DNA of 64,000 nt from Anaerolineales bacterium (GTDB lineage: Bacteria > Chloroflexota > Anaerolineae > Anaerolineales > UBA11858): assembly GCA_028278545.1 (NCBI GenBank), contig JANQED010000019.1:1-64000 (forward strand). The letters run 5' to 3'. Under the pieces are notes generated by a model. That model was given only the letters and a program-made list of their open reading frames with translations, ran no database searches and had not been told where the DNA came from. Made by a program: the position numbers and the translations under genes. Positions 1 to 64,000 of the stretch are shown one piece after another; position 1 is the first letter of the stretch, and each line of letters starts with the position of its first letter.

Positions 1-480
1 GAAGATATAGTCAGCGGCAGTGATGGACTCGCCATCGCTCCAGACCGCATCCTGCACCATCTCGACAGTCAGGGTGTAGGTGCCATCGCCATTGTCCACC
101 ACTTCGGGGATCGCCTTCGCCAACATGGTGACGAAGTCAAAGCGCTTGTCTGAAAGTGCGAACAATTGTGGGGCCTGACCGGCAAGCACGTACTGAGTCC
201 AGACGGAGCTGCCTGGGCCGAGGTAGTTCCAGTAGTTCAGGGAGACAGGCTCCTCGAAGAGGGCGATGCGGTAAGCATCACAGCACTCTCCGCCAGCAGC
301 TTCTTCGGCCATTGGTTCGGCTTCCTTCTCAACCTCAACAACCACCGTCTCGACGACCGTCTCGCCTTCTTTCTCGACCACCACAGTTTCGACAACCGTG
401 ACTGTCTCAGGTTGGCAGGCCGCTAACGCCAGGCTGGCGATAACTAGTAACCCAACCAAAATAAACAATTTTTTAGACAT
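1..480 (-). CDS. Peptide-type ABC transporter substrate-binding lipoprotein (SBP family 5), C-terminus outside window
   Basis: Translation from the ATG at 480 gives 160 residues that leave the window in frame. Residues 1-21 form a lipoprotein signal with lipobox LAAC, so Cys22 should be lipidated and the protein anchored on the outer face of the membrane. A Val/Glu-rich linker with repeated TVVETVVVE units (about 26-55) precedes the binding domain. That domain contains RIALFEEPVSLNYW (about 70) and WSDGESITAADYIF (last 14 residues), the latter typical of oligopeptide/nickel-type SBPs. The start has a good Shine-Dalgarno (GGAGGAG, 8 bases upstream). No permease or ATPase gene is visible on this side; they may lie beyond the left edge. 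Family assignment is strong; the ligand is unknown. Confidence 0.85.
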   Translation of the reverse strand, partial: MSKKLFILVGLLVIASLALAACQPETVTVVETVVVEKEGETVVETVVVEVEKEAEPMAEEAAGGECCDAYRIALFEEPVSLNYWNYLGPGSSVWTQYVLAGQAPQLFALSDKRFDFVTMLAKAIPEVVDNGDGTYTLTVEMVQDAVWSDGESITAADYIF

Positions 481-485
481 TTTCC

Positions 486-572
486 TTACTCCTCCAATGG
501 ATTAGGGTAAATGGATTTTGAACTTTCTGACATGGGGAATTCCTTTGCTGTGACACTTATCTTGCTGGGCAT
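486..572 (-). other. Possible 28-codon upstream ORF in the leader of the SBP gene
   Basis: An ATG at 572 opens 28 codons (begins MPSKISVTAK, ends NPLEE) and stops inside the Shine-Dalgarno of the lipoprotein gene. The 11 bases AAGGAGGTGAT (581-571) just before and over its ATG match the full anti-Shine-Dalgarno of 16S rRNA. The ATG is only 2 bases after GGAGG, closer than usual. A second overlapping frame (ATG at about 586) is also open for 28 codons, so coding is uncertain. It could be a leader peptide or merely a ribosome-docking site. Confidence 0.25.
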
Positions 573-655
573 CACCTCCTTCCAACATGATAACCTCTTA
601 TTTCAGGCGCAATCACTATGTTTGATGACGCAGCACCTGTATTCCAATCCAGGCG

Positions 656-682
656 ATTATAACATAATTGAAATGATGTAAA
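656..682 (-). promoter_or_regulatory. Candidate sigma70-type promoter for the SBP lipoprotein at 1-480
   Basis: On the minus strand TTTACA (682-677) is followed after 15 bases by a perfect TATAAT (661-656). The spacer is short, but the -10 box is exact. It lies between the stop of the upstream SBP gene (721) and the start at 480, giving a leader of about 170 bases. Confidence 0.4.
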
Positions 683-720
683 CGGCACGCTATCCTGAGC
701 AGACCTGACCAAAAGATGGA

Positions 721-2661
721 TTATTCGGAACAACCTATTCCATAATCAAAAGCCTCGAGATTACTCAAACTATAGAATGGCTGGTTCACCTCGTTGAGCA
801 TACACATATCTGCACGCATTGCTGAAAGCTCCAAACGCCAATACAATGGAATAGCCGGTATGTCTTCCGCGAAGATCGCCTGTGCTTTTTGGTGGGCAGA
901 AAAATGCTCATCCGTATCCGGCAAGGAGTACAAAGCAGCCCGGCAAGCCTGATCGAACTCGGGGTTGCTGTATCCAGCCAGATTTCCACCTCCCCATCCT
1001 TTCGGATATTCTGGATAAGGGCCAGGGATCTCTTCACTCAGGTACAGGTAGCAGGGCGGAATCTGCGATGCAGACCAGGCAAATTCGGCCAGATCAAATG
1101 TGCGTCCGAAAACAAGGCCTTCTGGCCCAGGAGCCAGGAATTGATGCCAAGGCTGAGTCTGGACGATTACATGAACGCCGCATTGAGATAACGACTCTCC
1201 TACAATCTGAGCGACTGCCTGCCGTTCAGAGTCCTCAGGGATCAGATATACCAACTCAAAGGGCGTGCCATCGGGAAAACCGGCTGCACCAACCGAGGTC
1301 AGCGGCGTGCTCGGGTTCTGATCATAATCCGCCCAGCCAACGGTGGCTAAAAGTTCCAGGGCTGCCTGGGGATCGTAATCATATTGGGCGATCTCCTCAT
1401 TATATAGCGGATGCCTGGGGAACAAATATCCATCGGGGACAGCCGACTCACCGAAAAGGAGTTCATCAACGATCCTCTGGCGGTCGATGCACATCGTAAT
1501 GGCCTGGCGGACCTCTTTCGTTTCAAAGAAATCCATATGGCCTACATCCAGCGAAGCAATGCCCATGGCGATCTGCTCCCAGGAAGCGCTCTGCTGAAAT
1601 TCGATCCGCATCTGCCCCTGGGATTGTGCTTCGAGTATACGCGGCACCTGTGACAAATCCAGGCCGGTACGATCTACATAGTCACACTCGCCAACAGACA
1701 GAGCATCAACAGCAGTCGCAGCGTCCGGCACAAAGCGGAACACCAGATGATCGAACGCCGGCAAACCCTCTTCAACGCCGAAATAGTGGGGATTTCTGTC
1801 CAACGTGATGTGATCACCCGAAACCCATTCCACGACCGTATACGGCCCCCAACCCAAAGGAGGCCGGGTTGACACCTCAGCAGCAAACAATTCTTCCAGA
1901 GTCAGCGCCCCTAACTGGTGTTGCGGGAGCGGGGAGAAAAAGTTGGCCGCATACTCACCCTGATAACCAGGAATGCTGACCCATTCAACTGTACGTTCAT
2001 CCAATGACGTATAAGAATGAGTGAACCGTAGCGTATCCAAGGCATGACCGTAGAACGCCTGCGCAATAGAGAAGGAGAAAACTGAATCAGCGGCTGTCAG
2101 TGGAATCCCATCGGACCATAAAATATTCGATAACAACCGGAAGCGGGCTACCAATTCATCCATGGTCATGGGCTGATCGCCCTCATAGACCTGGGTACAT
2201 TCTGTGCTGGTGCAACCACTGGGCCGGTAGCTGACTCCATCTTGCAGGCTGACCCAATTCCCCTGGGCATCCATGATGATATCGCCCATCTCCACTTCAA
2301 CAGGTCGCAGTTCAGCACCCCCATTGGCAAAAGTAGGAATACTTTCCAGGATAACCGGTTGAACTTCTCCGTGCAGGATATCGAATGGCCCGTCATAGAT
2401 AGCCTGCAATACCCCTTGAGCGGCTGAAGACGTATCAGCATAGAGAAACAAAGAACTTGGTTCCTGTCCCATGCAAACGGTCAGCACCCGAGGAGGCTCA
2501 GGCGTCGGAGAAGGCAGCAACGTGGGGGTTAAGGTGCTGGTCGGAACAATCTGATCTGTGATCACAATATTCTCTTGATCAGAGACCGCTGTTCGAGACA
2601 CACAAGCTGTTAAGGTTCCAACTAAAATGGCAGCGATGATGTGTTGTAAAGGTTTCACCAT
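721..2661 (-). CDS. Peptide-type ABC transporter substrate-binding lipoprotein (SBP family 5)
   Basis: 646 residues. The signal ends in lipobox LTAC (Cys20), followed by a Thr/Pro linker (STLTPTLLPSPTPEPP, about 41-56), then a full-length family-5 solute-binding domain. Recognisable segments are LLSNILWSDGIPLTAADSVFSF and GPYTVVEWVSGDHITLDRNPHYFG, the conserved lobe-I stretch of DppA/OppA-type proteins. It should sit on the outer membrane face and bind a peptide or similar solute. It lies directly upstream of a second SBP gene of the same family, with no permease or ATPase between them. No Shine-Dalgarno is visible before the ATG; a terminator ends only 20 bases upstream, so translation may start on a very short leader. 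Ligand unknown. Confidence 0.85.
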   Translation of the reverse strand: MVKPLQHIIAAILVGTLTACVSRTAVSDQENIVITDQIVPTSTLTPTLLPSPTPEPPRVLTVCMGQEPSSLFLYADTSSAAQGVLQAIYDGPFDILHGEVQPVILESIPTFANGGAELRPVEVEMGDIIMDAQGNWVSLQDGVSYRPSGCTSTECTQVYEGDQPMTMDELVARFRLLSNILWSDGIPLTAADSVFSFSIAQAFYGHALDTLRFTHSYTSLDERTVEWVSIPGYQGEYAANFFSPLPQHQLGALTLEELFAAEVSTRPPLGWGPYTVVEWVSGDHITLDRNPHYFGVEEGLPAFDHLVFRFVPDAATAVDALSVGECDYVDRTGLDLSQVPRILEAQSQGQMRIEFQQSASWEQIAMGIASLDVGHMDFFETKEVRQAITMCIDRQRIVDELLFGESAVPDGYLFPRHPLYNEEIAQYDYDPQAALELLATVGWADYDQNPSTPLTSVGAAGFPDGTPFELVYLIPEDSERQAVAQIVGESLSQCGVHVIVQTQPWHQFLAPGPEGLVFGRTFDLAEFAWSASQIPPCYLYLSEEIPGPYPEYPKGWGGGNLAGYSNPEFDQACRAALYSLPDTDEHFSAHQKAQAIFAEDIPAIPLYWRLELSAMRADMCMLNEVNQPFYSLSNLEAFDYGIGCSE

Positions 2662-2680
2662 TCAATAACCATAAAAACCA

Positions 2681-2724
2681 CCGGAAAACCGGGGGGAGGC
2701 TGCGCCCCATCCCCGGTTTTCCGG
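2681..2724 (-). terminator. Perfect 14-bp inverted repeat, terminator of the sigma-factor operon
   Basis: CCGGAAAACCGGGG at 2681-2694 pairs perfectly with 2711-2724 around a 16-base loop. Read on the minus strand, the stem is followed by TGGTTTTTATGG, a U-rich tail. It sits 55 bases after the stop of the small gene at 2780 and 20 bases before the SBP start at 2661. Confidence 0.7.
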
Positions 2725-2779
2725 ACTCGTTCGATTCAATTGCCCAACCCTCGAACCAACAAATTTGCCCCTGTTCCCA

Positions 2780-3043
2780 TCATACGATCAAAACCCCTAT
2801 TTGCAGGGAATACGCCGTCGCTTTTGCAAAACGCTCAAATGAATGGTTAGCATACTCGCGACCCCAAGAAAGGGTCATTAAGCGAACGATCAATGACTGA
2901 TTAGTCTTCTTCTCTCGGGCTGCAGCCGACAAAAGACGCTTGCGAACATCGGCAGGAGGGTGTTTGCGCTCAAGCCAATTCTTCATCCCACGACGCAGCC
3001 TGAAATCAAACAGGTCTTTACCGGAATACTTATGTGAATTCAT
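2780..3043 (-). CDS. Small basic protein of unknown function, cotranscribed with the ECF sigma factor
   Basis: 87 residues from the ATG at 3043, which overlaps the end of the sigma-factor gene by 14 bases; a longer in-frame start exists at 3070. The protein is rich in Lys/Arg (RLRRGMKNWLERKHPP) and has no cysteine or histidine pair and no transmembrane segment. It is therefore not a zinc anti-sigma factor of the usual ZAS type, although it occupies the position where an anti-sigma gene is normally found. I do not recognise a family. Tight overlap with the sigma gene and the terminator directly downstream support it being a real translated gene of a two-gene operon. Confidence 0.55.
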   Translation of the reverse strand: MNSHKYSGKDLFDFRLRRGMKNWLERKHPPADVRKRLLSAAAREKKTNQSLIVRLMTLSWGREYANHSFERFAKATAYSLQIGVLIV

Positions 3044-3617
3044 ACTGCACTTCCCTGAGGCTGGTTTCATCGGTTGCTTCTAAGTGCGTCTTCAAAGCCT
3101 GACGACCGTAGTGCAAACGTGATTTCACAGTACCAACAGGGATCTCCAATATCTCTGAGATTTCTTGTAAAGTAAGGTCGTTAAAATAGTGTAAAACGAC
3201 AACCACGCGATGACGCAACGACAAATTGGCAACCGCCCGACAGATATCCTGCCACTCCTCATCTTTTTCGAGATGAAAAGCTGGGGAATTCCTCTTGCCG
3301 CTTGTCAGCCATTCAGCCATATCCTCTATGGGCTGGAGCAACCAACGCTTGCGTCGTTTGAGCCAGGTATAAGTAAGGTTGGTGGTTACACGATACAACC
3401 AGGGCTCAAGAGGGCGATCTGGATCAATGCGCATGGAAAAACGGTTCACCCGCAGGAAGACATCTTGCAGCAAATCCGCTGCAGCAAACTCATCCCCAAT
3501 GATCGCCAGCGCGGTTCGGTAAACTAAATGCTGGTAGCGATCATATAGCTCACCAAGGGCATCCAAATCCCCCTTCTGAAGTTGCAAAACCAATTCGCGG
3601 TCGCTGAACACTGGCAA
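3030..3617 (-). CDS. ECF-subfamily RNA polymerase sigma factor
   Basis: 195 residues with the two ECF domains. Region 2 spans about 10-90 (ELYDRYQHLVYRTALAI and DLLQDVFLRV, the -10-recognising and core-binding part), and region 4 about 125-180 (LSLRHRVVVVLHYFNDLTLQEISEIL with VGTVKSRLHYGRQAL, the -35-recognising helix-turn-helix). It would direct RNA polymerase to an alternative promoter set. The start shown is TTG at 3617; GTG at 3611 is equally plausible and has better spacing from AGGA. A sigma70-like promoter lies upstream. No anti-sigma factor with a zinc or transmembrane domain is next to it; the downstream partner is an unknown 87-residue protein. Confidence 0.9.
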   Translation of the reverse strand: MPVFSDRELVLQLQKGDLDALGELYDRYQHLVYRTALAIIGDEFAAADLLQDVFLRVNRFSMRIDPDRPLEPWLYRVTTNLTYTWLKRRKRWLLQPIEDMAEWLTSGKRNSPAFHLEKDEEWQDICRAVANLSLRHRVVVVLHYFNDLTLQEISEILEIPVGTVKSRLHYGRQALKTHLEATDETSLREVQYEFT

Positions 3618-3972
3618 ACTTCCTGATTAAAATCTTGCCTATACTACTCTTTCGATTAAATTAGGTTCAAAAATCATCCAAATTCCGAAATCAATCGAGT
3701 TATCTCTTCGAGTTCAAAAAAGCTATGACATAAGAAAGGGATAATGGGATTTGCCAATGGGGCATTCATCGTTTTATATGCCCTCAATGGGTTTAGTCGA
3801 AAAAAGCACTCACACAGTACAGCAATTATGCATTACAGATACACATCTGTCAAATATGAAGAAGCACAGATTGCTTAAAATCGCATGGGATCAAATTCTT
3901 GCCAGGAAAAAAACCAAGTCCGCGTTCATAGCAACATTTTAGCGAGGCACTATCCAGCTTTCAGTGTCCCTC
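3618..3972. other. Non-coding stretch between rsgA and the ECF sigma gene
   Basis: 355 bases. On the minus side it holds the candidate sigma-gene promoter. A 63-codon plus-strand frame (3751-3942) has no Shine-Dalgarno and no recognisable motif. A weak imperfect inverted repeat (TGGGGCAT, about 3766, with ATGCCCTCA, about 3779-3787) lies in the middle. I see no RNA gene. Confidence 0.4.
3641..3670 (-). promoter_or_regulatory. Candidate promoter of the ECF sigma gene
   Basis: On the minus strand TTGAAC (3670-3665), an 18-base spacer, then TAGTAT (3646-3641), about 24 bases before the start codon. The GAACC at the -35 position also resembles ECF-type -35 elements, so autoregulation is possible but unproven. 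Confidence 0.35.
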
Positions 3973-4878
3973 TCAATCATCGCCATCTTCGCCGTAACGC
4001 AGACGGATAAAGGACTCGTAGCGCTCTTCATGCACGCGCCCTTTTTCGACCGCAGCCTTGACAGCGCAGCCCGGCTCATGCAGGTGCATACAGTTGCTAA
4101 ATTTGCAGTCCGCGACAAGGCCTCGCAGCTCCGGGAAATAGCCATCGACCTCTTCAGGCTCGATATCCCAAAGCGCCATCGCTTTTAATCCCGGTGTATC
4201 AGCAACATAACCCCCATTTTCGAGAGGGAACATCTCGCGCACCACGGTTGTATGACGCCCCTTGCGCGTTGACTTGCTGATATCCCGGACAGCGAGGCCC
4301 AGTTCGGGCTGAACGGCGTTTAATAAACTGGATTTACCCGCTCCCGAGGGGCCCGCCAGCACAGAAACCTTCCCCCCCAGCCGTTTTCGCAATGCCGCTA
4401 CGCCGCGTCCTGTGGTCGCTGAGGTGAACAACAGGGAATAGCCAATTTTTTTATAGTGCCCATACCACCGGCGGGCATACCACCAGCCGATCAGATCGAC
4501 TTTATTAAAGACAATCAGCGAGGGAATTTCAGCCTGTTCAGCAACAATCAGCAGTCTATCCAGCATACGCAGGCGCGGTTCTGGATCCGTGCATGCGAAA
4601 ACAAAAACCGCCTGGTCTGGATTGGCGATCAGGATTTGCTGATATTCCCCCCTCGGCGTGGGCGCCATACGTGAGAACATGGAACACCGTTCTTCGATCT
4701 CCTCGATCATCCCCGTGCCATCTTCGAGAAGTGTGATTCGTACCCAATCTCCCACAGCGATGATATCCCCGGTGCGGCGCCCTTGTTTCAGCCGCCCCCT
4801 GAGACGGCAAATAACGGGACCACCATCCGTATCGACAGTATAAAAACCCGATTGCGAGCGGACAACTAATCCGCGCAT
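3973..4878 (-). CDS. rsgA: Small-ribosomal-subunit biogenesis GTPase RsgA (YjeQ)
   Basis: 301 residues, normal for the family. RsgA helps late 30S maturation and releases on GTP hydrolysis. An N-terminal OB-fold (about 1-70, CRLRGRLKQG) is followed by a circularly permuted GTPase: G4 NKVDL comes first (about 124), then the P-loop GPSGAGKSS (about 177), then G3 DTPGL (about 229). The C-terminal zinc site is C-x4-C-x-H-x3-EPGC (CKFSNCMHLHEPGC). The order G4-G1-G3 is diagnostic. It lies 38 bases after the stop of the penicillin-binding protein gene on the same strand and may be cotranscribed. Confidence 0.95.
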   Translation of the reverse strand: MRGLVVRSQSGFYTVDTDGGPVICRLRGRLKQGRRTGDIIAVGDWVRITLLEDGTGMIEEIEERCSMFSRMAPTPRGEYQQILIANPDQAVFVFACTDPEPRLRMLDRLLIVAEQAEIPSLIVFNKVDLIGWWYARRWYGHYKKIGYSLLFTSATTGRGVAALRKRLGGKVSVLAGPSGAGKSSLLNAVQPELGLAVRDISKSTRKGRHTTVVREMFPLENGGYVADTPGLKAMALWDIEPEEVDGYFPELRGLVADCKFSNCMHLHEPGCAVKAAVEKGRVHEERYESFIRLRYGEDGDD

Positions 4879-4916
4879 CTCCTCACTCGTTCCCAGATAA
4901 ATCTCCTTCCTCCGTA

Positions 4917-7199
4917 TTATGGTTCTGGTGCATTTTCCTCCTCTGGAGGCTCAGGTGTGGACAACACGCCCACAGAAGCCTCCCAGGGCAACAGATAAGT
5001 ACGCCGTCCTTCGAAGTATTGCTGAACGACTGCCCGGAAGATCGGCGCAGCGATATCGGAGCCTTCACCAGAATACTCGGCAATGACCACAATGGCAATA
5101 TCCGGTTTGTCGGCGCGATTTCGACGGGTATATCCCGCAAACCAGGCGTGAGAACTCTCTAGACCCGTTTCGGCAGTGCCCGTCTTGCCAGACATCGGGA
5201 TGACATTAGCGCTATAAGCGCCCAAAATGTGGTTTGCCGTCCCGCGCCGATTGTTGACCACATCTTTCATCGCTCCCTGGATCGCAGCTAGCGTTTCCGA
5301 GCTGATGGGCAGGGTGCCCTTGATGATTGGTTCAAGTTCAAGTACTGGCTCCTCACCTTGCACACCAATGCTCTCGATGATTTGCGGCTGATAGATCGTG
5401 CCGCCGTTGCCAATCGCGGCAATGAACTGGGCCACCTGTATCGGAGTCACCAGTGTGTCGCCCTGGCCAATGGCATTATTGATCGCCGCTACTTCATCTC
5501 CGGGGTCAGGGATATTGCCCTCTTCCTCCTCAACACCTTCGATCCCGGTCGGGCTGCCCAGCCCAAAAGCGCGCGCCATCCCTGAGATCGCATCGGTCAG
5601 CCCCTGGCGATACAAATCCAGGCCCATGTGCCAGAAGAAGGGGTTGCACGAACGCATCAATCCTTCCGGCAAGGTCAGCATACCGCTCGGCAGAGTTTTA
5701 CATTCACCCTGTGTAGCTTGCTCATCGCGGCAATGCTCCCAGGTCCAATCATATCTCGGCGCGATACTGGGAATCTCAGTAAAGGAGTACTGGCAATCAT
5801 ATGTGGACTCGACAGTATAAAGTCCGCTCTCCATAGCAGCCGCCATGGTGATGATCTTGAACACAGAGCCCAACGGATATTGCCCTTGCGTGGCGCGGTT
5901 GAGCAGCGGCTGGTTGCCGAAAGGCGAATAGATCTCTTCTAGTTGGTAACTGAAGTTGTAGTTTGTAGGTTCGAAGGCATTAGGATCAAACCACGGGGAT
6001 GAAGCCATCGCCAACACCCGCCCGGTATCGACCTCCATAACCACGATAGCCCCACCATATTTCATCAGGGTTAGCTGAGCGGCTTGCTGCAAATTGGTAT
6101 CCAAAGTAGTGAAAATGGACTGCGCTGGCTGGGCCTCGATATCGGCAAGCTGGGTGACGACCTTGCTGTCAGGCCCAAGCACATAAAGGGTGCCGCCGCG
6201 ATCACCTGTCAGATAGGATTCGCCCCATTTCTCGATGCCCTGACGCCCAACCATCTCATCTCGCCGGTAACCTTTGCGGAGGAATTCTTCTTCCTCTTCA
6301 GCCTGAATGCGCGAGACATAGCCTATGGCTTGCGGCGCGATCCCCATATCGAAGTAAAAGCGCGATTCGAATGGATACATGTATAAAAGGCCGTCATCGT
6401 ATCCATTTTCGACATCATAATAACGTTCAATCCGCTCGCGCAGCACCTCGCCCAGGGGCAGGTACCAATCCACGCCAATAGGGAAATCTTCATAGCTGGC
6501 CGCGATGGTATTTGGGTGTAGCCCCGTAATCCATTGCAGGTCTTCGAGGAAATCGGCTTCTTGCTCGGGGTCAATACGCCCGGGGACGATCCCAACTGAA
6601 ACTGCCTGAGCATAGGCAACAATCGGCTCGCCATTCCGATCATAGATATTGGCGCGTGAGGGCACATGCCGCTCCATCCACAGGGTATTGCCGCCGGCCA
6701 GCTCTGGCAAGATCAACTCGTCCGCCCACTGTACCCGCCAAGCATTATTCTCCAAACGCAGGTCCATCACCGTATCACGCTGGATTTCACCAATCAGCAC
6801 ACTATTCATCAAGACACGATAACTCACCTGAGCGCTCTCTGCATTACGAACCAAGGAAGATAAGATTTCATACTCCAAATCGGCCAGCGCCACTTCCCCA
6901 GCGACCGTGCGATAGCGGTCAGTGAACTCTTCGAGGGTGATGGCATCCTGGCTGACCTGCGTAAGCAGGGCATACATGGCGTCATAATCATCCGCTTTCC
7001 AGGCATCCAGATAAGCTATTACCGGCGATTCCACATCGGGGACAGGCGTTGTTTGGGGGCCAACGGTCGGGAGAACGGCCAACGTGGGGGAGGGAGTGTC
7101 AACAGCTTCCTGTGGCGCCTCGGTCGCCGCAGGTGTGGCCGCGCGGCACCCGGCAATGGTAAGAAACAACAGCCCAAAGATCAAAAGTCGAACTTTCAT
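4917..7199 (-). CDS. Class B penicillin-binding lipoprotein with MecA-type N-terminal domain (peptidoglycan transpeptidase)
   Basis: 760 residues from the ATG at 7199, chosen because it starts a lipoprotein signal (lipobox IAGC); an upstream in-frame start at 7250 would bury it. After a Pro/Thr linker come an NTF2-like MecA_N domain (about 55-150), a dimerisation region, and a transpeptidase domain with SxxK (SVFK), SxN (SCN) and KTG (KTGTAETG) motifs in order. It would cross-link peptidoglycan stem peptides outside the cytoplasmic membrane. A MecA-like N-domain is found in low-affinity PBPs, but resistance cannot be inferred. It lies downstream of maf with about 50 bases between. Anaerolineae often have reduced walls, so an intact transpeptidase is informative. 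Confidence 0.9.
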   Translation of the reverse strand: MKVRLLIFGLLFLTIAGCRAATPAATEAPQEAVDTPSPTLAVLPTVGPQTTPVPDVESPVIAYLDAWKADDYDAMYALLTQVSQDAITLEEFTDRYRTVAGEVALADLEYEILSSLVRNAESAQVSYRVLMNSVLIGEIQRDTVMDLRLENNAWRVQWADELILPELAGGNTLWMERHVPSRANIYDRNGEPIVAYAQAVSVGIVPGRIDPEQEADFLEDLQWITGLHPNTIAASYEDFPIGVDWYLPLGEVLRERIERYYDVENGYDDGLLYMYPFESRFYFDMGIAPQAIGYVSRIQAEEEEEFLRKGYRRDEMVGRQGIEKWGESYLTGDRGGTLYVLGPDSKVVTQLADIEAQPAQSIFTTLDTNLQQAAQLTLMKYGGAIVVMEVDTGRVLAMASSPWFDPNAFEPTNYNFSYQLEEIYSPFGNQPLLNRATQGQYPLGSVFKIITMAAAMESGLYTVESTYDCQYSFTEIPSIAPRYDWTWEHCRDEQATQGECKTLPSGMLTLPEGLMRSCNPFFWHMGLDLYRQGLTDAISGMARAFGLGSPTGIEGVEEEEGNIPDPGDEVAAINNAIGQGDTLVTPIQVAQFIAAIGNGGTIYQPQIIESIGVQGEEPVLELEPIIKGTLPISSETLAAIQGAMKDVVNNRRGTANHILGAYSANVIPMSGKTGTAETGLESSHAWFAGYTRRNRADKPDIAIVVIAEYSGEGSDIAAPIFRAVVQQYFEGRRTYLLPWEASVGVLSTPEPPEEENAPEP

Positions 7200-7249
7200 A
7201 GCGCTTCTCGTAAGGCAAAAATAGCTGTTAAGGCCAAAAGAGGTCCTCA

Positions 7250-7912
7250 CTATGGTAAAGCATTCAAGATTGAATTATAAACCGGACACTGATAACCCAG
7301 AGAGGTTTGACATGCTTCTGGTACGTTGATATCAGGCTCGAGGCCCACTTTGCTCAGGGTTCGTGTCAGGTGGCACAAGGGCAAACCGACCACATTGGCA
7401 TAACAGCCTTGCAGCTCATCGACGGGGTGAAAGCCAACATGTTGGATCGCGTAAGCTCCAGCTTTGTCCAGCGGATCACCAGTATCGATATACGCCCGCA
7501 CTTCTTCGTCAGTATAATTCCGCATAGGGACATCGGTAGCGCCAAGATCGGTCAGTAAAAGGGTATCCGGGCGGTGAACCGCTACACCGGTATAAACCTG
7601 ATGGGTACGCCCCCGCAGACGATGCAGCATATCGGCGGCATCTTCAGGGTCGCTGGGTTTACCTAAGATATCATCGCCATCGACTACGGTGGTATCCGCT
7701 GAGATGATCAGCGCGTCGCCCCCTGACCCTCTGGCAACCGTGCGGGCCTTGGATTCTGCCAAACGCAGCACATAATTCGGTGGCATTTCTCCCGGGAGAA
7801 CAGTCTCATCCACATCGGCAGGTACCACGCGGAAATCCCAGCCCAGGAGACCTAACAAAAACCTTCGCCGGGGCGAGTTGGAAGCAAGGATTAGATCAAG
7901 TTCAGAGGCCAT
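7250..7912 (-). CDS. maf: Maf-family nucleoside triphosphate pyrophosphatase
   Basis: 220 residues. Maf proteins hydrolyse non-canonical or modified NTPs such as dTTP/UTP or m7GTP to monophosphates. The N-terminal substrate loop ILASNSPRRRFLL (about 8-20), the catalytic region SADTTVV (about 71-77) with GKPSDPEDA, and the conserved DPLDKAGAYAIQ segment (about 145) are all present. The last roughly 25 residues (VPEACQTSLGY onward) extend beyond the usual end and are not recognised. No Shine-Dalgarno precedes the ATG. A TGATAGAAT extended -10 box lies about 40 bases upstream on the minus strand. Which NTP it prefers cannot be read from sequence. Confidence 0.93.
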   Translation of the reverse strand: MASELDLILASNSPRRRFLLGLLGWDFRVVPADVDETVLPGEMPPNYVLRLAESKARTVARGSGGDALIISADTTVVDGDDILGKPSDPEDAADMLHRLRGRTHQVYTGVAVHRPDTLLLTDLGATDVPMRNYTDEEVRAYIDTGDPLDKAGAYAIQHVGFHPVDELQGCYANVVGLPLCHLTRTLSKVGLEPDINVPEACQTSLGYQCPVYNSILNALP

Positions 7913-8090
7913 GAAACGGACACAACCATTTCAGTCGATTAACTCGCTGGATTCTATCACAACAATCTACCCCATTTTATGAGCTCATTGTACAATCATA
8001 ATCAGTCATTTGCTAAGAGTGATTGATGGATAGTTCCACTCGCTAACCGCACAACTTCCAAGATCCATTTTCCAAAAACCAGGAGAGGCA

Positions 8091-8663
8091 ATGCAAGCAC
8101 TCAAAGATCGTATTCTCAAGGAAGGCAAAAACCTGGAGAACGGCATTCTCAAAGTCGATAGCTTTGTGAATCATCAGGTCGATCCGGCTCTCATGAACGA
8201 AGCCGGGGTTGAATTCGCCAAGCTGTTCAAAGACCTCGACGCCACGAAGATTCTCACCGCTGAGATCTCCGGCATCGCCCCCGCCGTTTACACCGGGCTA
8301 CATATGGGGCTCCCCGTCGTCTACGCCCGCAAACGCAAACCCATCACCATGCCAGACCAGGTATTGCTCACCCTGGCCCCCTCGCACACCAAGGGTCGCA
8401 CCGTCGAATTAATCGTCTCCCCAGAATTTCTGGCGGGCGGAGAGCGTGTGCTGATTATCGACGATTTCCTGGCCAGTGGAGCTACCATTATGGGGTTAGT
8501 GCGCCTGGCCGAAACCGCGGGCGCTATCGTGGTCGGCATCGGCACATTGATCGAAAAAACCTTCGAGTCCGGGCGCGAAAGCCTGAGTGTTCTGAGCGTG
8601 CCCATCCTCTCCCTGGCAGCGATCAAATCAATGGAGGGAGATACAATAACGTTCGAAGGGTGA
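8091..8663 (+). CDS. xpt: Xanthine phosphoribosyltransferase
   Basis: 190 residues, the standard length. Xpt converts xanthine and PRPP to XMP for purine salvage. The PRPP-binding loop VLIIDDFLASGAT is at about 122-134, and the N-terminus (MQALKDRILKEGKNLENGILKVDSF split over residues 1-25) matches the Xpt family. A Shine-Dalgarno (GGAGAGG) precedes the ATG. guaA follows after 26 bases, so XMP made here could be aminated to GMP by the next gene product. I looked for a purine riboswitch in the 178 bases upstream and did not find its conserved core. Confidence 0.95.
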   Translation: MQALKDRILKEGKNLENGILKVDSFVNHQVDPALMNEAGVEFAKLFKDLDATKILTAEISGIAPAVYTGLHMGLPVVYARKRKPITMPDQVLLTLAPSHTKGRTVELIVSPEFLAGGERVLIIDDFLASGATIMGLVRLAETAGAIVVGIGTLIEKTFESGRESLSVLSVPILSLAAIKSMEGDTITFEG

Positions 8664-8689
8664 ACATGCAAGCGTCATAACGAATTGCC

Positions 8690-10255
8690 ATGCACGATAC
8701 AATCGTCATCCTAGACTTTGGTTCCCAATATTCACAATTGATCGCTCGGCGGGTGCGCGAGCAGCACGTCTACTGTGAACTCTTTCCCTGGGATACCCCA
8801 GCCGAAGATGTGCTGGCACTCCAACCTAAAGGGTTCATCCTCTCTGGCGGGCCTGCATCGGTCTACGCGCCGGACGCCCCCAGAATCCCAAAATACGTCT
8901 TTGAAACCGGATACCCTATCTTCGGCATCTGTTACGGGATGCAAGCCCTCACCGAAGCCCTTGGGGGACGCGTGGCACCTGCCGAGGAACAGGAATACGG
9001 ACTCGCCCACGTGCTGACTCTGGCACCCAACCCTTTACTGCCTCCTGGCGAATACCGCGCCTGGATGTCCCACGGCGACCGCATCGAATCGCTGCCCCCA
9101 GGATTTGGGACATTAGCAGAATCGCCTAACTCGCCGATCGCGGCGATGGGAGATTTGGGGCGGGCGTACTTTGGCGCGCAGTTCCACCCCGAGGTACGCC
9201 ACACTCCCCAGGGATCAGCAATGCTGCGCCGCTTCGTCCTAGACATCTGCAAAGCCCTCCCAACCTGGACTCCAATCTCCATCATGAAAAAGAGTGTGCA
9301 AAGAATCCGTGAGCAAGTGGGGGACGAGCAGGTGCTGTCCGCCGTCAGCGGCGGCGTAGATTCCAGCGTTGCCACGGCATTGGTTCACCAGGCTGTCGGC
9401 GAGCAGTTAGAGGCCGTCTTTGTGGACAACGGTCTGTTGCGACAAGGCGAACCCGAAAAGGTGGTGACAACCTTTCGAGAAAATTTGGGCGTGCATCTGC
9501 ATCCCGTCAACGCGGTAGAAGAGTTCATGGAGGCGCTCAGGGGCGTCACCGAACCGGAAAGCAAACGCCGCATCATCGGCGAGCGCTTTATCCGCATCTT
9601 CGAGGAACAGGCCCAAAAACTTGGGTCGCCAGGATTTTTGGTTCAAGGCACGATTTACCCTGATGTGGTCGAATCCAGTGCACCAGACCGAGCCCAGGCT
9701 CATCGCATCAAAACGCACCACAACGTAGGTGGCTTGCCAGAGCATATGCTGTTCGAACTGGTCGAGCCGCTGCGTTATTTATTCAAAGATGAAGTTCGGG
9801 CGGTTGGAGAGGCATTGGGCTTGCCTCCTGAACTGGTATGGCGGCAACCCTTTCCAGGACCTGGGTTGGCAGTACGTTGTCTGGGCGAAGTTACCTGGGA
9901 GCGATTGAAACGTCTGCGTGCTGCTGATGCCATTTTCACTGATGAACTGAACGCAGCAGGGCTCCTCGTAACCTCACCTGGCGCAGCGGGAGGAGTCGGA
10001 GAGGGTACCTCCCAGGCCTTCGCCGTGTTATTGCCCGTCCACACTGTGGGGGTGATGGGCGATCAACGGACCTATCAAGAGGTCGTCTCTCTGCGAGCTG
10101 TCACCACCGAAGACTTCATGACCGCCGATTGGGCGCGTTTACCCCATGAATTTTTAGCTCGCGTAGCCAGCCGCATTGTCAATGAAGTAGCCGGGATCAA
10201 CCGGGTAGTGTATGATATAACCAGCAAACCCCCAGCGACGATCGAATGGGAATGA
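8690..10255 (+). CDS. guaA: GMP synthase (glutamine-hydrolysing)
   Basis: 521 residues, full length. The N-terminal class I glutamine amidotransferase has the nucleophile in GICYGMQ (Cys81) and the FHPEV histidine-glutamate motif. The ATP-pyrophosphatase domain has the P-loop SGGVDSS (about 220). The C-terminal dimerisation domain ends in the family-typical DITSKPPATIEWE. It aminates XMP to GMP in the cytoplasm. It is in one transcription unit with xpt. There is no clear Shine-Dalgarno in the 26-base gap. Confidence 0.98.
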   Translation: MHDTIVILDFGSQYSQLIARRVREQHVYCELFPWDTPAEDVLALQPKGFILSGGPASVYAPDAPRIPKYVFETGYPIFGICYGMQALTEALGGRVAPAEEQEYGLAHVLTLAPNPLLPPGEYRAWMSHGDRIESLPPGFGTLAESPNSPIAAMGDLGRAYFGAQFHPEVRHTPQGSAMLRRFVLDICKALPTWTPISIMKKSVQRIREQVGDEQVLSAVSGGVDSSVATALVHQAVGEQLEAVFVDNGLLRQGEPEKVVTTFRENLGVHLHPVNAVEEFMEALRGVTEPESKRRIIGERFIRIFEEQAQKLGSPGFLVQGTIYPDVVESSAPDRAQAHRIKTHHNVGGLPEHMLFELVEPLRYLFKDEVRAVGEALGLPPELVWRQPFPGPGLAVRCLGEVTWERLKRLRAADAIFTDELNAAGLLVTSPGAAGGVGEGTSQAFAVLLPVHTVGVMGDQRTYQEVVSLRAVTTEDFMTADWARLPHEFLARVASRIVNEVAGINRVVYDITSKPPATIEWE

Positions 10256-10309
10256 TCCATGAGATCGAGGAGAAAGGTTTCTATCTGTCTCAACGCATAG
10301 GAGTAAAAA

Positions 10310-11287
10310 ATGGATATCGGCGAAGTTCTCTCCCAAGCCTGGAAGACCATCTGGAAATATAAAGTGCTCTGGATTTTCGGCATCTTAGCCAGTTGCGGTC
10401 AGGGCGGTAGCAGTGGCGGAGGTGGGGGGAATACCGGCTACCGTTTCTCACAAGGCGATCCCAATGTATCGCCCGAGGTAGGAAGTTTCTTCTACGGCAT
10501 TGAGCGCTTTTTCCAGCAGATCGAGGTCTGGCAAATCGTTGGTTTCATCGCCATCCTCATCTTGTTCTTCTTAGTAATCTGGTTCATTGTGCTTGCCTTG
10601 AGCACAATCGGGCGCCTCGGGTTGATCCAAGGTACTGCGAAAGCCGGTGCCGGTGCCGAACAGCTTACTTTCAAGGAACTCTTCGATGACGGAAAACCCT
10701 TTTTCTGGCGCATCTTGGGGGTGAATGTGCTGATTGGATTGGCAGTATTCGTTCTGATCCTGGTGATCGTGCTGCCGATGATGGGCATTGCCACGCTGAC
10801 CTTTGGGATTGGACTCATTTGCCTCATTCCGATAATATGCTTGCTGATTCCAGTGGGCTGGGGGATAAACATCATCCTGGAACTGACCAATATCGCCATC
10901 GTTTTACAAGATTTGGATATCTTCACTGGTATCCGACGCGGCTGGGAGGTCTTCAAGGAAAACCTGGGCTATGTCCTCGCAATGGCTTTGATCCTGGGAA
11001 TCGGTGGGACGATTGTTGGCTTCGTCTTCGCGTTGCCCTTGTTTGCCATCGTCTTCCCGGCAGCTTTTGGGGCGATTTTGGGTGGCGTAACGGATTCGGC
11101 ATTACCGCTGGGTGGCGGGCTTGCCGTCGCCGGTTTATGCTTCGTGGGGTATCTGCCGATCCTGGTCGTGCTGGGCGGCATCTTGCGCGCCTACATCCAA
11201 TCCGCCTGGACCCTCACCTATATGCAACTGACACAAACCCCTGGTGAGCCAGTTGAAGAGGCGGACGACAGTTCCCCAGAAGAGTAA
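10310..11287 (+). CDS. Polytopic membrane protein of unknown function
   Basis: 325 residues with a good Shine-Dalgarno (AGGAG). The N-terminus MDIGEVLSQAWKTIWKYKVLW resembles membrane proteins found beside stress or signalling genes in Chloroflexota. A Gly/Ser loop (SSGGGGGN, about 34-41) follows the first hydrophobic segment. Five further hydrophobic stretches are visible (about 75-100, 130-160, 165-195, 225-255, 265-300), and the C-terminus is acidic (EEADDSSPEE). No catalytic motif is recognisable. It sits 76 bases before the FHA/PP2C gene cluster on the same strand, but an extended -10 box directly before the FHA gene suggests separate transcription. Confidence 0.75.
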   Translation: MDIGEVLSQAWKTIWKYKVLWIFGILASCGQGGSSGGGGGNTGYRFSQGDPNVSPEVGSFFYGIERFFQQIEVWQIVGFIAILILFFLVIWFIVLALSTIGRLGLIQGTAKAGAGAEQLTFKELFDDGKPFFWRILGVNVLIGLAVFVLILVIVLPMMGIATLTFGIGLICLIPIICLLIPVGWGINIILELTNIAIVLQDLDIFTGIRRGWEVFKENLGYVLAMALILGIGGTIVGFVFALPLFAIVFPAAFGAILGGVTDSALPLGGGLAVAGLCFVGYLPILVVLGGILRAYIQSAWTLTYMQLTQTPGEPVEEADDSSPEE

Positions 11288-11348
11288 ACGTTAGAAACCA
11301 CGATCCTTCAGTGAACACAAACCAGGCAGCAAGCGTCTGACGTTTGTA

Positions 11349-11357
11349 TGCTAGAAT
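11349..11357 (+). promoter_or_regulatory. Extended -10 promoter placing the transcript start at the FHA-gene ATG
   Basis: TGC-TAGAAT (TG at 11349-11350, hexamer 11352-11357) is followed by six bases and then the ATG at 11364. Transcription normally begins about 7 bases after the -10 hexamer, which would be the A of the start codon. No Shine-Dalgarno is present, consistent with a leaderless mRNA. Confidence 0.5.
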
Positions 11358-11363
11358 CTAACC

Positions 11364-13301
11364 ATGTTCAAAGCCATTAGCAGGATTATCCTGTTAAGCC
11401 TTTTGTTGTCTTTGGTTACCCCGCCAGTATGGGCGCAAGAGACAAACTGGGCAAAGCTCTCCCTCCCAAATACAGATTCATTCCCTTCTATCTCCACATA
11501 TTTGAATGTGTACGATGGCGAAGGCGATTTCGTGCACGATTTAGGCGTACAAAACGTCCGTATCATCGAAAACCAACGCTCAGTTCCCGTCAGCGAAATC
11601 ACTGAGCTGCGCCCCGGCGCCCAATTCGTGGTTGCTATCAACATGGGGCCCGCGTACGCTATCAAAGACAGTCAGGGCACAACCCGGTACGAGCACATAC
11701 AGCAGGCTATGAGCGACTGGATAGATTCCTACCCCGCGGAAGCCTCTGATGATCTCAGCATAATCACCAATGACGGCTTAGAAGGTCTGCACATCAATCG
11801 TCCAGTAGCCTGGCTTTCCAAATACAGGTCCTATGAGCCTGACATTGATGGCGCCACCCCGAGCCTGGATGTCTTGGCACGTGCGATCACCACCGCCGCT
11901 GATCCAGCTGCTCGCTCCGGGTTGGGAAGAGGCATACTGCTGATAACGCCTCTGCCCGGCCAGGATAGCCTGGCAGCCTTACCAAGCCTGGAATCGATGG
12001 CCAGAGGGGAAAACGTACGCGTCTATATTTGGATGGTCTCGTCCCGGGCATATTTCGACAGCGCCGGCGCTGACCTTTTGGCCGAGTTCGCAGCCCGAAC
12101 CGGCGGGCAGTTGTTTCGATACTCCGGGGATGAAGCCCTTCCCGCTGTTGACCCTTATGTGGATCAACTACGCCACACCTACCACCTGACCTACCATTCC
12201 CAGATTTCAGGTGGAGAGGTACATCAAATTGCGGCACACATAAACACCCCCTCCCTGGTGATCACCAGTGAGCCGGTTGAATTCGCCCTGAACGTCCAGC
12301 CGCCCAACCCGATATTCGTCTCCCCACCTCTGGATGTCATCCGCGTCGAACAGGCCAAGCCAGCGGACACATCCACCGAACTGGCTGTGTATACACCCAA
12401 CGAACAGCTCATTGAGATCCTGGTCGAGTTCCCCGACAGTTATTCTCGCCCCCTCAAGCGCACAACACTGTATGTTGACGGTGAGATCGCTGCGCAAAAC
12501 ACCTCTCCCCCCTTCGATCAGTTCACATGGTCGCTGGAGGATTTTGTCAGTGACGGCTCTCACCTGATCCAGGTTGAAGTCACAGACGATCTGGGGTTGA
12601 GCGGCGTCAGTATCGAGCATCAAGTCGATATTGCCATTCAACACGCGCCCTTTGATTTTCTGGGCCTGTTCAGGCAGAATGTTCCCGCCCTCGTCGGAAT
12701 CGGCGCAGCGGTCGTGATCAGCATTGCCTTGTTCACGCTCATCCTCGGGGGCAAGATTCAGCCAAGGACGACCGGTCGGCTAATCCGCAGGAGACGCCGC
12801 CGATACACCAAAGAAGCACAAGTTGACCGCGATCAATCAGTCACCCCCTCAATTCCACCGTCTTCACAGCCCCCTCGAGAACGTCTATCTCAATGGATGA
12901 ACCGTTTTGCCTGGCCCACCCGGCATGTAGAATCCCCTGCTGAAGAAGCCTACTTAGAATTCTTGCCCGCCAGGAACGGAAATGGACGGGAAGGTCACAT
13001 ACCTATCGCCCAACGCGAACTGACCTTCGGGAATGACCCTACGCTTGCTACAATAGAACTGGATGATCCTTCTTTGGACGCTCTCCACGCCCGTCTGCTC
13101 AAAGACGATAACGACGGGTACATCATCGCCGACGAGAGCTCCGTGGCCGGAACCTGGGTAAACTACACCCCGGTAACCCGTGAAGGAACCAGGATGAATC
13201 ACGGCGACATTATTCATATAGGACGGATCGGTTTTCGGTTCACTTATACTGACCCCCAAAAAATCCCCAAACCAAAAATAACCCCCCAGGAGACACTGTG
13301 A
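11364..13301 (+). CDS. Membrane protein with extracytoplasmic VWA-like domain and cytoplasmic FHA domain
   Basis: 645 residues. Residues 1-24 are a signal peptide (ends VWAQE). About 35-290 form a von Willebrand A-like domain in which the MIDAS DxSxS is replaced by INMGPA, so metal binding there is doubtful. A beta-rich region (about 310-425) follows, then a transmembrane helix (about 434-456) and a basic stop-transfer (RRRRRR). The C-terminus (about 545-635) is an FHA domain with LDDPSLDALHARL, GTWVNY and HGDIIHIG. FHA domains bind phosphothreonine, so the protein should link an outside event to Thr phosphorylation inside. It overlaps the downstream PP2C gene by 4 bases. No Hanks kinase is in the window. 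Confidence 0.85.
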   Translation: MFKAISRIILLSLLLSLVTPPVWAQETNWAKLSLPNTDSFPSISTYLNVYDGEGDFVHDLGVQNVRIIENQRSVPVSEITELRPGAQFVVAINMGPAYAIKDSQGTTRYEHIQQAMSDWIDSYPAEASDDLSIITNDGLEGLHINRPVAWLSKYRSYEPDIDGATPSLDVLARAITTAADPAARSGLGRGILLITPLPGQDSLAALPSLESMARGENVRVYIWMVSSRAYFDSAGADLLAEFAARTGGQLFRYSGDEALPAVDPYVDQLRHTYHLTYHSQISGGEVHQIAAHINTPSLVITSEPVEFALNVQPPNPIFVSPPLDVIRVEQAKPADTSTELAVYTPNEQLIEILVEFPDSYSRPLKRTTLYVDGEIAAQNTSPPFDQFTWSLEDFVSDGSHLIQVEVTDDLGLSGVSIEHQVDIAIQHAPFDFLGLFRQNVPALVGIGAAVVISIALFTLILGGKIQPRTTGRLIRRRRRRYTKEAQVDRDQSVTPSIPPSSQPPRERLSQWMNRFAWPTRHVESPAEEAYLEFLPARNGNGREGHIPIAQRELTFGNDPTLATIELDDPSLDALHARLLKDDNDGYIIADESSVAGTWVNYTPVTREGTRMNHGDIIHIGRIGFRFTYTDPQKIPKPKITPQETL

Positions 13302-14407
13302 TCCCCAAAGAGCGCGCCCATCTCAATGTCACAGCAATCACTCATGAGGGGATGAGTGGGAAAAATAACGAAGATCGCTATGGTGTTTCGGCGCACACAC
13401 TCAGCGAGCCTGAGTCAACCCCATCACTATTTGCGATTGTCGCGGATGGCATTGGCGGCCATCAGGCAGGAGAAATTGCTGCCGAAATTGCTGTCGAAAC
13501 CATCAGCCATGCTGTTGCAGCCAGCGATGCCAGCGACCCCCTTGCTGTTCTAAACGAAGCAATTGGCCAGGCCAACCTGGCAATCCACCAGCAATCCAAA
13601 TCCGATTTAGCGCAGCGCGGCATGGGCTCTACCTGTGTATGTGTCTGGGCCATCGGCGATCAATTGTATACGGCCTCAGTTGGAGATTCGCGGATTTACT
13701 TGGTACGCCAGGGCGCTATCCGACAAATCTCTACCGATCATACCTGGGTGCAGGAAGCCATCCAATATGGCATTATCACGCCAGACCAAGCGCGTGGACA
13801 CCCTCAATCTCATATCATCCGCCGCTATTTAGGCTCCGAAAAACCGGTCGAAGTGGATTTCCGTTTGCGTTTGGACCCTGAGGAGACCGACGAACAAGTG
13901 GTTGCCAACCAGGGCATGACTCTGCTGCCCGATGATCTGCTGATCCTCTGCAGCGATGGTCTCTCCGATCTGGTTGAAGATGAAGAGATTCAAACAATCC
14001 TAGAGGAAACCGGGCTCGAAGCCGGGTTGCAAAGACTGGTTGATCTTGCTAATCAACGCGGCGGGCACGATAACATCACCATTGTCGCTTTGCAAGTCCC
14101 TCACGAAAAGGACCAACCAGAGGAAAAGAGAAAAGGAACTCCCTCCAAAATGGGTTGGTTTTGGGGTCTTCTCGTAGCCATTTTGGCCTTGATCATCGTT
14201 GTGGCTGTTGGCTTTTTCGCCTGGGGAGATACTCGCCCTGATGTTACCCAAACCCCTACACCGCAGGCGACCGCTCCGATGATCACTGAAACCAGTCTTC
14301 CCCCCACCGAGATATTTACCGAATCACCAGCGGCCCCTCCACCAACCAAAGAACCCCCGCCCAAGTCTACATACACACCCTGGCCCACATCGACAGAAAC
14401 GCCATAG
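13298..14407 (+). CDS. PP2C-family serine/threonine phosphatase with C-terminal membrane anchor
   Basis: 369 residues from GTG at 13298, translationally coupled to the FHA gene (4-base overlap, Shine-Dalgarno GGAG). All PP2C motifs are present: NNEDRYG (about 22), VADGIGGH (about 49), GMGSTCV (about 108), VGDSRIYLV (about 128), LCSDGLSDLV (about 225) and GGHDNITIV (about 258). It should be an active Mn/Mg-dependent Ser/Thr phosphatase in the cytoplasm. A transmembrane helix at about 288-311 anchors it, and a Pro/Thr-rich tail lies outside. Pairing with an FHA protein is the usual context of Hanks-type kinase signalling, where this enzyme resets phosphothreonine marks. Confidence 0.93.
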   Translation: MIPKERAHLNVTAITHEGMSGKNNEDRYGVSAHTLSEPESTPSLFAIVADGIGGHQAGEIAAEIAVETISHAVAASDASDPLAVLNEAIGQANLAIHQQSKSDLAQRGMGSTCVCVWAIGDQLYTASVGDSRIYLVRQGAIRQISTDHTWVQEAIQYGIITPDQARGHPQSHIIRRYLGSEKPVEVDFRLRLDPEETDEQVVANQGMTLLPDDLLILCSDGLSDLVEDEEIQTILEETGLEAGLQRLVDLANQRGGHDNITIVALQVPHEKDQPEEKRKGTPSKMGWFWGLLVAILALIIVVAVGFFAWGDTRPDVTQTPTPQATAPMITETSLPPTEIFTESPAAPPPTKEPPPKSTYTPWPTSTETP

Positions 14408-14481
14408 CTTTGGTGGACCAAATTTCCCCGGCTAATTGCAATCCTCTTTCGACGATCCGCTGGAAATATTTTATCTTCCCC

Positions 14482-16716
14482 TCACGGTAAAAGCGCAAAA
14501 TAAACCTGGTTCCCGATAGCCAGGAAAACTTGATGATTGGGCCCCACTGTAAAAGCAGTTGCTTCACCCTCAGGCAAAAGTGTCTGGGAGCGGTATTGGC
14601 GCTGATAAACCAGTTGTAAGCTAAAATGATAAATGGAACGTTCATCCGCATCCAGCATGAAGATCGATGGATCAGGGGGAGGAACGAATTGGATTTCGCT
14701 GAAGACGGCATCACCCATTGTGGGGCTATCAGCATATCCATCACGAGGGTCTTGATACGTAGCGGGGTCGGCAAAATCATCACCCCCAAAGTAGCTCGTC
14801 ATCAGATGTCCATCCGCATAAAGCAAATACAACTTGCCATCACTCACAGTCAGGTCCAGCACACCTACCATAGAAGGGACCTGGTCTCCAAAAAAGAAAT
14901 CCGGTCGATCTTGGAATTCGCTCGCTCCAGCATACACCCAAACCGAACTCGTCAGCGGGTCAAGCACATATAGATTCCCCCCATCCAGTGCAAAAGCTTG
15001 CGGGGTACCCCAGTTAGAATCAGGCGGCGCCATAGAAAATGAGAGCTGTTCCGCGCCACCGGGGATGCACTGTACCAGGTTGCCATTGCCATCCATGCCG
15101 ATAGCCGTTGCGCCATGCGGATAACCGGGGGGGAGCGCGGCGATATCTACCAAAGGGCCTACAATCAAGGGCTGCGGCACCGGCCCACAGCGGAACTCGG
15201 AATCCAACTCAAATCTATCTCCGGTGAACACCGCCCGGTAGACCGCCCCTGCTGAACCATCAAGCATATAAAGATCATCGTCTATCGTAGCTACAAGGCG
15301 CGTGATCTCTGCTGTCGTTGGCAGCCCATCGACCATTGCTGGTCGGTAGCTGATGCGCACCACATTTTCCAGGGTATCCAACGCGATCGTAGCAGCACCA
15401 CGCAGACTTTGCGAATCTTCAGTCACCTTATAATTTTCTGCCAAATCCAGGTACTCTAAAGTCGCTTCCCAGGCCACGCGCTGCTCGTTGACATGCTCGA
15501 ATTGCTGGGCTTGCTGGGCCGCGCTTTGGGCTTCAAGGAGATAGCCCTCAAAATACCTGCCGCGGCCTTTTTGGAAATACACCGCCGCAGCCACTGCCAC
15601 GACGACCAGGGGAACAGCCACAGCAATAAACGCCATTGTCGACCCAGGCAGGGACAGCATATCCTCATCGGGCAACATACGCTCGATCAACGTGCTGACT
15701 GCCTGGGCAGCCTGGCGGAGCGTGGACATAATTGCGCGTCCAAATGCGACCATCCCCTGCACCACTGTGGATGACCATACCTGACGCAAACTGCGTGTCC
15801 GAGGCTCGCTTCTCCTGTCTTGGCTCACTTCAGGAGATGGCTGCTCCACAGGTGAATCCGAAGGCCCTCTGGCCGGGGATACTTCCACGCCGGATATATC
15901 GGCAACGCTGGAGATTGGTGCTGTTGGGGGCGCGGGTTCCGGTATTGACTCCTCCTGTGGAGGCTCATCTCTTCGGGACTGGGCGTGATCAGTTGCTGCC
16001 TCGCGTTGCTCTTGAGGAAGTTTGGGGGCCACAAGCCGGAGATTACCTTTACCCTTCTTTGTCAGCATCAGCGCGGCTTCCAAATCGCCACCTGCACGCC
16101 GAATCAAGCGGCGATACAGATCTCTCAGGGAAAGCCCATGCATATTCCGCAACGTGGTAGTGTTCCAGGTCGTAGGCGGGCTTGAAGAGACCAAAAGCAC
16201 ATCGCCAGGGTCGAGCTCAGCCTGATGGAAACGCAGCGTTGTCGCACGGCTGAGGCCCAAACCGCGCCCGGTGCCGGTGGGATCATAGAATTGCTGAACA
16301 CCGGCAGTTTTTATCAAATAAGCATGCGATGAGCCGCTTTGCAGAAGGTAAAGACGGCTAAACCGCACCACACCAAGAGCCAACACCCCAACAGCCTGTC
16401 GCCCCCGGTTGAGGGAATTCAAATTACGCTTCAGCAGCAACTCATTCAGCGTCTCCGCCACCGCCCGCATGGCCGCCGTCGACGAGCCTGACGCCATATA
16501 ATATTCATCCGCCATTTGCGCCAGGAGCCTGTCCAGTTCCTTGGGGGATAAGGGCAAATTGCCTTCTAAAGATAAATAACTGAACAGATAATCCGAAGAG
16601 CGCCCTCGCGCTGCTCGGCGAGGCGGGTTGGCAGCATGCAAGCCCGGCAATTTCGGCCGATCTTTGCCAGCTTGACGCACCAGGGGAAGCAAAACTAAAT
16701 CAAGGGATGTTGCCAT
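14482..16716 (-). CDS. Degenerate PP2C-like domain joined through a membrane helix to a beta-propeller (putative pseudophosphatase sensor)
   Basis: 744 residues. About 1-235 follow the PP2C fold order but with the metal ligands lost: where active enzymes have VGDSRxYL it reads QSGSSHAYLI (about 126-135), and where they have LxxSDGL it reads LLVSSSPPTTW (about 174-184). A DGxGG motif is absent. A long acidic/Pro linker (about 240-350) leads to a transmembrane helix (about 375-397). About 420-744 are repeated beta-strand units with GNLYVLDPLTSSVWVYAG-type blades, likely an NHL/YVTN-like propeller outside the cell. It is convergent with the active PP2C gene. Function inferred only as a catalytically dead sensor or scaffold. 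Confidence 0.7.
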   Translation of the reverse strand: MATSLDLVLLPLVRQAGKDRPKLPGLHAANPPRRAARGRSSDYLFSYLSLEGNLPLSPKELDRLLAQMADEYYMASGSSTAAMRAVAETLNELLLKRNLNSLNRGRQAVGVLALGVVRFSRLYLLQSGSSHAYLIKTAGVQQFYDPTGTGRGLGLSRATTLRFHQAELDPGDVLLVSSSPPTTWNTTTLRNMHGLSLRDLYRRLIRRAGGDLEAALMLTKKGKGNLRLVAPKLPQEQREAATDHAQSRRDEPPQEESIPEPAPPTAPISSVADISGVEVSPARGPSDSPVEQPSPEVSQDRRSEPRTRSLRQVWSSTVVQGMVAFGRAIMSTLRQAAQAVSTLIERMLPDEDMLSLPGSTMAFIAVAVPLVVVAVAAAVYFQKGRGRYFEGYLLEAQSAAQQAQQFEHVNEQRVAWEATLEYLDLAENYKVTEDSQSLRGAATIALDTLENVVRISYRPAMVDGLPTTAEITRLVATIDDDLYMLDGSAGAVYRAVFTGDRFELDSEFRCGPVPQPLIVGPLVDIAALPPGYPHGATAIGMDGNGNLVQCIPGGAEQLSFSMAPPDSNWGTPQAFALDGGNLYVLDPLTSSVWVYAGASEFQDRPDFFFGDQVPSMVGVLDLTVSDGKLYLLYADGHLMTSYFGGDDFADPATYQDPRDGYADSPTMGDAVFSEIQFVPPPDPSIFMLDADERSIYHFSLQLVYQRQYRSQTLLPEGEATAFTVGPNHQVFLAIGNQVYFALLP

Positions 16717-16753
16717 GGACGAGATACCCTAAACGCCGATCATGATCACTACC

Positions 16754-16761
16754 ATTATACT
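16754..16761. promoter_or_regulatory. Overlapping divergent -10 boxes between the pseudophosphatase and acyltransferase genes
   Basis: The 8 bases ATTATACT read TATACT on the plus strand (16756-16761, six bases before the ATG at 16768) and TATAAT on the minus strand (16759-16754, 37 bases before the ATG at 16716). Two polymerases could not use them together, so the two genes may be mutually exclusive or balanced. Confidence 0.5.
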
Positions 16762-16767
16762 GGTAAA

Positions 16768-17835
16768 ATGGCTGGGACTACAATTCATCCTGATCCATCA
16801 ACCAAAAATACTATGAAATTAGAGATTTTACGTACAATAACCGAGTTCGAGAAGATGGCCGACGAATGGAACCATCTCCTTGAGAACAGCGCCAACAATG
16901 TGCCGTTTTTGCGCCATGAGTACCTGACCACCTGGTGGGGTTCTTTGGGCGGTGGGGAATGGCAAGGTGGGGAATTATATCTCGTAACCGCCAGAAACGA
17001 TGCCGATGAGCTCATTGGGATCGCGCCCTTATTCCTCACGAAAAACCTGGAGGGCAAAACTGCCCTGATGCTGGTCGGGAGCATCGAGATTTCCGATTAT
17101 TTAGACTTGATCGTCCTCGAAGGTGAGCTGCCCGCTTTTATAGATGCCCTATTGGAACACCTGACCGGGCCTGACGCGCCTCCCTGGGATGTTTTGGACT
17201 GGTACAACATCCTAGAGGATTCGCCCACCCTCCCCACCTTAGAGACTGGTGCCCATAAATTGGGCTTAAACTACTCCTTGGAGCAACTACAGCCCGCGCC
17301 GCGCATTGCCCTCGCTGGTGATTGGGACGAATACCTGATGGGTATCCAGGGCAAGCAACGCCGCGAGATCCGCCGCAAGGTGCGCCGCGCCGAAGGGTTT
17401 TACACACCCGTGAGTTGGTATATCGTCGATGACGAAGCGGTGCTCGACGACGAAATCGACGCCTTCCTTGAACTGATGGCCCACGACCCCGAGAAGGAGG
17501 CCTTCCTCACCGAGGTGATGCGTTCCCAAATGCGCGCCTCAGTGCATACCGCTTTCCGCGAAGGCTGGCTGCAACTGGCGGTGATCACCGTTGGCGATGA
17601 AAGGGCCGCCGCGTACCTCAACTTCGATTATGACAACCAGGTCTGGGTCTACAACTCAGGGATCAACTTCAAATTTCAGGAACTCTCCCCGGGCTGGGTT
17701 TTGCTGGCATACCTGATCCAATGGGCTATCGACCACGGCCGCGAGCACTTCGATATGATGCGCGGCGATGAGGTCTACAAGTATCGCTTTGGGGGCGTAG
17801 ACCGCTTCGTGATGCGCGCCCAGGTCACGCGCTAG
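16768..17835 (+). CDS. GNAT-fold acyltransferase of the BioF2/CelD type
   Basis: 355 residues from the ATG at 16768, supported by a TATACT box ending 6 bases upstream; the conserved part begins at MKLEILRTI (ATG at 16813), so a 340-residue product is possible. The protein has the doubled GNAT layout of the Acetyltransf_6/CelD family: EFEKMADEWNHLL (about 24-36) near the start, GKQRREIRRKVRRAEG (about 193-208) in the middle, and GWVLLAYLIQWAIDHGREHFDMMRGDEVYKYRFG near the end (split over about 311-344). Related enzymes act on polysaccharide or lipid amines, or resemble FemX. The substrate is unknown. Confidence 0.8.
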   Translation: MAGTTIHPDPSTKNTMKLEILRTITEFEKMADEWNHLLENSANNVPFLRHEYLTTWWGSLGGGEWQGGELYLVTARNDADELIGIAPLFLTKNLEGKTALMLVGSIEISDYLDLIVLEGELPAFIDALLEHLTGPDAPPWDVLDWYNILEDSPTLPTLETGAHKLGLNYSLEQLQPAPRIALAGDWDEYLMGIQGKQRREIRRKVRRAEGFYTPVSWYIVDDEAVLDDEIDAFLELMAHDPEKEAFLTEVMRSQMRASVHTAFREGWLQLAVITVGDERAAAYLNFDYDNQVWVYNSGINFKFQELSPGWVLLAYLIQWAIDHGREHFDMMRGDEVYKYRFGGVDRFVMRAQVTR

Positions 17836-17836
17836 A

Positions 17837-18922
17837 CTACAAAACCGCGTTCATATCCAACCCCCTGGCCGCGGCGCGATCTGCCAACCAATCTCCCTCC
17901 GTCACCGGAATGGGCAAGACCTCCTCTTCGGGCCGCCGCACCAGGCTCAACGCTCCCTCAGGGCAGGCTGGTACGCAGACCCCGCAGCCTACACAGGAAG
18001 TGGCGCTGATCTCGATCAGCAGTTCAGCCTCGCTCAAAGAAAGCGCATCGAACTGGCAGTAGTCTAAACACGTTTCGCAACCGTCGCATGAATCCTCGTC
18101 TACCGTATTGAGGAAAGCCGAGCGCGCCACCACGTTAGCGATCCCCATCTCAGCCATGCCGCGCAGGATGCCGCACGAACAGGTGCAGCAGTTGCAAATA
18201 TAGGTGGTGTCTTTCTGAGAATTGCCTACCGAATGCACCAGCCCAGCATTGGCCGCCTCTTTCAGCTTCGCCATCGCCTCTTCTTGCGTAAGGGACTGGA
18301 TGAACGAGATATTCTCAAATGCCCCAGGGCGCTTGCTAAAGACCATACAGTTATCCATGGGGTGATCGCAAGGATCATCGATCAACGCTTTCTGTTTGCG
18401 GCAAATACAATCCTGCACGCCCCAGGCATTGGCATTGTTTACGATTTCCGTGGCACTTTCAAAGGGCTGTACTTCCATCCCCGTCTTCACAGTCTCATCG
18501 ACTGGGATGACGCGATGGACCGATGGTTCGACCGACAACACCCTGCTAAACGCCTGTTGGTAATAGTCCTCAAAAAGCTGGGCTAATTCGCCATCAATGC
18601 GGCTGATTTGATATTCATAGATGCCAACCACGAAGGGCAGCAACCCATAACCTACCCCACCATCTCCTCGGCCAGCGCTTATCAACCCCCGGCGCGCCAT
18701 CGTTTTGAGCTGTGCCTTCAACGCTTTCGAGTCGCCCCCAACGCGCTCGGCAAGTTCTTCAGGGGTCTCCAAAGTCAGCCGCAATTGGGAGGCCAGGGTC
18801 GCCTGTTCCGGGGTGAAGATCTTCTCGAGCAGGCGCAGTTCAGCGCCATCTTCCGTTGCGGGGAACCCGTTGGGCAGTGCATCTAACCGTTGTGCCAAGC
18901 ATCGATAGGGATTGTCGTTCAC
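17837..18922 (-). CDS. 4Fe-4S ferredoxin-type protein with winged-helix N-terminus
   Basis: 361 residues. The N-terminal 90 residues look like a winged-helix segment (TPEELAERVGGDSKALKAQL then MARRGLIS). The middle has Cys-rich clusters CICRKQKALIDDPC (about 170) and CNCCTCSCG (about 245). The C-terminus carries two classical 4Fe-4S motifs, CDGCETCLDYC (about 278) and CVGCGVCVPAC (about 315). It is cytoplasmic, with no signal or membrane helix. The gene starts 3 bases after the stop of the radical SAM gene, so the two form an operon and this protein is a plausible electron donor or partner for that enzyme. Its exact reaction is unknown. Confidence 0.85.
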   Translation of the reverse strand: MNDNPYRCLAQRLDALPNGFPATEDGAELRLLEKIFTPEQATLASQLRLTLETPEELAERVGGDSKALKAQLKTMARRGLISAGRGDGGVGYGLLPFVVGIYEYQISRIDGELAQLFEDYYQQAFSRVLSVEPSVHRVIPVDETVKTGMEVQPFESATEIVNNANAWGVQDCICRKQKALIDDPCDHPMDNCMVFSKRPGAFENISFIQSLTQEEAMAKLKEAANAGLVHSVGNSQKDTTYICNCCTCSCGILRGMAEMGIANVVARSAFLNTVDEDSCDGCETCLDYCQFDALSLSEAELLIEISATSCVGCGVCVPACPEGALSLVRRPEEEVLPIPVTEGDWLADRAAARGLDMNAVL

Positions 18923-18925
18923 AGT

Positions 18926-20038
18926 TCACCTCACAGGTCTAGGGAATCCAGGGCCGCCGATGCGAACCTGGTCTGGCCGGTTTGTCCAAACGCCGGGAAT
19001 TTTGGCATCACATTTGGGGCAGGTGCCTTCGGCAGTTATACGATAGGAAAGGATAACATATCCATAGCGTTCAATTAACAGCGTCTTACACTGATGACAA
19101 TACGTGTGCTCATACTCAGCGAGGCTCCCGGGCAGGTTGCCGGCATACACATAACGCAACCCGGCTTCCTGACCGATCTCCGCGGCGCGCAGCAAGGTCT
19201 TCGCCGAAGTGCGCGGCGGGGCTGTCATCTTATAATCGGGATGGAAGGCGGTCACATGCCAGGGGATATCTTCATTTACAGATCGAATGAAGCGGGCCGC
19301 ATCCATGAGTTCCTCGTTGCTGTCGTTGAAACCGGGCACCACCAGGGTGACCACTTCCACCCACAAACCCAGTTCGTGGGCACGTTGGATGCTGTCCAAG
19401 ACATGTTGCAGCACACCACCCAGGCGTCGATACTGCTTATCCTGCATGGTTTTCAAGTCGATCTTATAGCCTGCCAGATATGGGCGCAGATAATCCAACG
19501 CCTCCGGAGTAGCATTGCCATTCGAGATAAAAACGCACTTCATCCCCTTTTCTTGGGCTATCTTGAAGACCGAGACGGCCCACTCCGAGGTGATCAACGG
19601 TTCATTGTACGTCGAAGCAACCACCTCGGCACCTCCGCGCAGGCCGTATTCCACCAACTCTTCTGGGGTGATCTGTCGGATATAGCGGCCCGAGGCATCC
19701 GAGGCTGGATCACGCAGCGTCTGAGAGCTGAGCCAGTTTTGGCAGTAAGAACAATGGAAATCACAGCCCAACATACCAAAACTCAGGGCGTCCCCACCGG
19801 AAAACATGTGATAGAAAGGCTTCTTCTCGATCGGATCGACTTGCAAGCCGGACACATACCCCCAGGGCACTCTCAGCTCGCCCCCCTCATTGAAACGCAC
19901 TTTGCAGATCCCCCGCCGCCCCTCGCGGATCAAACAGCGATGCCCACAAGCATAGCAGCGTACGGCCTTGTCATCCAGGCGTTCATAGAGCTCCCCCTGC
20001 CGGGTCAAGGCATCGAGCCTCTCTTCAACCGTAACCAT
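18926..20038 (-). CDS. amrS: AmmeMemoRadiSam-system radical SAM enzyme (PflA-like)
   Basis: 370 residues. The radical SAM cluster motif is CDFHCSYC (CxxxCxxC, about 93-100) within SFGMLGCDFHCSYCQNW, preceded by DPIEKKPFYHMFSG, both diagnostic for the AmrS/MJ0808 group. An N-terminal CYACGHRC segment (about 29-36) and C-terminal CHQC and CPKC pairs suggest further metal binding. The enzyme would cleave S-adenosylmethionine reductively; the substrate of the group is not established. The AmrA and AmrB (Memo) partners are not in the window. The start codon lies 6 bases after a TATAAT shared with the divergent mobA gene, so the mRNA is probably leaderless. Confidence 0.88.
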   Translation of the reverse strand: MVTVEERLDALTRQGELYERLDDKAVRCYACGHRCLIREGRRGICKVRFNEGGELRVPWGYVSGLQVDPIEKKPFYHMFSGGDALSFGMLGCDFHCSYCQNWLSSQTLRDPASDASGRYIRQITPEELVEYGLRGGAEVVASTYNEPLITSEWAVSVFKIAQEKGMKCVFISNGNATPEALDYLRPYLAGYKIDLKTMQDKQYRRLGGVLQHVLDSIQRAHELGLWVEVVTLVVPGFNDSNEELMDAARFIRSVNEDIPWHVTAFHPDYKMTAPPRTSAKTLLRAAEIGQEAGLRYVYAGNLPGSLAEYEHTYCHQCKTLLIERYGYVILSYRITAEGTCPKCDAKIPGVWTNRPDQVRIGGPGFPRPVR

Positions 20039-20044
20039 ACATCT

Positions 20045-20052
20045 ATTATAAT
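20045..20052. promoter_or_regulatory. Single palindromic -10 box (ATTATAAT) shared by divergent amrS and mobA
   Basis: The start codons of amrS (20038, minus) and mobA (20060, plus) are separated by only 21 bases, centred on the self-complementary ATTATAAT. TATAAT on the plus strand ends 7 bases before mobA; on the minus strand it ends 6 bases before amrS. Both transcripts would begin at or next to their start codons, and no Shine-Dalgarno fits on either side. Confidence 0.6.
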
Positions 20053-20059
20053 CGCAATC

Positions 20060-20659
20060 ATGCTCACCCTTGTCATCCAGGCCGGCGGCCAGTCCAGCCG
20101 CATGGGCCAGGACAAAGCATTGATGTCTTTTTTGGGACGCCCGTTGATCGAGCGCGTTCTGGAGAGGTTGTCACCCATCGCTGATGAAGTGGTGATCATC
20201 ACCAACCGCCCAGAGGGGTACCGTTATTTGAGTATCCCCTTGTTCCCGGACGTGATCCCTGACCGTGGAGCCCTGGGGGGGTTGTACACAGCCCTAAAAG
20301 TGGCCGGCAACTCTGAGGTCGCCGTGGTGGCCTGCGACATGCCCTTCGCCTCCGCGGAAATCCTCACCGCTGCGCAAAACACCCTCAAAGACGAGAGCAT
20401 CGACGCGGTCATCCCCAAAACAGAACGCGGGCTGGAACCCTTGCACGCCGTCTACCGACGGAGCACCTGCCTGCCAGCCGTCGAAGCCGCCATCCAGGCC
20501 GATAACTGGCGCATGATCTCATGGCACGATCATGTCAAAGTCCACCATCTCTCCCCCGAAACGACCAAGCAACTCGATCTGACACAATATACCTTTATGA
20601 ATCTCAACACGCCCGAGGAATTCGGCCAAGCCGAAGCCCTGGCCCGGCGGATAGGATAG
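20060..20659 (+). CDS. mobA: Molybdenum cofactor guanylyltransferase
   Basis: 199 residues. MobA attaches GMP from GTP to molybdopterin to make the bis-MGD type cofactor. The N-terminal nucleotide-binding signature is QAGGQSSRMGQDKALMSFLG (about 7-26). DRGALGGLYTAL (about 71) and the metal-binding ACDMPF (about 93-98) follow. The start at 20060 is chosen because it begins the conserved LVIQAGG strand; the frame stays open far upstream on the antisense of amrS, which I regard as chance. Initiation appears leaderless. No molybdoenzyme gene is in the window, so its client is elsewhere. Confidence 0.92.
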   Translation: MLTLVIQAGGQSSRMGQDKALMSFLGRPLIERVLERLSPIADEVVIITNRPEGYRYLSIPLFPDVIPDRGALGGLYTALKVAGNSEVAVVACDMPFASAEILTAAQNTLKDESIDAVIPKTERGLEPLHAVYRRSTCLPAVEAAIQADNWRMISWHDHVKVHHLSPETTKQLDLTQYTFMNLNTPEEFGQAEALARRIG

Positions 20660-20741
20660 ACACCTGATTAGCTCTGTTCCCAATAAAATCGATTTGAGAT
20701 TTGAACGCCGATGCGGTGCAGGAAAAAGGCACCCCAATAGC

Positions 20742-20785
20742 CGTTAAAAACAAAGTCCCGGTCGGGCCGGGATTGGCTTTTAACG
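20742..20785. terminator. Bidirectional terminator-like hairpin between mobA and the response regulator
   Basis: CGTTAAAA (20742-20749) pairs with TTTTAACG (20778-20785), enclosing TCCCGG/CCGGGA. The A-run and T-run flanks would give U-tails in both directions. The rest of the 309-base gap up to 20968 has no gene; it holds a tandem 11-base repeat AACAGTTTCAT (20862-20872 and 20873-20883) and two AAACGTTT palindromes. Confidence 0.65.
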
Positions 20786-20968
20786 CGACAAATGCCCAAG
20801 TGAGGGGGGCACCCGGACATTCGTCGCCGAATATCATACTAAAGACTTGTTCGTCCAGAAAAACAGTTTCATAACAGTTTCATTGCAATTTTGTGTCTTA
20901 AACGTTTTTGCTAAGAACACCCCAGGCAAATAGCCCAAAATGCGGAAAAGCAGCGTCCCAAACGTTTG

Positions 20969-21652
20969 CTATACCGTGATCAATCCAGTACGAATGGCAA
21001 ACTTGACCAGCTCGGTAGCAGAATGAAGATTGAGCTTTTTCATGATGCGTTCCCGGTGCCGTGAGACGGTCTTCGGACTGATATCTAATTGCTCAGCAAT
21101 CTTGGGTGTGGAGAAACCATCAGCTACCAATTCCAAGACTTGCCGTTCGCGCGTGCTGAGAACATCCAGATCGGGGTGACTCTCTTCAGGCTGGTCGGCA
21201 GAATCCATTTCGCGGATTCTTTTCGTCAGGCGTCGAAAATCATCCAATAACCAACCGGCTAGCGCAGGCTGAAGGTAGACATTGCCATCATGAATAGTCC
21301 TTATCGCCGCTACAAGTTCCTCCGCTGCTGACTGTTTGGTGATGTAGCCCGTTGCACCGGATGCCATCATTTCGAAAAAATACTCCTTACCCTCATGAAT
21401 GGTCAACGCTAACACATTACAATCAGCACACTGTTTCGCCAAGCGGCGAGTGGCTTCCAGACCATCCATCTCTGGCATAGTAATATCCATCACGATGACA
21501 TCAGGACGGAGTTCTATGGCCTCGTCTATCGCCTCTGCGCCATTACTGGCTTCTCCGATCACCTTCATATCCTCGTGCGTCTCCAAGAATGATCTCAATC
21601 CGGTACGCACAACATCATGGTCATCCACCAGCAGAAGACGGATCATCTTCAT
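20969..21652 (-). CDS. NarL/FixJ-family response regulator
   Basis: 227 residues. The receiver domain (about 1-120) has the acidic pair DDHD (10-13), the phosphoacceptor in VIVMDITMPEMDG (about Asp56), and K in the TKQS segment (about 105). A LuxR-type helix-turn-helix fills about 160-222 (LSTRERQVLELVADGFSTPKIAEQLDISPKTVSRHRERI in two parts). It would bind DNA as a dimer when phosphorylated. The gene overlaps the end of the kinase gene upstream by 32 bases, so the two are translationally coupled partners. Twin inverted repeats upstream of the divergent cytochrome gene are candidate targets. Confidence 0.93.
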   Translation of the reverse strand: MKMIRLLLVDDHDVVRTGLRSFLETHEDMKVIGEASNGAEAIDEAIELRPDVIVMDITMPEMDGLEATRRLAKQCADCNVLALTIHEGKEYFFEMMASGATGYITKQSAAEELVAAIRTIHDGNVYLQPALAGWLLDDFRRLTKRIREMDSADQPEESHPDLDVLSTRERQVLELVADGFSTPKIAEQLDISPKTVSRHRERIMKKLNLHSATELVKFAIRTGLITV

Positions 21653-23153
21653 CGACTATCTCCTTCAATTCCTCTTTGCGAATGATCTCCCGTGGAACGC
21701 GCACTTCGATGAGCGTACCTTTCCCAGGCGTGGATTCTAAAACAAAAATACCATCAACAGAATGGATTCGTTCGCGCATCCCTGCTATTCCCAATTTGGA
21801 TTGAGGGTCTATCAGCGCATCTGCGTCAAACCCCACCCCGAAATCACGGATTCTAAGCACAGCCTGGTCGCATTGATATATCAATTCCAAAACAGCCTGA
21901 TCAGTCTGGGCATAACGCATGATGTTTGTTAGCGCTTCTTGGGCGACTCGATATAGGATGGTTTCGATCAGGGGATCAATTCGTTGTCGATCTCCCGAAA
22001 CTTCAAAAGAGATCTTCAATTGGGTTCGGTTGCGAATATCATCGAAAAAATGTTGCAGGGCTGGTACGAGCCCTAGATCATCCAATTGGGCTGGGCGCAG
22101 ATCATGGACCAGTCGATACAATCCTTGTGACATCTGGCGGCTGAGTTCTTGCAAGCGATCAATTGCCTCAGTTGTCGTTCGGTCTCCCGTACAGCGACTT
22201 TTGATTGTCGCTAAATCCAGGCTGAATCCAGTTAAGATTTGGGCTAACTCATCATGCAGTTCCCGAGATATGCGGGTGCGCTCTTGTTCCTGAGCGAGGA
22301 CCGTATGACGCAATAACTCCCTACGCATCTCTTCTCGCTTGACCAATTCCTCCCTCACCCGTTGCAGCGCTGCAAAACGAGCTTCTTGGGCGGTGGCTAA
22401 CTCTTCCCGGCGTTCCATCTCAATCACTTGTGTGGCACGAATAAGTGCCACGGTGATTGTAATTCCCAAGGCAGCCCTGAATACCTGTATCGGCAATCCG
22501 GTTACTTGAATAAAAGTTTCGGTATTGACAAATCTCGCTGGAAATAAATCCAATGGAGGGACGAAAATCTGCGTGAGTCCATAAAGAACGAATCCCCATG
22601 TAGCCCAGTTCAGACTCGATGATAGCTTTTGCCGTTTATTTTGGATAGCTAACAGGGATTGACGGCGAAGGGCAATGGCCGCCAGAATACTTCCGGGAAT
22701 GGCTATCAAATAGCGTGCCAAAACATCAGCGTAGGTAATCCAAGAAAACGGTGTGCCTGGATTTAGAGATGCCAGGAAAATACTCATCGCGATATACAAC
22801 ATCAACATGCCGCCGCCAATATAAGCATCTACGGCAGCCAACCCGCGCGGGGGCCGAATGACTTGGATACCATACGCCAATAATGAGACAAACGACAAAG
22901 CTAATAATCCCAACCTGACAAGAGAGAGAGGGATTGGCAACATAATTGACTGCCATTCAGCTTGCAGCAAAATTAATTCATACCACTCGTGAAGTCCGTG
23001 TACAATCCCGAAAACTGCCAGCGGTCGCAGAACTCGGGCCTCGCCCAGGGATGGACTACGGCCTGCTTCCAAGGCAATAGCCACTCCCATGCAAAAGAAT
23101 GCGAGTCCGTATATGAAATAAACTGCAATTGTCGTCAGGTGAAGATCAGCCAT
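21621..23153 (-). CDS. Membrane-bound NarL-type sensor histidine kinase
   Basis: 510 residues. The N-terminal half (about 1-235) is a multi-pass membrane sensor of about seven helices, with no large periplasmic loop. A coiled linker (about 240-285, ERREELATAQEARFAALQRV) leads to a HisKA_3 dimerisation domain with the phosphoacceptor in RELHDELAQ (about His297). The HATPase domain has VAQEALTNIMRYA (N box) and DFGVGFD (G1 box), then GIAGMRERI. It should autophosphorylate and pass phosphate to the coupled response regulator. The signal is unknown; divergence from an octaheme cytochrome suggests a redox or electron-acceptor signal. Confidence 0.9.
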   Translation of the reverse strand: MADLHLTTIAVYFIYGLAFFCMGVAIALEAGRSPSLGEARVLRPLAVFGIVHGLHEWYELILLQAEWQSIMLPIPLSLVRLGLLALSFVSLLAYGIQVIRPPRGLAAVDAYIGGGMLMLYIAMSIFLASLNPGTPFSWITYADVLARYLIAIPGSILAAIALRRQSLLAIQNKRQKLSSSLNWATWGFVLYGLTQIFVPPLDLFPARFVNTETFIQVTGLPIQVFRAALGITITVALIRATQVIEMERREELATAQEARFAALQRVREELVKREEMRRELLRHTVLAQEQERTRISRELHDELAQILTGFSLDLATIKSRCTGDRTTTEAIDRLQELSRQMSQGLYRLVHDLRPAQLDDLGLVPALQHFFDDIRNRTQLKISFEVSGDRQRIDPLIETILYRVAQEALTNIMRYAQTDQAVLELIYQCDQAVLRIRDFGVGFDADALIDPQSKLGIAGMRERIHSVDGIFVLESTPGKGTLIEVRVPREIIRKEELKEIVDEDDPSSAGG

Positions 23154-23245
23154 AGGTTATTCCATGGAAGATAGTCCCGCTTTGCTGTCACAAAGGTTTT
23201 AGTGTAATGTGACAGCAACATAGAAGACCTTCCAATTTTTCCGGT

Positions 23246-23338
23246 ATTGGGGTAAAATACCCAATGAGTTTGCTTTACCTACTAGGGCAATCCACCCAAC
23301 GGGTTGTTTTCGTTCCATTTTTGGGTGAAATACCCCAA
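23246..23338 (+). promoter_or_regulatory. Twin TTGGG-N8-CCCAA inverted repeats upstream of the octaheme cytochrome gene
   Basis: Two copies of the same 18-base inverted repeat lie at 23247-23264 (spacer GTAAAATA; flanking A/T extends it to 6 bp arms) and 23321-23338 (spacer TGAAATAC). Their centres are 74 bases apart, close to seven helical turns, so bound proteins would face the same side. The first copy contains TAAAAT, a possible -10 box. The adjacent NarL-type regulator is the obvious candidate binder. Confidence 0.5.
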
Positions 23339-23431
23339 GCTATTTTACTCGATTTCGTTAAGGAGGTGTTTCTCAAGATAAAACCGATTGACAATATCTC
23401 GATTGATTTCATAGTAAATGGAGAATGCTCA

Positions 23432-24601
23432 ATGAAGCCAAAATATATCATATTGATTAGCATTTTGCTGGTCGCAATCCTGGCCTTTGCTGTTCCTTCT
23501 GGCCTGGCCGAAGAAGGTGCTCCCGGCGCAGAATATGTCACAAGCGAAACTTGTGCTGGCTGTCATGCGGAAATCGCCGCCGTATTTGGCATGTCTGGTC
23601 ATGCTTACAAGCTCAATCCAGTTGTTGATGGTCAACCTCCAAAATATCCCTTCACTGAGGTTACGGAAGTTCCCGAAGGTTACACCTGGGAAGACATCTC
23701 CTACGTTATTGGTGGTTACAACTGGAAAGCACGTTTCATCGATCAGGAAGGCTATATCATTACCGGCCCTCCTGGGACGCGTGGTGACGAAGGGGCTGCT
23801 GAAGGTTTCTTAGGCCAGTATAATTTTGCCAACCCCATCGTTGGCAATGAGCCTGGATGGGTTGCCTACCACCAAGGTGAAGAGAAACCTTATAATTGTG
23901 GCACTTGTCATACGACCGGTTACAATCCGAACGGCAATCAAGATGGCCTGCCCGGTTTAGTGGGCACCTGGTCGGAACCCGGCATTACATGTGAAGAATG
24001 CCATGGCCCTGGAAGTTTGCATGCATCCAATCCCTACGGTGTATCCATGGAAGTCGACCGAAATGGCGCACAATGTGGTGAGTGCCACTTGCGCGGTGCG
24101 ATCGAATCCGTTAACGCCAGTGGTGGTTTTATCAAGCACCACGAACAATACGAGGAACTTTTCCAGAGCAAGCATGTCACGATCGATTGTGTAATTTGCC
24201 ACGACCCACACGCTGGCGTCGTTCAACTACGCATGGCCGCTGAAGAAACTCCCACTACACGTACACAGTGTGAAAACTGCCATTTCAATCAGGCCAAGTA
24301 CCAGGATTCCCCGGTACATCTGGAAGTTGCTGCCTGCATCGATTGTCACATGCCGCGCGTCACCAAGAGCGCTGTGGGTAATGCTGAGATGTTCACCGGC
24401 GATATCCGCACTCACCTGATGGCCATTGATCCCACTCAAATTGGTCAGTTCACCGACGACGGAACTGTAGCTCTGTCACAGTTAGGCCTGGACTTTGCTT
24501 GCAGGAGTTGTCACGTTGAGGGGGGTGTTGCGTCAGTCAAAACGGATGAAGAACTGATCGATAAGGCGTTTGGTTACCACGATCGGCCTGAAGCCCCCTA
24601 G
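23432..24601 (+). CDS. Secreted octaheme cytochrome c
   Basis: 389 residues from the ATG at 23432, chosen because it starts a clear signal peptide (to about residue 26, SGLAEE) and follows GGAG; a frame open from 23264 adds 56 residues without signal character. Eight CxxCH haem-attachment motifs occur at 41, 156, 187, 215, 253, 280, 302 and 357. No transmembrane helix follows the signal, so the mature protein is outside the membrane. The first block resembles cytochrome c554-type multihaem proteins. A role in extracellular or periplasmic electron transfer is inferred; the partner is unknown. It is divergent from a two-component system. Confidence 0.88.
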   Translation: MKPKYIILISILLVAILAFAVPSGLAEEGAPGAEYVTSETCAGCHAEIAAVFGMSGHAYKLNPVVDGQPPKYPFTEVTEVPEGYTWEDISYVIGGYNWKARFIDQEGYIITGPPGTRGDEGAAEGFLGQYNFANPIVGNEPGWVAYHQGEEKPYNCGTCHTTGYNPNGNQDGLPGLVGTWSEPGITCEECHGPGSLHASNPYGVSMEVDRNGAQCGECHLRGAIESVNASGGFIKHHEQYEELFQSKHVTIDCVICHDPHAGVVQLRMAAEETPTTRTQCENCHFNQAKYQDSPVHLEVAACIDCHMPRVTKSAVGNAEMFTGDIRTHLMAIDPTQIGQFTDDGTVALSQLGLDFACRSCHVEGGVASVKTDEELIDKAFGYHDRPEAP

Positions 24602-24623
24602 AGCAAAATACTAATGACTCCAT

Positions 24624-24654
24624 GCGGGTTGAATAGACAAACTATTCAACCCGC
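24624..24654 (+). terminator. Rho-independent terminator of the octaheme cytochrome gene
   Basis: Perfect 13-bp stem GCGGGTTGAATAG (24624-24636) with 24642-24654 around ACAAA, followed by TTTGATTTGG. It is 23 bases after the cytochrome stop codon. Confidence 0.8.
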
Positions 24655-24734
24655 TTTGATTTGGTCATTCTATTGGCACATCAATATAAACACATAGTAA
24701 AGTGTTGCTTTTGCTGAGATATAGAGATGTCTGG

Positions 24735-25946
24735 TCAAGCTTCTTGATCCAGCACACCAAGCCAGGCGCGTAGAGCTGCTAATATCGGGGTTAGCATCAA
24801 GAGTACCAGGATTACCAACAGGGGAATGGTTTTTAGGTTGAAAAACCCCAGGAGTGCAATGAAACCTGCGGATATGAGCATCACCCAGCCCCCGACGCGC
24901 AGCGTTTGTCGTTGGATCGGGTCTAGTTGGATGGTGCGCGTCAGGAGGGCGATATTGACCAGGCTTACAGCAATCGCCCCCACCAGCAGCCAGCGAACTT
25001 CAGGGGGCTGATGCTCACCGGTATGCTCCACCACCTTCAGCACCGCCGCACCCACGGCGGCAATCCCCATCGTTAATGGCAGGTGCAGGTAGAACCAAGC
25101 CGAGACCATCAGCGGGTTGGGGAGCGGCAGGCGATGGGAGATGGCATCGAAATAAACCCACCACAGAGCGATTGCAACCAAGGTGCCCAATGCGGCCGTT
25201 ACACCTATAAGCCAAGTAAAATGATGGTGTTCGGAAACCCCAGACACCACTCCGACGACGACTTCTCCTAGCACGATAATGTTGAAAAGGCCGAAACGCT
25301 CCACCAGCGAAGGGCTGCCGGCCGTAACGATCTCGATTTCAGCCTGAGCTGCCGGATTGCGCTTCCCCAGGCTGAACGTGTACAGCGGCAGCAGCAAAGA
25401 GATCAGCAAGGCCAGTGCCCACAGGTAAAACCGCCATGGAATCGCTACAAAGGTCGATCCGGCAAAGAGCAAAGTGGTGAACAAGAAGGATGCTGAATAG
25501 GGGTTCGAGAGTACGCGGTGGTTGGCGTCATAAACTCCGGTACGCCACCACAGGTAAGTCAGGATCAATTGAAAGGCGGCGTACGACCAGGCGAAGCCCA
25601 CCGAGCTTTCCCCAAGGGCATCGTGGGCGAAGATAGCCATCGCCACCACGCTGAGCATCTGCAAAAAAGTGAAGACTCGGGTGCGGACATCATTATTGCC
25701 ATGCAGGTCATGGTAGCTGGTGCCGTTGAACCAGGCCCACCAGACGATCACGAAGAGAAAGGCATAGTTGCCCAATCCCTTCCAGCCGATATGCGCCGAG
25801 AGGGCGTGGGACAACTCGGCGATGATGACCACATAGACCAGGTCATAGAACAATTCTAGAAAGGTAACCTGGCGATGTTCAATTCGTTCGCTGGCCTTTC
25901 CGGGAGGCTGCCAATAATCACGAAATCTACGAATAAAGATGCCCAA
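24735..25946 (-). CDS. Low-temperature-requirement A (LtrA) family membrane protein
   Basis: 403 residues, mostly hydrophobic, with about ten membrane helices. The family signature near the N-terminus is present: QVTFLELFYDLVYVVIIAEL (about 27-46), followed by FVIVWWAWFNGTSYHD. LtrA was named for cold growth of Listeria, but the biochemical function of the family is unknown. The start appears to be TTG at 25946 with AAGGAG nine bases upstream. It is downstream of a methyltransferase gene on the same strand, separated by 90 bases and not obviously cotranscribed. Confidence 0.85.
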   Translation of the reverse strand: MGIFIRRFRDYWQPPGKASERIEHRQVTFLELFYDLVYVVIIAELSHALSAHIGWKGLGNYAFLFVIVWWAWFNGTSYHDLHGNNDVRTRVFTFLQMLSVVAMAIFAHDALGESSVGFAWSYAAFQLILTYLWWRTGVYDANHRVLSNPYSASFLFTTLLFAGSTFVAIPWRFYLWALALLISLLLPLYTFSLGKRNPAAQAEIEIVTAGSPSLVERFGLFNIIVLGEVVVGVVSGVSEHHHFTWLIGVTAALGTLVAIALWWVYFDAISHRLPLPNPLMVSAWFYLHLPLTMGIAAVGAAVLKVVEHTGEHQPPEVRWLLVGAIAVSLVNIALLTRTIQLDPIQRQTLRVGGWVMLISAGFIALLGFFNLKTIPLLVILVLLMLTPILAALRAWLGVLDQEA

Positions 25947-26036
25947 TTCGATCGCTCCTTGGCTTGAAGGTTTACAGCTATTTTACCCCGATTTATCCTT
26001 CAGCCTCTGGATGCGAATATAGCAGCATTCCCATTA

Positions 26037-26546
26037 TCAATCACGAATCAGATAGAGCCTGGCATCGCCGTCCTGACGGACTCTCTGCAAGCCTGGAAAT
26101 GTAAAGGTGTTGGATACTACTCGTGTGCCCCCAGTTAATTCACGCTGAAATTTCTCTTCGAGTTTATTGTTGGTACTCTGGAGCAGATAACAGGTCACCA
26201 CATCGGCATCACTCAAATCCTGGTTGAAGAAATCGCCAAAGATGACCTGGACTCGGTCACGGAGACCCAACACGGTGATCAGCATCTGGCACCAGATGTA
26301 GCGAAGGGGATCTAGTTCAATCCCCACCGCCCTGGCGCCATAGCGCCGGGCTGCGGTGACGATTGTGCGCCCATCGCCACAGCCCAGATCATAGAGCACA
26401 TCGTCTGGCCCGACCTCGGCCATGGTCAGCATTTTGCGGACCGTATTCATGGTCGTCGGCACCCAGGGCGCTCCGCGCCGATCCGTCCAGGAAACAGAGA
26501 TCACAAAAACCAAGAAGAGGAGGAGCGTAAAAATTACGAACCACAT
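26037..26546 (-). CDS. Membrane-anchored class I SAM-dependent methyltransferase
   Basis: 169 residues. Residues 2-20 form a hydrophobic anchor (VIFTLLLFLVFVISVSW) with the catalytic domain on the cytoplasmic side. Motif I DLGCGDGRT is at about 57-65 and GIELDPLR (SAM ribose binding) at about 77-84; FGDF and DVVTCYLL supply motifs II-III. Small proteins of this form occur in many bacteria and archaea, some related to lysine methyltransferases; the substrate is unknown. A minus-strand TATAAT (26575-26570) lies about 24 bases upstream of the start, giving a leader of about 16 bases. Confidence 0.8.
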   Translation of the reverse strand: MWFVIFTLLLFLVFVISVSWTDRRGAPWVPTTMNTVRKMLTMAEVGPDDVLYDLGCGDGRTIVTAARRYGARAVGIELDPLRYIWCQMLITVLGLRDRVQVIFGDFFNQDLSDADVVTCYLLQSTNNKLEEKFQRELTGGTRVVSNTFTFPGLQRVRQDGDARLYLIRD

Positions 26547-26589
26547 ATTTTCTCGCTTTGGGGAAGCACATTATAAATGCTTACAGGCA

Positions 26590-26622
26590 AAGCGTATCTC
26601 CTCTCATTCAGAAGATACGCTT
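26590..26622 (-). terminator. Hairpin after the aldehyde dehydrogenase gene
   Basis: AAGCGTATCT (26590-26599) pairs perfectly with 26613-26622 around 13 bases. It is 22 bases after the aldehyde dehydrogenase stop on the minus strand. The tail is only modestly U-rich, so termination strength is uncertain. Confidence 0.5.
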
Positions 26623-26644
26623 GTTAGACGCTGCCAGCAAAGTC

Positions 26645-28258
26645 CTAAAAGTCTTTACGTCGCAGTCGGCTGGTGAGGGCAACCAATGTCATGCCACCAA
26701 TTTCTCTCCAGGATGGTTCGATGGAAAAACTGGACATGTGTCGAGAAAGATCCTGCAAGACATGTTTTTGGGTCGCAATCAAGTGGCCGGCTGACATGAA
26801 TGATGACCAGATGATCGACTTTTCGACATTTTCAAAGCTCAATTGGTTGCCAAAGTTACCGCTGCCGGAGACGAACTCTTTGCCTTCTTCGTTGCCGCCC
26901 CAGGTAAGCCAGGGATTGAGCCACACGGCCGGAGGCATGTCGTTGATGGCGATGCCGCCATATTCCAGATCGGTGACGGCTTGTTCAACTGCACCGCGAT
27001 GATTATTTAGAGTATCCTCATCAACCACAATGCAAGCACCCAAGGTGCCCAGCAAGTTGTTGTTGCTGAACGCAACCGCTTTTTCCAGGAATGCACCAGC
27101 CTCCGCAGGCGTATCCAGGGCCACTTCGCCCACAACCTGGCAAAAGGCTTCGTTGTTGACGGCAAAACCGTCTTCTTCGACATCTTCAATGAACAAGAAA
27201 TCGGAGTTAGGGATTCTGCCGCCTTCTGGCTGGATAAGTTTGGCATCCGGATAGGCTTCCCGGAAGGCAGCAAAGGTCTTGTCCACATTGGGGTACCAAG
27301 TCGTGAAGCCCGGTGTTTGCTCGCGGATGGCCAATTCTAGGGCATCCAGGAATTCACGGCGCTGGGGCCAGTTCTTGGAGGTTACCAGGGTCTGCGCCCG
27401 GCCGCACACTGCGCCGCCATTGAGCTTACCGAAGGTCGCCAGCAACTCGGCATGATGTTCGATCTCGGCTTCCGTCCAGGGACGGTCACCCGGGACGATG
27501 ATGCAAGGGTTATTGCCACCGCACTCTGAAATAAATTCAGTATCGGTGGAAGCCATGATTGCCTTGGCCGCGGGGGCGCCGCCGGTAAAGTAGATCTTGG
27601 TCAGGCGTTCGTCCTTGACCAGGTCGCGACCGCTTTCGGGATCACAATAACTCAGGGCTTTGTATTCCACCAGGGGTTCGAATACCTTTTCCCAGACAGC
27701 ATCCACACCCACATTGACGTGATGGGGTTTGTGAATAGCGGTGCAGTTATCGATGAAAAGCGCCCGGATCATTTCAAAGGCTGCCGTGAAGTTGCCGGCT
27801 CCCAGGATGGCGATAATGCCGCCCTCTTTCTCCAAGGGATTGGTTTGTACCGGTTCACCTTTAATCCGTAAGATGGCCGTCTGGTCAGCATGTAGCATCC
27901 GGTCCATGGCGCTGCGGGGGAAAACATGGACGTCGTACAGATCATCGCTGACTTGCTCGATTTTGACCGGCTGGGGCATTTCCCCCTTGACCAGGGCTTC
28001 GTATACCTCGATGCTGGCAACCACATTGGTGGCAATCGGGGCAAGCCCTTGCATGGCTAATGCAACCATGTGTGCTTTGTCATCATCGTCGCGCTTCAAG
28101 CCGTGCATATCAAGTTCGGCCTGAAACAACTCGTCCTGATAGGTTTTCATCCTTTGCTGGATTTCTTTGAGGAATTCCAACTTCTTCTCGGCAGGTGTAT
28201 TCTGCCACTTGATCGGATCAACCCAATCTACAGCTTGTTTCGCGTTCATTTTGTTCAC
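26645..28258 (-). CDS. Aldehyde dehydrogenase family protein
   Basis: 537 residues. The catalytic Glu lies in ISECGGNNPC (about 240) and the catalytic Cys in NGGAVCGRAQ (about 285), with FTGGAPAAK (about 224) as the NAD(P)-binding turn. It should oxidise an aldehyde to the acid using NAD(P)+. An N-terminal region of about 120 residues before the canonical fold (KEIQQRMKTYQDELFQAEL) is longer than in ordinary aldehyde dehydrogenases and recalls acyl-reductase-like members. It starts 11 bases after the SDR gene, so the pair forms an operon, divergent from an AraC regulator; an alcohol-to-acid route is a reasonable inference. Substrate unknown. Confidence 0.87.
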   Translation of the reverse strand: MNKMNAKQAVDWVDPIKWQNTPAEKKLEFLKEIQQRMKTYQDELFQAELDMHGLKRDDDDKAHMVALAMQGLAPIATNVVASIEVYEALVKGEMPQPVKIEQVSDDLYDVHVFPRSAMDRMLHADQTAILRIKGEPVQTNPLEKEGGIIAILGAGNFTAAFEMIRALFIDNCTAIHKPHHVNVGVDAVWEKVFEPLVEYKALSYCDPESGRDLVKDERLTKIYFTGGAPAAKAIMASTDTEFISECGGNNPCIIVPGDRPWTEAEIEHHAELLATFGKLNGGAVCGRAQTLVTSKNWPQRREFLDALELAIREQTPGFTTWYPNVDKTFAAFREAYPDAKLIQPEGGRIPNSDFLFIEDVEEDGFAVNNEAFCQVVGEVALDTPAEAGAFLEKAVAFSNNNLLGTLGACIVVDEDTLNNHRGAVEQAVTDLEYGGIAINDMPPAVWLNPWLTWGGNEEGKEFVSGSGNFGNQLSFENVEKSIIWSSFMSAGHLIATQKHVLQDLSRHMSSFSIEPSWREIGGMTLVALTSRLRRKDF

Positions 28259-28269
28259 CTATATTCTTC

Positions 28270-29091
28270 TTATCTCAGCATCATCGAGAGCACTCGATCA
28301 AAGAAGCGATCCCCAAACCATTTGCGCATGAACATCAAGGGCTTAGCCATAGCGCCGACCGCATAGCGGGTTCGGGGTCGACTGGCCTTAATCGCTCTGG
28401 AGATCGTATTGGCGATCACCGAAGACGGTGATGATGGCATACTGCTTTCACCCTCCGCATTGCGAGCCAGGGCCTGAACAATGTCCTTGTACGCTCCCTC
28501 CATCGATTCAGGGGGCATCGTTGCGGCAACCACCTCTCCAAATTCGGTGGCGATCAAGCCCGGTTCGACGATGATCACGTCGATACCAAAGGGGGCTAAT
28601 TCGAAGCGCAGGCAGTCCGACCAGCCTTCCACAGCGTGCTTGGTGGCGTGGTACCAAGACCCCAGAGGGGTGTAAATTTTGCCGCCCATCGAAGAGATGT
28701 TAATAATCTTGCCTGCCTTCTTCTCGCGCATATAAGGCAGCACCAATTGGGTCAGCCAGGCCATCCCAAACAGATTGACCTCGAATTGGTAGCGGGCTTT
28801 ATCCAATGGGGTCTCTTCCATGGGGCCGTACTGTCCAAAACCAGCGTTGTTGATCAGGATGTCCACGCCGCCGTGTTTCTGTTTGATCTGCTCAACAGCC
28901 GCGACCATCTCATCTTCCTGGGTGACATCCATTCTGACTGGGACACCGCCCAATGCCTTGAGATCATCCATCTTTTCGACGCGTCGGGCAGCCGCATATA
29001 CGGTATAGCCCACACCAATCAGGGTCTTGGCAGTTTCCTTGCCCATCCCTGAGGAAGCACCTGTAATCAGCACTACTTCTTGTTTACTCAT
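28270..29091 (-). CDS. Short-chain dehydrogenase/reductase
   Basis: 273 residues from the ATG at 29091, chosen because it starts immediately before the Rossmann strand and follows AAGGAG; an upstream start at 29115 adds only RRRRK-type residues. The TGASSGMG glycine-rich NAD(P) motif is at about 11-18, ARRVEK follows strand 2 (basic residues favour NADPH), NNAG is at about 82, and the active site is Ser in NISSMGG with YHATK (Tyr-x3-Lys, about 151-155). It should interconvert an alcohol and a carbonyl compound. First gene of an operon with the aldehyde dehydrogenase. Confidence 0.92.
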   Translation of the reverse strand: MSKQEVVLITGASSGMGKETAKTLIGVGYTVYAAARRVEKMDDLKALGGVPVRMDVTQEDEMVAAVEQIKQKHGGVDILINNAGFGQYGPMEETPLDKARYQFEVNLFGMAWLTQLVLPYMREKKAGKIINISSMGGKIYTPLGSWYHATKHAVEGWSDCLRFELAPFGIDVIIVEPGLIATEFGEVVAATMPPESMEGAYKDIVQALARNAEGESSMPSSPSSVIANTISRAIKASRPRTRYAVGAMAKPLMFMRKWFGDRFFDRVLSMMLR

Positions 29092-29126
29092 TTTTCGTCT
29101 CCTTCGAACTAACAAATGTTGCTTTA

Positions 29127-29171
29127 TGATAAATAAAAATACTTTGCTTTATCAGTTATCATATTTGATAA
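29127..29171. promoter_or_regulatory. Cluster of four TTATCA/TGATAA half-sites upstream of the SDR operon
   Basis: TGATAA at 29127-29132, TTATCA at 29149-29154 and 29156-29161, and TGATAA at 29166-29171. The last two form a perfect inverted repeat with a 4-base spacer; the middle two are direct repeats 7 bases apart. They lie 36-80 bases before the SDR start in the region divergent from the AraC gene, a typical place for operator sites of that regulator. Confidence 0.45.
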
Positions 29172-29238
29172 TGACGAAAAAACGAATACATATATCTTCA
29201 AAAAGCTTGCACAATTCTTCGAAATGATGGGGTTTTGT

Positions 29239-29267
29239 TTGCTAAATGAGGGAAATCTTAGTATAAT
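29239..29267 (+). promoter_or_regulatory. Sigma70-type promoter of the AraC-family gene
   Basis: TTGCTA (29239-29244), a 17-base spacer and a perfect TATAAT (29262-29267). The expected transcript start is near 29274, just before a 33-base palindrome. Confidence 0.6.
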
Positions 29268-29278
29268 GCTGCTGTGAT

Positions 29279-29311
29279 AGACTTCCGAGGTTTTGAAGAC
29301 CTCGGAGGTCT
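29279..29311. repeat. 33-base near-perfect palindrome in the AraC-gene leader
   Basis: AGACTTCCGAGGT (29279-29291) and ACCTCGGAGGTCT (29299-29311) are inverted with one mismatch (a G-U pair in RNA) around TTTGAAG. It starts about 5 bases after the predicted transcript start and ends 29 bases before the start codon. It could be an autoregulatory operator, an mRNA hairpin, or a copy of a dispersed palindromic repeat. Confidence 0.55.
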
Positions 29312-29340
29312 GAGGAAACTCGTGTGAGCAAATTTGGAAA

Positions 29341-30228
29341 ATGAAAATGACCTATCAACAAGATCAATTCAAAAAGTTTGTTGACCTTATGGAGCAACAC
29401 TCCCCCCAGGAAGGCCCAAACTATAGCGCCATTGAAAATGTCGGCACCTTCAAGGCATCCACAACCCAGGGCAGACACCCGATGGTCGATCCTCCGGCTA
29501 TTTGGATTGTTGGCCAGGGGAAAAAGACCTGTTATGTGGGGAGTCGCAAATATGAATACTGCGCCGGAAATGTGGTGGTGATGTTTTATCCGATGGCGGT
29601 GGAATACGAAATCGCAGAAGCCAGCCCCGACAAACCCTACCTGGTCGCAGGTGTGGTCATCGACCTGGGCCGCATGGCCGATGTACTGTTACGGATTGAC
29701 CGCATCGAAGGCGGAGCGCCCAAACCTGTGTCTAGCGATCCATCGGGCATCTTTTCGATCCCCCTGAACGACAATTTGCTCAATCCATTCATCCGGTTGT
29801 TCGAAACATTGCCCGATCCCAGAGAAGCAGCCTTCTTAAGCGAATCTATCATCGATGAGATCTATTTCCACCTGCTGAGCAATGAGCGAGGCGGTGAACT
29901 CCGGCATCTCTTACAGCAACGGGGGGAGATTCAACGCATCTCGAAAGCGGTGCAGTTTATCCACCAGAATCTGGATCAACCGGTTTCCGTAGAAGGATTG
30001 GCGACCATGGTGCACATGGGGCAAACTTCATTTTATGAAAATTTCAAAAGGGTAATGCACATCTCCCCTTTGCAATACGCCAAATCGGTCAAACTGCATA
30101 GGGCACAAACGCTGATCAAAGAAGGCAAGAAAGCCAACGAAGCGGGCTACCTGGTCGGCTACAACAGCCCGGCCCAATTCAGCCGGGAGTACAAACGGCA
30201 TTTTGGCTTTGTGCCTTCGCAAACATAA
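29341..30228 (+). CDS. AraC-family transcriptional regulator
   Basis: 295 residues. The N-terminal half (about 15-180) is an AraC_N-type cupin sensor (PAIWIVGQGKKTCYVGSRKY). The C-terminal 100 residues contain two helix-turn-helices: VSVEGLATMVHMGQTSFYENFK (split, about 220-241) and NEAGYLVGYNSPAQFSREYKRHFG (about 267-290), the AraC signature. It should bind direct repeats and usually activates. It is divergent from the SDR/aldehyde dehydrogenase operon, which it most likely controls; regulators of this subgroup commonly neighbour alcohol or aldehyde oxidoreductases. Start could also be the ATG at 29347. Confidence 0.93.
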   Translation: MKMTYQQDQFKKFVDLMEQHSPQEGPNYSAIENVGTFKASTTQGRHPMVDPPAIWIVGQGKKTCYVGSRKYEYCAGNVVVMFYPMAVEYEIAEASPDKPYLVAGVVIDLGRMADVLLRIDRIEGGAPKPVSSDPSGIFSIPLNDNLLNPFIRLFETLPDPREAAFLSESIIDEIYFHLLSNERGGELRHLLQQRGEIQRISKAVQFIHQNLDQPVSVEGLATMVHMGQTSFYENFKRVMHISPLQYAKSVKLHRAQTLIKEGKKANEAGYLVGYNSPAQFSREYKRHFGFVPSQT

Positions 30229-30231
30229 GGC

Positions 30232-30249
30232 GAATAAATTGATTTATTC
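30232..30249 (+). terminator. Short AT-rich hairpin after the AraC gene
   Basis: GAATAAA (30232-30238) and TTTATTC (30243-30249) pair around TTGA, 3 bases after the stop. It has no G+C-rich stem and may be a weak terminator. Confidence 0.3.
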
Positions 30250-30337
30250 AGCTAAAGGCCCAAAACCTATTCCTTTTGATACTCACGAATGAACTCTCTT
30301 TCAACGCCCCCAGTCGTTCAAAGCGTAATATAAAACA

Positions 30338-30367
30338 AACTGATCCAAGGGTAAATTTGGATCAGTT
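30338..30367 (-). terminator. Terminator of tRNA-Arg
   Basis: AACTGATCCAA (30338-30348) and TTGGATCAGTT (30357-30367) form a perfect 11-bp stem. On the minus strand it is followed by TGTTTTATATT. It begins 13 bases after the tRNA 3' end. Confidence 0.7.
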
Positions 30368-30380
30368 CTGCTGACTTAAG

Positions 30381-30454
30381 TGCCCCAGGTAGGAATTGAA
30401 CCCACAACCTAGGCTTTAGGAGAGCCTTGCTCTATCCTATTGAGCTACTGGGGC
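30381..30454 (-). tRNA. tRNA-Arg (anticodon CCT)
   Basis: 74 bases folding as a cloverleaf: acceptor GCCCCAG/CTGGGGC with discriminator A, D stem GCTC/GAGC, anticodon stem AGGCT/AGCCT with loop CTCCTAA, variable loop of five, T stem GTGGG/CCTAC with loop TTCAATT. Anticodon CCT reads the arginine codon AGG. CCA is not encoded, unlike the tRNA-Pro at 57874. Confidence 0.95.
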
Positions 30455-30501
30455 AGGTGAAAAGATTATAGCATTCCGGAATATGCGCAGCAAGGCGCAC
30501 T

Positions 30502-31578
30502 TTAGTCCGGCAAGTCCAGCAGGGTGTAAACATCCACCAGGGAATCGCGCCCGTGCAGGTATTGGGGCCCAATGAACTCCACTTCGGCCTCAGGCACTAA
30601 GCGATAAGTGGCATCGCTGATCAAAATCTCCCCAGGCTTAGCGGTTTCTTGCAGCCTGCGAGCCACATTTACGGTATCCCCAATCACGGTGTAATCCATC
30701 AAGCGCTCAGAGCCGATATTGCCGACAATCGCCTCCCCTGAATGAATCCCAGCCCCCAAGCCCAACGGTTCCAGGAGTTGGTCTGGCACCTCAGCTTGCA
30801 GTCGCCGGAAGCATTGCTGCATATCCAGAGCAGTTCTCAGCGCTCGATAGACATCGTTCTCGCCGCTGATCGGCGCACCGTAGAACGCCATAATGGCATC
30901 CCCCAGGAATTTATCGAATGTGCCCTGGTTTTTGTATACCAACTCGACCATCTCATCGAAAACCAGGTTAATGATATCGACCACCTGAGGGGCCGGATGA
31001 GAGGCACTGAAATGGGTAAACTCGCGCAAATCCGCAAAAAGCACCGTTATTTCGCGAGTCTCCCCTCCTAATTTCAAATGCCGCTCTGGGTCTGTGAGGA
31101 TGATATCGGCAACTTCTTGATCGACGTAGCGGTTTAGCACCTGACGCAAGAGATCATTGCGGCTCTCGAGGTCATCATGCAAACGCTTCAGCCGCAGCAG
31201 AGAGCGTACGCGCGTGAGCAGCATGATTGAATTGAAGGGTTTGGTGATGAAGTCGTCAGCGCCGGCTTCGATGGCGTTCAGCTCCTCGTCTTCAGCATCC
31301 AATGCAGTCACAACCACCACCGGGATGAACTGGGTGTCTGGGTTGTTCTTGAGCATGCCGCAGAGTGCCAGGCCATCTATCTGCGGCATGCGGATATCGA
31401 GCAAAACCAGATCGGGATGATCCTCCTGAATGGCCTCCCAAGCTTGTGCGCCATTGACGACTGATTTGACGTTGCAACCGGCGTCCGTTAGATAAGTTTC
31501 CAATAAATCACGCACAAACCGGTCATCGTCAGCAATCAGGATATGGGGGGGATGAGGGAATTCTTGACGTAAATCCAT
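30502..31578 (-). CDS. Response regulator with class III adenylate/guanylate cyclase output
   Basis: 358 residues. The receiver domain (about 10-130) has ADDDRF and the phosphoacceptor in LVLLDIRMPQ (about Asp60), with TKPF (about 111-114). A short coiled linker follows. The cyclase domain (about 165-340) has the metal Asp residues in VLFADLREFTHFS and FLGDAIMAFYG, and the IGDTVNVARRL segment with the conserved Asn and Arg. It should make cAMP or cGMP when phosphorylated by an unknown kinase. It is a single gene; a minus-strand TATAAT (about 31618) gives a leader of about 30 bases. Purine preference cannot be decided by eye. Confidence 0.92.
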   Translation of the reverse strand: MDLRQEFPHPPHILIADDDRFVRDLLETYLTDAGCNVKSVVNGAQAWEAIQEDHPDLVLLDIRMPQIDGLALCGMLKNNPDTQFIPVVVVTALDAEDEELNAIEAGADDFITKPFNSIMLLTRVRSLLRLKRLHDDLESRNDLLRQVLNRYVDQEVADIILTDPERHLKLGGETREITVLFADLREFTHFSASHPAPQVVDIINLVFDEMVELVYKNQGTFDKFLGDAIMAFYGAPISGENDVYRALRTALDMQQCFRRLQAEVPDQLLEPLGLGAGIHSGEAIVGNIGSERLMDYTVIGDTVNVARRLQETAKPGEILISDATYRLVPEAEVEFIGPQYLHGRDSLVDVYTLLDLPD

Positions 31579-31715
31579 CGAGGTTCAGCAAAACACCTTT
31601 TTAGTGATCTGATTATACCCACAAAATCAACCCTCCGTTGGCAAATTAGCTGACACTTTTGTTATTTCGCGGGCCGCGGATATTCCCGCCATCCAGCAGC
31701 CAAAAATTCAGCTTA

Positions 31716-31755
31716 AAAAGAAAGCGCCCCTTCAAACTGGGGCACTTCGCTTTTT
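31716..31755 (-). terminator. Terminator of the sdh operon
   Basis: On the minus strand AAAAGCG and GCCCC pair with GGGGC and GCTTTCTTTTT around AGTTTGAA, ending in five T. It begins 8 bases after the sdhB stop. Confidence 0.7.
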
Positions 31756-31762
31756 GGAGAGA

Positions 31763-32464
31763 CTAATCCAGGCGAGACGTGGCGATGGCTTTCTTGACCT
31801 CACCAATCGCTTGGGTGACCTGGATTTCACGCGGACAGGCGTCGGTGCAGTTGAATATCGTGTGACAGCGGTAAACGCCAAACTGATCGTTGAGGATCTT
31901 GAGGCGCTCCGCCGCGGCCTGGTCGCGGCTATCGAAGATAAAACGATGGGCGTTGACGATAGCTGCCGGCCCAACATAGTCGCCATTAGCCCAAAAGGAG
32001 GGGCAAGATGTCGTACAGGCCGCGCACAGAATGCACTTAGTGGTGTCGTCGAACCGCTCGCGATCTTCAGGGCTTTGCAGTTGCTCCTTCTGAAGATTCT
32101 GCTCATCCCCGATGAAATATGGTAACACCGAGCGGAAATGATCGAAGAAGGGCTCCATATCGACGATCAAGTCTTTTTCGACCGGCAGCCCCAGGATGGG
32201 TTCAACGGTGATTTTCTTGCCGACATCTTTCACCAATACCTTGCAAGCCAGGCGGTTGACCCCATTGATGCGCACGGCATCCGATCCACAAACACCATGA
32301 GCACAAGAGCGGCGATAAGACAGTGTTCCATCCTGGTAGTCTTTTATATTTTCCAATAAATCTAAGACTCGATCCGTGCCTTCAGCCTCGACAACGAATT
32401 GATCGAAGTGCGGCTTTTTATCTCTCTCGGGGTTATAGCGGAAGATTTTTAGTGTGACTTGCAT
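31763..32464 (-). CDS. sdhB: Succinate dehydrogenase iron-sulfur subunit
   Basis: 233 residues, the usual size. The N-terminal plant-type ferredoxin domain holds the 2Fe-2S ligands in SCAHGVCGSDA and the later LACKVL. The C-terminal domain holds 4Fe-4S (CILCAACTTSC) and 3Fe-4S (CHTIFNCTDAC) ligands. It transfers electrons from the flavin subunit to quinone at the membrane anchors. It is last in the order sdhC-sdhD-sdhA-sdhB, 11 bases after sdhA. Confidence 0.97.
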   Translation of the reverse strand: MQVTLKIFRYNPERDKKPHFDQFVVEAEGTDRVLDLLENIKDYQDGTLSYRRSCAHGVCGSDAVRINGVNRLACKVLVKDVGKKITVEPILGLPVEKDLIVDMEPFFDHFRSVLPYFIGDEQNLQKEQLQSPEDRERFDDTTKCILCAACTTSCPSFWANGDYVGPAAIVNAHRFIFDSRDQAAAERLKILNDQFGVYRCHTIFNCTDACPREIQVTQAIGEVKKAIATSRLD

Positions 32465-32475
32465 GAACCTCTCTC

Positions 32476-34269
32476 CTAGTACACCCGTTTCTTCGGCTTG
32501 TAATTCGTTATAGTGACTGGCTTGTAGCGCAGTTCAACATCGTCATCATGCAGCCAGGCCATCGTGTGTTTCATCCATTTTTCATCGTCGCGCTCTTGAT
32601 AGTCATCGCGCGCGTGAGCGCCGCGGCTCTCCGTGCGAGCCAAAGCAGAGACCGTGGTCACTTCAGCCAGATCGAGGAGATTGCTCAACTCCCAGATGTT
32701 CAGCAGATCCGTATTATAGACCTTGCCCTGGTCTCCCACGCGCACCTCTTTGAAGCGCTCTTTCAACGTTCGAACCTTGTCCAGCGCCTCTTTCATGCCC
32801 GCTTCAACACGGAAAACACCGACATGATCGTTCATCACTTCCTTCATCTCTTTAGCAATGTCGGCGGCTTTCTCATTGCCGCTGCCGTTGCGCAAGCGGT
32901 CGAATTGTTCGCGGGCGAAATCGGCCGCGTCACCGGGCAGCGCTTGGAAGGAAGCCTCATTGGAGAACTCAGCCGCTCTCAAGCCGGCCTCTTTGCCAAA
33001 GACGACGATGTCCAAAAGCGAGTTTGTCCCCAGACGATTCGCGCCGTGCACAGACACACAAGCCACTTCACCGGCGGCGTAAAGCCCTGGCATGATCGTG
33101 TCCTTCTCATCGATGAACACCTCGGTGCGGGCGTTGGTGGGGATGCCGCCCATGGCGTAATGGGCCGTCGGCTGCACCGGCATTGGCTGTGTGACCGGGT
33201 CTATGCCCAGGTAGGTATGGCAGAAATCGATGATATCCGGTAGCTTGGCGAGAATCTCTTCGGCAGTCACCCTGAAGGGGGAGCCATCAGGCCGGGTGCG
33301 CCCATCGGACGCGGCGAATTTGTTGACCGTCTCGGGCGTGACATCCAGATATAGATAGCGCTTGCCACCAATGCCAAGCCCATCCTGCATCTCCAGGTAC
33401 ATTGCCCGGCTGACCACATCGCGCGAGGCCAGGTCTTTGACCGTGGGCGCGTAACGGTCCATGAAACGTTCGCCCTTGTCATTGAGCAGCACGCCTCCTT
33501 CACCGCGCACCCCCTCGGTGATCAGGATGCCCATGCGGTAGATACCAGTGGGGTGGAATTGGAAGGACTCCATATCCTCGGCGGGGATACCGCGCCGCAA
33601 GGTGATGGCAACGCCATCGCCGGTGTAAGCATAGGCGTTCGAGGTGACCTCCCAAACGCGGCCATGCCCGCCGGTGGCGAAGATTACTGCTTTGGCATGG
33701 AAGATATGCAGTTCGCCGGTCGCCAACTCAAGAGCAACCGCGCCCGCCGCAGAGCCATTGACCGTGATCAAATCGACCACGTGAAACTCATCAAAAAAGG
33801 TGACGTTATTTTTAATGCACTGCTGATACAGCGTCTGCAAGATCATATGGCCGGTGCGGTCCGCAGCGTAGCAGGCCCGGGTAACCGGTTTGCCAGTGAT
33901 GTTGTTGGTATGCCCCCCAAAAGGGCGTTGGGCGATGGTCCCATCCGAGTTGCGAGAGAAGGGCAAACCCATGTGCTCTAATTCATAGACAACCTGAGGT
34001 GCGGCCTCACACATGAACTCGATGGTGTCCTGGTCGCCCAGGTAGTCGCTGCCTTTGACGGTGTCGAAAGTGTGCCACTCAGGGCGGTCTTCTTCCGAGT
34101 TCCCCAAGGCAGCGCCGACACCCCCTTGGGCCGCACCGGTATGGGAACGCGTGGGGTATAGCTTGCTGAGTACGGCAGTGCTGGCCCCTTTGGAAGCGTA
34201 CAAGGCCGCCATGAGACCGGCCCCACCGGCCCCAACGATCAGTACTTCGTATTGATGTGTTTTCATCAT
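32476..34269 (-). CDS. sdhA: Succinate dehydrogenase flavoprotein subunit
   Basis: 597 residues. The FAD dinucleotide motif is GAGGAGLMAALYA (about 13-25), and the covalent FAD His is in PTRSHTGAAQGG (His43). Substrate and catalytic segments HPTGIY (about 243) and GGVLLNDKGERFM, and the late HGANRLGTNSLLD (about 395), are conserved. It oxidises succinate to fumarate on the cytoplasmic face. The C-terminal tail TNYKPKKRVY is typical of SdhA. It follows sdhD by 19 bases and precedes sdhB by 11. Confidence 0.97.
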   Translation of the reverse strand: MMKTHQYEVLIVGAGGAGLMAALYASKGASTAVLSKLYPTRSHTGAAQGGVGAALGNSEEDRPEWHTFDTVKGSDYLGDQDTIEFMCEAAPQVVYELEHMGLPFSRNSDGTIAQRPFGGHTNNITGKPVTRACYAADRTGHMILQTLYQQCIKNNVTFFDEFHVVDLITVNGSAAGAVALELATGELHIFHAKAVIFATGGHGRVWEVTSNAYAYTGDGVAITLRRGIPAEDMESFQFHPTGIYRMGILITEGVRGEGGVLLNDKGERFMDRYAPTVKDLASRDVVSRAMYLEMQDGLGIGGKRYLYLDVTPETVNKFAASDGRTRPDGSPFRVTAEEILAKLPDIIDFCHTYLGIDPVTQPMPVQPTAHYAMGGIPTNARTEVFIDEKDTIMPGLYAAGEVACVSVHGANRLGTNSLLDIVVFGKEAGLRAAEFSNEASFQALPGDAADFAREQFDRLRNGSGNEKAADIAKEMKEVMNDHVGVFRVEAGMKEALDKVRTLKERFKEVRVGDQGKVYNTDLLNIWELSNLLDLAEVTTVSALARTESRGAHARDDYQERDDEKWMKHTMAWLHDDDVELRYKPVTITNYKPKKRVY

Positions 34270-34288
34270 TACAACTCTCCAAAAGGCC

Positions 34289-34711
34289 TCAGGACGCCAG
34301 GATCACGAAAACGGATACCAGGATCATAAAAATCCACAGCAGGAAAATGAGCAACCGGATAATGCTTTGCCAGAACGGTTGCGAGATGTAGTCCTCTAAC
34401 ACCACCCGCAAACCATTCAGACCGTGGGTACCTCCAAAGAAGATCATCAAGAACTGCATGATCTGCCAGAATCCGTTGGCCCACCCCAGGGCCACATCAG
34501 GGATATTGCTGTCAAGCACGTGATTAGGGTTTGGGAAGAAGGTCCAGCGCATCAAGGTTCCTAAATCCATCTGGTAACGTGCCCCCATGATCAATGCAGC
34601 GGACATGCCGATAACTGCCAAAAAGAAAAAAGCCAGCCCGGAAACACGGGTGAATAAGAACATCAGATATTCAAGGTTCCAGCCTGGGTGAGGGATTTTT
34701 CTAGTTCGCAT
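34289..34711 (-). CDS. sdhD: Succinate dehydrogenase membrane anchor, second subunit
   Basis: 140 residues from the ATG at 34711, which has a strong Shine-Dalgarno (AGGAGG, 9 bases); a start at 34738 would overlap sdhC and lacks one. Three hydrophobic helices lie at about 20-42, 65-90 and 110-135. RVSGLAFFFLAV (about 24) matches the quinone-site helix of anchor subunits, and HGLNGLR (about 94) supplies a candidate haem b histidine. It partners sdhC to hold the catalytic subunits and reduce quinone. Confidence 0.87.
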   Translation of the reverse strand: MRTRKIPHPGWNLEYLMFLFTRVSGLAFFFLAVIGMSAALIMGARYQMDLGTLMRWTFFPNPNHVLDSNIPDVALGWANGFWQIMQFLMIFFGGTHGLNGLRVVLEDYISQPFWQSIIRLLIFLLWIFMILVSVFVILAS

Positions 34712-34730
34712 GTGATTACTCCTCCTGCTC

Positions 34731-35120
34731 TCACTCACCGGTGATCAACCGCTGGATCATAATGAAGATGGTCAGGCCATAAATAGGGATAAAGATCAAC
34801 CACTGCAGCCAGGTCATCTCCTTTTGATATGCCAACATGCGCGGCCACAGATCAAGAATGATGATGCGCATCCCATTGATACTGTGGTACAGCACTGAGA
34901 AGACGATGAACAATTGGAAATATACAGACTCGTAAACGATATTTATGCTAATCGCCCAATCACTGCCCATTTCTTGCGTGAAGAACGAAGCGATAACATG
35001 CAAGCTGACGAAGACGATCATACCCAGCCCTGAGATACGGTGAAGTATCCAGGCCAGCATGGGACCCCCGCCTTTGTATCTCAAACCTTGGAAAAAGCCG
35101 ACTTTCCGATCAAGCGCCAT
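34731..35120 (-). CDS. sdhC: Succinate dehydrogenase cytochrome b anchor, first subunit
   Basis: 129 residues, three membrane helices. AWILHRISGLGMIVFVSLH (about 23-41) is the SdhC signature with the quinone-site Ser/Arg and a candidate haem ligand; VLYHSINGMRII (about 86) carries a second conserved His. The Shine-Dalgarno AGGAGG is 6 bases before the ATG. It is the first gene of the sdh operon, divergent from the cytochrome bc operon, with a minus-strand TATAAT 55 bases upstream. Confidence 0.9.
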   Translation of the reverse strand: MALDRKVGFFQGLRYKGGGPMLAWILHRISGLGMIVFVSLHVIASFFTQEMGSDWAISINIVYESVYFQLFIVFSVLYHSINGMRIIILDLWPRMLAYQKEMTWLQWLIFIPIYGLTIFIMIQRLITGE

Positions 35121-35510
35121 AAAGAGCCTCCTCTCATAGCGAGGTCAAACATATTGTTTTAAGAAATCCCCGTTATTATAACCGTTTCGTTCCTGGCTAA
35201 CCGGCAACGACTATTATCGCATTTAAAGGTGTACGGATTAAGTGACAGATTACATGCGTTGTTAGTTCCAGGTATCCTCAACATTCCCATTCTTCTGTTT
35301 TATAATACTAATCTGAGGAATTGCAGACCCTGCATCTAGTAAACAGAGATGCAATGGCGTCGTCAGTAACTTCATGCAGGCAAATTTACGCTGCTTGCCT
35401 TGCAATTCCGGTATTATGCGCATTTGTCTGCCTATCTCAATTCACCAGAGCTCACGTTCCAGAGTGGATTGAAACTCTGGGGATAAGCGAGATATCACCA
35501 GGAGGTACGA
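35121..35510. promoter_or_regulatory. Divergent control region between sdh and cytochrome bc operons
   Basis: 390 bases without a convincing gene. Minus-strand TATAAT (35180-35175) serves sdhC. Plus-strand TCAACA (35278-35283), 17 bases and TATAAT (35301-35306) would serve the Rieske gene, leaving a leader of about 200 bases. A plus-strand frame starting at 35321 runs through the Rieske gene out of frame and has no support. The gap allows co-regulation of succinate oxidation and quinol oxidation. Confidence 0.5.
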
Positions 35511-36005
35511 ATGGCAAAGAAGACCTCTTCCCCCAACCTCGATCGCCGCGATTTCGCCAAAATCGTGATGACTTTCTTGGGATCTATCATGGGGGCGATT
35601 GTTGGCCTGCCCATTATCGGCTATATCATCTCCCCCGCCCTAAAAACCCAAGAAGTTGATGATTGGATTTCCCTGGGAGCGCTGGATGGATACCCCATCG
35701 GCACTCCAAAACTATTCAGCTTCACGCGCACAAAAGTCAACGGCTGGGAACGCACTACCAACAGCTACGGTGTTTATGTTGTCAGAAAATCCGCAGCCGA
35801 AACGACGGTCATCTCCAATGTGTGCACCCATTTGAGCTGCCGCGTCAAATGGGACGAAGAAGCTCACGCATATCTCTGTCCCTGCCACGATGCCCAATTC
35901 GAGATCACTGGTGAGGTCATCTATGGCCCACCCCCACGGGCCATGGATGAATATGAGTTCAAGATCGAAGACGGCAATATCCTCATTCACCTGACGGAAG
36001 GCTAA
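35511..36005 (+). CDS. petC: Rieske iron-sulfur protein of a cytochrome bc complex
   Basis: 164 residues. A twin-arginine pair (DRRDF, about 12-16) precedes a membrane helix (about 18-42) that acts as uncleaved Tat anchor. The 2Fe-2S ligands are in CTHLSC (about 105-110) and CPCHDAQF (about 126-133). It accepts an electron from quinol at the Qo site and passes it to the c-type haem of the complex. The gene is first in a three-gene operon, 2 bases before cytochrome b. The symbol follows the b6f-like organisation; qcrA would also be acceptable. Confidence 0.93.
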   Translation: MAKKTSSPNLDRRDFAKIVMTFLGSIMGAIVGLPIIGYIISPALKTQEVDDWISLGALDGYPIGTPKLFSFTRTKVNGWERTTNSYGVYVVRKSAAETTVISNVCTHLSCRVKWDEEAHAYLCPCHDAQFEITGEVIYGPPPRAMDEYEFKIEDGNILIHLTEG

Positions 36006-36007
36006 AC

Positions 36008-36667
36008 ATGGCTGAAAAAATCTTTGCTTGGCTCGATGAACGCCTCGGCCTCGAGGAAATTTATGGCACGGTTTTAGACCGCAAAGTCCCAAAGGTGAAT
36101 TGGTGGTTTACCTTAGGCAGCGCCAGCTTGTTCTTAGCAGTGATGCAGGGGATCACCGGCATCTTCCTGACCATGTATTACGTCCCCTCTCCTGATAAAG
36201 CATATGACAGCATTCAATATATTATGAACGGAGTCGCCTTCGGCTGGCTGATCCGGGGCATCCACCATTGGGGAGCCAGCCTGATGGTCTTGATTGTATT
36301 CATCCATATGCTGCGCACCTTCTTCTATGGGGCCTACAAATACCCCCGCGAAATCACCTGGCTGACCGGTGTCTTGCTGCTGCTGCTCACCCTGGGGATG
36401 GGCTTCACCGGCTATCTATTACCCTGGAACCAGCGAGCTTACTGGGCTACCACTGTGGGCACTGAGATTGCCGGCACGGTGCCCTTCATTGGGGATTTCA
36501 TCCTCAAAGCTTTGCGCGGGGGGACAGACCTGAGCGCGGTGACGCTGGCCCGCTTCTTCTCCGCCCACATTTGGCTGCTGCCCCTGGGTATTGTGCTGCT
36601 AATCAGCGTTCACATGTATCTCGTCATCCGGTTGGGGATTTCCAACATCCCCTCGGAGGACGAATAA
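36008..36667 (+). CDS. petB: Cytochrome b6-type subunit (N-terminal four-helix part of cytochrome b)
   Basis: 219 residues, b6 length. The bis-histidine haem pairs are HHWGASLMVLIVFIH (13 between, helix B) and HIWLLPLGIVLLISVH (14 between, helix D); a spacing of 14 is the b6/Bacillus type rather than the mitochondrial one. At the position of b6 Cys35, which binds the extra haem c(n), the aligned sequence is NWWFTLGS, so the cysteine is Thr and that haem should be missing. It carries both b haems and the Qi site. It is followed by a subunit-IV fusion. Confidence 0.95.
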   Translation: MAEKIFAWLDERLGLEEIYGTVLDRKVPKVNWWFTLGSASLFLAVMQGITGIFLTMYYVPSPDKAYDSIQYIMNGVAFGWLIRGIHHWGASLMVLIVFIHMLRTFFYGAYKYPREITWLTGVLLLLLTLGMGFTGYLLPWNQRAYWATTVGTEIAGTVPFIGDFILKALRGGTDLSAVTLARFFSAHIWLLPLGIVLLISVHMYLVIRLGISNIPSEDE

Positions 36668-36689
36668 CGGCTAAGGCAAGGAGTCACCC

Positions 36690-37895
36690 GTGAACGAAGA
36701 ATTCAAGAATAAATATCAAGAGAAATATTCCGCCGCAAAACAGAAGGGGGTCAAATTCTGGCCGGACATCATCTATAAGGACTTGGTCATCTCCTTCGGG
36801 CTGTTCATACTACTGGTTGGGTTGGCAGCCTTTTTTGGGGTTGCCCAAGAACCCAAGGCGGACCCCAATGATGCCAACTACATCCCCCGCCCGGAGTGGT
36901 ACTTCCTGTTCTTGTTCGAATTCCTGAAATTCATCCCCGGGCAGATCGAGTGGGTGGGAACAGCCCTGATCCCCGGAGTCGCTATCCTGATCCTATTCCT
37001 GCTGCCCTTCATCGACAAAAACCCTTTCCGGCACTGGAAAAAACGTAAAACCGGCATCACCGTGATGGGATTGACCGTCATCGGCATCGTCGGTTTGACC
37101 GTCAGAGCCGTGGTAACCACCCCCGAGCAGGAGGAAGTCTCCCTGGCCGGGTCCATCGCCGAACAAGTCATCCAGGGGCAAGACCTCTATTCCATCTGGT
37201 GCGCGGATTGCCACCAGCCCGATGGTGAGGGTGGGGAGGTCGTCGGCGTCGAAGGATTAGAAGGCGTGATCTTGAAGCCCATCAACAGTCAGGATGAGAT
37301 GTGGACCCGCACAGATGAGACGCTTTTCAACATCATCGACCAGGGCCAGCAGGATTTGGGCATGCCACCCTACGGCCTGGGCTATGGCGGCGAGCTGCAG
37401 CGGAGTGAGATCGAAGCCATTGTGACCTTTATGCGCTATACCTGGGACGAGCGCGCCGAAATCCCCCAGGAAGCCATCATCGGTATTCCCTCCCTGGCCG
37501 AAGGTGAAGTGCCCTCCTATGAAGTGCATATCTCGGCAGTGTCCAAGCGCTACTGCGTCTCCTGCCACCGCCCCGGCAAAGAGAACAACGAATACCTGAT
37601 GCAGACCTACGAAGAAATCCTCACCAGCGGTGATAACGCGGACAAGAACGTCATCGCCGGCAACCTGGAGAGCTTTATCATCACCACGCTGTACCGTGAA
37701 TCAGTCTATGACGCCAGCGGAAACGAGATCATTGGGCCGATGCCGCCCAGCAAAGAGCTTAAGGCTGAATATATCGATATGTTCGAGCGTTGGGTGCTGG
37801 CGGGCATGCCGGAAACCGCCGCCGAGGCCGCAGCGCTTTCTGAATCTGCCGGAGAAGAGGCTGCCCCCGAAGCCGAAGCAACCCCTGAGCCATAA
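36690..37895 (+). CDS. Cytochrome b subunit IV fused to a diheme cytochrome c
   Basis: 401 residues from GTG at 36690 (Shine-Dalgarno AAGGAG). About 1-142 form subunit IV with three to four helices and the Qo-site PEWY (68-71). About 150-375 form the outer domain with two CxxCH motifs, CADCH (171-175) and CVSCH (289-293); LGMPPYG (about 224) and GPMPP (about 347) offer Met axial ligands. The tail is Ala/Glu/Pro-rich. No separate cytochrome c1 or f gene is present, so this domain is the likely exit for electrons. In Bacillus QcrC the same fusion has one haem; here there are two. Confidence 0.92.
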   Translation: MNEEFKNKYQEKYSAAKQKGVKFWPDIIYKDLVISFGLFILLVGLAAFFGVAQEPKADPNDANYIPRPEWYFLFLFEFLKFIPGQIEWVGTALIPGVAILILFLLPFIDKNPFRHWKKRKTGITVMGLTVIGIVGLTVRAVVTTPEQEEVSLAGSIAEQVIQGQDLYSIWCADCHQPDGEGGEVVGVEGLEGVILKPINSQDEMWTRTDETLFNIIDQGQQDLGMPPYGLGYGGELQRSEIEAIVTFMRYTWDERAEIPQEAIIGIPSLAEGEVPSYEVHISAVSKRYCVSCHRPGKENNEYLMQTYEEILTSGDNADKNVIAGNLESFIITTLYRESVYDASGNEIIGPMPPSKELKAEYIDMFERWVLAGMPETAAEAAALSESAGEEAAPEAEATPEP

Positions 37896-37915
37896 GCAAA
37901 AACTCCCACCCTAAG

Positions 37916-37955
37916 AAAAGTCCCCAGAAATTTTCGAAAATTTCTGGGGACTTTT
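37916..37955. terminator. 40-base perfect palindrome, bidirectional terminator
   Basis: AAAAGTCCCCAGAAATTTT (37916-37934), CG, and its exact complement (37937-37955) with flanking T and A runs. It separates the convergent cytochrome bc operon and the BNR-repeat gene, whose stop codon begins 2 bases away. Confidence 0.85.
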
Positions 37956-37957
37956 TT

Positions 37958-39103
37958 CTATTCAATCGTAATCGCTTCTAAAGAGGCGATCGGGGGTAAA
38001 TAATCCGCCAGCAGTTGCCAGCTATCGCCGTCATCTTTGCTGAAGAAAATCTGCCCGGTGCTGGTGCCGATATAAATGCCCGCCTGTTCACAAGTATCCG
38101 TCGTCATCGCATCACGCAGCACAACCAGATACGCCCGTTCTGGCAATCCCTTGGTCAGCGGCTGCCAGCTCTCCCCGGCGTCCTTGCTGCGCCAGACCAC
38201 AAACTGATAATCCACGCTGACGCGAAACTGGTCGCTCTCTTCAGGCACCAAATAAATGATTTCTGGCTGATGGGGGTGAACGGCAATCGGAAAACCAAAG
38301 CGGCTGGGAAGTTTGCCATCACCAATATCAATCCATGATTCGCCTCCGTTGTCGCTGCGGTACATGCCGCAGTGATTTTGCTGGTACAGGCGGTTCGGGT
38401 GCTCAGGGTGCATCACGATCTTGTGCACACACTGACCGTATTCGGCGAATTTCTCAGGCAGGAAATCCGCGCGCACATTCTTGTTTCGGGGATTCCAGGT
38501 ACGCCCGCCATCGGAGGTGTAGTAACAACCCCCTGTTGAAATCGCCACCCACATCTGATCTGAATCGGTTGGGTGGGGCAAAATCGTGTGCAGGCACAAC
38601 CCGCCCGCGCCAGGGAACCAGGTCGCCCTGTGGGGGTGATCATACAACCCCTGGTTGATCTGCCAGGTTTGGCCGCGATCGGTAGACTTAAAAAGCGCCG
38701 CCGGTTCGACCCCGGCGTAGAGCGTATCCGTCTCCCTTTCCCGGCCAGGCTGGATCTTCCATATCTTAAGCACTTCCTCGTCTTTTTGAACCGCTTCATC
38801 CGGTTCGCGGGCTTCATCGGGCGTACCTAAGGGTCGTTGAGAGGCAGCAGGCTCTTCAAAAACGGGCGGTTTCTCAGCCTGCGTCCAGGTTTCCCCAAAA
38901 TCATCTGAGTAGTGGGTGCTGGGGCCAAACACTTCGTGAGCCGTAGCCGCATGAATCCGCCTATCGCGGTGGTCCATGCCCATATGCATCACATTCCAGG
39001 CCTTGAAGTGTAAACCGCTGGGGGCCCATTGACGACGAGATTCGTCGCTGGTGAAGATCAGCCCGCCTTTGCGCGTGCCTGCGAAGATCATTACCTTCGT
39101 CAT
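37958..39103 (-). CDS. BNR-repeat / sortilin-type beta-propeller protein
   Basis: 381 residues without a signal peptide. At least five Asp-box (BNR) units with the S-x-D-x-G-x-x-W pattern are visible: STDRGQTW (about 139), TSDGGRTW (about 197), SDNGGESW (about 253), SKDAGESW (about 309) and SKDDGDSW (about 358). Such propellers occur in sialidases and sortilin-like photosystem or stress proteins, but the sialidase catalytic residues are not evident, so a binding role is more likely. Shine-Dalgarno GAGG precedes the start. It follows a small zinc-ribbon gene by 12 bases on the same strand. Confidence 0.82.
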   Translation of the reverse strand: MTKVMIFAGTRKGGLIFTSDESRRQWAPSGLHFKAWNVMHMGMDHRDRRIHAATAHEVFGPSTHYSDDFGETWTQAEKPPVFEEPAASQRPLGTPDEAREPDEAVQKDEEVLKIWKIQPGRERETDTLYAGVEPAALFKSTDRGQTWQINQGLYDHPHRATWFPGAGGLCLHTILPHPTDSDQMWVAISTGGCYYTSDGGRTWNPRNKNVRADFLPEKFAEYGQCVHKIVMHPEHPNRLYQQNHCGMYRSDNGGESWIDIGDGKLPSRFGFPIAVHPHQPEIIYLVPEESDQFRVSVDYQFVVWRSKDAGESWQPLTKGLPERAYLVVLRDAMTTDTCEQAGIYIGTSTGQIFFSKDDGDSWQLLADYLPPIASLEAITIE

Positions 39104-39115
39104 CGTTTCCTCATT

Positions 39116-39346
39116 TCAATCGTGGCCGATCACCCAGGCATCATACAGCGCGATGCGGCCACAGAAATTACATATCAACTCCACGGGAACAACCGTCCGT
39201 TCCCCTTCCACATCGAACTCAGGCCCGGTGCGGCCAATAAACCAATCTTCACTGCCACAGACGATACAGCTGGTATCAATCCCTCGTTTGAGGAAGTAAT
39301 CCATATAAACTTCTTTTTGTTTTTCACGATCCGGCGCGTATTTCAT
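39116..39346 (-). CDS. Small zinc-ribbon protein of unknown function
   Basis: 76 residues from the ATG at 39346 (GAGG 8 bases upstream); a GTG at 39355 would add three residues. Two CxxC pairs, CIVCG (about 27-31) and CNFCG (about 60-64), can form one zinc ribbon. There is no signal or membrane segment. It is the first gene of a pair with the BNR-repeat protein. I do not recognise a named family. Confidence 0.65.
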   Translation of the reverse strand: MKYAPDREKQKEVYMDYFLKRGIDTSCIVCGSEDWFIGRTGPEFDVEGERTVVPVELICNFCGRIALYDAWVIGHD

Positions 39347-39490
39347 CTTCGTCACCTCACCAACAAGAAGTCATATTCTCCACCCTGTTTATAAGTACAA
39401 TCAAACATATTTTAATATAATCGGAGTAAGATTGTCAATTTATTCGGTCTCTGAGTAGTGAAAATAGAATTGGGCATACAGACTTGCATC

Positions 39491-39527
39491 CGCATTGACG
39501 CTGAGACACTCAGCGTTTTTGAATGCG
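39491..39527. terminator. Hairpin with T tract in the region before the ABC permease gene
   Basis: Plus-strand ACGCTGAG (39498-39505), ACA, CTCAGCGT (39509-39516), then TTTT; an outer CGCATT/AATGCG pair (39491-39496 and 39522-39527) extends it. No plus-strand gene ends here. An upstream TATAAT (39416-39421) could start a transcript of about 95 bases that ends at this hairpin. Confidence 0.45.
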
Positions 39528-39570
39528 CCGCTTTCTCACCTTTCAACATTGATAGTATATGTGCAAATAC

Positions 39571-39599
39571 TTGACAAATTATGGGTATTCTGATAAGGT
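39571..39599 (+). promoter_or_regulatory. Promoter of the ABC exporter operon
   Basis: Perfect TTGACA (39571-39576), 17 bases, then TGA-TAAGGT (extended -10, hexamer 39594-39599). The predicted transcript starts about 25 bases before the permease start. Confidence 0.55.
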
Positions 39600-39631
39600 A
39601 TCTCCATAATCAAGCAAGTTGCGAGGAAAAA

Positions 39632-40780
39632 ATGGCATTTTATCTGAGTATCAAAGAAATCTGGCGGGCTAAAGGACGCTTCTTCCTGTTCAGCTTGGTG
39701 ATCGCCCTGATCACCTTTCTGGTGCTGTTCACAGCTGGCCTGGGAGAAGGCCTGGCGTCGGCCAACAAAGAATACCTTGAAAAGCTGGACGCCGATGTGT
39801 TGGTTTTTCAGGAGGACACCGGCTATTCCACCATCGAAAGCCGCCTGGATTATCGAATTCTCAAGAATGTGCGCCGCTGGGATGGCGTAGCTGATGCCGG
39901 CGCGATTGGATTCAGCAATGTCACCCTCACCTTCCCCAACGGTGCAGAAGCCATCGACGTATCCCTGATTGGCGTGGAGCCCGGCAAACCCGGCTCCCCA
40001 CCCGCCTACCTGGGTGAGGCCATCCGCACCAAACAAGCCAAAGTTGTTGTGATCGACGAAAGGATTGCAGAACAGGCTAAGGTCCAGGTCGGCGATTTCA
40101 TCTCCATTAAAACGACGCAGGGCGCGGAGGAAGAGTATTACGACATCAAAGTCGCCGGCATCACGGACGGCCGTCAATACTTCTTTCAGCCCTCGGTCTT
40201 TGTTTCACTACAGATATGGGACGACATACGGCCAAAAGCCGACGTTGAGAACCTAAATGCGCCATTGATCCCGAACATCATCGCGGTACGGTTGGGGGAC
40301 CCCGCGGCGGTTGAGAGCATGTCCCGCTTTTTGGAAGACCGCGTAGACGGCATCGAAGTGACCGACATCAAAACCGCTTACGAATCTTCTCCCGGCTACG
40401 CCGAGCAGCAAAGCACCCTCAACACGATGAAGGGCTTCACCTTTTTGATCGGTGTCCTGGTGATCGGGGGCTTCTTCCAAATCCAGACTCTGCAAAAAGT
40501 GCCCCAAATTGGCATGCTCAAAGCCATTGGGACGGCCAATCACGTCGTCGCCAATGCCGCGGTGCTGCAGATCATCCTGGTGACCCTGTTCGGTGTCGCA
40601 CTGGGCGGCTTGAGCACCTTTGGCCTGGCCATAGGGCTGCCAGCCGGGATACCGGTGCTGTTCACAAGCACATCGATTCTGACCACGCTCGTTGCCTTGA
40701 TGTTGATCGGGCCGATTGGCGGCATGGTCTCGATACGGTTGGCAATCAAGGTCGAACCGCTGACCGCCCTGGGGATGTAG
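39632..40780 (+). CDS. ABC transporter permease of the FtsX/MacB/DevC type
   Basis: 382 residues from the ATG at 39632 (GAGG 5 bases upstream); an upstream in-frame start at 39581 lies in the promoter. The layout is one N-terminal helix (about 15-38), a large extracytoplasmic domain (about 40-260, MacB periplasmic core-like with DVLVFQ), and three C-terminal helices (about 280-305, 320-350, 352-375). This is the four-helix plan of FtsX-type exporters, close to cyanobacterial DevC. It pairs with the ATPase 56 bases downstream. No membrane-fusion (DevB-like) gene is adjacent. Substrate unknown. Confidence 0.88.
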   Translation: MAFYLSIKEIWRAKGRFFLFSLVIALITFLVLFTAGLGEGLASANKEYLEKLDADVLVFQEDTGYSTIESRLDYRILKNVRRWDGVADAGAIGFSNVTLTFPNGAEAIDVSLIGVEPGKPGSPPAYLGEAIRTKQAKVVVIDERIAEQAKVQVGDFISIKTTQGAEEEYYDIKVAGITDGRQYFFQPSVFVSLQIWDDIRPKADVENLNAPLIPNIIAVRLGDPAAVESMSRFLEDRVDGIEVTDIKTAYESSPGYAEQQSTLNTMKGFTFLIGVLVIGGFFQIQTLQKVPQIGMLKAIGTANHVVANAAVLQIILVTLFGVALGGLSTFGLAIGLPAGIPVLFTSTSILTTLVALMLIGPIGGMVSIRLAIKVEPLTALGM

Positions 40781-40798
40781 GTTTCGAATATAAGCAAC

Positions 40799-40817
40799 AA
40801 CTTACAGGTTGTAAGTT
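40799..40817 (+). repeat. Small inverted repeat between permease and ATPase genes
   Basis: AACTTACA (40799-40806), GGT, TGTAAGTT (40810-40817), followed by ACAAGTTG. It lies in the 56-base gap and could reduce or stabilise readthrough from the permease to the ATPase gene. Confidence 0.35.
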
Positions 40818-40836
40818 ACAAGTTGAAGGTAATCAT

Positions 40837-41664
40837 ATGAAGAAAACCATTTTGGAGACGCGAGAGGTCGTAAAGATTTACGAGAGCGGCAATTTAGTGG
40901 TAAAGGCCGTGGATGGGGTGTCGATCAGCGTGGCGGCCGGGGAGTTCGTCGGTCTAGTCGGCCCCAGCGGTTCCGGCAAGACCACCATGCTGGCGATGTT
41001 GGCCGGTTTGTTGAACCCCTCGGAAGGGCAGTTGATCATCGATGGGCAGAGGATCAACCAAATGAATGACGTCCAGCGCACACGCTTCCGCCGGGAGAAA
41101 ATCGGCTTCACTTTCCAGGCCAATAACCTGGTGCCCTATCTCACTGCCCTGGAAAACGTCGAGTTGATGCTACGCCTCAACAAGAAGAACGGCCGTCAGG
41201 GACGCAAAAAAGCACGCCAATTGCTTGCCCGTCTGGGCTTAGAAGACAGACTCAACAACCTGCCCTCCCAGCTCTCCGGCGGGCAGCAGCAGCGCGTGGC
41301 TATCGCCCGAGCGCTGATCCATGAACCCAGCGTGGTGCTGGCCGACGAGCCCACAGCCAGCCTGGACACGGAGCGCGCCAACCAGGTGGTGGGGATCTTC
41401 GCCGATTTGATCCACGAGCAGAACAAAGCCGGCATTATGGTCACCCACGACCTGCGCATGTGCAAATTCGTCGACAAAGTCATTCAAATGGTGGATGGCA
41501 AAGTCGCCCGCGTGATCACAGATCGGGCTACCATTGATCAACTGGCCGGGAGCAGCCAGTTCGACGCGGTCAGTGAGTCCCTGACCCAGAACCCATCTCA
41601 GCACCAACCGCTGCTGATCCCCCATGTTCCCAAATGGACGGCCGTGGCCGTTGGCGCTGACTAA
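40837..41664 (+). CDS. ABC transporter ATP-binding protein (LolD/MacB/DevA type)
   Basis: 275 residues. Walker [10 protein letters not shown] (about 43-51), Q-loop FQANN (about 93), signature [15 protein letters not shown] (about 146-160), Walker [13 protein letters not shown] (about 167-178) and H-loop VTHD (about 200) are all intact. The ATPase should energise the preceding permease. A C-terminal extension of about 45 residues ([14 protein letters not shown] onward) is beyond the usual domain end and contains a low-complexity [13 protein letters not shown] stretch. Confidence 0.93.
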
Positions 41665-41679
41665 TCAGACTCTACCCCG

Positions 41680-41733
41680 GTTAAAAACGGGCTGCGAGCG
41701 GCATTTTGTGCCAACTCGCACCCTGCTTTTAAC
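41680..41733. terminator. Long bidirectional terminator between the ABC ATPase and rdgB genes
   Basis: GTTAAAA (41680-41686) with TTTTAAC (41727-41733), enclosing CTGCGAG/CTCGCA and GGCA/TGCC arms. The outer GTTAAAA/TTTTAAC closing pair is the same as in the hairpin at 20742-20785. Confidence 0.7.
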
Positions 41734-41749
41734 AGTATTATGCTCTTTA

Positions 41750-42346
41750 TTAACCGAACAGAGAGACCAATAAAGGAACAGCCGCTTTCACTGCTCGCGC
41801 GCGATGGCTGAGGGCATTCTTTTCATCCATGGGCAGCTCGGCCATCGTCAATCCTTTGCCTTCCACCAAAAAGATGGGGTCATAGCCAAATCCAAACTGG
41901 CCGCGCTCTTCGGGGATGATCTCTCCGGGGCAGGCCCCCTCTGTAAACTGGGTATCACCCTCAGGGGTAGCCAGCGCAACCACACAGCAGAATCGAGCAC
42001 GCCAGGGACGAGGATGCCCCGACAAGTTCTTCAGCAGATGAACCCGCCGGTCCGCATCGGTGGCACCCGGCTGCGGGGCATACCGGGACGAATAAAGCCC
42101 GGGAGCGCCATCCAAAGCATCCACTTCCAATCCCGAATCGTCTGCTAAGGTGATCAACCCTGAGGCGCGGGCATAGGCTTGAGCTTTGAGGGCCGCATTT
42201 TCCCGGTACGTCGCCCCGACCTCATCGACGGTCAGCTCCAGGCCAATATCAGACAGGGACACTAATTCAATGCGCGTCTCGGCCAATAGGGCCTGGATTT
42301 CAGCAAATTTGCCCGAGTTTCGAGTGCCGATGAGCAGTTTCTGCAT
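41750..42346 (-). CDS. rdgB: XTP/dITP pyrophosphatase (HAM1/RdgB)
   Basis: 198 residues, normal length. It removes inosine and xanthosine triphosphates from the nucleotide pool. The N-terminal GTRNSGKFAEI (about 7-17), the metal-binding LADDSGLEVDAL (about 67-78) with GLYSSRYA, and FGYDPIF (about 152) are diagnostic. GGAG precedes the ATG. It is convergent with the ABC genes and divergent from yceD. Confidence 0.96.
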   Translation of the reverse strand: MQKLLIGTRNSGKFAEIQALLAETRIELVSLSDIGLELTVDEVGATYRENAALKAQAYARASGLITLADDSGLEVDALDGAPGLYSSRYAPQPGATDADRRVHLLKNLSGHPRPWRARFCCVVALATPEGDTQFTEGACPGEIIPEERGQFGFGYDPIFLVEGKGLTMAELPMDEKNALSHRARAVKAAVPLLVSLFG

Positions 42347-42421
42347 TCATTTCTCCACAATTGGTCAAGATGATGACCCTGAGCATACCACAACTTTACT
42401 CATCCCCGCATAATCTCGCTA

Positions 42422-42430
42422 TGCTATAAT
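42422..42430 (+). promoter_or_regulatory. Extended -10 promoter of yceD
   Basis: TGC-TATAAT (TG at 42422-42423, hexamer 42425-42430). The predicted start is near 42437, leaving a short leader with AGGTG before the ATG at 42462. Confidence 0.5.
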
Positions 42431-42461
42431 GCGCTCAACCTTAACATGACCAGGTGACATC

Positions 42462-42980
42462 ATGGCAAACCCAACGAATATCCTTTTACTCGAGGTTGGC
42501 TTCATTGCCCATGAAGAAGTCGGTTACAGCCGCACCTTTGACTTCGAGTTTCCGCAGCTTGTTTTAGGGGACGATCTCGTACTGGATCACTTATCTGGGG
42601 AGATCGAATTCTCACGCACCAGCGAAGGAGTGCTCGCCCAAGCCGAGTTCAACGCGACCACAAAGGTCACTTGCGGGCGCTGCTTAGGTAAAGTTTCTCA
42701 ACCCCTGGAGAGTCATTTTTCCGATCTGTTCACCCTGCCTTACCGCGCTGACAAAGATACGGAACTTATTCTGCCCCATAACGGTAAAATCGATTTCGCC
42801 CCCATCTTGCGTGAGTACATGCTCCTGGAAATGCCGATCAATTCCCTGTGCCGCCCGGACTGCCAGGGGCTTTGCCCAGCGTGTGGCGTCAACCGCAACC
42901 AAGAAAGCTGCGACTGCGTCATCGAGGCCGCCGATCCGCGCTTGTCCATGCTCAAGTCGCTCCTAGAAGATGGAGAATAG
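42462..42980 (+). CDS. YceD/DUF177 family protein
   Basis: 172 residues. The family is linked to 23S rRNA accumulation and usually lies before rpmF (ribosomal protein L32). CGRCL (about 67-71) and the C-terminal CRPDCQGLCPACG with CDC (about 129-153) are the conserved metal-binding cysteines; LPHNGKIDFAPILREYMLLEMP is the DUF177 core. Here rpmF is not downstream: a palindromic repeat and the metG leader follow. It is cytoplasmic. Confidence 0.88.
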   Translation: MANPTNILLLEVGFIAHEEVGYSRTFDFEFPQLVLGDDLVLDHLSGEIEFSRTSEGVLAQAEFNATTKVTCGRCLGKVSQPLESHFSDLFTLPYRADKDTELILPHNGKIDFAPILREYMLLEMPINSLCRPDCQGLCPACGVNRNQESCDCVIEAADPRLSMLKSLLEDGE

Positions 42981-43005
42981 CACGGCTTTCTTAAATCCTA
43001 TTTTC

Positions 43006-43075
43006 ACCGCTGAGTGCGCAGAGTTCGCCGAGAAATTTTAATGTTTTTCTCTGCGAACTTGGTGATCTCTGCGGT
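43006..43075. repeat. Imperfect 30-base inverted repeat, possible dispersed palindromic element
   Basis: The left arm (43006-43035, begins ACCGCTGAG, ends GAGAAA) and the reverse complement of the right arm (43046-43075, ACCGCAGAG to GAGAAA) match in blocks ACCGC, GAG, AGTTCGC and GAGAAA around a 10-base spacer. Sequences of the CCGCAGAG type are seen as dispersed repeats in several bacterial phyla; only this copy is visible here. It sits where rpmF would be expected. Confidence 0.45.
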
Positions 43076-43131
43076 AAGAATGTTTCTCAAGTTCGACTTT
43101 AAGAAGGCCCTGTGGAGAACAGGCAGGTAAC

Positions 43132-43160
43132 TTGACAAACCCATGCGCCCGGTATAGACT
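43132..43160 (+). promoter_or_regulatory. Promoter of the metG leader
   Basis: Perfect TTGACA (43132-43137), a 17-base spacer and TAGACT (43155-43160). It predicts a transcript start near 43167 and a leader of about 220 bases before metG. Confidence 0.5.
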
Positions 43161-43205
43161 CGTCGCACAAGGTTGACCTGTGAAGATGACTGGTAAGAAC
43201 TCCCT

Positions 43206-43341
43206 CCAAGCCGTGTCAGCGATGTCCATGAAGATGGACATGATGTGCCGCGCCTGGTCGCTGGCAGCCGCTGGCTTGGAAAGAGCGAGCTAGTTTCCGA
43301 GATTATCAACTGTCGAGGCTGCCTGCTTGGCAGCCTTTTTT
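43206..43341 (+). promoter_or_regulatory. Structured attenuator leader of metG
   Basis: CCAAGCC (43206-43212) pairs with GGCTTGG (43273-43279), and TGTCAGCG (43214-43221) with CGCTGGCA (43259-43266), enclosing a perfect 8-bp hairpin ATGTCCAT/ATGGACAT (43222-43241). An intrinsic terminator follows: AGGCTGCC (43316-43323), TGCTT, GGCAGCCT (43329-43336) and six T. GGCAGCC at 43263-43269 can pair instead with GGCTGCC at 43317-43323, dissolving both the stem and the terminator. This is the three-segment logic of an attenuator. I could not find the T-box consensus or a known SAM riboswitch core, so the sensor is unknown. Confidence 0.6.
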
Positions 43342-43387
43342 CTTGTATATGCGGAGACCCTAAAAGTCTCTGCTCAGGAGGTCTACC

Positions 43388-45166
43388 ATGCCGAAGAATA
43401 TCCTCATCGCCATCGCCTGGCCATACGCCAACGCCGAGATACACGTCGGCAATATTACCGGCTCGCATCTGCCAGGGGACATCGTGGCTCGTTATCATCG
43501 GTTGAAAGGAAACGATGTGCTGATGGTCAGCGGCACCGACTCCCACGGGACGCCGGTCACGCTGCGCGCCGACGCCGAGGGGAAACCTGTGGAAGAGGTC
43601 TACAAAGCCTATCATGACGGCTTCCTGGAATTATTTCAAGGCCTTGGAATCACTTATGACCTGTTCACCACAACTCACACCGAGAACCATTTCAAAGTCG
43701 CCCAGAGCATCTTCCTGGCGCTGAAGGATAACGGCTTCCTCTATCCAGAAATCCGCCCACAATGGTACTCCCCCTCAGCCGGCAAGTTCTTGCCTGACCG
43801 CTACGTGGAAGGGACCTGCTATATCTGCGGAGCAGAGGATGCCCGATCTGATCAGTGTGATAACTGCGGCAACGTGCTCGAACCCGAAAAACTGATCAAC
43901 CCACACGCCAAGACCGGCGACGCCCTGGAACTGCGCGATACCGAGCACTTCTTCCTGGACCTCTCCAAACTGGAACCGGATGTGGCAGATTTCCTGCGGG
44001 CACGCCAACATTATATGCGCGACACTGTTCTGGGCGAGTCCCTGCGCAAAATCGAGAGCGAGGGGCTGAAACCGCGCCCCATCACCCGCGACCTGGATTG
44101 GGGCATTCCCGTCCCCGTGGAGGGGTGGGAGGGGAAATGCCTGTACGTCTGGTTCGAGGCTGTCATCGGATACCTTTCCGCGGCCATCGAATGGGCCGCC
44201 GTCAATGACACCCCGGAGCGCTGGGAAGATTGGTGGACCAACCCCGAAGCGCGGGCCTTCTACTTCATCGGCAAGGACAATATATTCTTCCACACCGCCC
44301 TATGGCCTGCCGAATTGATGGGCGCGGGGGAACGCTTCGTCGAGATCTTCGCTGAGGAAGAGGGCAAGGAACTGACACTGCCTTATGATGTGCCTGCCAA
44401 TCAGTTCATGAACCTGGAGAAGCAAAAGATCAGCGGCAGCAAGAACTGGGCAGTCTGGGGGCGCGACGCCCTATCGCGCTACGACCCTGACGCGCTGCGC
44501 TACTACCTCACCGTCAACATGCCTGAAAGTCGCGACACCGACTGGGATTGGGATGAATTCATTGCCCGCAACAACAACGAACTCGTTGCAACCTGGGGCA
44601 ATCTGGTCAACCGGGTGCTCTCGTTCACTTTCAAGAATTGGGATGGGCTTGTGCCGACACCGCAGGAACTCCGCCCGGCTGATGAAGAAATCCTTGCTAC
44701 CATTGAAGAGGGGTTTGGGAAAGCAGGGGAACTACTCGAGCGAGTCAAGCTGCGCGCCGCCCTCAATCAGGCCATGCACCTGGCGCAAGAGGTCAATAAA
44801 TACTTAGACGCTGCCGCCCCCTGGTTCGAGATCAAGTCCGATAAGGAAGCCGCGGGCACCACCCTTTACACGGCACTGCGGGCCATTGACTCGCTCAAAG
44901 TGATCTTTGCCCCCTTCCTGCCCTTTGCCAGCCAGCAGTTGCACAGCGACCTGGGATACACTGAGCCGCTTTTTGGCGAACAATACATCGAGAAGCGCGC
45001 CGACAGCCTGGGCGAACATTCGGTCCTGCGCTACAAAGCGGGGGACGCCAGCGGCCGTTGGGCTGTCAGCACATTAGAAGCCGGGCAAGCCTTGCAGAAA
45101 CCCAAACCCCTGTTCAAGAAGTTGGAACCCGGCCTCGCCGAGGAGGAACGCGCCAGATTGGGGTAG
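43388..45166 (+). CDS. metG: Methionyl-tRNA synthetase
   Basis: 592 residues without the C-terminal tRNA-binding extension of longer forms. The class I HIGH motif appears as AEIHVGN (about 16-22) and KMSKS as KISGSKN (about 349-355), a form seen in the MetRS family. The zinc knuckle is CYICGAEDARSDQCDNCG (about 141-158). The anticodon domain starts about 400 (NELVATWGNLVNR). It charges initiator and elongator tRNA-Met. Shine-Dalgarno AGGAGG precedes the ATG. It is preceded by a leader with a terminator, so expression is probably attenuated. Confidence 0.97.
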   Translation: MPKNILIAIAWPYANAEIHVGNITGSHLPGDIVARYHRLKGNDVLMVSGTDSHGTPVTLRADAEGKPVEEVYKAYHDGFLELFQGLGITYDLFTTTHTENHFKVAQSIFLALKDNGFLYPEIRPQWYSPSAGKFLPDRYVEGTCYICGAEDARSDQCDNCGNVLEPEKLINPHAKTGDALELRDTEHFFLDLSKLEPDVADFLRARQHYMRDTVLGESLRKIESEGLKPRPITRDLDWGIPVPVEGWEGKCLYVWFEAVIGYLSAAIEWAAVNDTPERWEDWWTNPEARAFYFIGKDNIFFHTALWPAELMGAGERFVEIFAEEEGKELTLPYDVPANQFMNLEKQKISGSKNWAVWGRDALSRYDPDALRYYLTVNMPESRDTDWDWDEFIARNNNELVATWGNLVNRVLSFTFKNWDGLVPTPQELRPADEEILATIEEGFGKAGELLERVKLRAALNQAMHLAQEVNKYLDAAAPWFEIKSDKEAAGTTLYTALRAIDSLKVIFAPFLPFASQQLHSDLGYTEPLFGEQYIEKRADSLGEHSVLRYKAGDASGRWAVSTLEAGQALQKPKPLFKKLEPGLAEEERARLG

Positions 45167-45253
45167 CAATCTGGCGCGTTTGAAGGGAGATACAAACCAG
45201 GGTTGTGTGGGGACGCGCGTCTTCAGGTTGCCGCCGTCCCGCGGGATTTCAAA

Positions 45254-46033
45254 TCAGGGCGCGTCGTTGTTATAGAACCAGTTATAAGCGTAAAGCCCCG
45301 AAGTTGGGCTCTCTAACCTGATGGCAATTTTATAAGAGCCTTTCAAAAAATCCGGGATGTAATAAACCGTATCATTAAGAGCGCCATTAGCATCCGTGGT
45401 CACGATTTGCACCACATGACCGCTGATTCCCTGAGTGCCCATCCAGTTCAAGCGCACGTAGAACTCATCGTTAGGCGGGAAGTTGCTAGGGGAGATCGTA
45501 ACGTTGGTATCTTGCTGTACGGCTGATATGGAAAAGGTCGGGTAGCCGCTGTAAGTCGATGAGCTTGTAGACCCACTTGAAGATCCACTCGTAGTCGTGT
45601 TATTGTAAAACCAGTTGTAGGCAAAGTAGCCTGTATCGGGGCTGATTAACCTGATGGCAACCTTATACTCATTCTGCAACGCGCTGGGGATACTGTAAGT
45701 AGTATCAGAGAGGTTGCCGCTGGCGTCGGTTGTCACCGTTTCTACGATGGTGCCGCTCACCCCTTTAGTGCCCATGTAATTCATGCGTACCCAGAACGTA
45801 TCATTGGGCGGGAAATTGCTCCCCAGAACAGTGACAGAAGTGCCCTGTACAACGCTCGCGATCGCAATTGTCGGATACCCACTGTAGGCGCTGGCGCCGT
45901 ATATCGATGTCGCCTCAAAAGCCGCCGGTGACGAAGACACCTCTGGGCCTATGCCATTGGCAGCCGCCAGGACACCTCCCCCTGGCACCGCCAACAATGC
46001 AACAGCCAAAACGATTGCCGATAGATTTTTCAT
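45254..46033 (-). CDS. Secreted protein with two tandem repeats, unknown function
   Basis: 259 residues from the ATG at 46033 (perfect AGGAGG six bases upstream). A signal peptide ends near residue 25 (GGVLAAANG). Two copies of a unit of about 85 residues follow, each starting YSGYPT and running through SNFPPNDxFxVRxNxMGTxGxSG, VTTDAxGxLxDTxYxIP and ending YxAYNWFYNN. A Ser/Gly/Thr linker separates them. The unit looks like an all-beta domain similar to Ig-like exported modules. No membrane anchor or lipobox is present. Function unknown. Confidence 0.7.
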   Translation of the reverse strand: MKNLSAIVLAVALLAVPGGGVLAAANGIGPEVSSSPAAFEATSIYGASAYSGYPTIAIASVVQGTSVTVLGSNFPPNDTFWVRMNYMGTKGVSGTIVETVTTDASGNLSDTTYSIPSALQNEYKVAIRLISPDTGYFAYNWFYNNTTTSGSSSGSTSSSTYSGYPTFSISAVQQDTNVTISPSNFPPNDEFYVRLNWMGTQGISGHVVQIVTTDANGALNDTVYYIPDFLKGSYKIAIRLESPTSGLYAYNWFYNNDAP

Positions 46034-46402
46034 CTCGAACCTCCTCAAATAACTCTTACACTCGGGTTTCTAATTACGCCCAACACCGCTTTATGTGCAA
46101 CCTGAGTATTCGTATTTTCCATCTAGTGCCGTCATCCTTAGCGAATACTTAAGCTGCGGGAATTCGTCCCCAGAAGAACTTAAACGACCACTCGGCGGTG
46201 CAAGAAACGAGCGAAACCCTTGTATGACGAACCAACCGAAAAAATCGGTAGATATAGGATATATAGGATTACCCGCGAACGCAAGAGGACTTTTGTCTCA
46301 TATTGAAAAATTCATCCCAAACTATCCAGAGCAATCACATATGCATTTTCGCTCGGCTTGACTGAAAAATATATCTCAGGGTGGGCAGCCCAAAGGCTGT
46401 TT
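46034..46402. other. Non-coding stretch upstream of the secreted repeat protein
   Basis: 369 bases. It holds a tandem 9-base duplication ATATAGGAT (46252-46260 and 46261-46269), a small hairpin ACCGA/TCGGT (46235-46249), and the Shine-Dalgarno of the secreted protein gene. Open frames here have no supporting motif. I see no recognisable riboswitch. Confidence 0.4.
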
Positions 46403-46645
46403 TCAAACTATGGAGGCTGTCCGCGAATCATCTCCCCAAACCAAATACCAGCGGCTCCTATCCGGCATAAAAAGAAGATGATGGGTGCGATTCCCGGGGG
46501 TCATCACCAAGATATGCCGCCCATCTTTCCCCTCCCACCGCCGCCCAACGGAGTCAACGCGGTACGTTCGTCGCTCCCAGACAAAGCTTAAGGGGACAAT
46601 TTTGCCCTGGGCGTCAAAACGCGCTGTAACTTCAATAGCATCCAT
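46403..46645 (-). CDS. Conserved small hypothetical protein
   Basis: 80 residues from the ATG at 46645, which begins 1 base after the cinA stop; a longer frame starting at 46735 lies inside cinA. The protein (MDAIEVTARFDAQGKIVPLSFVW at residues 1-23, in part) looks like a compact beta-barrel with GRRWEGKDGRHILVM and RWYLVW. Similar small proteins accompany DNA-repair or polymerase genes in related bacteria, recalled from general knowledge only. Coupling to cinA suggests cotranscription. Confidence 0.6.
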   Translation of the reverse strand: MDAIEVTARFDAQGKIVPLSFVWERRTYRVDSVGRRWEGKDGRHILVMTPGNRTHHLLFMPDRSRWYLVWGDDSRTASIV

Positions 46646-46646
46646 G

Positions 46647-47129
46647 CTATCGGGCCTCGAGGTAATCCACCAGGAGTTGCAACGTCGCCTCGGCGGACTT
46701 CTCTTTATTCGAAAGTCGATCCCCTTCCCAAACAAACTCTCGGGCTTCTTCGTGGTTGAAAGCGCTAAGACCAGCCCAGGTCAGGCCGACGGGTTTATCC
46801 TCCGTGCCTCCACCCGGCCCGGCAATGCCGCTTACCGAAAGACCTATATCCGCAGCCAGCGCCCGGCGCACGCCGCCCGCCATCTGCAAGACCACCTGCT
46901 CACTCACCGCACCATACTGCTCCAATGTCTCCCACTTCACCCCCAACAGACGGACTTTGGCTTCATAGGCATAGGCAGTGACGCTGCCCATATAATAAGT
47001 AGAAGAGCCAGGAATATTGGTAATGCGGTCGCCGATCAGTCCTCCCGTGCAGGATTCGGCCACCGCTAAACGCAGCCCTTGCTCGCGCAACAATTGCCCA
47101 ATGATGATCTCGAGAGGGGGCTCACTCAT
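46647..47129 (-). CDS. CinA C-terminal domain protein (nicotinamide-nucleotide amidohydrolase, PncC-like)
   Basis: 160 residues, the free-standing PncC form. AVAESCTGGLIGDRITNIPGSS (split, about 18-39) is the catalytic region with the Ser/Cys motif, and SGIAGPGGGTEDKPVG (about 99-114) completes the active site. It deamidates NMN to nicotinate mononucleotide for NAD recycling. The ATG at 47129 lies six bases after TATAAT (47141-47136, minus strand), which abuts the stop of the permease gene, so transcription may begin at the start codon. Confidence 0.9.
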   Translation of the reverse strand: MSEPPLEIIIGQLLREQGLRLAVAESCTGGLIGDRITNIPGSSTYYMGSVTAYAYEAKVRLLGVKWETLEQYGAVSEQVVLQMAGGVRRALAADIGLSVSGIAGPGGGTEDKPVGLTWAGLSAFNHEEAREFVWEGDRLSNKEKSAEATLQLLVDYLEAR

Positions 47130-47135
47130 GTTGAC

Positions 47136-47141
47136 ATTATA
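47136..47141 (-). promoter_or_regulatory. -10 box six bases before the cinA start codon
   Basis: TATAAT on the minus strand (47141-47136), then GTCAAC and ATG. It begins 1 base after the permease stop codon (47142-47144). No Shine-Dalgarno fits in the gap, so a leaderless cinA mRNA is likely. Confidence 0.5.
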
Positions 47142-49514
47142 CTATTTGTCCCTGCCGATCCCAAAAAACCGGCGTAAGCGCGATTGGAGAGGGTTATGCC
47201 GCTTGACCATGATCACCGTCTTGGAACATTCGTGAGCCAACCGCTGCGGGATGGTGCCAAACAGCCGCTGTTCCAGCAATCCCTCCGGCGGCGCATGAAC
47301 GATTACCAGATCGTGAACCTCCGCTTCTTCCAGGATGGCCTGATACTCATCTTCGGCAGCCAGAATCTGGACCCAGGCCTGAACGTCGTTCTCCGCAGCT
47401 AGCCTGCGAAGCCTAGACGCCGCTCGATATCGACCGAAATCTCCCATCTCAGGCGAGACGACCTGCAAAAGGGTGATCGTCGAAGAGAGATCGTGATAAT
47501 GCTCATAATCGTGGGCCTGGATGCGCGCCAATTTCAACGCCAGAGGGGCATGGAAATCTCCACGCGTGGCGACCAAAATCTTTCTGGGAGCTTTCCGCTT
47601 GCGGAAACGCACAAATGCGAGATCACAGGGCGGGTTGAGACCGATCATATCGATGAGCGGATTTGAAGCCGCATCACTTTTATAAGAATAGCCCGGCCAC
47701 CCCATCATCATCAAATTGACATCTTGCTCCTCGACGGTCATCTGGATAACCTGTCCGACATCACGCCCCAAACGCATCAGGCTGTGCACAGGGATGCCCA
47801 TTCCCTCCGCGCCCTTGGCCACTTCCTTGATCAATTGATGGCTTGTGGGCAGATATTCCTGCCCTTCGAACAAAGATAACTGTGTCGGCACCTGCACAAC
47901 ATGCAATGCCAACAACTCGCCGTTTTGATCAGCAGCGATGATGCCGCCTAAAAATCCCAGTAAACGGGCCTGTTTAGGGTTGCTCACAGGAACCATCACG
48001 GTAAACTCCCGTGAGGTGAGCTGGCGTTCCGAAATTATCGGGGCAGGCACCTCTAGGGAAACTCGCGCCTTGGTGTACGCAAAGTAGATCGCACCGCCTG
48101 CTGCAATCCAGACTAAACTGACTACCCAGGCCAGCGGTTGAAATACGATCTGGTAAAAGGCCAGAGCCAAATTAATGGTTATGCCCAGCGCCGGAAGCCA
48201 GGGAAAGAGAGGCGCTTTGAAGCCGCGCGCCAAAGCTGGTTCTCTCTCACGCAGAATGATCAGTGAGCCGTTGACCAGCGCAAACGAAAGCAAGAACAAA
48301 ACACTGGCTGCAGAACCAACCACTTCGATGGGCAATATCACCGCCATGGCCACGAAAATAAGACCCGTGACCAACACGGCAATATGGGGCGTGCGCTGGC
48401 GAGGGTGAATGGTGGCTAACGCCTCTGGCAACATCCGCTCCCGCCCCATGGAGAACGCCACACGCGAGGAGGCCATCACCGTCGCGTTCAATGCGGACAT
48501 CGTAGAGAGCAGCCCCCCGAAGACGATGATCAGCACCCCGACAGCCGGCATGAAATTCTCGGCCGCTCGCACGATCCCGGTCTCTTTGTAGATACCTAGA
48601 ATCTCCCAGGTCGTATTGATCTTTGGGTCAGATGGGTCTAAGACTTGCGCCCCAGGGATACCCAATTCTGCAGGCAGCTTGCCGAAGATATCCCCAAAGG
48701 TGCTGGGATCAACTGCCCCCAGGCTAACCAAAACGATCAACAGATAGATCAACACGGCGATCGATAAAGAGGTAAACGTCGCTTTGGGGATATTGCGGGT
48801 GGGGTCTTTGATCTCCTCACTGACCGTGGCAATCAAGTCATACCCTTCGAAGGCAATGAACGTAAGCCCCATTGTGACGATCACGCCACCGAATCCTTTT
48901 GGCAAGAACGGCGTGAAGTTATCTACAAACAAGGTCGGTTCTCGAAGTATGGCGAACACTCCAAAGGCAGCAAACAGCCCCAGCACCACGATCTTGGCCA
49001 TCGTGATGATATTTTCAGCTTTGCCGGTTACATTGGCACCGGCAACATTCAATGAGACAAAGAAAGCACTGACCATCAACGTGGTCAAAGCCACGGAACC
49101 CCTGTGACCCAATAGCCCCACCAATATCTCGGACAAGGGCGGCGCATAGCTGTGCAGTAACTCCATAAAATAACCCCCGAAGCCCACCGCGTAAAGCGCG
49201 CAAGCAACCGAATAGGCGAACCAAAGCATCCAGCCAGAGAGGAATCCCAACAGCCCGGGGAATGCATGTTTGGCGAACGCATACCCCCCTCCCGCTTCCG
49301 GGATAGCTGAAGCCAATTCGGCGTAGGTAAAAGCGGTGATCAAGGTGACGAAAGCATTCAGCACGAACGCCAACAACGCGCCAGGGCCAGCCTCTCCTGC
49401 TGCAAGCCCGGTCAGGACGAAAATCCCTGCCCCGATCATCGCCCCGACACCGATCATCGTGGCATCGAAATAGCCTAATGTGCGCGCTAAAGTTACTTGT
49501 TCTTTTTGAGGCAT
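47142..49514 (-). CDS. APC-superfamily amino acid permease with two C-terminal universal-stress domains
   Basis: 790 residues. About 1-470 form a 12-helix APC transporter with the GAMIGAGIFVLTG motif in helix 1 (about 22-34) and EAGGGYAFAKHAFP in the loop after helix 2. About 495-650 and 650-785 are two universal stress protein (UspA-like) domains; the second contains ILVATRGDF and ends VIMVKRHNP. The C-terminal domains would lie in the cytoplasm and may bind nucleotide to regulate transport. The substrate is probably an amino acid or polyamine. It reads toward cinA. Confidence 0.9.
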   Translation of the reverse strand: MPQKEQVTLARTLGYFDATMIGVGAMIGAGIFVLTGLAAGEAGPGALLAFVLNAFVTLITAFTYAELASAIPEAGGGYAFAKHAFPGLLGFLSGWMLWFAYSVACALYAVGFGGYFMELLHSYAPPLSEILVGLLGHRGSVALTTLMVSAFFVSLNVAGANVTGKAENIITMAKIVVLGLFAAFGVFAILREPTLFVDNFTPFLPKGFGGVIVTMGLTFIAFEGYDLIATVSEEIKDPTRNIPKATFTSLSIAVLIYLLIVLVSLGAVDPSTFGDIFGKLPAELGIPGAQVLDPSDPKINTTWEILGIYKETGIVRAAENFMPAVGVLIIVFGGLLSTMSALNATVMASSRVAFSMGRERMLPEALATIHPRQRTPHIAVLVTGLIFVAMAVILPIEVVGSAASVLFLLSFALVNGSLIILREREPALARGFKAPLFPWLPALGITINLALAFYQIVFQPLAWVVSLVWIAAGGAIYFAYTKARVSLEVPAPIISERQLTSREFTVMVPVSNPKQARLLGFLGGIIAADQNGELLALHVVQVPTQLSLFEGQEYLPTSHQLIKEVAKGAEGMGIPVHSLMRLGRDVGQVIQMTVEEQDVNLMMMGWPGYSYKSDAASNPLIDMIGLNPPCDLAFVRFRKRKAPRKILVATRGDFHAPLALKLARIQAHDYEHYHDLSSTITLLQVVSPEMGDFGRYRAASRLRRLAAENDVQAWVQILAAEDEYQAILEEAEVHDLVIVHAPPEGLLEQRLFGTIPQRLAHECSKTVIMVKRHNPLQSRLRRFFGIGRDK

Positions 49515-49592
49515 CCTTCAGGACTCGACTTTTTAACTGCTGTTAACCGCGAATGGCATAGATTATCACAAATCACATCAAGGCAAAAGCGG

Positions 49593-50357
49593 CTACTCCC
49601 TTTTCCGCACCCGCCGCAAAAACGCCGGTGTGTTTAGACCTCTTTCCAGGAGGTAAGTCAGATAATAATTCATCAGGCTCTCGATTTCAGCCACAATGGG
49701 CTGCTCGATTTGGGCGCGGGTGGCGTCTTGATAACTGCTGCGCTGGAAATGGCGCAGATATTTGAGCGCTGGCATGGAAATAGGGCGCGCCTCGGAAACA
49801 GTACCCCCGCACTTTGGGCAGAGCACCCCGCCCTGCGCGGCGGAGAAAAACTGGTCTTCAGGCTGAATCTCCTGCTCACAACTAGCGCAATTGAACAACT
49901 GAGGCCGAAATCCAATATGATCCAACAAACGGATTTCATAGTAATGCACCACAATTTCAGGGGCATCCCCGCGGTCCAAACGCGTCAGGGAATTACGTAT
50001 CAGCCGAAAAAGCGCCTGATTTTCTTCTTCATCAAAAGTGAAGCGGTCCAGCAACTCGACGATATAAGATGCGTAGCCCAACAAAACCAGATCGCCTCGC
50101 AGAGCGATATGGGGCGCGATGGCCTCGGCCTGCGTAAGAATATAGAAACTGCGCCCGCTTGCCAGCAACAAACCGGCGCGCGTAAAAGGCTCTAAGTGTC
50201 CTGCTTTGCGCGAACGCGGTTTGCGCACCCCTTTTGCGATGGCCTGGACTTTGCCCAGTTCGCGCGTATAGATGGTTAAAAGCCGATCCGCTTCCCCCCA
50301 CTCGCGGTGGCGCAATACAATCCCTTCAACACGCTGGGAACGTGGTTTCGCGGCCAT
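49593..50357 (-). CDS. recO: DNA repair protein RecO
   Basis: 254 residues from the ATG at 50357 (TTG at 50360 adds one). The N-terminal OB-fold has GIVLRHREWGEADRLLTIYT (about 12-31) and GVRKPRSRKAGHLEPF (about 43-58). A C4 zinc site CASCEQ (about 157) and CPKCGG (about 180) is present. RecO loads RecA with RecR during gap repair. The gene is 11 bases after the PHP-domain gene and probably cotranscribed. Confidence 0.95.
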   Translation of the reverse strand: MAAKPRSQRVEGIVLRHREWGEADRLLTIYTRELGKVQAIAKGVRKPRSRKAGHLEPFTRAGLLLASGRSFYILTQAEAIAPHIALRGDLVLLGYASYIVELLDRFTFDEEENQALFRLIRNSLTRLDRGDAPEIVVHYYEIRLLDHIGFRPQLFNCASCEQEIQPEDQFFSAAQGGVLCPKCGGTVSEARPISMPALKYLRHFQRSSYQDATRAQIEQPIVAEIESLMNYYLTYLLERGLNTPAFLRRVRKRE

Positions 50358-50368
50358 CAAATCGTCAT

Positions 50369-51430
50369 TTATCGAACGTAAATAGGGTTACTATAAATCC
50401 AACCCCTGCGCTTGCCCCTGAAGAACAGAAAGGCTTCCACCCGGTATACCCCCGGTTCGGTAGTGATGTATGTGCAAGCTTCGCGCTCCTGCCAGCTTTT
50501 TATGATTTCACCATCCTTGAGCAAATGGCATTCCGCTCGGATGGGCAGTTTTATCTGCAACGTCACCCCACTCGCCGCGGAGATCTCATCGCCTGCCCAG
50601 GCCTCTGCTCCCAAACCCTGAGCGGTGAAGCGGAAGCCCCGCGTAGCAGCCGGCAAGTCATAGCCAACAAAGGCATGCCCCTGACGCAGCGCATCGATCA
50701 CCAAACGGCTGTCACGGGCCGCATCCCCATCGAAAGGCTCGGGTGTGTAAATATGCGTGTTCACCGCCCGGAAGTGAAATTCATAGGGGAAAAGCACCCT
50801 CGTCAAAGGGCCTAATCGACCGATCATCGCATGGGCATCCGACCCGCCGACTGCCACCACTCGCTGTCCTGCGGCGAGCAGTTCGTCCCATTTTTGCAGC
50901 ACTTCGTCAAAAGGCCCGTGAGCAACCGAGGCTGGATTGTAAGCATAATAGATCGCCGGCAGCTTTCCTTTGAGCAGCGACTTGAACTCCGACATGGCAT
51001 TCCACAATTCGATCCCCGTGTAGCCCTTCACATCCCAATCTACCCAGGAGAGATCGTCCTCCCCAAAAGCTGGAGCGGCCGGGTCCCTTGGGTGAGCGAT
51101 GAACGTCAGCCCATTGGCCTCCCCCGCAGCATCGATCAACTGTTGAGGGTCCTTGGCAAATGGGGCCAGCTCCTTGTCCGCGCCAAAAATCAGCATATGG
51201 TTCTTCTGCGGCTGGCGAGCTTGATCGTGGACCTCTTCCCCCACCAACATCAACAGGCGCTGATCGCCCTCGCCATAATACCCTTCAGGGCCTTTCACCC
51301 AAACATTGTGATCGGTGACGATCACCACATCAATCCCCGCTTGTATCGCCGCCTGGGCTATCTCCTCATGGGTTCCACGCCCATCGGAGTACGGCGTATG
51401 CATATGTAAGTTGACGATGTATTCAAACAT
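50369..51430 (-). CDS. PHP-domain phosphoesterase
   Basis: 353 residues. Metal-binding motifs are NLHMHTPYSDG (about 7-17), VTDHN (about 38-42), GEEVH (about 65-69), AHPRD (about 113) and GSDAH (about 199-203), the full PHP set for a trinuclear site. About 240-350 form a beta-rich C-terminal domain that describes ligand binding or stability (LPIRAECHLLKDGE). It probably hydrolyses a phosphoester; the substrate is unknown. Shine-Dalgarno AGAGG precedes the ATG. It is divergent from secG. Confidence 0.88.
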   Translation of the reverse strand: MFEYIVNLHMHTPYSDGRGTHEEIAQAAIQAGIDVVIVTDHNVWVKGPEGYYGEGDQRLLMLVGEEVHDQARQPQKNHMLIFGADKELAPFAKDPQQLIDAAGEANGLTFIAHPRDPAAPAFGEDDLSWVDWDVKGYTGIELWNAMSEFKSLLKGKLPAIYYAYNPASVAHGPFDEVLQKWDELLAAGQRVVAVGGSDAHAMIGRLGPLTRVLFPYEFHFRAVNTHIYTPEPFDGDAARDSRLVIDALRQGHAFVGYDLPAATRGFRFTAQGLGAEAWAGDEISAASGVTLQIKLPIRAECHLLKDGEIIKSWQEREACTYITTEPGVYRVEAFLFFRGKRRGWIYSNPIYVR

Positions 51431-51490
51431 AACCTAAATTCCTCTTGGTAAACTCCAATCCCCACCCCAAATGCGCGCGACGTCTGCAAA

Positions 51491-51519
51491 TTGACTATTC
51501 CACAAACAAACAGTATAAT
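51491..51519 (+). promoter_or_regulatory. Consensus sigma70-type promoter of secG
   Basis: TTGACT (51491-51496), exactly 17 bases, then TATAAT (51514-51519). One mismatch from the full consensus; the best promoter in the window. Confidence 0.75.
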
Positions 51520-51588
51520 CCAGCCCTGCTTGGAGGCAGATGGCTCTCTAATCCATCGACTCCTAGACAATTCACTGGAGGTTTTATC

Positions 51589-51813
51589 GTGGAAGCTTAT
51601 TTAAACATCGCATTGATTATAACGTCAATTGCGCTGATTGCGAGTGTGGTCCTGCAAAGTAAAGGTGCCGGACTGGGAGGGCTGACAGGTGCTGACACAG
51701 GCGGCATTTTCACGGCCCGTCGTGGCGTCGAAAAGCTGCTCTTTCGCGTCACCATCGGTTTGAGCGTCTTATTCTTCCTGCTGGCTATCCTGACAGTTAT
51801 CACCACCGGATAA
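51589..51813 (+). CDS. secG: Protein translocase subunit SecG
   Basis: 74 residues from GTG at 51589, preceded by GGAGG at 7 bases; the frame is open further upstream but includes the promoter. Two hydrophobic helices (about 3-23 and 50-71) flank the conserved cytoplasmic loop LQSKGAGLGGLTG (about 23-35), the SecG signature. It assists SecYE in protein export. A structured terminator follows. Confidence 0.95.
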   Translation: MEAYLNIALIITSIALIASVVLQSKGAGLGGLTGADTGGIFTARRGVEKLLFRVTIGLSVLFFLLAILTVITTG

Positions 51814-51824
51814 TTGATCCCCAC

Positions 51825-51889
51825 AGGGCGCAAACCTGAGAATCGAGGACTTCTTACGTCCATTCTGCAGGGCCACTGCGCCCTTTTTT
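51825..51889 (+). terminator. Branched hairpin terminator after secG
   Basis: AGGGCGCA (51825-51832) pairs with TGCGCCCT (51877-51884) and is followed by six T. Inside, AGAAT/ATTCT and GGAC/GTCC form a second stem. The 65-base folded unit is larger than needed for termination, so a small RNA released from the secG transcript is possible. Confidence 0.6.
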
Positions 51890-51985
51890 CACGCCTGAAT
51901 CGTGTTTTCTCCCTCTGAGTCGGGGGAAGCTGACCGTGACCGGCCTCAGCGACCCCAAATTACTGAGAAAATCCCCTAAACCTAG

Positions 51986-53677
51986 ATGAAAAGACTGCGT
52001 TGGCAATTGCTGATCGTGTTCTTAGCCCTGGTGGCTATCGGCCTGCTGTTGGTTGGGCAGCAACCAGTCGTTGTGCAGCCCCTGGCCCCCGAACCGGTCA
52101 CCGGAGGCAGCTACACCGAAGGCTTGGTCGGCGAGTTTTCGCGTTTGAACCCCGTCCTGGCCTTTTACAACGCCGCTGACCGCGACATCAATCGCCTGCT
52201 TTACAGCAGCCTGGTTCGTTTCGACGATCGCGGCTTACCCCAACCGGTTCTGGCTGAATCTTGGGGTATTTCCCGCGATGGCACCGTCTACAATTTCTCG
52301 ATGCGCAGTGATGCCATCTGGCACAACGGAGAACCCGTCACCAGCGCCGATGTCATTTTCACCATCGATCTGTTGAAGAACCCCGCCCTGCCCATCCCAG
52401 AGGACCTACAGGCATTTTGGGAGGAGATCGAAGTCATCGGCCTCGATGAAAATACGATCCAATTTCGACTTCCCGAACCTTTCGCCCCTTTTCTGGATTA
52501 CTTGACCTTTGGCATCTTGCCAGCCCATATGCTGGAAGGGCGGACGCCTGAGGGGTTGATCGTTGATCCCTTCAACATGAATCCTGTAGGTAGTGGCCCA
52601 TACCAATTCGAACAGTTGGTTGTCGAGGGCGGCCAGATTAGCGGCGTTGCCCTGGCAGCCTTTGATGATTATTACGAAGGCCGCCCCTTCATCGACCAGA
52701 TCGTCTTCCGTTATTACCCCGACCCGGCCTCAGCGTTGGCCGCCTACCGGGAAGGCGAAATCCAGGGCATCAGCCAGATTTCAGCTGATATCCTGATGGA
52801 GACCCTCGAAGAACCCCGGCTGAACTTCTACACCAGCAGGCTTCCCGAGCTCTCTATGATCCTGCTGAACTTGGACAGCGCTGAGAAGCCCTTCTTCCAG
52901 GATGCTTCCATCCGACGAGCTTTGCTCACAGGTCTCAACCGTCAATGGATGGTAGACCACCTGCTCCATAGCCAGGCCACCATCGCCGACGGCCCCATTT
53001 TCCCCAACACCTGGGCTTACTACGAGGGCATCTCGCGCATTGATTATGATCGCCAGGCTGCTATCCAGATGATCAGAGAGGCCGGCTACACAATCCCGGC
53101 AGAGGGGGGTGAGGTGCGCGCCAACGCAGACGGCGTATTCCTTTCGTTTACCCTGATCCATCCCGAAGGAGAGCCTTACACCTCCCTGGCCCAATCCATT
53201 CAACGAGATTGGGCAGCCCTCGGCGCTGATGTCGTGCTCCAGGCCATCCCGTACGACCAGTTGATCAACGACTATCTTGAGACACGCAACTACGAAGCTG
53301 CCCTGGTTGAACTAAACTTATCCCAATCCCCCGATCCCGACCCCTATCCATTCTGGCATCAGACCCAAGCAACGGGCGGGCAAAACTACGCCATGTGGGA
53401 TGACCGCCAGGCCAGTGAATACCTCGAGCAAGCCCGCATCGTGGTCGATCCTGCAGAGCGCACACGGCTGTACCGCAACTTCCAGGTGCGCTTCGCCGGT
53501 GAGCTGCCTGCCCTGCCGCTCTTTTACCCGATGTACACTTACGGGGTAGACTCCCAGGTCAATGGCGTGCGCATCGGCCCACTCTTCGACACCCCTGATC
53601 GTTTCGCCACCATCAGCGATTGGTATCTGTTCTCGGAACGCGGCAGCGTTGAGCAGGCCCCAACCCCAACGCCGTAA
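51986..53677 (+). CDS. Peptide-type ABC transporter substrate-binding protein (SBP family 5)
   Basis: 563 residues. An N-terminal hydrophobic segment (about 6-24) has no lipobox cysteine, so it is a membrane anchor or Sec signal rather than a lipoprotein signal. The binding domain (about 35-545) contains DAIWHNGEPVTSADVIFTI and GSGPYQFEQ, plus the late ALPLFYPMYTYG, all typical of DppA-like proteins. A short Pro/Thr tail ends the protein (QAPTPTP). No permease or ATPase gene is adjacent on either side. It probably serves a transporter encoded elsewhere. No Shine-Dalgarno was seen. Confidence 0.85.
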   Translation: MKRLRWQLLIVFLALVAIGLLLVGQQPVVVQPLAPEPVTGGSYTEGLVGEFSRLNPVLAFYNAADRDINRLLYSSLVRFDDRGLPQPVLAESWGISRDGTVYNFSMRSDAIWHNGEPVTSADVIFTIDLLKNPALPIPEDLQAFWEEIEVIGLDENTIQFRLPEPFAPFLDYLTFGILPAHMLEGRTPEGLIVDPFNMNPVGSGPYQFEQLVVEGGQISGVALAAFDDYYEGRPFIDQIVFRYYPDPASALAAYREGEIQGISQISADILMETLEEPRLNFYTSRLPELSMILLNLDSAEKPFFQDASIRRALLTGLNRQWMVDHLLHSQATIADGPIFPNTWAYYEGISRIDYDRQAAIQMIREAGYTIPAEGGEVRANADGVFLSFTLIHPEGEPYTSLAQSIQRDWAALGADVVLQAIPYDQLINDYLETRNYEAALVELNLSQSPDPDPYPFWHQTQATGGQNYAMWDDRQASEYLEQARIVVDPAERTRLYRNFQVRFAGELPALPLFYPMYTYGVDSQVNGVRIGPLFDTPDRFATISDWYLFSERGSVEQAPTPTP

Positions 53678-53688
53678 AGAAAAACCCC

Positions 53689-54456
53689 TTACGGCGGCCC
53701 AAACAAGGCATCCTCTAGTTCCAATAAACTCTTCGCCAAGACATCCAAATCTGATTGCGCGGCGTAAGGAGCATCTTCTATCTCGTCAAGCACCAATTCC
53801 AGACGCTGCTCCATAGATGTGACCATTTCGCGCTGGTCCACCGGCAGCAGGCTTGAAACTCTTTCCAGGGCCTCCCCGGTCTTATCCAACACAACCCGCG
53901 CCCGGGCAGGGTCATCGCCAGCCAATGCCAATAGCGCGTTGGAGACATCCACACGCACATTCAAAATAGCAATATGAAGCTCAAATTGATCTTGCGCGCT
54001 CAGTAATTGTTCATTCTCAGTCGCCAAGGGGTTTAAGTCATCGATCTGGCCTTCTAATGCCAAGATCTGATCCTCCAACTCCGCAACCTGCTCCTCGGCG
54101 GCTTGCAGTTCGCTCTGCTTTTGATTTAGTGATTCCCTATTGTTCTGAACCTCAGGCTGGTACAGCGAATAAACCGCTGCCAGAAAACCCAACCCAAAAA
54201 CGATCAATAAACCTAGCGTCCAACGCAGCGTCATGCGAAAGAAGCGCCGCACCTTGCTCTCTTGCTTAGGTGCTTCCGCTTCGGGTTCTGGCTCAGGTTC
54301 AGGCGCTTCAGCAGGGGCTTCTTCTGCCAGAACGACAGGCTCTGTGATCTCAGAATCTTCAGCCAAGGGCGCCGAGGTGTCAGGCGCCGCCTCGGGAGGG
54401 CTTAAGTCCTCGCCGCCCTCTTCGGTGGTGGGAAATTCATTTTCCAGTTCGGTCAT
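53689..54456 (-). CDS. Membrane-anchored acidic coiled-coil protein
   Basis: 255 residues from the ATG at 54456 (GGAG six bases upstream). The first 70 residues are acidic with a PEPEPEPEAEAP tract and end in basic KVRRFFR. A transmembrane helix (about 77-100) and an external coiled coil with heptads (about 108-150, LQAAEEQVAELEDQILALEGQ) follow; the rest is helical. No family is recognised. It has the same plan as the gene 60 bases upstream on the same strand, without the helix-hairpin-helix part, so the two may be partners. Confidence 0.6.
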   Translation of the reverse strand: MTELENEFPTTEEGGEDLSPPEAAPDTSAPLAEDSEITEPVVLAEEAPAEAPEPEPEPEAEAPKQESKVRRFFRMTLRWTLGLLIVFGLGFLAAVYSLYQPEVQNNRESLNQKQSELQAAEEQVAELEDQILALEGQIDDLNPLATENEQLLSAQDQFELHIAILNVRVDVSNALLALAGDDPARARVVLDKTGEALERVSSLLPVDQREMVTSMEQRLELVLDEIEDAPYAAQSDLDVLAKSLLELEDALFGPP

Positions 54457-54516
54457 GCTACTCTCCAATCAATGCCAATTCGGCGTATTTTACCGCACAG
54501 CGAAGCCGTTCTCACA

Positions 54517-55308
54517 TCAAGGGCTTTCCGGTTCCTGGATGGCGTTCAACAGCTCACGCAAACCATCTAAAAAGTTTTGGAATTGAACCGTTTCAGCACG
54601 CAACTCATCCATCTCATCTACCAGGGATTCGGTCTGTTCGAGAACATCAGCAACATCTTGATTTAGCTGATTGACTTCCTCACCGACCCCCTCGAAATTT
54701 GACAACCGCTCCCGCAGCCCTTCCATGTCTTGCGCCATGATGCTGATTTGCTCGTCGAGCACCTCGACCTGACGGCCAATCTCAAGCAATTGGCCCGGCC
54801 TGACAAAGCGCAAACCGCCATTGATGCCTCCCAGGATTCCAAGGGTCAAGACCACAGCCAAAATGAAAGCGATAAAACCGCTCACCAGTGACAATGCCAA
54901 AGCCTGTCCGCGCGTGACGGCTTTCGCTTTAGGGGCTTCTTTCGAGTCCTCGATCTCAGGTCCACTTTCAATCGGCTCGGCGTCCTCCTCGGGTGATAAC
55001 CCATCCTCTGGGATGGCCTCACCAACCTCGAGTGAGTCCGCCTGGGCCTCAAGAAGGGTCTCCTCTTCAAGCGTGGATTCGGTATCTTCAACGGGTTCAG
55101 GCTCCGGGGTGGGTACATCTACCTCCAACGTGACCAGGGAGGCAATCCGCGCGACAAATGCCGGGCCAATCCCCTCCACATCCCGCAATTGATCGAGTTC
55201 GGCAAAGGGACGCGCGGCGATGATGCGTTCTGCGATGGCTTGCCCCACCCCTGGCAGCGCAACCAACTCTTCGGCCGAAGCCGTGTTCAGATTGATTATT
55301 TCCGACAT
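54517..55308 (-). CDS. Helix-hairpin-helix (ComEA-like) membrane protein with external coiled coil
   Basis: 263 residues. About 5-62 contain two helix-hairpin-helix units of ComEA type: INLNTASAEELVALPGVGQA and LDQLRDVEGIGPAFVARI. An acidic stretch (about 65-130) leads to a transmembrane helix (about 142-165) and an external coiled coil (about 175-250). Unlike ComEA, the DNA-binding part precedes the membrane helix and, by the positive-inside rule (KAKAVTRG before the helix), should be in the cytoplasm. This suggests tethering of DNA to the membrane. Function not established. Confidence 0.7.
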   Translation of the reverse strand: MSEIINLNTASAEELVALPGVGQAIAERIIAARPFAELDQLRDVEGIGPAFVARIASLVTLEVDVPTPEPEPVEDTESTLEEETLLEAQADSLEVGEAIPEDGLSPEEDAEPIESGPEIEDSKEAPKAKAVTRGQALALSLVSGFIAFILAVVLTLGILGGINGGLRFVRPGQLLEIGRQVEVLDEQISIMAQDMEGLRERLSNFEGVGEEVNQLNQDVADVLEQTESLVDEMDELRAETVQFQNFLDGLRELLNAIQEPESP

Positions 55309-55609
55309 AGCACACTCCAGGCTTGCGAGAGATCACCTGTAGTATAGCCGAATTTTAGTAATAGTGCTCCAAAAAGAGCGTGTCGATTTCGACCTTCGGA
55401 ACACGCTCCTTTAAACAAAACTGCATCCCAGTGAAGCATATTGGGAAGCAGACGGGGACAGGATATCCCAGTGATAGGATTACGCCCTTCACACAGTAAA
55501 GCAAATGAAACTCGCTCTTTTGCACATCTACGGGTGAAAACACATCCGCTTCTCCGGTGCTCTTGCAGCGGAGTGGCAGAAGGGCGATAGGATTACGCCC
55601 TTCCGCGCA
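55309..55609. other. Non-coding stretch with repeats and hairpins after hsp20
   Basis: 301 bases. An 18-base direct repeat GATAGGATTACGCCCTTC occurs at 55473-55490 and 55587-55604. Around the second copy GAAGGGCG (55580-55587) pairs with CGCCCTTC (55597-55604), 5 bases after the hsp20 stop. A second hairpin (GAGCGTGT 55376-55383 with ACACGCTC 55401-55408) has T5 on the minus strand (55375-55371) and looks like the true terminator. A transcript of about 240 bases beyond hsp20 is therefore implied. Confidence 0.5.
55371..55408 (-). terminator. Terminator at the end of the hsp20 transcript region
   Basis: Perfect 8-bp stem GAGCGTGT/ACACGCTC (55376-55383 and 55401-55408), followed on the minus strand by five T (55375-55371). 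It lies about 200 bases after the hsp20 stop and 60 bases before the helix-hairpin-helix gene. Confidence 0.65.
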
Positions 55610-56029
55610 TTATTTGGTCTTGATTGTGATGGTCTTGGGGCGTTCTTCTTCCACTTTCGGGACCCGCAGGGTCAGGATGCCGTTCTTCAAAGAAGCATCG
55701 GCGTCAGCGGCCACCAGATTGGTGGAGAAACGCAGGCGACGCTGGAAGCCACCAACCGCGCGTTCGCTGCGCAGATAATCGTCATCATCTCCAGCGTCCT
55801 TCTTGAACTCGCCGCTGATGTCAACTACGTTATCGAGGATTTCGATATTCAGATCATCCGCCTCCAACCCGGGGAGGGTGGCGATGATCACATAAGCATC
55901 CTGCTCCTCTTTGACATCAACAGGGACGTGCACATCGCTGTGGATGCCAACGTGTCGGGCGACGCGGTCGCCAGGGAAATAGCGCATCATGCGGGCTCGG
56001 CTTCGGGGGGTCATGTATAAACTCATCAT
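55610..56029 (-). CDS. Hsp20/alpha-crystallin small heat-shock protein
   Basis: 139 residues from the ATG at 56029 (AGGAGTG five bases upstream; the start at 56047 would place this inside the coding sequence). The alpha-crystallin domain spans about 40-130: VDVKEEQDAYVIIATLPGL, EILDNVVDISGEF and ASLKNGILTLRVPKVE, with the C-terminal hold motif reduced to TITIKTK. It keeps unfolding proteins soluble without ATP. No CIRCE-type operator was found upstream. Confidence 0.93.
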   Translation of the reverse strand: MMSLYMTPRSRARMMRYFPGDRVARHVGIHSDVHVPVDVKEEQDAYVIIATLPGLEADDLNIEILDNVVDISGEFKKDAGDDDDYLRSERAVGGFQRRLRFSTNLVAADADASLKNGILTLRVPKVEEERPKTITIKTK

Positions 56030-56313
56030 TTGTTCACTCCTATACATAGTAAGTTAATTTTTGTTTTCTTACGACCCTAATCATACAGGCTTTGTGTTAG
56101 AGGAGTACAAATGAAGCGTTAGAAGATCGCAAACGATCTGTAAGTGTTTTATTAGCAAATTTTCGGGTGGGAGGCATTGTCTGCCAGAGGCGCGCAGTCA
56201 AATATGACGTTGCAGGTCAAATGGAATAACCACATTCAGGCGAATGTTCGAACGATTATTTTGTGATGTCGCGTTACGCGCGCCACTTGCGTCACTCACT
56301 TCAGAAAAAACCC

Positions 56314-57075
56314 TCACCCCTGAGCAACAATGATCAAACTCGGTGAGTCGATGTCATAAGACCCACGCTCAAAATCCCCAAAGGTGCCGATAACATCTAA
56401 TCCAACCTCTTTGAATTCCCTCAATATCTCATTAAGGGCTTGAGGGTAGTGAATGGTTGAGAGGGTCAGCCTCTCCACGCGGCCGTCAGGCAGCAGATGA
56501 TCATAATGCCAACTGCATTGTATCCCCTCGTCCACCTGCTCCCACTGGCTGCTGACCTGCACGGGATTGACCGTGTGAGGGTGCTGGAAGGATGTTTCGT
56601 TTTCTGGCTCTCCGTCCCCTGGCAGCTCGGTCAGCAACCCTGGGTTGGGCATGCTGACAATGAAAACGCCCTGTGGGGCAAGATGCAAACGCGCCCTGGT
56701 GAGCGCGCTCCGCCGTTCGGTGAGCGCCAGGGTGCTGTATGTATTGCACGGCATGAGCACAAGCGGGAATCGGCTTGCCAGGCAGTAGCTGCGCAAATCG
56801 CCGCGCACAAGCACCACGCGGTCACGAGTTTCATCGGTAACTTGCCGACGCAGAAAATCCAACATCGCAGCATCGCGATCCAACCCAAAGACAGTGTGAC
56901 CCGCCTCAGCTAGCGGCAGCAGCACCCGCCCTGTACCGCAGCCGAGTTCGAGGATCGGGCCGCCCTGCTGACGCGCCCATGCCAGCCAGAAGGGCAGATC
57001 ATCCGCTTCCAGGCTGTGATGGGTATGATAAAGCAGGGGGATAGAAGGTGCTTCACTCACTTTGATCACCCGCAC
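56314..57075 (-). CDS. Class I SAM-dependent methyltransferase
   Basis: 253 residues. Motif I is ILELGCGTGRVLLPLAEAG (about 41-59), with FGLDRDAAML (about 62-71) next and VRGDLRSY (about 88). The core fold is complete and the C-terminal part (about 190-250) is beta-rich. Substrate unknown. Starts are all GTG: 57075 (shown), 57069 and 57060; the last nearly coincides with the enoyl-CoA hydratase stop (overlap 8 bases). It is translationally coupled to that gene. Confidence 0.85.
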   Translation of the reverse strand: MRVIKVSEAPSIPLLYHTHHSLEADDLPFWLAWARQQGGPILELGCGTGRVLLPLAEAGHTVFGLDRDAAMLDFLRRQVTDETRDRVVLVRGDLRSYCLASRFPLVLMPCNTYSTLALTERRSALTRARLHLAPQGVFIVSMPNPGLLTELPGDGEPENETSFQHPHTVNPVQVSSQWEQVDEGIQCSWHYDHLLPDGRVERLTLSTIHYPQALNEILREFKEVGLDVIGTFGDFERGSYDIDSPSLIIVAQG

Positions 57076-57826
57076 GCCGTTGGAACCAGCTTTCCACTGC
57101 GTTTTGATGTGTCTCAGACACCCACATGGCGGGGAATTCAGCCTGCTCGTGGGCCGCAGCCGCGGGTGGAGGTAATGTGACCCCAGCTCGAAGCAAACGC
57201 TTGATCGCCTTTACCGCTTCAAAGGGATTTTCGCTGATGCGTTGGGCCAATTCAACAGACGCTGAAAAGGCCTCCCCTTCGGGAGCCAGGCAGTTGGCTA
57301 ATCCACACGCCAGCATTTCCTGGGCAGTCAAGATGCGCCCAGTGGTCAACCACTCGAAGGCGCGGGTGTACCCCACCAGGCGCAGCAAGCGTTGACCGCC
57401 TCCCCAACCAGGGATCAATCCCAGGGTGACTTGCACGAACCCCAAATCTGCGTTCTCAGCCACAACCCGCAGGTCACAGGCAAGGGCAATCTCACCCCCA
57501 CCGCCCCGAGCTGGACCATTGATCGCCGCGATCACCGGGCAGGGCAGCATCTCCAGCCGCTGCAACGCTTGAGTCATCAGCCGAGAAAGCCGCCAGCCAT
57601 CGGAAATCGAGGAAGCATTGTGCAACGCTTTGAGATCCCCACCAGCAATGAAGGTATCTCCAGCCCCGGTGACGATTAACACCCGCAAGTTTGCATCCCT
57701 ATGAGCTTCTTCGACAGCGGCAGCAAAAGCCTCCATCGCATCCCAATCCAAAGCATTGCGTACCTGGGGACGCGAGACTTCCAGAACAGAAATTCCCTCT
57801 TCGATGGGTCGCAGTGTGAGCGGCAT
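57053..57826 (-). CDS. Enoyl-CoA hydratase/isomerase family protein
   Basis: 257 residues from the ATG at 57826 (AAGGAG upstream; a longer frame from 57841 contains it). The crotonase fold has AGGDLKALHN (oxyanion hole, about 60-69) and GPARGGGGEIALACDLRV (about 103-120). The catalytic Glu of hydratases at the second site corresponds to the LIPGWGGGQRLLRLVG segment (about 136), where the Glu typical of active hydratases is replaced by Gly/Trp, so isomerase or another crotonase reaction is possible. It acts on acyl-CoA thioesters in the cytoplasm. Confidence 0.85.
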   Translation of the reverse strand: MPLTLRPIEEGISVLEVSRPQVRNALDWDAMEAFAAAVEEAHRDANLRVLIVTGAGDTFIAGGDLKALHNASSISDGWRLSRLMTQALQRLEMLPCPVIAAINGPARGGGGEIALACDLRVVAENADLGFVQVTLGLIPGWGGGQRLLRLVGYTRAFEWLTTGRILTAQEMLACGLANCLAPEGEAFSASVELAQRISENPFEAVKAIKRLLRAGVTLPPPAAAAHEQAEFPAMWVSETHQNAVESWFQRRAGDQSE

Positions 57827-57873
57827 AAGAACTCCTTGCATTTATGACTGATTGGCATTATACTCCCGTTCGC

Positions 57874-57949
57874 CGGGGTGTAGCGCAGTTGGGAGCGCGC
57901 TGCGTTTGGGACGCAGAGGTCGGCGGTTCAAGTCCGCCCACCCCGACCA
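57874..57949 (+). tRNA. tRNA-Pro (anticodon TGG), CCA encoded
   Basis: 76 bases: acceptor CGGGGTG/CACCCCG, discriminator A, encoded CCA; D stem GCGC/GCGC, anticodon stem CTGCG/CGCAG with loop TTTGGGA, T stem GGCGG/CCGCC with loop TTCAAGT. Anticodon TGG reads CCN proline codons. A TATACT box (about 57858-57863) lies upstream. Confidence 0.96.
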
Positions 57950-57956
57950 GGAGAAA

Positions 57957-57994
57957 TGATGCGTAAAACGTGGCCGAAAGCGTTTTGCGCATCA
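57957..57994. repeat. 14-base inverted repeat between tRNA-Pro and the next gene
   Basis: TGATGCGTAAAACG (57957-57970) and CGTTTTGCGCATCA (57981-57994) pair with one mismatch around TGGCCGAAAG. It begins 8 bases after the tRNA. No U tract follows, so it may be a processing signal, or an operator for the gene at 58015, rather than a terminator. Confidence 0.5.
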
Positions 57995-58014
57995 AGTTTA
58001 TCCGGAAGGCCAAC

Positions 58015-58329
58015 ATGATCAAACAGAAGAAATTCGACGGCGTAATTGAAGCCGTTCACTATGCTCCCCATGGGCAAATCGCCTGGGTGCGCGCCTACGA
58101 GCGCACCGGGTTCGTTTTCACAGATTGGCTGAAACTCGACCGAGAGAGCCTGGTAGAACGCTTGAAAAACGGGGCGCGCTTCTATGTCGGGCAACGGAAA
58201 GCCTATATGGGCAACGATTTCGACATCACCGACGCCGTCCGCCTGGAGGGAAAAGAGGACGCTGAGATCATCGTCGCCGGAGAATCCAACGGGGAACACG
58301 ATCACCTCGAAGGCGTGCCGATTTTCTAA
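58015..58329 (+). CDS. Small hypothetical protein
   Basis: 104 residues from the ATG at 58015 (GAAGG upstream). It is rich in charged residues and looks beta-rich, with no cysteine and no membrane segment: VIEAVHYAPHGQIAWVRAYE (about 9-28), FTDWLKLDRESLVERLKNG. The C-terminal half ends with EDAEIIVAGESNGEHDHLEGVPIF, in two pieces. No family is recognised, but the composition and Shine-Dalgarno support coding. Confidence 0.65.
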   Translation: MIKQKKFDGVIEAVHYAPHGQIAWVRAYERTGFVFTDWLKLDRESLVERLKNGARFYVGQRKAYMGNDFDITDAVRLEGKEDAEIIVAGESNGEHDHLEGVPIF

Positions 58330-58404
58330 AGTCTAGCCACCAAACAAGCAGGGTGTGTGCCGGTATCGCTGTCACATACCCTGTTTTTATTTTCCCAACT
58401 GCAC

Positions 58405-58413
58405 TGGTATAAT
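58405..58413 (+). promoter_or_regulatory. Extended -10 promoter of the NERD-like gene
   Basis: TGG-TATAAT (TG at 58405-58406, hexamer 58408-58413). The predicted start is near 58420, 43 bases before the ATG at 58463. Confidence 0.45.
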
Positions 58414-58462
58414 TCACCAACACAGTCACTCGTCCCAGGCAATAGACGCGGGAGTCGATGCT

Positions 58463-59266
58463 ATGATCGTACGAGATTTTTCCCCCATACCCTATCAGGG
58501 CGGCAAACTTCCTATCTCAGATCTCATCAAAGCCATGCTGCAGTACGGTTTCAGTTGGCCGGCGGAGATGAAATCCCAGGATTTGGTGGTTCTTTACTTA
58601 TTGCGGTCTCTGGATAACTCCCACACACTCTTACGAAATGTCTTCCTGCCTGATGTAGAGGTCACCATCCCCTTTATCTTGATCGGCCCTACAGGAGTCA
58701 TTGTAATCAATCCCAGCCCGGCCACAGGGATCTATCGCGCCGAGGATAACACCTGGGCCACTATGAACAAGCGCGACGACAGCTTCCGACCAGCCAAGCC
58801 CAATTTGATCATACGAACCACCTTATTGGCGCGCGCTGTGAAAACAATTCTGAATGAAGCAGGCTTTCCTGAGATGAACGTCGATGGTATCTTGATACTC
58901 ACCGACCCCAGTACGCATGTCGATGCCATCAGGCCGGATGTGCGCGTGGTATTGGTGGATGGATTAGAACGATTTGCTGTCCAACTCTCCACGGAAGCCC
59001 CGACCCTGGATATCGATGTACGCCGCAAACTCATCTTTGCCATCGAAAACGCACTGGAAGTCGGTGAGCAAGAACTCCCCCTCCCAGCAGAACCCGCCGG
59101 CAGATCGCTTCCTCAAACGCTGGACACAGGTTTCGATCAGGCTGTCAAGCCGCTGCGCAAGAAAGCTAATTTTTCTCGGCGGCAATGGCTGATCCTGGGA
59201 GCATTCGTCGTCGCGGAAGTTGTCATCCTACTGATATTTATGCTCATGATTATCATCACCGCTTGA
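58463..59266 (+). CDS. Membrane protein with NERD-like domain
   Basis: 267 residues from the ATG at 58463 (GGGAG upstream; a longer frame from 58355 crosses the promoter). About 40-190 resemble the nuclease-related NERD fold: VFLPDVEVTIPFILIGPTGVIVI followed by KRDDSFRPAKPN and VDGILILTDPS (in separate pieces). The C-terminus is a single membrane helix (about 244-265), so the domain faces the cytoplasm. Catalytic activity is not established; the Asp/Glu/Lys pattern of nucleases is incomplete by eye. Confidence 0.6.
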   Translation: MIVRDFSPIPYQGGKLPISDLIKAMLQYGFSWPAEMKSQDLVVLYLLRSLDNSHTLLRNVFLPDVEVTIPFILIGPTGVIVINPSPATGIYRAEDNTWATMNKRDDSFRPAKPNLIIRTTLLARAVKTILNEAGFPEMNVDGILILTDPSTHVDAIRPDVRVVLVDGLERFAVQLSTEAPTLDIDVRRKLIFAIENALEVGEQELPLPAEPAGRSLPQTLDTGFDQAVKPLRKKANFSRRQWLILGAFVVAEVVILLIFMLMIIITA

Positions 59267-59290
59267 ACAGCAATCCTTCGGAAAACCATT

Positions 59291-60022
59291 GTGGAGAATC
59301 CCCTCTTATCCATCATCATCCCCGCTTACAACGAAGAAACTCGCCTGCCCAAAACCCTTGGGCAGGTCTTCGATTTTTTAAGGGACCAGGATTACACTGC
59401 CGAGGTTCTCATCGTTGAAAACGGCAGCCAGGATAAGACGCTGGAAATCGCCCAGTCGTTTGTCAAGGAGCACTCCGGGTTAACTGTACTGCACGAGCCT
59501 CTGCCGGGGAAAGGGTCAGCAGTGCGCCGGGGAATGTTGACGGCACGCGGGCAATACCGCTTCATGTGCGATGCAGACCTCTCCATGCCCATCGCCGAGG
59601 TCAACCGTTTCATTCTCCCGGCGTTGCAAGATTTCGATCTGGCCATCGCTTCCCGCGAAGTCCACGGAGCCATCCGCTATAACGAACCCGAATACCGCCA
59701 TTTGGGCGGTCGCCTGATCAATTTGATGATCCGCACGCTGATTCTGCCAGGCATACACGATACGCAATGCGGCTTTAAGTGCTTCCGCGCCCCAATTGCC
59801 GAAGACCTCTTCAACCGCCAGACTCTCACCGGCTGGTCCTTTGATATTGAAATTCTCTTCCTGGCCCGTCGCCGCGGTTACCAAATTCAAGAAATCCCCA
59901 TCCCCTGGTACTTCAACGCCGATACAAAACTCAGCCCTGTCCGCGACGCACTGCAAATGGTTCTGGATATCTGGACAATCCGCCAAAACGCCCGCCGAGG
60001 GCAGTATGACGCCGCGGATTGA
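59291..60022 (+). CDS. Family 2 glycosyltransferase (dolichyl-phosphate glucosyltransferase-like)
   Basis: 243 residues from GTG at 59291. SIIIPAYNEETRLPKTL (about 7-23), GKGSAVRRGML (about 74-84) and the DxD-bearing CDADLSMP (about 93-100) are the GT2 donor-binding motifs; DTQCGFKCFR (about 157-166) is typical of the dolichyl/undecaprenyl-phosphate glucosyltransferase group. No membrane helix is visible. It would charge a lipid phosphate with a sugar. It overlaps rnhB by 17 bases. Confidence 0.88.
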   Translation: MENPLLSIIIPAYNEETRLPKTLGQVFDFLRDQDYTAEVLIVENGSQDKTLEIAQSFVKEHSGLTVLHEPLPGKGSAVRRGMLTARGQYRFMCDADLSMPIAEVNRFILPALQDFDLAIASREVHGAIRYNEPEYRHLGGRLINLMIRTLILPGIHDTQCGFKCFRAPIAEDLFNRQTLTGWSFDIEILFLARRRGYQIQEIPIPWYFNADTKLSPVRDALQMVLDIWTIRQNARRGQYDAAD

Positions 60023-60653
60023 TCCCGACCTGCTCCCCGCAGAACCAAACCTGGAGTGGGAAAACAAAATCTGGGGAGCCGGCATCGAATGGATTGCCGG
60101 AATCGACGAGGCCGGACGCGGGGCACTGGCCGGCCCGGTCGCAGCGGCGGCGGTGATCCTGCCAACTGAGCGGAGCCTCACGCGGGAGTTGGCAGGGGTG
60201 CGCGATTCCAAACAGATGACCTCCTCCCAGCGCGAATCCTGTACCCAACGCATCCGAGAGATTGCCCTGGCTTTTGGGGTTGGGATGGCATCTCCTGAAG
60301 AGATCGATGCGCTGCGGATCGTCCCCGCTACGCAATTAGCTGCCCAGCGCGCCCTGGCGACCTTGAGCATCGCGCCAAAGTATCTGCTGCTAGATTATCT
60401 CTTCTTGCCCGATTCGCCCCTGCCGCAAACCTCACTGGTCAAAGGGGATATGCGTTCACTGAGCATCGCCGCGGCCTCGGTGCTGGCAAAAACCTGCCGC
60501 GATGCCTTCATGGCCGATCTCGATGGGCAATACCCCGGCTACGGTCTCATCAATCACAAAGGTTACGCCACCACAGCCCACCGGGAATCTATTATCCGCC
60601 TCGGGCCATCGCCGATTCACCGCTTTACCTTCGCACCCATCAGGGAGGATTGA
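60006..60653 (+). CDS. rnhB: Ribonuclease HII
   Basis: 215 residues from the ATG at 60006, inside the end of the glycosyltransferase gene. The catalytic DEAGRG is at about 37-42 in WIAGIDEAGRGALAGPV. The later catalytic Asp is in LLDYLFLPD (about 125-133), and KGDMRSLSIAAASVLAK (about 144-160) is conserved. It removes RNA from RNA-DNA hybrids. The upstream in-frame region belongs to the glycosyltransferase on another frame and is excluded. Confidence 0.95.
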   Translation: MTPRIDPDLLPAEPNLEWENKIWGAGIEWIAGIDEAGRGALAGPVAAAAVILPTERSLTRELAGVRDSKQMTSSQRESCTQRIREIALAFGVGMASPEEIDALRIVPATQLAAQRALATLSIAPKYLLLDYLFLPDSPLPQTSLVKGDMRSLSIAAASVLAKTCRDAFMADLDGQYPGYGLINHKGYATTAHRESIIRLGPSPIHRFTFAPIRED

Positions 60654-60803
60654 CAGGCACTTCAATGGACGAGAAAATACCACAACTACAGATCGCTGAT
60701 TGGTATTAGGGCCTTGTGAGAAGATTGGGGGTTAAGAGCCAGGACAATCGCGCAAAATTTCTGGTACACTGCCTTCCCAGACCCCAGACACTGAGGAGAA
60801 TCG

Positions 60804-62699
60804 ATGAGCAAACAGAAAACTCGCAAACAATTCGGCCTTTGGCCCAGCCCAATTTCACCTAAACGGCTGGCGCGCGGCATCAGCTTCAGCGATGTGGCCT
60901 GGGATCACGACGGCACGCTGGTGTGGCGGGAGAGCCGCTCAGGGGAGGGCATACTGGTCGTGCAGCCGCCCGATGGCAGCGCACCGCACGACCTGAACAG
61001 CGACTTCGCCGTCAGCGCCGGGGTCGGGTATGGGGGCGGAGATTTCACCGTCGGCCATGGGGAGGTGTATTTCATCGAGAAGGAATCCAAACGCATTTAC
61101 CGCCAGCCCACGAGGACGGGGGCGGCGCGCGCCATCACACCGGCGTTCGGCGCGGTAGCCTCGCCAGCCATTTCTCCCGACGGGCAACATTTGCTCTTTA
61201 TCCATACCTACGAACGCAAAGACTCTCTGGCCATCGTCGACACCGCAGGAGAGACTTGGCCCCAAAAATTGGGCTCCGGGGACGATTTCTACATGCAACC
61301 CTGCTGGCACCCTGACGGGGGGAGCATCGCCTGGGTTGCCTGGAATCACCCCCAAATGCCCTGGGACGGGACGACCCTCTATCACGCCGACCTCCCCAAA
61401 ACGACAGGAGACCTGCCTGCCTTGGGGGAAGTGACCGCAATCGCCGGCGACGAGAATACTGCCATCTTTCAGCCCCAGTTCTCACCCGATGGCCGCTATC
61501 TGGCCTACGTCTCCGACGAAAGTGGTTGGTGGCAAATCTACATTTATGACCTAGAGAGCAAAGAGCACCGCCAGCTAACCACCCAAGAAGCCGAACACGG
61601 CATCCCAGCCTGGGTTCAGGGTATGCGCACCTATGGATTCAGCCCCAATGGGCAGCGTATCTTCTTCACGCGCATCCAGGACGGTTTCGGCAGCCTTTGG
61701 CAAATGGAGGTCGCCACCGGTAAAAGCAAATCTCTCCCCCTGGACGACGAATATACCTGGTTGGAGCAGATCGCTGTTCATCCGGGCGGCGAAGGCGTGG
61801 CACTGATCGCCTCTGGGGGAGATACCCCACCACGGTTGATCACCTATACCGGCGAAAAAGGCACACGCGTGTGGCGTCGTTCTACTTCCGAGGATCTACC
61901 ACCATCCACCTATTCGCCGCCCGAAGCCCTTACCTGGCAGGGGATGGACGGCGAAGGGGTTTACGGGCTGTTCTACGCACCCAAGAGCGATCAATTTGAT
62001 GGGATTGGGAAGCCGCCGCTGGTAATGCTGATCCACGGCGGGCCAACCAGCCAGCGCGGGGCGGGTTTCCATTCCAACGTGCAGTTCTTCACCACGCGCG
62101 GCTACGCGGTGTTACAGGTCAACTACCGGGGCAGCACCGGCTACGGGCGCGCTTATCGCGATAAACTCAAGGGGGACTGGGGAATCTACGATGTCGAAGA
62201 CGCCGTCAGCGGTGCGCGCCACCTGGCTGCCCAAGACCGCGTCGACGTCAATCGAATGTTCATTATGGGGGGCAGCGCGGGCGGCTTCACAGTGCTCAAA
62301 GCGCTGGAAGACTATCCAGGCACGTTCAAGGCAGGCGTGTGCTTGTATGGCGTCGCCAATCAGTTCACCATGGTCGCCGACACCCACAAGTTCGAAGAAC
62401 GCTACTCCGACACGTTATTAGGCCCGCTGCCCGAAGCCGCCGAGGTTTACCGAGAGCGCTCGCCGATCTTCTTCGCCGACAAAATCCAGGACCCCATCAT
62501 CGTTTTCCAGGGTAAAGAGGACAAAGTCGTGCCCCCAGATCAATCGGATGCCATCGTCGAGGCCTTACAACGCAATGGCGTGCCGCACGAATACCATCTT
62601 TATCCTGGCGAAGGCCACGGCTTTCGGAAAGCTGCGACCATCGAGCATTTCTACGACGCCGTGGAGCGTTTCTTGAAAGCGCATGTGATTTTCGCGTAG
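60804..62699 (+). CDS. S9-family serine peptidase (acylaminoacyl-peptidase/dipeptidyl-peptidase type)
   Basis: 631 residues, Shine-Dalgarno GAGGAG. An N-terminal beta-propeller (about 20-365) contains TolB-like units (FQPQFSPDGRYLAYVSDESG, about 216-235). The C-terminal alpha/beta hydrolase (about 375-631) has Ser in GGSAGG (about 487-492), Asp in EDKVVPPDQS (about 572) and His in GEGHGF (about 604). HGGPTSQ is the oxyanion strand. No signal peptide, so cytoplasmic. It cleaves short peptides or N-acylated residues. A weak extended -10 (TGG-TACACT, about 60764-60772) lies upstream. Confidence 0.93.
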   Translation: MSKQKTRKQFGLWPSPISPKRLARGISFSDVAWDHDGTLVWRESRSGEGILVVQPPDGSAPHDLNSDFAVSAGVGYGGGDFTVGHGEVYFIEKESKRIYRQPTRTGAARAITPAFGAVASPAISPDGQHLLFIHTYERKDSLAIVDTAGETWPQKLGSGDDFYMQPCWHPDGGSIAWVAWNHPQMPWDGTTLYHADLPKTTGDLPALGEVTAIAGDENTAIFQPQFSPDGRYLAYVSDESGWWQIYIYDLESKEHRQLTTQEAEHGIPAWVQGMRTYGFSPNGQRIFFTRIQDGFGSLWQMEVATGKSKSLPLDDEYTWLEQIAVHPGGEGVALIASGGDTPPRLITYTGEKGTRVWRRSTSEDLPPSTYSPPEALTWQGMDGEGVYGLFYAPKSDQFDGIGKPPLVMLIHGGPTSQRGAGFHSNVQFFTTRGYAVLQVNYRGSTGYGRAYRDKLKGDWGIYDVEDAVSGARHLAAQDRVDVNRMFIMGGSAGGFTVLKALEDYPGTFKAGVCLYGVANQFTMVADTHKFEERYSDTLLGPLPEAAEVYRERSPIFFADKIQDPIIVFQGKEDKVVPPDQSDAIVEALQRNGVPHEYHLYPGEGHGFRKAATIEHFYDAVERFLKAHVIFA

Positions 62700-62796
62700 C
62701 AAAAGGTGACTGTCACCCAGGAAACACAAAGACCAACACTATATACCCCTACGTGGGCCTGATGTTATCATTTTTCGACGATCGGAGATAAGTACC

Positions 62797-63102
62797 ATGG
62801 CATTTTTAAAGAAAATTAGCGACTTTTTCACGGCCTCAGGCAGTTCGCCCACCTATTGGCTCTATGTGCAATGTGATCGCTGCGGCGAAAAAATCAAGGT
62901 GCGCGTCAATCTGCACAACGATCTCAGCATCCGCTATGGGGAAAGGGACGAAGGGGACACCTACTTCTGCCGTAAGATGGTCGTTGGCAACCAGCGCTGC
63001 TTCCAGTCCATCGAGGTCGAGATGACCTTCGACCGCAACAAGAAGCTCAAAGATCGGCAAATCACGGGAGGTCAGTTTATCAGCGAGGAGCAGTTCGCCT
63101 AA
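62797..63102 (+). CDS. Small conserved hypothetical protein with four cysteines
   Basis: 101 residues with GGAG before the ATG. CDRCG (about 26-30), then single cysteines in YFCRK (about 57) and QRCFQ (about 67), may bind one zinc. The rest is charged (ERDEGDTYF and FDRNKKLKDRQITGG). No membrane segment or signal. I know of similar small proteins in Anaerolineae but no function. Confidence 0.65.
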   Translation: MAFLKKISDFFTASGSSPTYWLYVQCDRCGEKIKVRVNLHNDLSIRYGERDEGDTYFCRKMVVGNQRCFQSIEVEMTFDRNKKLKDRQITGGQFISEEQFA

Positions 63103-63141
63103 GCACCCTGGTACGCACCGACACGGGTTCTCCCGAAGCCA

Positions 63142-64000
63142 CTATATTGACGGCGCAGCCTGTTTTTGCCGTTGGCTAAGGAACCACTTGGTAAACTCCG
63201 CCGCCAGAGCGGGAACGAAGAGCATGGGCAGCAGGTACTGCCACTGACTCCAGGTCAGCGGCGCGGTATTGAAGATCGGCTGCAGGAAAGGCACATAGAC
63301 CACCGCCAGGAGCAAGGTCAACGAAGAAAATACCGCCCAGTTCATAGCACGATTGTTGAACAAACCCACTTGCAAAATGGGGATATACTCAGAGCGGGCA
63401 GTAAAGGCTCGCAGCAACTCCGAGAATGAGAGCGCCACAAAGGCCATCGACATGGCGATTTCATGCTGATCAGAGAATAAATTCAAACCAATCCAATATG
63501 CGGTCAAAGTGATGGCTGTGATAGCGATGGTTTGTACGGCAATGCCGATCTGCATCACCCGATTGATGATCGGTTCCGTGGGTGGACGTGGGGGACGGTC
63601 CATGATATCCGGATCACCCCGCTCCACTCCGAGGGCTAGGGCCGGCGCACCGTCGGTGACCAGGTTAAGCCACAATAACTGGATGGCCGTGAGCGGGGAG
63701 GGCAATCCCATCAAAGTCGCCAGGAAAATGATGGCAATCTCAGCCAGGTTGCAGGAGAGCAGGTAGTAGACAAATTTGCGGATATTGCTGTAAATCACCC
63801 GCCCCTGCTCTACCGCAGAGACGATGCTGGCATAGTTGTCGTCGGTCAGCACCATATCCGCCGTCTCTTTGGTGACATCCGTGCCGGTGATGCCCATGGC
63901 CACGCCGATATCGGCCTGTTTGATAGAGGGGGCATCGTTGACGCCATCACCGGTCATGGCGACCACCTCACCATTGGCGCGCAAAGCTTGAACGACGCGC
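63142..64000 (-). CDS. Cation-transporting P-type ATPase (P2-type), C-terminal part; N-terminus outside window
   Basis: Open in frame to the right edge (286 residues visible). The hinge motif MTGDGVNDAPSIKQADIGVA (about 15-34 of the visible part) and GTDVTKETADMVLTDDNY belong to P-type ATPases. Membrane helices with LPSPLTAIQLLWLNLVTDG (about 115) and the Cation_ATPase_C region follow. LVTDGAPALALG is characteristic of Ca2+/Mn2+ or related P2 pumps. The phosphorylated DKTGT and the nucleotide-binding domain are outside the window. Confidence 0.92.
   Translation of the reverse strand, partial: RVVQALRANGEVVAMTGDGVNDAPSIKQADIGVAMGITGTDVTKETADMVLTDDNYASIVSAVEQGRVIYSNIRKFVYYLLSCNLAEIAIIFLATLMGLPSPLTAIQLLWLNLVTDGAPALALGVERGDPDIMDRPPRPPTEPIINRVMQIGIAVQTIAITAITLTAYWIGLNLFSDQHEIAMSMAFVALSFSELLRAFTARSEYIPILQVGLFNNRAMNWAVFSSLTLLLAVVYVPFLQPIFNTAPLTWSQWQYLLPMLFVPALAAEFTKWFLSQRQKQAAPSI

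Follow-up and report, generated by a model that had tools for sequence, protein, structure and literature searches.

The locus described here raises the question of whether three neighbouring genes act as one transmembrane phosphothreonine system that works without a kinase, as had been proposed in a first-pass annotation of the sequence. The window, that is, the whole stretch of 64,000 nucleotides analysed from an Anaerolineales contig (JANQED010000019.1), carries at this place the following features:

10310..11287, + strand: 325-residue multi-pass membrane protein, with weak DUF7847/DUF7544 matches
11364..13301, + strand: 645-residue VWA-Ig-TM-FHA protein, from predicted structure and profiles
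11637..11657, + strand: codons 92-98 (INMGPAY) of this gene, at the position of the MIDAS motif DxSxS
13029..13169, + strand: codons 556-602 of this gene, the FHA phosphate site (G556-N557, D572-A573-L574-H575, A595-G-T)
13298..14407, + strand: 369-residue PP2C, Stp1/IreP-like, with intact catalytic residues, a TM segment at about 284-309 and a Pro/Thr-rich tail
14482..16716, - strand: 744-residue receptor-like predicted pseudophosphatase, with a PP2C-fold domain, a TM segment and an NHL propeller
16768..17835, + strand: 355-residue FemAB/GNAT-like acyltransferase, divergent from the 744-residue gene

The FHA and PP2C genes share 4 bp, so that the two are probably translationally coupled. The 744-residue gene lies convergent (tail-to-tail) to the PP2C gene, and no shared transcript is therefore expected for these two. 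In comparisons with the loci of relatives, which came mostly from Anaerolineales and Anaerolineae records, most of the Anaerolineales loci had the gene of the 325-residue membrane protein next to the FHA-PP2C pair on its upstream side. Near the pair, at window positions 4917-7912, lie genes for a penicillin-binding protein and Maf, which are syntenic in many relatives, an arrangement that recalls the PBP/FHA/PP2C neighbourhood of Actinobacteria. The predicted folds, the ligand losses, the conservation and the gene neighbourhoods reported below are results of the tools used.

The 744-residue protein and its metal site

The window copy of the 744-residue protein gave no significant domain match in Pfam or NCBIfam. 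A profile of 39 members of its family matched the PP2C enzymes tPphA (E 3.4e-8) and PppA (1.8e-4), and hhalign assigned the N-terminal domain to the PP2C family at 97.7-98.5%. The AlphaFold2 model (mean pLDDT 85; above 90 across most of both domains and about 90 in the propeller) comprises a PP2C-fold domain (residues 1-230), a low-confidence linker (237-312), a TM segment (about 360-382 or 361-379), a helical stalk and a propeller (450-744). The PP2C structures that Foldseek matched to the N-terminal domain (TMt) were 2pk0 (0.69), PppA (6jkv, 0.63), tPphA (2j86, 0.63) and SpoIIE (5mqh, 0.53), and a weak Pfam SpoIIE match was found in 5 of the 39 members. Foldseek and structural comparison identified the C-terminal domain as a six-bladed NHL propeller, with Brat, Pizza6 and the PknD sensor domain among its matches (Z 22-25). 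The first-pass description of a PP2C-like domain joined to a beta-propeller is thus supported by predicted structure and, for the PP2C fold, also by profiles. The propeller may lie outside the cell and the PP2C fold inside, with a weak charge bias around the TM segment (22 of 41 sequences favour N-in and 11 the reverse; the window copy, with 2 against 3, is slightly against).

The PP2C-like domain had also been described as dead, and most of the metal ligands were still absent when 39 members of the family were aligned. The bridging Asp, D50 in the PP2C of the window, is replaced by L50 and its position is acidic in none of the 39 members. The GDSR Asp (D130) corresponds to S129 in the window copy, with Pro in 20 members and an acidic residue in 5, and the SDG Asp (D220) corresponds to S179, acidic in 3. 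D258, the last of the ligands, corresponds to D211, a position that is acidic in 20 of the 39, and an Asp occurs near residue 178, one position ahead of the SDG site, in 17. The NED ligand region has no clear counterpart; the profile places P21/K22 there, in low-confidence alignment columns. In addition, the flap segment that follows the GDSR strand is missing. The nearly invariant R39 was considered as the PP2C phosphate-binding Arg and dropped; the profile alignment puts the NED region at residues 17-22. In PHLPP2 and TAB1, which have the PP2C fold, lost metal ligands go together with lost activity (PMC12002173). Judged from these alignments, the PP2C-like domain of the 744-residue proteins is a predicted family-wide pseudophosphatase in which most catalytic metal ligands are absent.

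Several known proteins share part of this design. PknD of Mycobacterium tuberculosis, whose propeller acts as a sensor (PMC3601408), is built in the same way, with a single TM segment between a signalling-enzyme fold and a six-bladed NHL-type propeller (Z 22). Its inner domain is, however, a Ser/Thr kinase, whereas the 744-residue protein has there a PP2C fold that lacks the catalytic metal site. TAB1 and PHLPP1/2 also present a PP2C fold with a degraded active site (PMC12002173); they are, however, eukaryotic, retain the M2 metal site in part and carry other partner domains, while the 744-residue family has lost the central Asp in all 39 members. The PP2C-fold domain of Bacillus SpoIIE is linked to the membrane, as in the 744-residue protein, but has no propeller. 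SpoIIE itself is catalytically active and has several TM segments. The pseudophosphatase papers found in a search for bacterial PP2C pseudophosphatases concern eukaryotic proteins, and a 2025 survey of bacterial PP2Cs makes no mention of inactive members or of NHL propellers. Bacterial pseudophosphatases thus seem little described.

The VWA-FHA protein and the adjoining phosphatase

The 645-residue protein begins with a hydrophobic leader, followed by a VWA domain (about 83-270), an Ig-like region (matched by Big_7 in 12 of the 33 family members), a TM segment (about 440-461) and a cytoplasmic FHA-fold domain (about 545-628). The VWA fold was confirmed (Z 17-19 over residues 83-274) and its MIDAS is lost, with N93-M-G-P-A in place of DxSxS and T195-P(-L) in place of SDG, which bears out the earlier reading of a VWA-like domain with a broken metal site (INMGPA).

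The FHA domain is recognised by Pfam (E 6.6e-11, 42.9 bits) and by its Foldseek matches to FHA structures. Five residues are conserved most strongly in FHA domains (Gly, Arg, Ser, His and Asn), and in MupFHA binding is severely disrupted when the Arg or the Ser is mutated (PMC4238996); in the FHA domain of DgcB, R61 and R76 coordinate the phosphate (PMC6733907). The window protein retains the Gly (G556) and the His (H575), and has N557, D572 and A595 at the positions of the Arg, the Ser and the Asn; G-N, D-A-L-H and A-G-T thus stand for the canonical G-R, S-R-x-H and N-G-T. The role of phosphothreonine reader assigned to this domain is not supported, given the replacement of three of the five residues, including both that are critical in MupFHA. 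The loss of the Arg contacts extends beyond the window copy. In a set of 79 FHA proteins, from the window and from relatives' loci, none keeps the SRxH Arg and 72 lack the GR Arg; when 11 further proteins of the order are added, these two residues are kept in 0 of 90 and 10 of 90 proteins of the order clade, numbers that are non-independent because some genomes are counted twice among the 90. Outside the order both Arg residues are kept in 18 of 18 proteins. Given that about 10 of the 90 retain the GR Arg, and that two of the 79 (L176 and L189) retain the Ser as well, some copies of the order clade may still bind phosphate.

The 369-residue PP2C matches the Pfam family with an E of 3.5e-18 and the NCBIfam Stp1/IreP model NF033484 with an E of 7.6e-65 and 218.7 bits, just below the cut-off of 230. 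By its profile scores it is a close Stp1/IreP relative, formally under the equivalog cut-off. Its ligand positions (ED, DG, GD, SDG, DN) are invariant across 27 aligned sequences, and the enzyme is presumably active. It had been annotated as an intact, membrane-anchored PP2C and placed among genes that each have an outside part. Intactness and the TM segment both stand, but the outside part is merely a Pro/Thr-rich tail past that segment, and 9 of the 17 aligned Anaerolineales PP2Cs end ahead of it, so that the anchor is a variable feature of these enzymes.

Kinases, neighbours and distribution

A six-frame profile search found no Ser/Thr kinase in the 64 kb window, confirming the earlier statement to that effect. 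Yet "without a kinase" does not describe the cell, since the genome contains 14 kinase-domain matches elsewhere (13 above the curated cut-off), one of which adjoins another PP2C gene on contig C141, and kinases are encoded in related operons. At loci outside the order that encode a VWA-FHA protein, the same kind of search revealed a Ser/Thr kinase nearby in 13 of 17, often with one kinase upstream and another between the FHA and PP2C genes. None was found near the FHA-PP2C pair in the 80 order-clade loci, searched up to 4 kb on each side. The kinase/VWA-FHA/kinase/PP2C operons of the same class (L127, L154, L159-L162) encode homologous VWA-TM-FHA and PP2C proteins in the same gene order as the window, but differ in having kinases, both FHA Arg contacts and, in several cases, the MIDAS, all of which the order of the window has lost. 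The absence of kinases, of the FHA Arg contacts and of the MIDAS coincides and marks one clade of the tree; the losses therefore count as a single event and are unsuited to a correlation test. Our literature search on Chloroflexota kinase/FHA/PP2C operons returned nothing on the FHA-PP2C locus. Some kinase/VWA-FHA operons (L161, positions 2795-4138; L154, L160, L162, L163) start with an N-terminally extended MinD/ParA-like ATPase (AAA_31), a possible hint at a role in secretion or in the positioning of pili.

In Anaerolineales the 744-residue gene is most constantly accompanied by the FemAB-like gene, which stands divergent to it in 14 of 41 loci, and a LytR-CpsA-Psr (LCP) gene lies downstream of or near relatives of the 744-residue gene in 6 loci from 4 families. 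FemAB-like and LCP proteins have cell-envelope functions. After the LCP gene that follows 744-residue relatives, a family of about 242 residues with no Pfam match occurs (L067:247-1020, L068:6072-6800, L074:5707-6432). In 11 Anaerolineales loci, a family of about 340 residues (cluster C3, e.g. L047:10797-11879), for which Pfam gave no match, is encoded co-directionally with the 744-residue gene, downstream of or overlapping it; the C3 protein is likely a co-transcribed partner of these relatives and is absent beside the window copy. The gene preceding the FHA-PP2C pair in Anaerolineales is guaA, and in three other families of the class (L080, L083, L084) the 744-residue gene is directly downstream of guaA, with gaps of -10, 6 and 6 bp.

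The distribution of the genes argues against the view that all three constitute one system. The 744-residue family was detected in 174 of 298 genomes of the class at E <= 0.001 and the FHA protein in 67 of 298 at the different threshold of E <= 1e-6, meaning that at least 107 genomes have the former without a detected relative of the latter. When the phylum was searched with the single protein, 26 of 201 genomes had a member of the 744-residue family, and 6 of these 26 lie outside the class. In all 18 other genomes of the order that have the FHA gene, the 744-residue gene is located elsewhere, and one genome (G253) has it without an FHA gene or a close PP2C. From these 18 genomes the three-gene cluster had appeared unique to the window genome; this was rejected, as 10 relatives' loci adjoin likewise. 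The 744-residue gene is convergent to the PP2C gene in these 10 of 68 informative loci, in addition to the window, and all of them fall in one clade of 17 (SH-aLRT 98 in a quick tree). Two members of the clade (L166 and L171) have other genes in place of the 744-residue gene, by sequence the end of an isoleucyl-tRNA synthetase gene and elongation factor G. The clade keeps its housekeeping synteny too (guaA, xpt, maf), which makes adjacency weak evidence for a shared function, and nothing in the analysis specifically links the dead PP2C of the 744-residue protein to the active PP2C.

Two proposed envelope modules and the competing explanations

The explanation that we consider best, and to which we give an even chance of being correct, is that two modules lie side by side, a phosphate-independent adaptor and a pseudophosphatase receptor, both at the envelope. 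The FHA-PP2C pair would be the Anaerolineales form of the wider kinase/VWA-FHA/kinase/PP2C envelope-signalling operon, whose kinase-linked arrangement we infer to be the older one. In the order, this module would have been left with no kinase beside it, a VWA domain without its metal site, an FHA domain without its phosphate contacts and a PP2C that is still intact. With the VWA metal site and the FHA phosphate contacts lost, the VWA-FHA protein is most likely a phosphate-independent transmembrane adaptor; its outer VWA/Ig part would meet envelope partners, its inner FHA fold would hold a cytoplasmic partner, much as the FHA domains of EssC hold the EssB pseudokinase (PMC10765036), and the PP2C may dephosphorylate proteins phosphorylated by unlinked kinases of the genome. 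In the second module, the 744-residue receptor would sense with its PknD-like, probably external propeller, and its inner dead PP2C fold would bind a protein partner without catalysis. The topology of the 744-residue protein, the adaptor role, the partners and the ligand are what we infer from these features.

In the model first proposed, the FHA domain reads phosphothreonine, the PP2C erases it and the dead PP2C serves as a ligand-controlled reader or decoy that balances the active phosphatase, with kinases acting in trans. The intact PP2C, the 14 kinase-domain matches elsewhere and the adjacency of the genes, whose order is kept in one clade over 33-74% identity, speak for this model. We nevertheless find it improbable, given the replaced contacts of the window FHA (R to N, S to D, N to A), an adjacency confined to a single clade with conserved housekeeping synteny, the convergent orientation and the many genomes that have the 744-residue gene without a detected FHA relative (in G253 also without a close PP2C). 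That the two modules adjoin by chance, through general synteny around guaA and with no common function, is a possibility we rate as rather unlikely, although it agrees with the conserved neighbours guaA, xpt, maf, PBP and rsgA and with the separate location of the 744-residue gene in all 18 order genomes sampled that have the FHA gene. It fits less well with an adjacency retained in 10 loci of one deep clade and with both modules being membrane proteins made of kinase/phosphatase signalling folds. This reading is compatible with the adaptor and the receptor, each module being taken alone.

A further alternative concerns the N-terminal domain of the 744-residue protein, which might still be a phosphatase of a cryptic or atypical kind, or might bind metal through non-canonical ligands. 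PHLPP2, although inactive, binds one zinc (PMC12002173), and D211 or the Asp near residue 178 could hold a single metal, so that a stray metal is possible in view of their frequency in the family. Against this stand a central bridging position that is never acidic in the 39 sequences, a GDSR Asp position acidic in 5 of them and the missing flap, and we regard this alternative as very improbable.

A bolder version of the two-module explanation can be drawn from type VIIb secretion, where the EssB pseudokinase is bound by FHA domains of EssC that have no phosphate-binding residues (PMC10765036). As here, an FHA domain without phosphate residues is present, and in that system it pairs with the dead enzyme-fold domain of a single-TM protein; EssB is, however, a pseudokinase and EssC an ATPase, while in the window the dead enzyme is a predicted pseudophosphatase and a pairing between the FHA and 744-residue proteins would be hypothetical. 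Rather speculatively, the class might use dead PP2C-TM-propeller receptors as signal-transducing partners, and the kinase/phosphatase/FHA operon might, in Anaerolineales, have lost its phosphate reading and been turned into an envelope complex that works independently of phosphate. This complex might then, as an equally tentative analogy, be the PP2C counterpart of the FHA-pseudokinase pairing of type VII secretion.

The predicted family-wide bacterial pseudophosphatase receptor is new, with a clear architecture and with members in more than half of the genomes sampled from the class. Also new is the order-wide loss of phosphate reading predicted for the FHA domain beside a phosphatase that is still intact, which cautions against taking an FHA match beside a PP2C as a sign of phosphothreonine reading. 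The contrast between the order and its kinase-linked relatives offers a natural case in which to study how the use of a phosphate-signalling operon changes, and the locus looks like a case of phosphate-signalling parts reused for cell-surface building or sensing.
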